Shown here: positions 1-20,233 of the stretch, piece by piece
Position numbering within the stretch: position 1 is the first letter of the stretch
Layout of the letters: every line of letters begins with the position of its first letter
From: a virus
Length of the DNA: 20,233 nucleotides
Virus record (IMG/VR): IMGVR_UViG_3300017697_004311
Span: 1-20,233 of that record
Strand: one strand, 5' to 3'
Program-made: the position numbers and the translations under genes
The notes under the pieces: model-generated
Database searches by the model: none
The model's input: the letters and a program-made list of their open reading frames with translations, nothing else
What the model was told of the DNA's origin: nothing

Positions 1-1
1 G

Positions 2-532
2 ATGCTTATTAAAAGGTACGGCATTAGAAATGCTGTTATGCTTACAATTCCTCCTTGTGGTACTATATCAATGCTCCACGGAGTATCAAGCGGCATTGAG
101 CCTATCTTCTCTGCTATGTATAACCGCAGGTATAGGAACAATAACATTTGGAAGGAGCAGTTAGTTGTCGATCCGCTATTCCAAGAGTATTACGACCAAG
201 GAAAATCGCTGGAACCTTTTGTCGGAGCCTATGATGTGGCCCCCGAAGACCACATTAAGGTACAAGCTACGATCCAAAAGTACATGGACTCCTGCATCTC
301 CAAGACTATCAACCTTCCTTCTACCTCCACGCCTGAAGAATTTTCTCAAGCGGCATTGGATTACGCTCCGTACCTCAAAGGTCTTACAGTGTATCGCGCT
401 GGCTCTAAGGGTAATGAGCCTCTAGAGGCCATCCCTCTTACACAGGAGAACATTAAGAAGAACATGGGAGAAAGTGTAAACGCAGCGGTTGCCGCTGGTG
501 ATGCTTGCTCTTTGACAGGAGGTGATTGCTAA
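2..532 (+). CDS. nrdJ: Class II (B12-dependent) ribonucleotide reductase, C-terminal part
   Basis: This is the 3' end of a gene that begins left of the window; the first in-frame ATG at base 2 is internal. The family reduces ribonucleotides to deoxyribonucleotides using adenosylcobalamin, giving dNTPs for phage replication. The visible part holds the late barrel segment PPCGTISMLHGVSSGIEP (residues 17-34 of the visible part), the ISKTINLP motif (99-106) and KGLTVYRAGSKG (126-137), all characteristic of NrdJ. Two cysteines near the end (C169 and C176) are placed like the C-terminal redox pair that re-reduces the active site. Most relatives have Thr where this protein has Cys in PPCGT. The stop codon overlaps the next start (TAATG). 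The family call is firm; oligomer type and full length are unknown. Confidence 0.9.
   Translation: MLIKRYGIRNAVMLTIPPCGTISMLHGVSSGIEPIFSAMYNRRYRNNNIWKEQLVVDPLFQEYYDQGKSLEPFVGAYDVAPEDHIKVQATIQKYMDSCISKTINLPSTSTPEEFSQAALDYAPYLKGLTVYRAGSKGNEPLEAIPLTQENIKKNMGESVNAAVAAGDACSLTGGDC
517..525 (+). promoter_or_regulatory. Strong Shine-Dalgarno site inside the end of nrdJ
   Basis: AGGAGGTGA lies six bases before the ATG at 532 and is a near-perfect complement to the 16S rRNA tail. It fixes the start of the zinc-ribbon gene at 532 rather than the upstream TTG at 526, and shows that the gene is translated on the nrdJ message. Confidence 0.75.
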
Positions 533-1038
533 TGGCCTGTTACGAGTGGGTGTGTAACGACTGTCAGATATACTGGGACAGAGAACTTCCATTAGGGACA
601 GCACCGAAAAGAACCAAGTGTCCTAAATGTGGAAAGTTATCTAATCGCTATTGGCAAAACCAAGGTGTAAATGTTAAGTGGGGAGATGATCAAGACTTCC
701 ACACCGTTCGTGCTAGACATCAAAAACACGCCGAATACGGCTATGACAAGACTGCCGCTGATAGATTTTTGCGTAGACATCTTGAGCATTCTAAAAATGC
801 ACAAGATGATGAAAATTATAGGTACAAATCAGCTAACATCGACTGGGAAAAATTTGCTGAAACTAGAGGAGTAGACAAAGTTAGTCAGCGTCAGCTAGAA
901 AATAAAGTAGAAAGCTCTCGAAAACTAACCGAAGATGCCTATGATAAGGCGAATAAGATGGGCTATAAAGATATCAACTCTGAGAAGCTAGATATTGCCA
1001 AGCCCAGTAAGAACCAGATCCTACCCCCCAAAAAATAA
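532..1038 (+). CDS. Zinc-ribbon protein, FmdB-like N-terminus, function unknown
   Basis: The 168-residue protein opens with a zinc ribbon: C8-x2-C11 and C30-x2-C33, in an MACYEWVC..C / KCPKCGK context that resembles the FmdB family. The remainder (about 45-168) is charged, rich in Lys, Asp and Glu, probably mainly helical, and has no enzymatic motif that I recognise. The start at 532 is set by the strong Shine-Dalgarno site at 517-525 and by the TAATG overlap with nrdJ. Position between ribonucleotide reductase and helicase suggests a replication-linked nucleic-acid or protein-binding role, but that is inference from context. A second, shorter zinc ribbon of similar type lies at 19324. Confidence 0.75.
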   Translation: MACYEWVCNDCQIYWDRELPLGTAPKRTKCPKCGKLSNRYWQNQGVNVKWGDDQDFHTVRARHQKHAEYGYDKTAADRFLRRHLEHSKNAQDDENYRYKSANIDWEKFAETRGVDKVSQRQLENKVESSRKLTEDAYDKANKMGYKDINSEKLDIAKPSKNQILPPKK

Positions 1039-1043
1039 CAACC

Positions 1044-2354
1044 ATGGCATACGATTTTAGCGAGAACATCCAGCGAGGTATTCTCTATCTACTGAAGTCT
1101 AACAAAGATTTTTACCTACAGATTGTCAATCTGGTAAAGTCTGATTACTTTGAGTTCCCCTCTCACGCCAAGATCTTTGACGCAGTTCATGATCATTACG
1201 AGAAGTACAGCAAGCTTCCTACTGACGATTTTATTGTTCAGGATGTCAAGGGTTCTCTTGGTGCAAGAGAGAATGCTTCCGACTACGAAGACGAGCTTGC
1301 CTTCATCAACAACGTAGACACCTCCACGACCAACAACACCGAGTATATGCTCGACCTTGTTGAGGGCTTCGCTAAGAAGGAGGCGATGAAGTCTGCAATT
1401 GCTCAAAGTATTTCGCTAATTAAAGAGGATCGAGTTGAGGAGGTTGAAGCTCTAGTTAAAGAGGCTCTGCTCATCAATCGAGACGTAGATACAGGTCAAG
1501 ACTATTTTAGCGACATCGCTGGTCGATGGGATAGAATCTTTAACAAGGAAAATCAGGTAAAGTATAAGACGATCCTGCCTTCTCTCAATAAATCCCTAGA
1601 GGGTGGATTGGGGTCCAAGGAAATGGCTATGGTTGTTGCCCCTCCTGGGGTTGGTAAGTCTTTGTTCCTAGTGAACCAAGGCGTACACTCAATGATTGAA
1701 GGCAGGAAAGTCTTATATATCTCACTTGAAATGAGCGAGGACAAGATCGCACAGAGGTTTGATTCTATCATGACCCTTGTGCCTCAGTTCAAGCTTAAGG
1801 ATCCTGCGAATCAACTCACAGTCAAGGAGCGTCTGGAGATGTTCCAGACTGAGTTTCCAGGTTCTCAGTTGGTCATCAAGGAATTCCCTACAGGCCAAGC
1901 CTCTGTCAACACTATCAGGAATCTCATTGTGCAGTTGAAGAACTATGATGAGTTTGAGCCTGACCTGTTGATCGTAGACTACCTTGAACTTCTGCGTCCG
2001 ACCCGTGAGATCCAACAGGAGTATCACGCGCAGCAGAAGATCGCAGAAGAGCTTAGGGGTGTCGCTATGGAGCATGATTTCCTGACTTGGACTGCGACCC
2101 AGACCAATCGTCAAGGGCGCATGGTAAAGGTTATTACAGACGCAGAACTCGGAGACTCCTACGGTAAGATCCGTACTTGTGATTTCGCCATCTCTCTTAA
2201 CCAATCAGAGGAGGAGTTCGATGAGGGCAAGATGAGGGCTTTTGTTATCAAGTCTCGCAATGGTAGACCTCGGTTTACTGTCCCCATGGATGTAGACTAT
2301 AGTGTCCTGAGAATGTCAGAAGGAGAGGCTACGTTTGCCAGCGAGGATGAGTAA
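1044..2354 (+). CDS. DnaB-like replicative DNA helicase
   Basis: A hexameric 5'-3' helicase that would unwind the fork and load primase (DnaB / T4 gp41 role). At 436 residues it matches the usual family length. The N-terminal domain spans about 1-140. The RecA-fold motor begins near 175: Walker A is APPGVGKS (199-206, Lys205), the DnaB-typical SLEMSEDKIAQR follows at 227-238, Walker B is LLIVDYLELL (308-317, Asp312), TATQTNR (350-356) matches the sensor loop, and KSRNGRPR (403-410) is the conserved DnaB C-terminal loop. The ATG at 1044 has no obvious Shine-Dalgarno site; the leader reads AAAAAATAACAACC. Codons are richer in G and C than in the sugar genes downstream, as expected for an old core gene. 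The 3' end overlaps the next gene by eight bases. Confidence 0.93.
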   Translation: MAYDFSENIQRGILYLLKSNKDFYLQIVNLVKSDYFEFPSHAKIFDAVHDHYEKYSKLPTDDFIVQDVKGSLGARENASDYEDELAFINNVDTSTTNNTEYMLDLVEGFAKKEAMKSAIAQSISLIKEDRVEEVEALVKEALLINRDVDTGQDYFSDIAGRWDRIFNKENQVKYKTILPSLNKSLEGGLGSKEMAMVVAPPGVGKSLFLVNQGVHSMIEGRKVLYISLEMSEDKIAQRFDSIMTLVPQFKLKDPANQLTVKERLEMFQTEFPGSQLVIKEFPTGQASVNTIRNLIVQLKNYDEFEPDLLIVDYLELLRPTREIQQEYHAQQKIAEELRGVAMEHDFLTWTATQTNRQGRMVKVITDAELGDSYGKIRTCDFAISLNQSEEEFDEGKMRAFVIKSRNGRPRFTVPMDVDYSVLRMSEGEATFASEDE

Positions 2355-2685
2355 AATGAGATATGAAAAGTTAATTCACCCTATGGAAGTCTACACAGGT
2401 ATTAAGACGTTTAAGATTGAGCAAAGACCTTTGACAAAGGACAACCTGTATGGGTGCGTAGAATTTCCTAAGTCCCTACTTACTATTGATCCTAACCAAT
2501 GCCCTGAAGACTACCGAGCCACTATGCTCCATGAGATTTGCCACATTGGCTTTGATTTATATGGGCTAGGGGACGATGATGAGATGCCACAAATGGGTAA
2601 TGAATTCCTGACTACGGTAACATCTAATATGATTCAGCAATTAGCTGGACTCAATAAAGAACTGTTCGCATTTATCTTTGAGTAG
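2347..2685 (+). CDS. Small metallopeptidase-like protein with HEICH motif
   Basis: A 112-residue protein whose centre, ATMLHEICHIGFDLYGL (58-74), fits the HExxH zinc-binding helix of minimal zincins, with His62, Glu63 and His66. A downstream acidic residue in NEF (Glu86) could be the third ligand. Short phage proteins with this layout occur in several tailed phages, usually without assigned substrate. Both ATG 2347 and ATG 2356 are possible starts; 2347 overlaps the helicase stop (ATGAGTAA) and gives coupled translation. It has no signal peptide, so action in the cytoplasm is likely. Whether it is a true peptidase or only a zinc-binding relative cannot be told from the motif. Confidence 0.65.
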   Translation: MSKMRYEKLIHPMEVYTGIKTFKIEQRPLTKDNLYGCVEFPKSLLTIDPNQCPEDYRATMLHEICHIGFDLYGLGDDDEMPQMGNEFLTTVTSNMIQQLAGLNKELFAFIFE

Positions 2686-2697
2686 GCTAGATACTGT

Positions 2698-3279
2698 ATG
2701 AAAGACTTAACCCTTAAAGATATCATACCCCGACCTGAGGTTCCTCTCACCCAATTGAGTGTTTACTTTGACGGACGGTGGACGTTTGCTGAGTTCTCTA
2801 CTCCTACCAGAACGACAGAGTCTCAGAGCTTTTATTTAATTAGTTATCCGTTTGGCTTGGTCAGACAAGGAGTAGCCAATCCCGCTCAGAGAGCCCTTAA
2901 TGGAGATGCAGGAAGCTACGCTATCCAAGATCGTGATGGTTCTTTATCCCTAGCTACTCCTGCTCAATACGAGCAGCTTTTTCCGCGCATACTGGTGGAC
3001 AGACCTGGAGTACCTACAACCTCTCAGCTTCTACAAGATCCAAATTATTTGACAAATGTTGTTAGAAAATCGAAGAACGAGGACTCTAATACTATACAAG
3101 TTGGGAATAATACCTTTAACAACACGGTGGCAAATCAAACGATAGTCATTCTGCCCTCTGGACAACAGAGAGCAGTCTTGGCATCCGATCCTAATGACCC
3201 ATTCAATGTTGTTACTGATCCTGTAGTTCCCGACGAACCTAGAACTGGACCACAAGCAATACCGATACCTGGCTACTAA
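2698..3279 (+). CDS. Hypothetical phage protein, unrecognised
   Basis: I do not recognise this 193-residue protein. The N-terminal half (about 15-100) looks globular, with aromatic and beta-like stretches such as LSVYFDGRWTF and SFYLISYPFG, then a DAGSYAIQDRDGSL segment. The C-terminal half is poor in predicted structure, rich in Asn, Thr and Pro, and ends in a proline-rich tail (DPVVPDEPRTGPQAIPIPGY). There is no signal peptide or membrane span. The gene sits between the metallopeptidase-like gene and the UvsY-like candidate, two bases before the latter, so co-expression with the recombination genes is likely. Real coding is supported by length, tight packing and the same strand as all neighbours. 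Confidence 0.65.
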   Translation: MKDLTLKDIIPRPEVPLTQLSVYFDGRWTFAEFSTPTRTTESQSFYLISYPFGLVRQGVANPAQRALNGDAGSYAIQDRDGSLSLATPAQYEQLFPRILVDRPGVPTTSQLLQDPNYLTNVVRKSKNEDSNTIQVGNNTFNNTVANQTIVILPSGQQRAVLASDPNDPFNVVTDPVVPDEPRTGPQAIPIPGY

Positions 3280-3281
3280 TT

Positions 3282-3713
3282 ATGCACGAACTTATCGAAT
3301 CCCTTGAAGATTTTACATGGGAAAACTATAAAGACATCAGCGACGCTCTCGTTCAATTCAATGAGTACGAAGTAGAAAACGAGATGTTTCGACAAGCATC
3401 TATCTACTCGTACTATTATGGATTGATGGGCATGGCAAAGAAGATGGTCTCAGAGAGGAGCCTTCAACTCACACGATTTATGTCACAGCTTCGCAAGGAA
3501 GCAAAGGCAACCTCTAGTGTTAAGCTCACCGCAAAAGACCTAGACGATCTAGTGTTTGCCGATGAGCAATACTTCCAGAGACAGACCGCTCTCGATGATG
3601 CTAACTTCAAATACGAACTACTCAAAGGACTCGTCAGAGCCCTTGAACAGAAAAAAGATATGTTGCAGCAAGCGTCTGCAAATAAACGAGAAGAAACTAA
3701 ACTTTACAAGTGA
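3282..3713 (+). CDS. Possible UvsY-like recombination mediator
   Basis: The 143-residue protein is almost wholly alpha-helical and charged, with no enzymatic motif. Its length, the central pattern of basic residues (about 45-80: MAKKMVSERSLQLTRF, then LRKEAKA), an acidic turn and a final helix resemble the layout of T4 UvsY (137 residues), which loads UvsX recombinase onto ssDNA coated with gp32. Position supports this: it lies directly before the gp32-like gene in a window that also holds a UvsX/RecA gene. I see no clear sequence identity, so the assignment rests on size, composition and context. It could equally be another small helical replication accessory protein. Confidence 0.45.
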   Translation: MHELIESLEDFTWENYKDISDALVQFNEYEVENEMFRQASIYSYYYGLMGMAKKMVSERSLQLTRFMSQLRKEAKATSSVKLTAKDLDDLVFADEQYFQRQTALDDANFKYELLKGLVRALEQKKDMLQQASANKREETKLYK

Positions 3714-3756
3714 TACTACTATCATACACTAACCACTAACTAAAAGGAAACTAAAC
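3693..3756 (+). promoter_or_regulatory. Leader of the ssDNA-binding protein gene with a 10-bp direct repeat
   Basis: The 43-base gap before gp32 is A/C-rich and appears unstructured. GAAACTAAAC occurs at 3693-3702 and again at 3747-3756, the second copy touching the ATG. AAAGGA before the ATG is a plausible Shine-Dalgarno site and overlaps the second copy. A weak sigma70-like pair, TTTACA (3703-3708) and TACACT (3725-3730) spaced by 16 bases, could be a promoter. T4 gp32 represses its own translation by binding an unstructured A-rich leader; a similar role here is inference. Confidence 0.4.
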
Positions 3757-4497
3757 ATGGCTATTGATCTCGAAGCTCTCCGTGCAAAGCACGAACAACT
3801 TAACAACCCGCAAGCGGGTAACTCTAACTCAGACTTCCTTCAGAAGTTCTATCAAATTCCCGAAGGCACTAATGCTGTGCGTATTCTTCCTTGGAAGGAT
3901 GAGAGTCGGGAGTTCTACGCTGAGACAAAGATTCACCGAGTCCCCCAGCCTGACGGGACCGTGAAGAACATTCACTGCCGTAAGATCCATGGAGAGAAAT
4001 GCCCCATGTGTGATCTATACTACGGCCTCTGGAAGACTGGCAAGCAGGAGGACGAAGATCTTGCTCGCAAGATTAAGCCCCGTGCTAGGTACTACATGAA
4101 CATCCTTGACCGTGCAAGCGGCGATGTTAAAATCCTCTCCATCGGAGTGATCCTCTTCAAGAAGATCATTGGAGCCATGCTTGACGAAGACTTCGGTGAC
4201 ATCACCGACCCTGAGTCTGGTCACGACTTCAAGATCGTGAAAGAGATGGACGGACAATGGCCTAAGTATGACCAGTCTGCTCCTCGCCCGAAGTCCTCTG
4301 AGCTTGGCTCTAAAGCTGAGACCGCAGCGACCATGGATTCCCTCCATGAGATTCATGACCTCGTAAAGCTTGAGGATTATGAAGAGGTGAAAAAAGCTAC
4401 TGATATGCTCATTGGCGTAGCAGTTCAAGGTACATCTACCCCTGAGCCCACCGAAGAGGTTTCAGACAACGATTACCTATCTAAACTTCAAGGTTAA
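3757..4497 (+). CDS. 32: Single-stranded DNA-binding protein, T4 gp32-like
   Basis: This protein would coat ssDNA during replication and recombination. At 246 residues it is shorter than T4 gp32 (301) but carries the same marks. The N-terminus is basic, followed by FYQIPEGTNAVRILPW (31-46). A zinc site of form H60-x13-C74-x7-C82-x2-C85 closely matches T4 His64, Cys77, Cys87 and Cys90. The core continues to about 220. The C-terminal tail is acidic (EPTEEVSDNDYL), as in SSBs that recruit partners through the tail. AAAGGA eight bases upstream supports the ATG. Codon choice is strongly C/G-ending, suggesting high expression. Neighbours are the UvsY-like candidate and the lipoprotein, six bases downstream. 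Confidence 0.9.
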   Translation: MAIDLEALRAKHEQLNNPQAGNSNSDFLQKFYQIPEGTNAVRILPWKDESREFYAETKIHRVPQPDGTVKNIHCRKIHGEKCPMCDLYYGLWKTGKQEDEDLARKIKPRARYYMNILDRASGDVKILSIGVILFKKIIGAMLDEDFGDITDPESGHDFKIVKEMDGQWPKYDQSAPRPKSSELGSKAETAATMDSLHEIHDLVKLEDYEEVKKATDMLIGVAVQGTSTPEPTEEVSDNDYLSKLQG

Positions 4498-4503
4498 TTA
4501 ACT

Positions 4504-4887
4504 ATGAAAAATCTTATTTTTATGATTGTATTGGGTGCTGGGTTGATGTCCTGCTCCGTTGTTGAAGGCTTCATGGGTGGAGCAGAAGGCGAGCCCATGT
4601 CGTTTGGAGGGATCATCGACTCCATCTGGACCATGCTAACTGGTTTCATTCCCAGCCTTGCGGCCTGGGAGGGTGCTGGATCAATTTTCAGCCCTCGTAA
4701 GAGGCAGCACTACACTAACATGGTCACGGCTATCGTTCCGATGAACAAGAACATGGAGTTCGGGGATGCTATTAAATCTCTCGGTTCTGGTCTTGGTCTG
4801 GCTCACTCCTCAGACGCAACGAAAGCTGCAAACGAGGAAGAGGTTACCACAGCTAAAGTTGAGGCAGTAACGAGTAAAAAAGCTTAA
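4504..4887 (+). CDS. Predicted small lipoprotein, function unknown
   Basis: The 127-residue product begins with a lipoprotein signal: MKN, a hydrophobic core (LIFMIVLGAGL), and a lipobox LMSC with Cys17 as the lipidated residue. After cleavage about 110 residues would face the periplasm. Residues 35-62 are moderately hydrophobic, and the end is rich in Lys, Glu and Ala. Phage lipoproteins are known as superinfection blockers or as outer-membrane spanins in lysis; neither is shown here, since no lysis genes are visible and the protein is larger than typical Rz1 spanins. It is the last gene before the terminator at 4910-4944, probably on the gp32 transcript. The lipobox points to a Gram-negative host or at least to a membrane-facing function. 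Confidence 0.7.
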   Translation: MKNLIFMIVLGAGLMSCSVVEGFMGGAEGEPMSFGGIIDSIWTMLTGFIPSLAAWEGAGSIFSPRKRQHYTNMVTAIVPMNKNMEFGDAIKSLGSGLGLAHSSDATKAANEEEVTTAKVEAVTSKKA

Positions 4888-4909
4888 AGCATAAGCAAAC
4901 GAAACTATC

Positions 4910-4944
4910 ATAGAGAGGCATCTAATAGGTGTCTCTCTATTTTT
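4910..4944 (+). terminator. Rho-independent terminator after the replication block
   Basis: A 14-bp inverted repeat (4910-4923 with 4927-4940, two G-U pairs, otherwise perfect) encloses a three-base loop and runs into five T residues (4940-4944). The outer eight pairs, ATAGAGAG with CTCTCTAT, are exact. It separates the core transcript from the sugar cassette, whose first ATG lies six bases further on. A GTG at 4929 lies inside the hairpin and is therefore an unlikely start for the next gene. Confidence 0.8.
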
Positions 4945-4949
4945 ATACC

Positions 4950-6119
4950 ATGAGTGATAAACTTAAAATACTTTGTGTCCCTGCTAACGAGGGTGGCTGT
5001 GCCTACTACCGAATCATTGCTCCGTACCAAAAGCTGGCAGAGCTATACCCAGATCAGGTAGAGATTAGATGGGATAAAAACCCTCTTGGTATAGATGAAT
5101 CTAATGGGACTTGGAAACAGGACTGGAAGTTTGAGAATCTAAAGTGGGCTGATATCGTGTTCACTCAAAACCTCTCTAATTTTGGAGGAAACTACACCGC
5201 AAGAATCGTAGGGAAGTCTAAAGAATTTGGGAAGTTTGTTCATTACGACACAGATGATCTTTTAACAGATATATACGAGGGCCACAGACTTTACCATGTG
5301 TATAAAGAAAAGGGCCTGGAAGAGATTACCAAGTTCATCTATAACAACTCTGATCTTGTGACGGTGACACAGCGCAAGTTTGCTGAAAGAGTGCAGCCTT
5401 TCATTGGTAATGGTAATGCTCTTGCCGTTGTTAAAAATGCTGTTGACTATAATCTTCCTTGTTGGAATCAGCAAAAGCTGCCTAAGCCTAGAAAGAAGTT
5501 TTGCAGGTTTGGTTGGGCTGGAGGGATTCACCATGAGCAAGATCTTCGCTATTTCTCAGGTGTACCTCATTTTGTAAATCAAAGAGTGGGCAGAGAAAAT
5601 TGTGTGTGGGACTTCTATGGTCACCCACCACCGAACACTCCTAAGGATGACTGGCAGGTAGATGTCTGGAAGAAGTATAGAGATATCATTCTGCGAGGAT
5701 TCAAAGGCAACAAGAATTGGAACATACACTACGCTCAAACTCCTGATCGTTACGGACAGTTTTTTACTAATATGGATGTGGCTTTGGCTCCTCTAGAGAA
5801 TAACCCCTTCAATGACAGTAAGTCTGAAATTAAATTAGCGGAGTGTGGTAGGTATAAAGTGCCGCTCGTTGCTTCTAATGTAGGCTGTTACGATGAGTGG
5901 ATTGTTGATGGCGAGACAGGCTTTTTAATTGATCCTGAGAAGGGTGTTAGTGAATGGACTAGAGTTCTATCAAGAGTGGCTAAAGATCCCAAGCTAGTGC
6001 AGAGGATGGGAGAGAATCTTCATGAGCTTACTGAGGAGCACTTTGATATGAACAAGGTTGTGGGGCAACGCCTGGATCTCTATAGACAACTTATGGGTAC
6101 GATAAATGTCCAAGGTTAG
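4950..6119 (+). CDS. GT-B glycosyltransferase, GT4-like
   Basis: A 389-residue retaining-type glycosyltransferase candidate that moves a sugar from a nucleotide donor to a growing glycan. The N-terminal Rossmann half opens with KILCVPANEGGCAYYRI, and the donor half includes RFGWAGGIHHEQDL (186-199). The donor-binding segment NPFNDSKSEIKLAECGRYKVPLVAS (285-309) carries the family's E-x7-E style signature, followed by GETGFLID (321-328). The ATG at 4950 is chosen over GTG 4929 because the latter lies inside the terminator stem. It is the first gene of the cassette and overlaps the next by 14 bases. Donor and acceptor cannot be read from sequence. There is no membrane segment. Confidence 0.82.
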   Translation: MSDKLKILCVPANEGGCAYYRIIAPYQKLAELYPDQVEIRWDKNPLGIDESNGTWKQDWKFENLKWADIVFTQNLSNFGGNYTARIVGKSKEFGKFVHYDTDDLLTDIYEGHRLYHVYKEKGLEEITKFIYNNSDLVTVTQRKFAERVQPFIGNGNALAVVKNAVDYNLPCWNQQKLPKPRKKFCRFGWAGGIHHEQDLRYFSGVPHFVNQRVGRENCVWDFYGHPPPNTPKDDWQVDVWKKYRDIILRGFKGNKNWNIHYAQTPDRYGQFFTNMDVALAPLENNPFNDSKSEIKLAECGRYKVPLVASNVGCYDEWIVDGETGFLIDPEKGVSEWTRVLSRVAKDPKLVQRMGENLHELTEEHFDMNKVVGQRLDLYRQLMGTINVQG

Positions 6120-6903
6120 ACTGGTTAGCAGTTGGAGCAGTCACGGCGGCAGCACTATGGCCCATATAGCTCTAACTAATTTACTAAATGACAATGGGTA
6201 TGACTGCACTTTTTATGGGGGCCAAGACTGGCATTTAGATAAGTGTAAAGCTAAACCGTTAGATGAGTTCCACTCTACTCCTGATGACATTGTTATCACA
6301 CACTTTATACGCTTCAAGGAGAAGCCCCCTGTGTGCAAGAAACATATCCTCAGTTGCCATGAAACCCATATGTGGCCGATTAAGGAAATGGTGTCTCAGG
6401 GAGCCCTCTCGCTGCCGTCCTATGATGCTATTCATTTCGTAAGTAATTTTCAAAAGGATTGGCAAGATATTGAACATCCAAATATTCATATTATACCTCC
6501 AATAGCAGAAAAAGTAAAGTGGAAGCGACCCAAAAAGAAGGTAGCAGGGATTGTGGGCAGTATTGACTGGAACAAGCAAGTTCACAAGTCTATCAATAGA
6601 GCCTTAAAGCGAGGTTATAAGAAAATCCTGCTTTTTGGTGATGTCACAGATATGCCCTACTTTAATGATTACATCGCTAAGTACATCAGATCTGGACAGG
6701 TGGTACTAGCAGGTCATGAGGACAACAGAGAAGCCCTGTACGGGCAGATCAGCGAAGTCTTCCATTCCTCCATTAGAGAGACCTACGGGCTCGTAGAGGC
6801 TGAATGTAGGCTTTCAGGGATACCCTTTAATGGGAACAGTAATAAACAACCAATATTATCAAATGAGGAGATATTAGAAAGATGGGAAAAAGTTTTAAAA
6901 TAG
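6106..6903 (+). CDS. Glycosyltransferase, GT-B fold (GT4-like)
   Basis: At 265 residues this is short for GT-B enzymes, but both halves can be seen. The first starts KVRLVSSWSSHGGSTMAHIA with a glycine-rich loop, and HFVSNFQKDW (110-119) matches the usual end of the acceptor domain. The second runs through AGIVGSIDWNKQVHKSI (147-163), LLFGDV (175-180) and ends with SSIRETYGLVEAECRLSGIPF (221-241), the GT4-type donor loop with Glu225 and Glu231. It overlaps the preceding gene by 14 bases and the following GT2 gene by 22, so translation is coupled. Short length may mean a compact phage version. Sugar specificity is unknown. Confidence 0.72.
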   Translation: MSKVRLVSSWSSHGGSTMAHIALTNLLNDNGYDCTFYGGQDWHLDKCKAKPLDEFHSTPDDIVITHFIRFKEKPPVCKKHILSCHETHMWPIKEMVSQGALSLPSYDAIHFVSNFQKDWQDIEHPNIHIIPPIAEKVKWKRPKKKVAGIVGSIDWNKQVHKSINRALKRGYKKILLFGDVTDMPYFNDYIAKYIRSGQVVLAGHEDNREALYGQISEVFHSSIRETYGLVEAECRLSGIPFNGNSNKQPILSNEEILERWEKVLK

Positions 6904-7616
6904 TCACTCCTGTGTATAACGCAGAAAAGTGGATTACCAAGTGTATTGATTCTGTTAAGGAACAATCGTATGAGAATTATGAACACATTATTGTAGATGA
7001 CTGCTCTACAGACGATACTCTCAAAATCGCTCACCAGCAAATTTTAGGTGATAAACGGTTTAAGCTTGTAAAGAAAGAATCTCGCATGGGTGTGATGCAT
7101 AGCCACATCACAGGGGCAGAGTTGCTTGGCAAAAACGCTGATCCAGAGGATATTTACGTTCACTTAGATGGAGACGATTGGTTAGCGCATGGTGATGTTC
7201 TGAAAAGAGTAAACGAGATTTATGAGGCTGATAATTGTTGGATGACTTACGGAAATTATGAAGCTACTGATGACTCACGCTCTGTGTGTAATCCTAAGGT
7301 AGAAGATCTAGCCGTTAGAATGCATATTCTGGCAGGATGGCCCTTTTCTCACCTACGAACCTTTAAGAAGTTTTTGTGGGACCGAGTTAAGACTGAATCT
7401 TTGGTAGACTCAAACAAAAAAGCATTTAGCTCGGCTTGTGACGTAGCCATTATGTGCCCTATGTTAGAGATGGCGGGGGATAGAGTTACTTTTATTGACG
7501 AAACTTTGTACATCTATAATAGAGAGAATCCTCTTAATGAGGATAAGGATCATCTTGATGATCAAATTAGGTGTGCTGTCGAAGTCGCCAAACAAATACC
7601 ATACGAAGCATTATGA
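6882..7616 (+). CDS. GT2 family glycosyltransferase
   Basis: A 244-residue inverting GT-A enzyme. The start is typical: FKIVTPVYNAEKWITKCIDSV (5-25), then HIIVDDCSTDDT (35-46), where the aspartates bind the nucleotide. VHLDGDDW (93-100) supplies the DxD-like metal site. The protein has no C-terminal membrane helices, unlike polymerising GT2 synthases, so it probably adds a single sugar in the cytoplasm. GAGGAG ahead of the ATG at 6882 supports the start. It ends at 7616 with an ATGA overlap to the GT11 gene. The donor sugar is not predictable. Confidence 0.87.
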   Translation: MGKSFKIVTPVYNAEKWITKCIDSVKEQSYENYEHIIVDDCSTDDTLKIAHQQILGDKRFKLVKKESRMGVMHSHITGAELLGKNADPEDIYVHLDGDDWLAHGDVLKRVNEIYEADNCWMTYGNYEATDDSRSVCNPKVEDLAVRMHILAGWPFSHLRTFKKFLWDRVKTESLVDSNKKAFSSACDVAIMCPMLEMAGDRVTFIDETLYIYNRENPLNEDKDHLDDQIRCAVEVAKQIPYEAL

Positions 7617-8386
7617 TTGGAAGTTTTATACAGGGAGGACTCGGAAACCAGCTTTTCCAAATCGCCGCAGGAGTGTCTCAAGCCAAGAGGATGGGATCTA
7701 CTTTTTCTGTCATAGAGGGACAGCACCATCTTCCCCTTCAAGGTAACAATATATCAACCTATAAAGATAATATCCTAAGAGGCGTGGATAGTAGACCTGA
7801 GAGTGATTTTGGACAATGCACGTTGTTCCAGGAGAGGGGTCATCACTTTACACCTCTTCCTGAAGTAGATAATATTTTCTTGATGGGTTACTTTCAGAGT
7901 GAAAAATACTTTGAAGACAATAAGGATGGCATTGCAGACCTTTTTAGCGTAACACCAGAAATCCAGGAAAAGATTGAGAAACAATATCCGTTTATTAAAG
8001 AAGAAAACGTAGTGTCCCTTCATGTGAGAAGAGGAGATTATTTAGATAATCCTACTATCCACCCCACTACGAGCGCCGATTACTATCAAAGTGCTCTTGA
8101 TTCTATTGAGGACAAGGATCGAGTGATTGTTTTTTCTGATGATATTGCTTGGTGCAGAGAGACTTTTAGTAAAGACTTTTCTTTCTCAGTATTTGAAGAG
8201 GATTATATGGATCTGTACACTATGGCTAACTGCACCCACCATATTTTAGCAAACAGCACCTTTAGTTGGTGGGGAGCTTGGCTTTCTAAAACCAAAGGTA
8301 AGATTATCGCACCTAAAACTTGGTTTGGTCCTGACGCACACTTAGAGCCTAAAGATATTATTCCTGATAGGTGGGAGAGATTATAG
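7613..8386 (+). CDS. GT11 alpha-1,2-fucosyltransferase-like enzyme
   Basis: GT11 enzymes transfer L-fucose from GDP-L-fucose in alpha-1,2 linkage. The 257-residue protein has the whole motif set: GGLGNQLFQIAAG (8-20), MGYFQSEKYF (91-100), SLHVRRGDY (135-143, GDP binding), VFSDDIAWCR (173-182) and MANCTHHILANSTFSWWGAWL (204-224). Length is close to bacterial FutC/WbsJ-type enzymes. The ATG at 7613 overlaps the GT2 stop (ATGA) and places GGLGNQ at the expected position; upstream in-frame codons would add residues that do not fit. No GDP-fucose synthesis genes (gmd, fcl) are visible, but a GDP-mannose 3,5-epimerase at 18323 could supply GDP-L-galactose, a close analogue. Confidence 0.92.
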   Translation: MIGSFIQGGLGNQLFQIAAGVSQAKRMGSTFSVIEGQHHLPLQGNNISTYKDNILRGVDSRPESDFGQCTLFQERGHHFTPLPEVDNIFLMGYFQSEKYFEDNKDGIADLFSVTPEIQEKIEKQYPFIKEENVVSLHVRRGDYLDNPTIHPTTSADYYQSALDSIEDKDRVIVFSDDIAWCRETFSKDFSFSVFEEDYMDLYTMANCTHHILANSTFSWWGAWLSKTKGKIIAPKTWFGPDAHLEPKDIIPDRWERL

Positions 8387-8387
8387 A

Positions 8388-9002
8388 ATGTTATTAAATT
8401 TAAAGAACCTGCATGACAAGTATGAACTGAATGTTAAAGGAGTCCTCCATATCGGAGCCCACTATGGGGAAGAGAACTCTATTTACGATGAATTAAATTA
8501 TCCAAATAGGATCTTTTTTGAACCTTTAAAAAAGAACTTTGATGTGTTGAGACAAAATGTTACCGAGTGGCCTCTAGTTAATATTGCCCTAGGCGCATCG
8601 ACACAGAATAAAGAAATGTATGTAGAGTCTGCAAATAACGGGCAGTCAAGTTCTTTGTTAAAGCCTAAGCTGCATTTACAGCAATACCCACACATTACCT
8701 TTCCTGAAAAAGAGGATGTTCTAGTTGATACTCTGGATAATGTTTTAGAGGATAAGGAGTCTTACAACTTCATCAACATGGATGTTCAGGGTTACGAGTT
8801 AGAGGTTTTAAAAGGGGCTACGGAGTCATTAAAGCACATTGATTATTTAATGTGTGAGGTGAATAGGGCAGAGGTGTATGAAGAGTGCTGCATGATAGAC
8901 GAGCTTGATTCTTTTTTGAGTTCTTATAATTTCAAAAGGGTAGAGACCACCTGGGATGGAGTTACTTGGGGAGACGCATTCTATGTCAAAGAAGAAGTTT
9001 AA
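8388..9002 (+). CDS. FkbM family methyltransferase
   Basis: A 204-residue SAM-dependent methyltransferase of the FkbM type, which usually O-methylates sugars. GVLHIGAHYGEENSIY (18-33) is the SAM-binding loop, RIFFEPLKKN (41-50) the second strand with its acidic residue, and FINMDVQGYELEVLKGA (128-144) the family hallmark, followed by YLMCEVNRAEVYE. GGGAGAG before the ATG at 8388 suits ribosome binding. It lies between two fucosyltransferase-family genes and overlaps the second by 20 bases, so a methylated sugar in the same glycan is likely (inference). Complete, with no signal peptide. Confidence 0.87.
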   Translation: MLLNLKNLHDKYELNVKGVLHIGAHYGEENSIYDELNYPNRIFFEPLKKNFDVLRQNVTEWPLVNIALGASTQNKEMYVESANNGQSSSLLKPKLHLQQYPHITFPEKEDVLVDTLDNVLEDKESYNFINMDVQGYELEVLKGATESLKHIDYLMCEVNRAEVYEECCMIDELDSFLSSYNFKRVETTWDGVTWGDAFYVKEEV

Positions 9003-9795
9003 TTTAATAGGAGGCCCGTTTCAACACGCTATTACGTCTACATTATGGAAAACTTCCAAGAACATAGAGTGGGAGTTTAATTCTAAGAATAACGACACCT
9101 CTTTTTATGTAGATAAAGAAGTGTTCTTAGCGTTGCAGGATAAGGATGACGGTCGAAAGAAATATGGGTGGCTTCTAGAATCCAGATCTATTGTTCCAGG
9201 GCTGGTGGAGCAAGTAATTGAGCATAAGGAGGTTCTCCTGGAAGTCTATGAAGCCATCTTTACTCATGACCAGAGACTACTATCATTAGATGATAAGTTC
9301 AAGTGGTGTCCTGCGTATGGATCCTATATTGATGAGCCTAAGATTCATGAGAAAACAAAGCTCGTTTCAATGGTCACTTCAAACAAGAATCTTACTCCTC
9401 TTCATGCGCTACGAAATTCTCTAGCTAATAAATGGAAGGATTCCTTAGACTTGTACGGTCGAGGATATCAAGAGATTGATAAGAAGGAAGAAGGGTTAAC
9501 TCCGTATATGTTTTCGATTGCGATTGAGAATGATATCTATGAGACATATTTTACAGAAAAGATCATTGATTGCTTTGCGACAGGAACCATTCCTGTTTAC
9601 TTAGGACCACCTAATGTTGGTGATCATTTTAATTCTGACGGTATTATTTATTTAACTGAAGACTTCGATCTTAACGATCTGTCTGAGGAGCTATACATAA
9701 GCAAAAAAGAAGCAATTCAGGATAATTATCAAAGAGCCCTAGAGTATGATGTCTTAGAGGATTGGATCTATGGGAGATATTTCAGTGACAAGTAG
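8983..9795 (+). CDS. GT10 alpha-1,3-fucosyltransferase-like enzyme
   Basis: This 270-residue protein ends with the conserved GT10 donor-binding motif: MFSIAIENDIYETYFTEKII (176-195), then DCFATGTIPVYLGPPNVGDHF (196-216), matching the FxxxxEN...YxTEKxxxxxxxGxxPVxxG pattern. KLVSMVTSNKNLTPLHALR (126-144) matches the middle of the family. Such enzymes use GDP-L-fucose and make alpha-1,3/4 links. ATG 8983 has GGGGAGA upstream; ATG 8956 would add nine residues and is less likely. The gene overlaps both neighbours. As with the GT11 enzyme, no GDP-fucose genes are in view, so an alternative L-sugar donor such as GDP-L-galactose is possible. Confidence 0.85.
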   Translation: MSKKKFNLIGGPFQHAITSTLWKTSKNIEWEFNSKNNDTSFYVDKEVFLALQDKDDGRKKYGWLLESRSIVPGLVEQVIEHKEVLLEVYEAIFTHDQRLLSLDDKFKWCPAYGSYIDEPKIHEKTKLVSMVTSNKNLTPLHALRNSLANKWKDSLDLYGRGYQEIDKKEEGLTPYMFSIAIENDIYETYFTEKIIDCFATGTIPVYLGPPNVGDHFNSDGIIYLTEDFDLNDLSEELYISKKEAIQDNYQRALEYDVLEDWIYGRYFSDK

Positions 9796-10513
9796 GAACT
9801 GTGTTGTTAAGCAACGAGCAGGACTCGGAGATATTATCTTAGGGCAGAAGATTGCGGATTTTTTTATTGAGGAAGGATACAATGTTTTTTGGCCTGTCAT
9901 TGATGAGTATTATGATGCTATCACAAAGCATATGAGCAAGAAGGGTATTACTTACTGTAGAGAGAGCGACGAGTTTCCCCTAAAAGAATTGTACAATAGT
10001 TATTACACCACCCCAGTAGTGATGAAGGATACTCAGGATCTCTACCTACCTATCCAGATGGCTGATCAGCATTTTCCAGGTGAGTCTGCCTTAAGAGCTA
10101 AGTTTAAAATTCTCTCTCTAGTTGCCGATGGTTGGCAGGACCACTTCGAATTAAAGCGAGATACAGAAAAAGAGGGTCGTTTATTTGAAGAGTTAGGCTT
10201 GTCAAATGAAGAGCCTTATATTTTGGTAAATAACCTTTATGGTTCTCCACCTACAACGGTGAAAAAAGATATTCCGATTGAATCTAAACTTCGCATCGTT
10301 GAGGTGGAAATGATGGAAGGCTACTCCATGTTTGATTGGTCTAAGGTTATAGAAAATGCTTCTGAGATTTACTGTGTAGACACAAGCCTATTTTACCTCA
10401 TTGATATGCTCGAACTAAAAGCGACAAAGCTAGAAGCTTACTCTAAATTTGAACCAGCTAATTATATGCACATTGCTGGTCTCTTTAAGGCTGCATGGAA
10501 TTACAATGAATAA
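9770..10513 (+). CDS. Probable GT-B glycosyltransferase, GT9-like
   Basis: The 247-residue protein starts with NCVVKQRAGLGDIILGQKIADFF, where GLGD (18-21) resembles the N-terminal loop of GT9 heptosyltransferases. Towards the end, IENASEIYCVDTSLFYLIDML (about residues 193-213) resembles their donor loop (VDTG..H.A...G). Between them the sequence is divergent. Full GT9 enzymes are about 320-350 residues, so this is compact. The next genes encode activated-sugar enzymes of heptose type, which fits a heptosyltransferase-like role, but this is inference. GAGG nine bases upstream supports ATG 9770; it overlaps the following gene by eight bases. Confidence 0.55.
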   Translation: MGDISVTSRNCVVKQRAGLGDIILGQKIADFFIEEGYNVFWPVIDEYYDAITKHMSKKGITYCRESDEFPLKELYNSYYTTPVVMKDTQDLYLPIQMADQHFPGESALRAKFKILSLVADGWQDHFELKRDTEKEGRLFEELGLSNEEPYILVNNLYGSPPTTVKKDIPIESKLRIVEVEMMEGYSMFDWSKVIENASEIYCVDTSLFYLIDMLELKATKLEAYSKFEPANYMHIAGLFKAAWNYNE

Positions 10514-11372
10514 TATAATTATTTTGGGCGCAGATCATAACGGTGTAGCGCATAAAAGACAGCTTGCAGATTCCTTGAGAGCAGAGGGTTACGTTGTAAT
10601 TGATATCGGTCCTTATGGCATTACTGAGAGTGTGGATTATGTAGATTATGCCCAGCAGGTCAGCCATATAGTGGGAGAGACACCCAACGCCAGAGGAATC
10701 CTTATCTGTGGTACTGGAGTTGGCATGAGCATTGCTGCCAATCGCTATGAGGGTGTGCGAGCAGCACTAGTCCATAATACTAAGACCGCTCCTAAATGCA
10801 GAGAACATAATGATGCTAACATATTGTGTCTAGGTAGTTGGGTAAACACATATGAGATCAATAAGGAGATTGTTGATCTTTGGATGAATGAAGCCTTTGG
10901 TGAGGGAAGGCATAATAAACGATTAGCTAAATTAGAGAATGCAGGAAGCAAGATTGTTTTCACTAATGGAGTCTTTGATATCCTGCATACAGGGCACTTA
11001 GAGCTATTGCAGTTCTCTAAGCGACTTGGAGATAGACTAGTGGTTGCCATTAATAGTGACGCATCTGTAAAATCCCTTAAGGGAGAGAATCGTCCGATCA
11101 ATAACGAAGCTAATAGAAAAAAGTTACTGGAGTCCTTGATTGAAGTGGATGAAGTGATTATCTTTGACGATAATCTGGAGGAGCTACGAAATCAAATTGA
11201 ACCTAATATTGTGGTAAAAGGAGGCGAGTGGACTGCGGAGCAAGTTCGTGAAAGGGATAACATTCCTGAGGATATTGAAATTAAACTCTTCCCTTTGGTT
11301 CAAGACTACTCCACAACAAATACAATTCGCAAAATACAAAATTTAGATGGATGGCAGAAGAATGATTTTTAA
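10506..11372 (+). CDS. Fusion: RpiB/LacAB-type sugar-phosphate isomerase + HldE-type nucleotidyltransferase
   Basis: Two complete domains are fused in 288 residues. Residues 1-147 match RpiB: ILGADHNGV (6-14), GILICGTGVGMSIAANR (64-80) with catalytic Cys68, and REHNDANILCLG (99-110). RpiB interconverts ribose-5-P and ribulose-5-P; relatives act on other aldose/ketose phosphates. Residues 148-280 match the nucleotidyltransferase domain of HldE/RfaE: VFTNGVFDILHTGHLELL (151-168) with the HxGH motif at 161-164, NSDASVKSLKGENRPIN (183-199), and YSTTNTIRKI (268-277). That family makes ADP- or CDP-activated sugars from sugar 1-phosphates. The ATG at 10506 overlaps the previous stop. The kinase half normally paired with HldE is a separate gene just downstream. 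I know of no standard protein with this pairing. Confidence 0.88.
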   Translation: MNNIIILGADHNGVAHKRQLADSLRAEGYVVIDIGPYGITESVDYVDYAQQVSHIVGETPNARGILICGTGVGMSIAANRYEGVRAALVHNTKTAPKCREHNDANILCLGSWVNTYEINKEIVDLWMNEAFGEGRHNKRLAKLENAGSKIVFTNGVFDILHTGHLELLQFSKRLGDRLVVAINSDASVKSLKGENRPINNEANRKKLLESLIEVDEVIIFDDNLEELRNQIEPNIVVKGGEWTAEQVRERDNIPEDIEIKLFPLVQDYSTTNTIRKIQNLDGWQKNDF

Positions 11373-12252
11373 AGATAAAAACATTTTGGTTATCGGAGAC
11401 AGTATCCTCGATGAAACGATTGTAGGCAGAGCGGTGGGTTGCTCTTTAGAGTCACCTACAATGAAGCTAGAAGAGAGCGCGAGGGAGGTGAGCTTTGGAG
11501 GCGCGGCAAACGTAGTGGAGAACATTCTGGCTCTAGGAGGTTCTTGCAAGTACATCACCCCCATGGGTAGGGACGAATACTCTCATTATTTTGAGAGTTG
11601 GCTCGACCAAAACCGTCCAAACTTATGGTTGTCCAGTTTAACGATGGACCGATTTAACAATGTGAAGACTAGGATATGGGCTACTAAAGAGGATGAGAGA
11701 TATAAATATCTACAAATCAATCGAACAGATGATACCGTAGTTCCTTTTCGGATCCCTACAATAAACCATCACATGGAAGGCATGGATGCTGTGGTTCTTG
11801 TAGATTATGGTTTAGGAATGTTTGGAGAAGTTAATTATATAATCAAAGCGGCGTTAAGTGCGGGAGTGCCTGTAATCGCTAGTTCTCAGATGTCCGATAG
11901 AGAAAATAGATATCATTTATTTGAAAAGGCTGACTACCTGTGTATGAACCTTTCAGAGTCCCAGGCATACGACAAATCCTTTCATGGTTGCATAACTCAC
12001 GGAGAGCAAGGATGCACTTTTCAAGACTCAAAACATAAACGCACACATACAGGATTTAAGGTAAAGTCGGTGGATCCTTGCGGAGCAGGAGATGCCTTCC
12101 TCGCTGCGTTCTCTTTATGTGTCCCACAGGTTGATGCAGACGCTTTGGCCTTCTGTAATGCGTGGGCTGCATTGTCTACAACAAAGCTGGGAACCACACC
12201 GCCTAAAATAGGAGAATTAGATGAGTTGCTTGGAAGTTCTTTTTGCCAATAA
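11347..12252 (+). CDS. HldA/RfaE1-like sugar-phosphate kinase (PfkB family)
   Basis: A 301-residue ribokinase-family enzyme resembling the kinase domain of HldE, which phosphorylates D-glycero-manno-heptose 7-phosphate at C1. ILVIGDSILDETIVG (13-27) opens the fold, VSFGGAANVVENILALGG (48-65) is the HldE-like substrate loop, and VDPCGAGDAFLAAF (242-255) holds the anion hole and catalytic Asp249. The family motif usually reads DTTGAGD; here it is DPCGAGD. The start may be 11347 or ATG 11362; neither has a clear Shine-Dalgarno site. It overlaps the isomerase-nucleotidyltransferase fusion at its 5' end and araD by 32 bases. With its neighbours it forms a split version of HldE. Substrate could be a heptose or another sugar phosphate. 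Confidence 0.83.
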   Translation: MDGRRMIFKDKNILVIGDSILDETIVGRAVGCSLESPTMKLEESAREVSFGGAANVVENILALGGSCKYITPMGRDEYSHYFESWLDQNRPNLWLSSLTMDRFNNVKTRIWATKEDERYKYLQINRTDDTVVPFRIPTINHHMEGMDAVVLVDYGLGMFGEVNYIIKAALSAGVPVIASSQMSDRENRYHLFEKADYLCMNLSESQAYDKSFHGCITHGEQGCTFQDSKHKRTHTGFKVKSVDPCGAGDAFLAAFSLCVPQVDADALAFCNAWAALSTTKLGTTPPKIGELDELLGSSFCQ

Positions 12253-12901
12253 ACAAATTGTTGATAAAAACTTAGTGATCCTCTCTTGGGGAAACGTAAG
12301 TAAAATAGATAGGGATAAGAATCTGCTATACATTAAGCCCTCAGGGGCAGACCTAGAGGAGATCAGCCAGTACGACATTGCTCAGGTTTCTACCCTGGAT
12401 GGAAGTTGGGTTCTTGGAATGAAGCCTTCAGTGGATACTAAAATCCATTTAGAGATATACAAAGGATTTAGTGATGTTGGAGCAGTCGTACATACTCATT
12501 CAGTACACGCTACAGCTTTTGCACAGGCAAACAAGCCGATCCCTTGCCTAGGCACTACACACGCTGACTATTTTTACGGAGAAATTCCTTGTGTGCCTCA
12601 ACCTACTGCTGAAGAGTTGGATGATGATTATGAGAAACATACTGGATTACGGATTGTGGATTATTTCGATTACTTTGACATAGATTATAACCATATTCCT
12701 GCCGCATTAGTCGAAGGACATGGTGTATTTTGTTGGGGAAAAACCGTTGAGGACGCAGTAGAGACTGCTATAATATTAGAGAAGGTAGCAGAAATGGCTA
12801 TCCTAACTTTGTCATTAAATAAAGATAGCAATCTTTCAGACTATGTGTTAGAGAAACATTTCACTAGAAAACATGGAGACTCAAAATATTATGGACAATA
12901 A
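12221..12901 (+). CDS. araD: L-ribulose-5-phosphate 4-epimerase-like (AraD, class II aldolase family)
   Basis: AraD interconverts L-ribulose-5-P and D-xylulose-5-P by retro-aldol cleavage on a zinc ion. The 226-residue protein has SWGNVSKID (22-30), IKPSG (38-42), KPSVDTKIH (68-76) with Asp72, the metal pair HTHS (His91, His93), TTHADYFYGEIPC (112-124) with Asp116, EGHGVFCWG (165-173) with His167, and the C-terminal YYGQ (223-226), whose Tyr is a catalytic residue in the E. coli enzyme. All key positions appear conserved. AGGAGA before ATG 12221 is a good ribosome site. No arabinose-use genes (araA, araB) accompany it, so in this context it probably makes a sugar precursor rather than degrading arabinose. 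Confidence 0.88.
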   Translation: MSCLEVLFANKQIVDKNLVILSWGNVSKIDRDKNLLYIKPSGADLEEISQYDIAQVSTLDGSWVLGMKPSVDTKIHLEIYKGFSDVGAVVHTHSVHATAFAQANKPIPCLGTTHADYFYGEIPCVPQPTAEELDDDYEKHTGLRIVDYFDYFDIDYNHIPAALVEGHGVFCWGKTVEDAVETAIILEKVAEMAILTLSLNKDSNLSDYVLEKHFTRKHGDSKYYGQ

Positions 12902-13310
12902 GCAGGATATTGCATATGGGATACAAACCCTCCCTCCCATAGACAAACCTCTTAAGTCTGTGGATAAATATTGGGGAAAGATGGATACGCTGTTTGAAGG
13001 TGAGGACTTTACTATCAAGAGAATTTACATGAAATCAGGTTCTCAGAGTAGTCTAGAATACCATGTTCGCAAAGAGGAGTCTTACTTTATTGAGAGTGGT
13101 ATTTTGAAAGTGGGCCTTCGGATTGGGAGAGCGGAAAATAAATCTATCACTCTGCACAAGGGAGATATTTTTCACATTCCTGTGGGCTTAATGCATATGC
13201 GGATTGCCATGGAGGATGTTGTCATTATAGAAAAATCATCCAAAGATGATGATGGAGATTCTCATTTAGTTGAGGACGGTAAAACTTACACACATATAGA
13301 AACACTATGA
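12891..13310 (+). CDS. Cupin, mannose-6-phosphate isomerase type II-like
   Basis: A single-cupin protein of 139 residues (145 if ATG 12873 is used). VDKYWGKMDTLFEGEDFTIKRIYMKSG followed by SLEYHVRKEESYFIESG matches the cupin domain found at the C-terminus of ManC and alone in type II phosphomannose isomerases. The metal ligands would be His and Glu in EYHVRKEES and the later His in VGLMHMR. The ending VVIIEKSSKDDDGDSHLVEDG also fits. Such an enzyme interconverts fructose-6-P and mannose-6-P, the entry to GDP-mannose, which the epimerase at 18323 would use. GGAGA 11 bases before ATG 12891 favours that start. No GDP-mannose pyrophosphorylase is seen. It could instead act on another sugar phosphate. 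Confidence 0.72.
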   Translation: MDNKQDIAYGIQTLPPIDKPLKSVDKYWGKMDTLFEGEDFTIKRIYMKSGSQSSLEYHVRKEESYFIESGILKVGLRIGRAENKSITLHKGDIFHIPVGLMHMRIAMEDVVIIEKSSKDDDGDSHLVEDGKTYTHIETL

Positions 13311-13972
13311 ATTTATTTATTGATACTGCTAACTTAGATGATATTAAAGATGCGTTCCAAACAGGAACCATTCAAGGTGTGACCACCAACCCATCCCTTC
13401 TTTCCAAAGAGCCTAAAGAAGATTTTATCACACACATTAAGAAGATCGTAGAGGTCTGCCAGGAGTATGGGAATGCCCCTCTGAGCGTGGAGGTATTTGC
13501 CGAAAAAGCAGAGGATATGTATGATCAAGCGGTGGAGATCTTCGATGAACTAAATTATAGTAATCTAAACATCAAAATTCCTGTAGGCTATGAGGAGTTA
13601 AAGGTAATTGAGAAGCTCGCTGGGGATGGAATCGCAGTAAACTGTACTTGCTGCTTCACGGCTACTCAGTTAGAGATGGCTGCCCTTGCAGGGGCTCGCT
13701 ATGTCTCTCTTTTTTATAACAGACTTCTTGATAGCGGAGGAGATCCTGTTGACGTTCTTAGGCAGGTAGAGCATTTCATTGACCAAAACGATCTAGACTG
13801 CGAAATAATCTCTGGGAGTATTCGTTCTGCGAATGATGTATCTAACGCATGGGCAGCAGGTTCTCATATTGTTACCGCAGGAATGTCTGTAGTTAAAAAG
13901 ATGATGGAGCATCCTCAAACAGATTTATCGGTGCAGGGCTTCCTCTCTGATTTTAAGGAGTGGCTTGGTTGA
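13307..13972 (+). CDS. talC: Transaldolase, TalC / fructose-6-phosphate aldolase type
   Basis: A 221-residue class I aldolase that passes a three-carbon unit between sugar phosphates through a lysine Schiff base. MNLFIDTANLDDI opens the barrel, GVTTNPSLL (24-32) is the family signature, LNIKIPV (87-93) holds the Schiff-base Lys90, and SLFYNRLLDSGGDP (134-147) and IISGSIRSANDV complete the site. Length and motifs fit the short transaldolase also known as an auxiliary metabolic gene in cyanophages. In a heptose pathway its product sedoheptulose-7-P would be the starting material. The start overlaps the cupin stop (ATGA), and the stop overlaps the phosphatase start (TTGA). Confidence 0.9.
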   Translation: MNLFIDTANLDDIKDAFQTGTIQGVTTNPSLLSKEPKEDFITHIKKIVEVCQEYGNAPLSVEVFAEKAEDMYDQAVEIFDELNYSNLNIKIPVGYEELKVIEKLAGDGIAVNCTCCFTATQLEMAALAGARYVSLFYNRLLDSGGDPVDVLRQVEHFIDQNDLDCEIISGSIRSANDVSNAWAAGSHIVTAGMSVVKKMMEHPQTDLSVQGFLSDFKEWLG

Positions 13973-14271
13973 TTTACTTTGTTGATATTGACGGAACCAT
14001 TTGCTCTGATACTAAGGGGAACTATACACAAGCTCAACCTCTCAAAGACAAAATTGATAAAGTTAATAGTTTGTACGATGACGGACATACTATAATTTAT
14101 TGGACAGCCAGAGGCATGACCAGAGCTAAAGGAAATGTCCACAAAGCCTACGAGCTTTGTTATGATCTTACCAGACAGCAGCTTTCAGATTGGGATGTAA
14201 GGTTTCACGAATTAAGAATGGGAAAGCCTTATTACGATGTCTTCTTTGAGGACAAGGCAGAGGAGATTTAA
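13969..14271 (+). CDS. Minimal HAD-family phosphatase
   Basis: About 100 residues with all four HAD motifs: DIDGT (Asp6, Asp8), IIYWTARG with Thr46, Lys86 in GKPYYD, and the acidic FFED (Glu94, Asp95). There is no room for a cap domain, so it is a very compact HAD of the kind seen in some capsule and nucleotide-sugar loci. The start is probably TTG at 13969, eight bases after AAGGAG and overlapping the transaldolase stop; a GTG at 13960 would overlap that ribosome site. In the pathway it could remove the C7 or other distal phosphate, the role of GmhB, although it lacks the length and zinc loop of GmhB. Substrate is inference. Confidence 0.72.
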   Translation: MIYFVDIDGTICSDTKGNYTQAQPLKDKIDKVNSLYDDGHTIIYWTARGMTRAKGNVHKAYELCYDLTRQQLSDWDVRFHELRMGKPYYDVFFEDKAEEI

Positions 14272-15527
14272 TGGGATACTACTTTCAAACTATTAACACA
14301 GAAGACTATATTCAAAAGTTTTCTTTAAAGAATTATGTTGAGACAGGAACAGGAGAGGGTGCTACACTAGCCCACTCTCTTAATGCGTCTTTTGAGAACG
14401 CTTATTCGGTAGAGATTAATTCCACCATCTATGAGAGAGCGTTACAAAACTTTAAGACCAGACTAAGCACTGGAGAGTGTGGCATATGGTTTGGAAACTC
14501 CTTTGAAAAACTTCCCGAGATCCTCAAAGAGACGGAAGGAAACACTTTGTTCTTCTTGGATGCTCACTTTCCAGGAGCAGACTTTCAATTAGCCAAGTAT
14601 GAGGATGAAGAAGATTATGATACCAGACTCCCACTAGAAAAGGAGATCGCAGTCATCTTAGAGAACAGGGATGTTTCTGACGATGTTTTCATTATTGATG
14701 ATTTGGTAATTTTTGAACCTGATGGTGGCCCTTATGAGGCTGGACCCCTTACCCTGCCTAGGGATATTTGTCCTCAGAACGGTATTGAATTCTTAGAGAA
14801 GGCATTCTCTGAGACTCACGATATCACTAGATCTTATACCTCTCAAGGCTTTTTGATTATTACCCCAAAACAAACAAAAAAGTTTACTCTGACCAATAAT
14901 GATGGCGTTAGTCCTTGGGTTGAAGATTTATACAATCAATATCTACCTAAAAAAGGTTTGTTCGTAGAGGTGGGTATCGGACACACAGTAGACAGACATT
15001 GGACTGCGGAAAATACTAAGAAACATCTAGATGAAGGTACAGTTCCTTCTGCGAGATGCGGGAGCAACACCTTAGATCTTCTCGATCAGCGGTACGCAGG
15101 TGTTTACATTGATCCTGTTAAGGAGTTTTGTGAAGAGTTAGAGTTAATTACTAAAGATAAAAACATTACTATCTTGAACAGGGGATCATCAGACAAAACG
15201 GAATCAAGAACTATGTATGGAGGAGAGACCTTTATGCCTAATCCCCATACCACCTGGCCTGGTGGTGTAGATTATATCGGTAGGCAAGTGGAGTGTGGCC
15301 CCGTATCTGATATGTTAGATGAGCTATCTATCACCTCTGTTGATTTGATGTCAATTGATGTTGAAGGGTGGGAGATGCAAGCCTTAGCAGGAATCAGAGA
15401 TGAGCATCTTCCTAAAGTTCTGATTATAGAAATTGATAAAACAGCAGGGCTTCATGAAGTATTATATAACAAAGGATATACTTTAAAATACAGCGATCAT
15501 CGTGACGCTGGCTATGTAAGGAATTAA
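14271..15527 (+). CDS. Two-domain methyltransferase with C-terminal FkbM domain
   Basis: The 418-residue protein looks like two Rossmann methyltransferase units joined. The N-terminal part (1-about 200) has NYVETGTGEGATLAHSL (21-37), SVEINSTIYERA (46-57) and TLFFLDAHFPG (about 91-101), the pattern of TylF/class I-like sugar methyltransferases. The C-terminal part begins near 225 with GLFVEVGIGH and carries the FkbM hallmark VDLMSIDVEGWEMQALAGI (357-375) followed by VLIIEID. It is a fusion: each half is close in size to a single-domain enzyme such as the one at 8388. The start overlaps the HAD stop (TAATG). It would methylate cytoplasmic sugars or nucleotide sugars; order and sites are unknown. 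Confidence 0.75.
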   Translation: MGYYFQTINTEDYIQKFSLKNYVETGTGEGATLAHSLNASFENAYSVEINSTIYERALQNFKTRLSTGECGIWFGNSFEKLPEILKETEGNTLFFLDAHFPGADFQLAKYEDEEDYDTRLPLEKEIAVILENRDVSDDVFIIDDLVIFEPDGGPYEAGPLTLPRDICPQNGIEFLEKAFSETHDITRSYTSQGFLIITPKQTKKFTLTNNDGVSPWVEDLYNQYLPKKGLFVEVGIGHTVDRHWTAENTKKHLDEGTVPSARCGSNTLDLLDQRYAGVYIDPVKEFCEELELITKDKNITILNRGSSDKTESRTMYGGETFMPNPHTTWPGGVDYIGRQVECGPVSDMLDELSITSVDLMSIDVEGWEMQALAGIRDEHLPKVLIIEIDKTAGLHEVLYNKGYTLKYSDHRDAGYVRN

Positions 15528-15530
15528 ATT

Positions 15531-16763
15531 ATGAACATCGGTTTTATAGGATTAGGTAAACTCGGACTCCCCTGCGCTCTTGCAGTAGAATCAAAAGGAC
15601 ACAAGGTTTGGGGTTATGATATTAACCCCGCTGTAGAAACAATTTTATCTACAAAGAAATTACCTTACAGGGAGATTTGGGCACAAGATCATCTCGATAA
15701 CTCTGAAATTAAATTCTCTTCTGTAGAGGAGGTGGTTTCAAATAGCGAGATCATTTTTGTACCTATCCAAACTCCTCACGATGAGCGTTTTGAAGGAACT
15801 ACCAGAATTGCTGAAGACAGGGTAGATTTTGATTACACTTATCTCAAAGCAGGAATTAAATCCTTGTCTGAAGAAATTCACAAACAAGGAGAGGAGAAGG
15901 TTGTAATTATTATTTCAACTGTTCTTCCTGGAACTGTTGAGCGAGACATCAAACCTCTTCTAAATGATAAGGTTAAGTTGTGTTACAACCCCTTCTTTAT
16001 TGCCATGGGTACTACCATGAGAGATTTTCTCAACCCAGAGTATGTTTTGTTTGGGGTGGATAATCAGGACGCAGCAGATAAGGCAGAAGCATTTTATCGA
16101 ACTCTCCATGATAGACCTTTCTACAGAACTGAGATTAAAAATGCGGAACTTATCAAGGTGGCATATAATACCTTCATCGGTATGAAGATTGCATATGCCA
16201 ATACTATGATGGAGATTTGCCATAAGATTGGAGCAGATGTGGACGAGGTTACAGGAGCCATGAGCCTCGCCACAGAGCGCCTCATCAGCGGAAAGTATCT
16301 GTCAGGAGGCATGGGAGACGGTGGAGGGTGTCATCCCCGTGATAATATTGCTATGTCTTGGTTAGCAAAGAAGCTAGACTTAAGTTATGATTTCTTTGAG
16401 TCTTTGATGATTGGAAGAGAGCAGCAAACGGAATGGTTAGCTGATCTTATTGAAGAGCATAAAGGAGACTTACCAGTCACGATCCTGGGTAAGGCATTTA
16501 AAGAAGAAACTAATCTTGTGGTGGGAAGTCCCTCCATATTATTGAGAAATATTCTAGAGGAGAGAGGAATGAGGCCCACAATGTACGATCCTTACATTGA
16601 TGAGGGGTTCCCCTTTAATGTTTATCAGCCTCGCCTGTTCTTTATAGGCACGAAGCACAGTGAGTTCAATAGCTACGAGTTTCCCAAAGGTTCCGTTGTC
16701 TTAGACCCTTGGCGTTATATGTCAGATCAAGAGGACGTTGAAGTTATCAGAATCGGTGAGTGA
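15531..16763 (+). CDS. UDP-glucose 6-dehydrogenase-like enzyme (UDPG/GDP-mannose dehydrogenase family)
   Basis: This NAD-dependent family oxidises C6 of a nucleotide sugar to a carboxylate in two steps, for example UDP-glucose to UDP-glucuronate. The 410-residue protein starts with the NAD loop MNIGFIGLGKLGLP (1-14) and DIN (30-32). The bridging segment AELIKVAYNTFIGMKIAYAN (205-224) holds Lys209 and Asn213, and GGGCHPRDN (264-272) holds catalytic Cys267; most UDP-glucose dehydrogenases read GGSCFPKD, so the pocket differs. A C-terminal Rossmann half follows (VTILGKAFKEETN, then MRPTMYDPYIDEG). AAGGA eight bases upstream suits ATG 15531. Substrate could be UDP-glucose, GDP-mannose or an N-acetyl-hexosamine form. 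Confidence 0.85.
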   Translation: MNIGFIGLGKLGLPCALAVESKGHKVWGYDINPAVETILSTKKLPYREIWAQDHLDNSEIKFSSVEEVVSNSEIIFVPIQTPHDERFEGTTRIAEDRVDFDYTYLKAGIKSLSEEIHKQGEEKVVIIISTVLPGTVERDIKPLLNDKVKLCYNPFFIAMGTTMRDFLNPEYVLFGVDNQDAADKAEAFYRTLHDRPFYRTEIKNAELIKVAYNTFIGMKIAYANTMMEICHKIGADVDEVTGAMSLATERLISGKYLSGGMGDGGGCHPRDNIAMSWLAKKLDLSYDFFESLMIGREQQTEWLADLIEEHKGDLPVTILGKAFKEETNLVVGSPSILLRNILEERGMRPTMYDPYIDEGFPFNVYQPRLFFIGTKHSEFNSYEFPKGSVVLDPWRYMSDQEDVEVIRIGE

Positions 16764-17590
16764 TGAGAGCTAAGTTCACTTATGTAAGAAGCTTTCTAAA
16801 GTCCACAAAAGTTGCTGGGAAGTTTGATATTGGTTTATTTGCTAATGTTCTTCCTTATGCCAATAAATATATCGGCGCTGTACGAGAGGGGAGTACCAAA
16901 TTAGACGATACCGTCGCTGTAATTGAGCTAGATCAAGACTTTAAATTACTTGATTCGTCCAGTATAACCCAGGGCGAGGATCCTCGATGCTTCAGTTATA
17001 GAGGTATCCCATATGCATTAACTTGGGATCCGTATTCGAAAGATGGTTCTAATCACTTTAAATACAAAGTAATAAATTTATTAACAAAAAAGAAGGTAGA
17101 TCTTACGATTGATAAAGTTCCTGAAACTCCCGTAGGAAGGTTAGGAAAAAATTGGATACCTTATGTTAAAGACGATGATCTTTATTTTATCCTATCAATA
17201 GAGCCTGAACTTTCGATGCTTAAGTGTGATATAGAAACTGGTTTCTGCGAATGGGAAACAGAATATAAAGAGGAACTTTCAATCACCCTTAGCAGGGGAG
17301 GAACTCCCATGGTTTACTTAGAAGAAGCAGAGTGCTATGTAGGCTTTGGACACAGAACCCACGACTGTCATAATCACAAACCCTTTCTATATGGGATTGG
17401 TAAAAACGGTGAAGTATTTGTAGACTCTAAAGACATGGAAGTTCCTAGAGACAAGGGGGTATATGATCCCTTGTCTTTGTATTGGAAGGAGGGTGTTCTA
17501 TACTGTTGTGTAGCATACTTTCCTATCCAAGCAGGAGATACTGGAGAAGGCTGGACTGATCTATTTGAGGTGACATTTGATGAGCTATAA
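16763..17590 (+). CDS. Beta-propeller glycosidase/phosphorylase-like protein (GH130/GH43-like)
   Basis: The 275-residue protein seems all-beta. GEDPRCFSYRGIPYALTWD (71-89) and GKNWIPYVKDDDLYFILSIEP (128-148) match the repeated blade pattern of five-bladed propeller sugar enzymes such as GH130 mannoside phosphorylases and related transferases, in which the EDPR stretch carries the key acid. SRGGTPMVYL and YVGFGHRTHD follow. No signal peptide is present, so it works in the cytoplasm; there it may build or trim a glycan link using a sugar phosphate. Family membership is judged by motif only. ATG 16763 overlaps the dehydrogenase stop (TGATG); the GTG at 16760 is an alternative start. Confidence 0.6.
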   Translation: MRAKFTYVRSFLKSTKVAGKFDIGLFANVLPYANKYIGAVREGSTKLDDTVAVIELDQDFKLLDSSSITQGEDPRCFSYRGIPYALTWDPYSKDGSNHFKYKVINLLTKKKVDLTIDKVPETPVGRLGKNWIPYVKDDDLYFILSIEPELSMLKCDIETGFCEWETEYKEELSITLSRGGTPMVYLEEAECYVGFGHRTHDCHNHKPFLYGIGKNGEVFVDSKDMEVPRDKGVYDPLSLYWKEGVLYCCVAYFPIQAGDTGEGWTDLFEVTFDEL

Positions 17591-18326
17591 AAAAACAATA
17601 ATTGACTGGTTAAAGGATTACGCGATACAAGCTAATATGAAAGGCTTTGTTGTGGGGGTTTCAGGAGGGGTTGATTCTGCCGTAACTTCTACATTATGCG
17701 CTCTTACGGGTCTTCCTGTATACGCTGTGGGATTACCTATTCCTTCTGGCTTTGAGGCTGAGGTGTTACAGTCTAGATCAGACTTACAATTAGACTGGCT
17801 TAAAAATAATTATTCTAATGTAACCACAGAGGTTATCTCCTTAGATAAAGTTTACAATGTTTTCTCTGGTGAGGTAGGTAGTGACGCTCTGGGGTATGCA
17901 AATATGAAAGCTCGTATTCGCATGACTGCGCTCTATGCTTTAGCTTCTAGGGAAAATTCTTTAGTGGTGGGTACAGGCAACAAGGTAGAGGATTTTGGAG
18001 TAGGCTTCTTTACTAAGTATGGAGATGGAGGAGTAGATATATCCCCTATCGCTGATCTGATGAAAACTGAGGTATTTGAGCTTGCAAGCGAATTAAATGT
18101 CCCACAAGAAATCCAGGATGCACCTCCCACAGACGGTTTATGGGGAGACGGTAGGACTGATGAAGACCAATTAAACGCAACTTATGAAGAACTAGAATGG
18201 GCGATGACCTATAATAGCGAGAGGAGATTACTTGCGAGGGAGCAAGAGGTTCTTAAGATTTACAATGACCTACATTCTGCTAACGAGCATAAAATGCTTC
18301 CCATCCCCGTATGTAAATTAAAATGA
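17580..18326 (+). CDS. nadE: Ammonia-dependent NAD+ synthetase
   Basis: NadE makes NAD+ from nicotinate adenine dinucleotide, ATP and ammonia. The 248-residue protein has the PP-loop VSGGVDSAV (27-35), YANMKARIRMTALYALA (106-122), and the family hallmark VGTGNKVEDFGVGFFTKYGDGGVDISPIADL (130-160). It lacks a glutaminase domain, so ammonia is the nitrogen source. GAGGTGA six bases before ATG 17580 is a strong ribosome site, the best in the cassette. Neighbours are a beta-propeller protein and two NAD-using enzymes (15531 and 18323), so it may keep up NAD+ for nucleotide-sugar chemistry. A role in countering NAD-depleting phage defence is a further possibility without direct support. Confidence 0.92.
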   Translation: MSYKKTIIDWLKDYAIQANMKGFVVGVSGGVDSAVTSTLCALTGLPVYAVGLPIPSGFEAEVLQSRSDLQLDWLKNNYSNVTTEVISLDKVYNVFSGEVGSDALGYANMKARIRMTALYALASRENSLVVGTGNKVEDFGVGFFTKYGDGGVDISPIADLMKTEVFELASELNVPQEIQDAPPTDGLWGDGRTDEDQLNATYEELEWAMTYNSERRLLAREQEVLKIYNDLHSANEHKMLPIPVCKLK

Positions 18327-19324
18327 AAAAGAAAAATGCAATAGTGTGTGGCGCGGGTGGCTTCATCGGAGGCCACATGGTAAAAAGACTCTTAGATGAA
18401 GGCTATGTGGTAGCCGCAGTTGATGTAAGAGCTTTTGATGAGTGGGATCAAGTTCACTCCGAAGCAATCAATCAGGACAACTTTGACCTAAGAAATCCTA
18501 ACTCGGTAGAGAGTTTAATTCGTAATGCTCAAGCGACTGAGCTTTATCAGTTTGCAGCGGACATGGGAGGAGCGGGTTATATTTTCACAGGCGAGCATGA
18601 TGCGGATGTGATGCATAACTCTGCTTTAGTAAACCTTAACATAGCTAAAGCTATTGCTTGTTACAGTTCTCACACCAAAGTGTTTTACTCCTCTTCGGCT
18701 TGTATCTATCCCCAGCATAATCAGGTTGATCCTGACAACCCTAACTGCGCGGAGGATTCAGCGTATCCTGCACACCCAGACTCTGAGTATGGGTGGGAGA
18801 AACTCTTCTCTGAGAGGATGTGGAGGTCTTACGCGAGAAACTACAATCTAGAGGTTCGCGTAGCACGATTCCATAACATCTTCGGGCCTGAAGGGACATG
18901 GGATGGTGGAAAGGAGAAAGCTCCTGCTGCCATGTGCCGTAAAGTGGCAGACGCTCAGTGGTCTCCTGAAGAAGGTTTAACAATTGATGTATGGGGTCCA
19001 GGAAACCAAACCAGATCCTTTTTGTACATTGATGAGTGCCTAGAGGCCGTTCGGAGGCTGATGGACTCGGACGTAGAAGAGGTTATTAACATTGGTTCGG
19101 ATGAGATGATCTCCATTAATAACTTAGCTAAGATGGCTGCTGGCTTCCGTGGAGAGAAGGTTAACATTAGAAATATTGATGGGCCTGTGGGGGTTAATGG
19201 TAGAAATAGTGATAACACTTTAATTAGGGAACTCCTTGGATGGGCTCCCTCGATGCCTTTAGAAGAGGGCATGAAGATTACTTACGATTGGATTGCTGAA
19301 CAAATCAAGAAAAGGGATAACTAA
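18323..19324 (+). CDS. GDP-mannose 3,5-epimerase (GME-like)
   Basis: A 333-residue extended short-chain dehydrogenase/reductase that would turn GDP-D-mannose into GDP-L-galactose (and GDP-L-gulose) using bound NAD+. After the GAGGFIGG loop (10-17), FAADMGGAGYIFTGEHDADV (77-96) carries the GME signature ADMGG. SSSACIYPQ (123-131) holds catalytic Cys127, and YGWEK (156-160) the Tyr-Lys pair. RFHNIFGPEGTWDGGKEKAPAA (182-203) includes the Lys matching the plant enzyme, and NIGSDEM, VGVNGRNSDN and LGWAPSMPLEEGMKITYDWI follow the plant sequence closely. This separates it from generic sugar epimerases. GME is best known from plant vitamin C synthesis. The start overlaps nadE (ATGA). Confidence 0.92.
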   Translation: MKKKNAIVCGAGGFIGGHMVKRLLDEGYVVAAVDVRAFDEWDQVHSEAINQDNFDLRNPNSVESLIRNAQATELYQFAADMGGAGYIFTGEHDADVMHNSALVNLNIAKAIACYSSHTKVFYSSSACIYPQHNQVDPDNPNCAEDSAYPAHPDSEYGWEKLFSERMWRSYARNYNLEVRVARFHNIFGPEGTWDGGKEKAPAAMCRKVADAQWSPEEGLTIDVWGPGNQTRSFLYIDECLEAVRRLMDSDVEEVINIGSDEMISINNLAKMAAGFRGEKVNIRNIDGPVGVNGRNSDNTLIRELLGWAPSMPLEEGMKITYDWIAEQIKKRDN

Positions 19325-19539
19325 TGCCTATTTACCAATACCAATGTTCTGCATGTGAAGTAATGTTTGAAACATTAGAGACTATGACAGAGAATTACGA
19401 GAGGCCCACTCCTCATTGCCCTAAATGCGATCCCGAGGAGAAGGAAGATACCACCATGTTTAAGTACCTAGGGAACTGTAGACCTGCTTTCAATTTAAAA
19501 GAAGGTAGGGGTGGGTTTTTTAAGCCAGGATGGCAATAA
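19324..19539 (+). CDS. Small FmdB-family zinc-ribbon protein
   Basis: The 71-residue protein begins MPIYQYQCSACEVMFETLE, the usual FmdB opening, with C8-x2-C11 and C32-x2-C35 as zinc ligands. The tail GRGGFFKPGW is basic and aromatic. FmdB-type ribbons were first described as putative regulators of formamidase genes, but their function is mostly unknown and they are common in phages. The start overlaps the epimerase stop (TAATG). It is the last gene of the cassette. A larger zinc-ribbon protein with a similar N-terminus is at 532. Confidence 0.8.
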   Translation: MPIYQYQCSACEVMFETLETMTENYERPTPHCPKCDPEEKEDTTMFKYLGNCRPAFNLKEGRGGFFKPGWQ

Positions 19540-19545
19540 GAATAC

Positions 19546-19585
19546 CCAAAAAGTCAAAGTTTTTTGGATGACCAAAAAGTCAAAG
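19546..19585 (+). repeat. 14-bp direct repeat upstream of recA/uvsX
   Basis: CCAAAAAGTCAAAG occurs exactly twice, at 19546-19559 and 19572-19585, 26 bases apart start to start (about 2.5 helical turns). The first copy can also pair with TTTTTGG at 19561-19567 to form a weak A/T hairpin. The placement next to a TATAAT box suggests a binding site for a regulator. Confidence 0.8.
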
Positions 19586-19600
19586 ATTCTATAATAGTAC
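19586..19600 (+). promoter_or_regulatory. Candidate promoter -10 box for recA/uvsX
   Basis: A perfect TATAAT lies at 19590-19595. At 17 bases upstream there is no -35 hexamer (GATGAC), but the second copy of the 14-bp repeat occupies about -30 to -17 relative to the presumed start, where T4 middle promoters carry their activator (MotA) box. If this is a real -10 box, transcription would begin at or next to the ATG (19601), giving a leaderless message. No Shine-Dalgarno site precedes the ATG, which is consistent with that. Confidence 0.45.
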
Positions 19601-20233
19601 ATGGATAACGCAGTACTAAAACGACTTAAGAACGCAGGATTACTTTCAGAGCAAGTGCCCGATATGGGCTTTGTTTCAACTGGTAGCTACGCCCTGAACA
19701 AGATCATCTCAGGCGATTACACCAAGGGCATTCCGATTGGAATGATTACCCAGTTCCATGGCGAAGCCTCGACTGCTAAAACAGTCTTCGCTACTCACAT
19801 CTTGAAAGAGGCACAAACTCAAGGTTACTACACTATCTTGGTCGATAGTGAAAATGCATACAACGCTGAGTTTGCTGAACATCTGGGTTTAGATCCCAAG
19901 CGTTTGATTTATGCTGCGCCTGAAACCTTGGAAGAGTGTTTCCAAGTTATCGAGGATGCAATTATGACCATTCGTGAAACTGATACTGAGACACCTATTG
20001 TTGTTGCATACGATAGCATCGCTGTGTCACCCTCAAAAGCAGAATATGAAGCTGAGGGATACGATGGTAACAATATGCAGGGAGCCATTAGAGCTAAGTC
20101 TACTGGCGCGTGTTTGCGAAAGATTAACCCACTCATGCGTAAGCATAAAGTTGCTCTGGTCATCATCAACCAGATTAGGAATAAAGTGGGTGTGATGTAT
20201 GGGAGCCCTGACACTATGGCTGCTGGTGGAAAA
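19601..20233 (+). CDS. RecA/UvsX-type recombinase, 5' part
   Basis: An open frame of 211 codons runs from ATG 19601 off the right edge. It encodes the first two thirds of a RecA-fold strand-exchange protein, which would form filaments on ssDNA for recombination-dependent replication. After a short N-terminal helix (NAVLKRLKNAGL), GSYALNKIISGDYTKGIPIG (28-47) leads to Walker A GEASTAKT (54-61), where Ala59 replaces the usual Gly before Lys60; T4 UvsX also lacks that Gly. IVVAYDSIAV is Walker B, and INQIRNKVGVMYGSPDTMAAGG is the L2 DNA-binding loop region. Bacterial RecA usually has GPESSGKT. The C-terminal part is outside the window. This suits the T4-like recombination set. Confidence 0.9.
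   Translation, partial: MDNAVLKRLKNAGLLSEQVPDMGFVSTGSYALNKIISGDYTKGIPIGMITQFHGEASTAKTVFATHILKEAQTQGYYTILVDSENAYNAEFAEHLGLDPKRLIYAAPETLEECFQVIEDAIMTIRETDTETPIVVAYDSIAVSPSKAEYEAEGYDGNNMQGAIRAKSTGACLRKINPLMRKHKVALVIINQIRNKVGVMYGSPDTMAAGGK

Follow-up and report, generated by a model that had tools for sequence, protein, structure and literature searches.

Among the closest described systems are the Campylobacter heptoses, for which isomerase, 1-kinase, 7-phosphatase and nucleotidyltransferase steps starting from sedoheptulose-7-phosphate are established (PMC10680097). The lincosamide GDP-octose pathway uses the transaldolase LmbR, which has ribose-5-phosphate as its acceptor, the isomerase LmbN, the phosphatase LmbK and the nucleotidyltransferase LmbO (PMC12945683, PMC5854111). 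In RpiB of trypanosomatids, Arg113 is one of three arginines (Arg113, Arg137 and Arg141) assigned to phosphate stabilisation (PMC4882579; see also PMC4783025). In a paper on pelagimyophages both rfaE and LPS genes are mentioned, and those passages of it that were found say nothing of a fusion of the kind described below; our literature search for RpiB–heptose fusions likewise returned no paper describing one.

The RpiB–nucleotidyltransferase fusion

The window, that is, the whole 20,233-bp stretch of viral DNA analysed here, carries phage replication genes for the end of NrdA, a DnaB-like helicase, an SSB of the gp32 type and a protein like UvsY. Glycosyltransferase, methyltransferase and sugar genes come next, in a long series that runs in one direction. 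Encoded at 10506–11372 (+ strand) is a protein of 288 residues, whose ORF begins with ATG, ends at a stop codon and overlaps the adjacent genes at both ends, an arrangement resembling that of a translationally coupled operon. The gene overlapping its start (9770–10513, + strand) has no Pfam or PHROG match; it possibly encodes a glycosyltransferase and is at most a putative member of the cassette.

An earlier note on this DNA had read the ORF as an RpiB-like isomerase joined to an HldE-type nucleotidyltransferase, with Cys68, GTGVGM and an HTGH motif at residues 161–164; Pfam, NCBIfam and the homologues bear this out, and all three motifs are correctly numbered, with the catalytic motifs intact. 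Pfam places LacAB_rpiB at residues 5–143 (E = 2e-47) and CTP_transf_like at residues 152–246 (E = 7e-17). With 142.7 bits the NCBIfam model rpiB (TIGR01120) passes its cutoff of 138.65, and rfaE_dom_II (TIGR02199), with 149.5 bits (5e-44), falls short of its curated 181.5. From a 16-sequence alignment, residue counts and the literature on RpiB residues, the RpiB/LacAB isomerase domain was assigned to residues 5–143 (10518–10934, + strand). The TIGR02199 match, the alignment and a Foldseek match to HldC of Burkholderia pseudomallei (5xf2) assign an HldC/RfaE2-type nucleotidyltransferase domain to residues 149–279 (10950–11342, + strand), in which HTGH lies at 10986–10997 and the KGxxRP and STT motifs are invariant. 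The AlphaFold2 model has two well-predicted domains joined by a low-confidence linker (residues 131–146). It was predicted as a monomer, and RpiB active sites sit between subunits. The isomerase half returns RpiB structures such as 3he8.

A search for this architecture recovered 57 full-length fusions, in 54 viral loci (53 plus L299) and three cellular genomes: a SAR11 (Pelagibacteraceae) single-cell genome (L082), a Candidatus Kaiserbacteria genome (L083) and another Patescibacteria genome (L197/L249). So many independent full-length homologues rule out a frameshift or an assembly accident. No full-length match was found in 50,697 named phage records, and no fusion in plasmids, whose long matches (H53 and H54) are ordinary 470-residue HldE proteins; a 31% full-length match, L042, was rejected as a 413-residue HldE-like kinase–nucleotidyltransferase. 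Among sampled relatives the fusion occurs in 1 of 297 Pelagibacterales and 2 of 380 Patescibacteria, and cellular carriers are therefore rare. When a tree is built from RpiB domains, those of the fusions group as a single clade, separate from 38 sampled standalone RpiBs.

The fold and the catalytic Cys/Thr/His set are those of RpiB. Invariant across the 57 fusions are Cys68 (10707–10709), His101 and Arg135/His136/Arg139; at position 70, 55 of them have Thr and two have Ser. The 16-sequence alignment shows no variation in the catalytic residues. The phosphate site is altered: the equivalents of Arg137 and Arg141 are present (Arg135 and Arg139), but that of Arg113 is replaced by Trp112 (10839–10841) in 57/57. 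Standalone cellular RpiBs have Arg or Lys at this position in 38 of 38 cases and never Trp. The 29 standalone viral RpiBs divide by context, with Trp in both of those that lie inside AraD–RpiB–PfkB–TalC–cupin cassettes (L309 and L316) and Arg in all 27 outside, so that Trp112 follows the pathway or cassette and not the fusion. Each of these two records has a separate HldC-like gene; the fused activities thus also exist as separate genes in such clusters. Each of the three cellular genomes with the fusion encodes another, standalone RpiB, and the fusion is therefore unlikely to be their housekeeping enzyme. We conclude that the RpiB domain is probably a pathway-specific ketose/aldose-phosphate isomerase of a new nucleotide-sugar pathway.

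Partners in the cassette

Overlapping the fusion by 26 bp is the gene of a PfkB kinase (11347–12252, + strand), whose nearest named family is HldA/RfaE domain I. That the kinase is a separate protein had been recognised in the earlier note, and by itself this is nothing unusual. In the first locus set 56 of 57 kinases have the GAGD motif, the odd one out being truncated; counted over distinct cassette kinases, it is intact in 43 of 44. Against the curated HldE-half model the kinase scores 116.6 bits (cutoff 345); kinase and nucleotidyltransferase are homologous and nearest to the HldE halves HldA and HldC, yet both fall below curated cutoffs.

Downstream lies an AraD gene (L-ribulose-5-phosphate 4-epimerase family; 12221–12901, + strand), above the cutoff of NF006047. 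Aligned to 1jdi, its product keeps the equivalents of Asp76, Asp120 and Tyr229 and the three zinc-binding histidines; Asp72, His91, His93, Asp116 and His167 occur in 36/36 distinct members, one of which ends short at the Tyr. It is followed by a cupin resembling the C-terminal part of mannose-6-phosphate isomerase (12873–13310, + strand; PF01050, 5e-7), with Glu62, His64, Glu69 and His108 invariant. A relative of this cupin in cyanophage S-SSM7 is annotated as cysteine dioxygenase.

The next gene (13307–13972, + strand) encodes a TalC with Glu62 and Phe136, present in 40/40 distinct members, which we take to be the transaldolase state. Fructose-6-phosphate aldolase has Gln59 and Tyr131 at these positions (PMC13259622), and that role was rejected for TalC. 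The SAR11 cassette carries a transaldolase of another subfamily (TIGR02134), so that transaldolase activity itself seems to be needed. Split transketolase-like genes lie near one Patescibacteria cassette (L249:15618–17463), and a transketolase-like gene is also found near the S-SM2 sugar genes.

Last is a small HAD phosphatase (13960–14271, + strand) resembling EcbF/BcbF (TIGR01689, 2e-10, below cutoff), which also matches HAD-IIIA weakly, below cutoff. It keeps the DxD...TxR...K...D pattern, with the aspartates conserved in 36/36 distinct members, and in Patescibacterium G641 it forms a single protein with the cupin. Proteins of 103–119 residues named 'phosphoheptose isomerase' in cyanophages Sf-CH8, S-SM2 and S-SSM7 (L162, L163 and L164) are homologous to this phosphatase, not to GmhA.

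Near the fusion, in the 56 loci of the first set, were found PfkB in 53, TalC in 50, cupin in 48 and HAD and AraD in 46 each, several of the shortfalls being contig ends or overlapped ORFs. By comparison, TalC and AraD are each absent from all of 60 viral control loci whose nucleotidyltransferase has no fused RpiB and is in most cases a canonical HldE accompanied by a cupin. RpiB, TalC and AraD are therefore an added submodule, the core being nucleotidyltransferase, kinase, cupin and HAD, which cyanophages have too. The flanking genes change from one phage group to another, and five loci (L231, L232, L238, L241 and L242) have the cassette genes in a shuffled order, which argues that the linkage is functional and not inherited synteny alone. 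The earlier reading of the neighbourhood was right about the kinase and incomplete otherwise: the transaldolase, AraD, cupin and HAD phosphatase are constant partners, and they define the pathway better than does the fusion alone. In three loci (L011, L208 and L209) a second nucleotidyltransferase, PfkB and cupin set lies directly downstream of the fusion cassette, which suggests two activated sugars in one phage.

Genes of the GT9 heptosyltransferase family lie beside the cassettes of SAR11 (1.5e-18), Patescibacterium G641 (3.7e-22), L309 and L316 (3e-14 and 3e-13) and one phage cluster (profile probability 97), a support that consists of family membership only. None was recognised within the window; after profile comparison with GT9, the gene at 9770–10513 is at most a possible member of the family. 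The parts of the window at 6882–9795 and 14271–19324 make up a large surface-glycan island, with glycosyltransferases of the GT2, GT11 and GT10 families, FkbM methyltransferases and both a dehydrogenase and an epimerase for nucleotide sugars. Within it, at 17577–18326, is a phage-borne NAD+ synthetase gene (NadE family).

A candidate nucleotide-sugar pathway

Taken together, the genes at 10506–14271 form a conserved nucleotide-sugar gene set that is apparently uncharacterised. We judge it slightly better than an even chance that the fusion carries out two steps of a dedicated NDP-heptose pathway encoded by this region. In such a pathway, TalC would transfer a dihydroxyacetone unit from fructose-6-phosphate to erythrose-4-phosphate, yielding sedoheptulose-7-phosphate, and AraD, where present, would epimerise the ketose phosphate at C4. 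The RpiB domain, its specificity shifted from ribulose-5-phosphate, would then convert the heptulose-7-phosphate into an aldoheptose-7-phosphate, which would be phosphorylated at C1 by the PfkB kinase, relieved of its C7 phosphate by the HAD phosphatase and coupled to a nucleotide by the C-terminal domain of the fusion. A GT9-type or other glycosyltransferase would place the heptose on a surface glycan, probably altering the envelope of the infected cell. What can be read directly from the genes is which of them make up the set, how conserved it is, that the active sites are intact and that the RpiB signature has changed; substrates, chain length, configuration, nucleotide and step order are proposed here, as are the parts played by AraD and the cupin.

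An NDP-heptose is favoured by the Campylobacter reaction order, the likeness to HldA and HldC, the transaldolase signature and the adjacent GT9 genes, the last three of which also favour heptose over a pentose or an octose. We know of no RpiB that acts on C7 phosphates, and the cupin has no clear role. The main misfit is AraD, a poor fit as it normally works on pentulose phosphates, and for this reason a pentose route has to be weighed, although we hold it to be unlikely. In that scheme AraD would make L-ribulose-5-phosphate from D-xylulose-5-phosphate, RpiB would convert it into L-arabinose-5-phosphate or L-ribose-5-phosphate, and kinase, HAD phosphatase and nucleotidyltransferase would lead to an NDP-L-pentose. 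It accounts well for an AraD with all of the E. coli catalytic residues checked and a score above the curated cutoff, and RpiB enzymes are pentose-phosphate isomerases, some active on L-sugars (PMC4783025). It fares worse with five loci (L002, L003, L012, L013 and L245) in which AraD is missing and the remainder of the cassette is present, and with a near-constant transaldolase that a pentose would not need; the kinase, nucleotidyltransferase and nearby GT9 genes indicate heptose, and Trp112, at a phosphate-side residue, speaks against an unaltered pentulose-5-phosphate substrate. An octose would call for the transaldolase, since three carbons would be added to a pentose-5-phosphate, in the manner of LmbR, before isomerase, kinase, phosphatase and nucleotidyltransferase gave an NDP-octose, with AraD and RpiB supplying or modifying the C5 acceptor. 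We nevertheless regard this as very unlikely: the cassette is likened to the Lmb enzymes by reaction type only, it is not obvious how a single RpiB would act on the pentose as well as at the octose step, and GT9 adjacency favours heptose. Still less probable is that the RpiB domain only raises the supply of ribose-5-phosphate for phage nucleotide synthesis and that the nucleotidyltransferase fusion is incidental. Phage transaldolases are widespread, mostly in cyanophages, and the RpiB catalytic residues are intact, but Trp112 tracks the cassette, the domain is constantly accompanied by kinase, HAD, cupin and AraD, and host genomes keep a second RpiB.

The earlier note had gone further, arguing that the RpiB-type domain and not GmhA is the committed isomerase of the pathway. 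Membership in a sugar-activation pathway with a separate HldA-like kinase stands, as does the distinction from housekeeping RpiB, marked by Trp112 and by a separate RpiB in 3/3 host genomes; replacement of GmhA on sedoheptulose-7-phosphate is no more than putative. No SIS_2 (GmhA) match was found in any of the 53 fusion-bearing viral records searched, nor a GmhA above threshold in the two fusion-bearing Patescibacteria. GmhA is likewise missing from 38 control records, from phages in which HldE is canonical or the nucleotidyltransferase is unfused, so its absence is not by itself evidence of replacement, and we dropped it as proof. Adjoining the SAR11 cassette is a GmhA-like SIS protein (L082:5676–6257) with Asp and Ser at positions 65 and 180 in an alignment to 5i01, where GmhA has Glu65 and His180, presumably its catalytic residues. 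As a matter of substance, RpiB rather than GmhA is likely to be the isomerase of the pathway, with a heptulose-7-phosphate as its putative substrate. A canonical ADP-D-glycero-D-manno-heptose pathway with RpiB merely substituting for GmhA, as the earlier note had it, draws on this same absence of GmhA and on the HldA/HldC likeness; it is nonetheless quite unlikely, given the control phages, the lack of an HldD-type epimerase among the constant partners and an AraD and a transaldolase that would be superfluous. The known products of RpiB and LacAB are, moreover, usually of 2R configuration, not manno.

Returning to the NDP-heptose reading, a tentative extension is that a mobile cassette of six genes, which marine phages have in common with Patescibacteria and one SAR11 bacterium, produces a nucleotide sugar new for phages, for example a non-manno NDP-heptose (possibly a C4 epimer set by AraD), by way of an RpiB-type heptulose-7-phosphate isomerase joined to the final nucleotidyltransferase. 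The cassette points to an undescribed nucleotide-sugar pathway carried by phages as one unit and offers a way to learn which sugar they put on host surfaces. Trp112 is a clear residue marker of a re-purposed RpiB, and the presence of RpiB and TalC in a marine virus is not necessarily a sign of central carbon metabolism.

Comparison with known systems

Marine viral contigs in the series L016–L081 (for example, L018, L020, L028, L058 and L075) encode HldE or a separate kinase and nucleotidyltransferase, an HldD-like epimerase and a mannose-6-phosphate-isomerase-like cupin, and no GmhA; this cupin could be the missing sedoheptulose-7-phosphate isomerase. The sets of S-SSM7, S-SM2, Sf-CH8, L018, L063 and L066 share with the cassette a homologous nucleotidyltransferase, kinase, HAD phosphatase and cupin. 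They differ in that the regions examined contain no RpiB, TalC is missing from the neighbourhood and AraD is represented at most by a weak aldolase match in S-SM2; some have an HldD-like epimerase.

The lincosamide octose pathway (LmbR, LmbN, LmbP, LmbK and LmbO) is alike by reaction type, a transaldolase-type enzyme building a ketose that then passes to isomerase, kinase, phosphatase and nucleotidyltransferase; its isomerase, however, is fused to a phosphopantetheine-binding domain. We know of no AraD in that pathway. With RpiB/AlsB and LacAB the fusion shares the fold, the catalytic Cys and His and the phosphate-site Arg135 and Arg139, but it has the invariant Trp112 in place of Arg113, usually Val for Pro at residue 46 and a C-terminal nucleotidyltransferase, and it coexists with standalone RpiB in all three cellular genomes.

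Compared with the HldE/ADP-heptose pathway, the isomerase of the cassette is of the RpiB type instead of GmhA and is fused to the nucleotidyltransferase, a transaldolase, AraD and cupin are added, the phosphatase is EcbF/BcbF-like, a candidate at most for the GmhB function, and there is no constant HldD. Common to both are an isomerase, a C1 kinase, a putative distal phosphatase and a nucleotidyltransferase, with the kinase and nucleotidyltransferase homologous to the two halves of HldE and GT9 genes near several of the cassettes.
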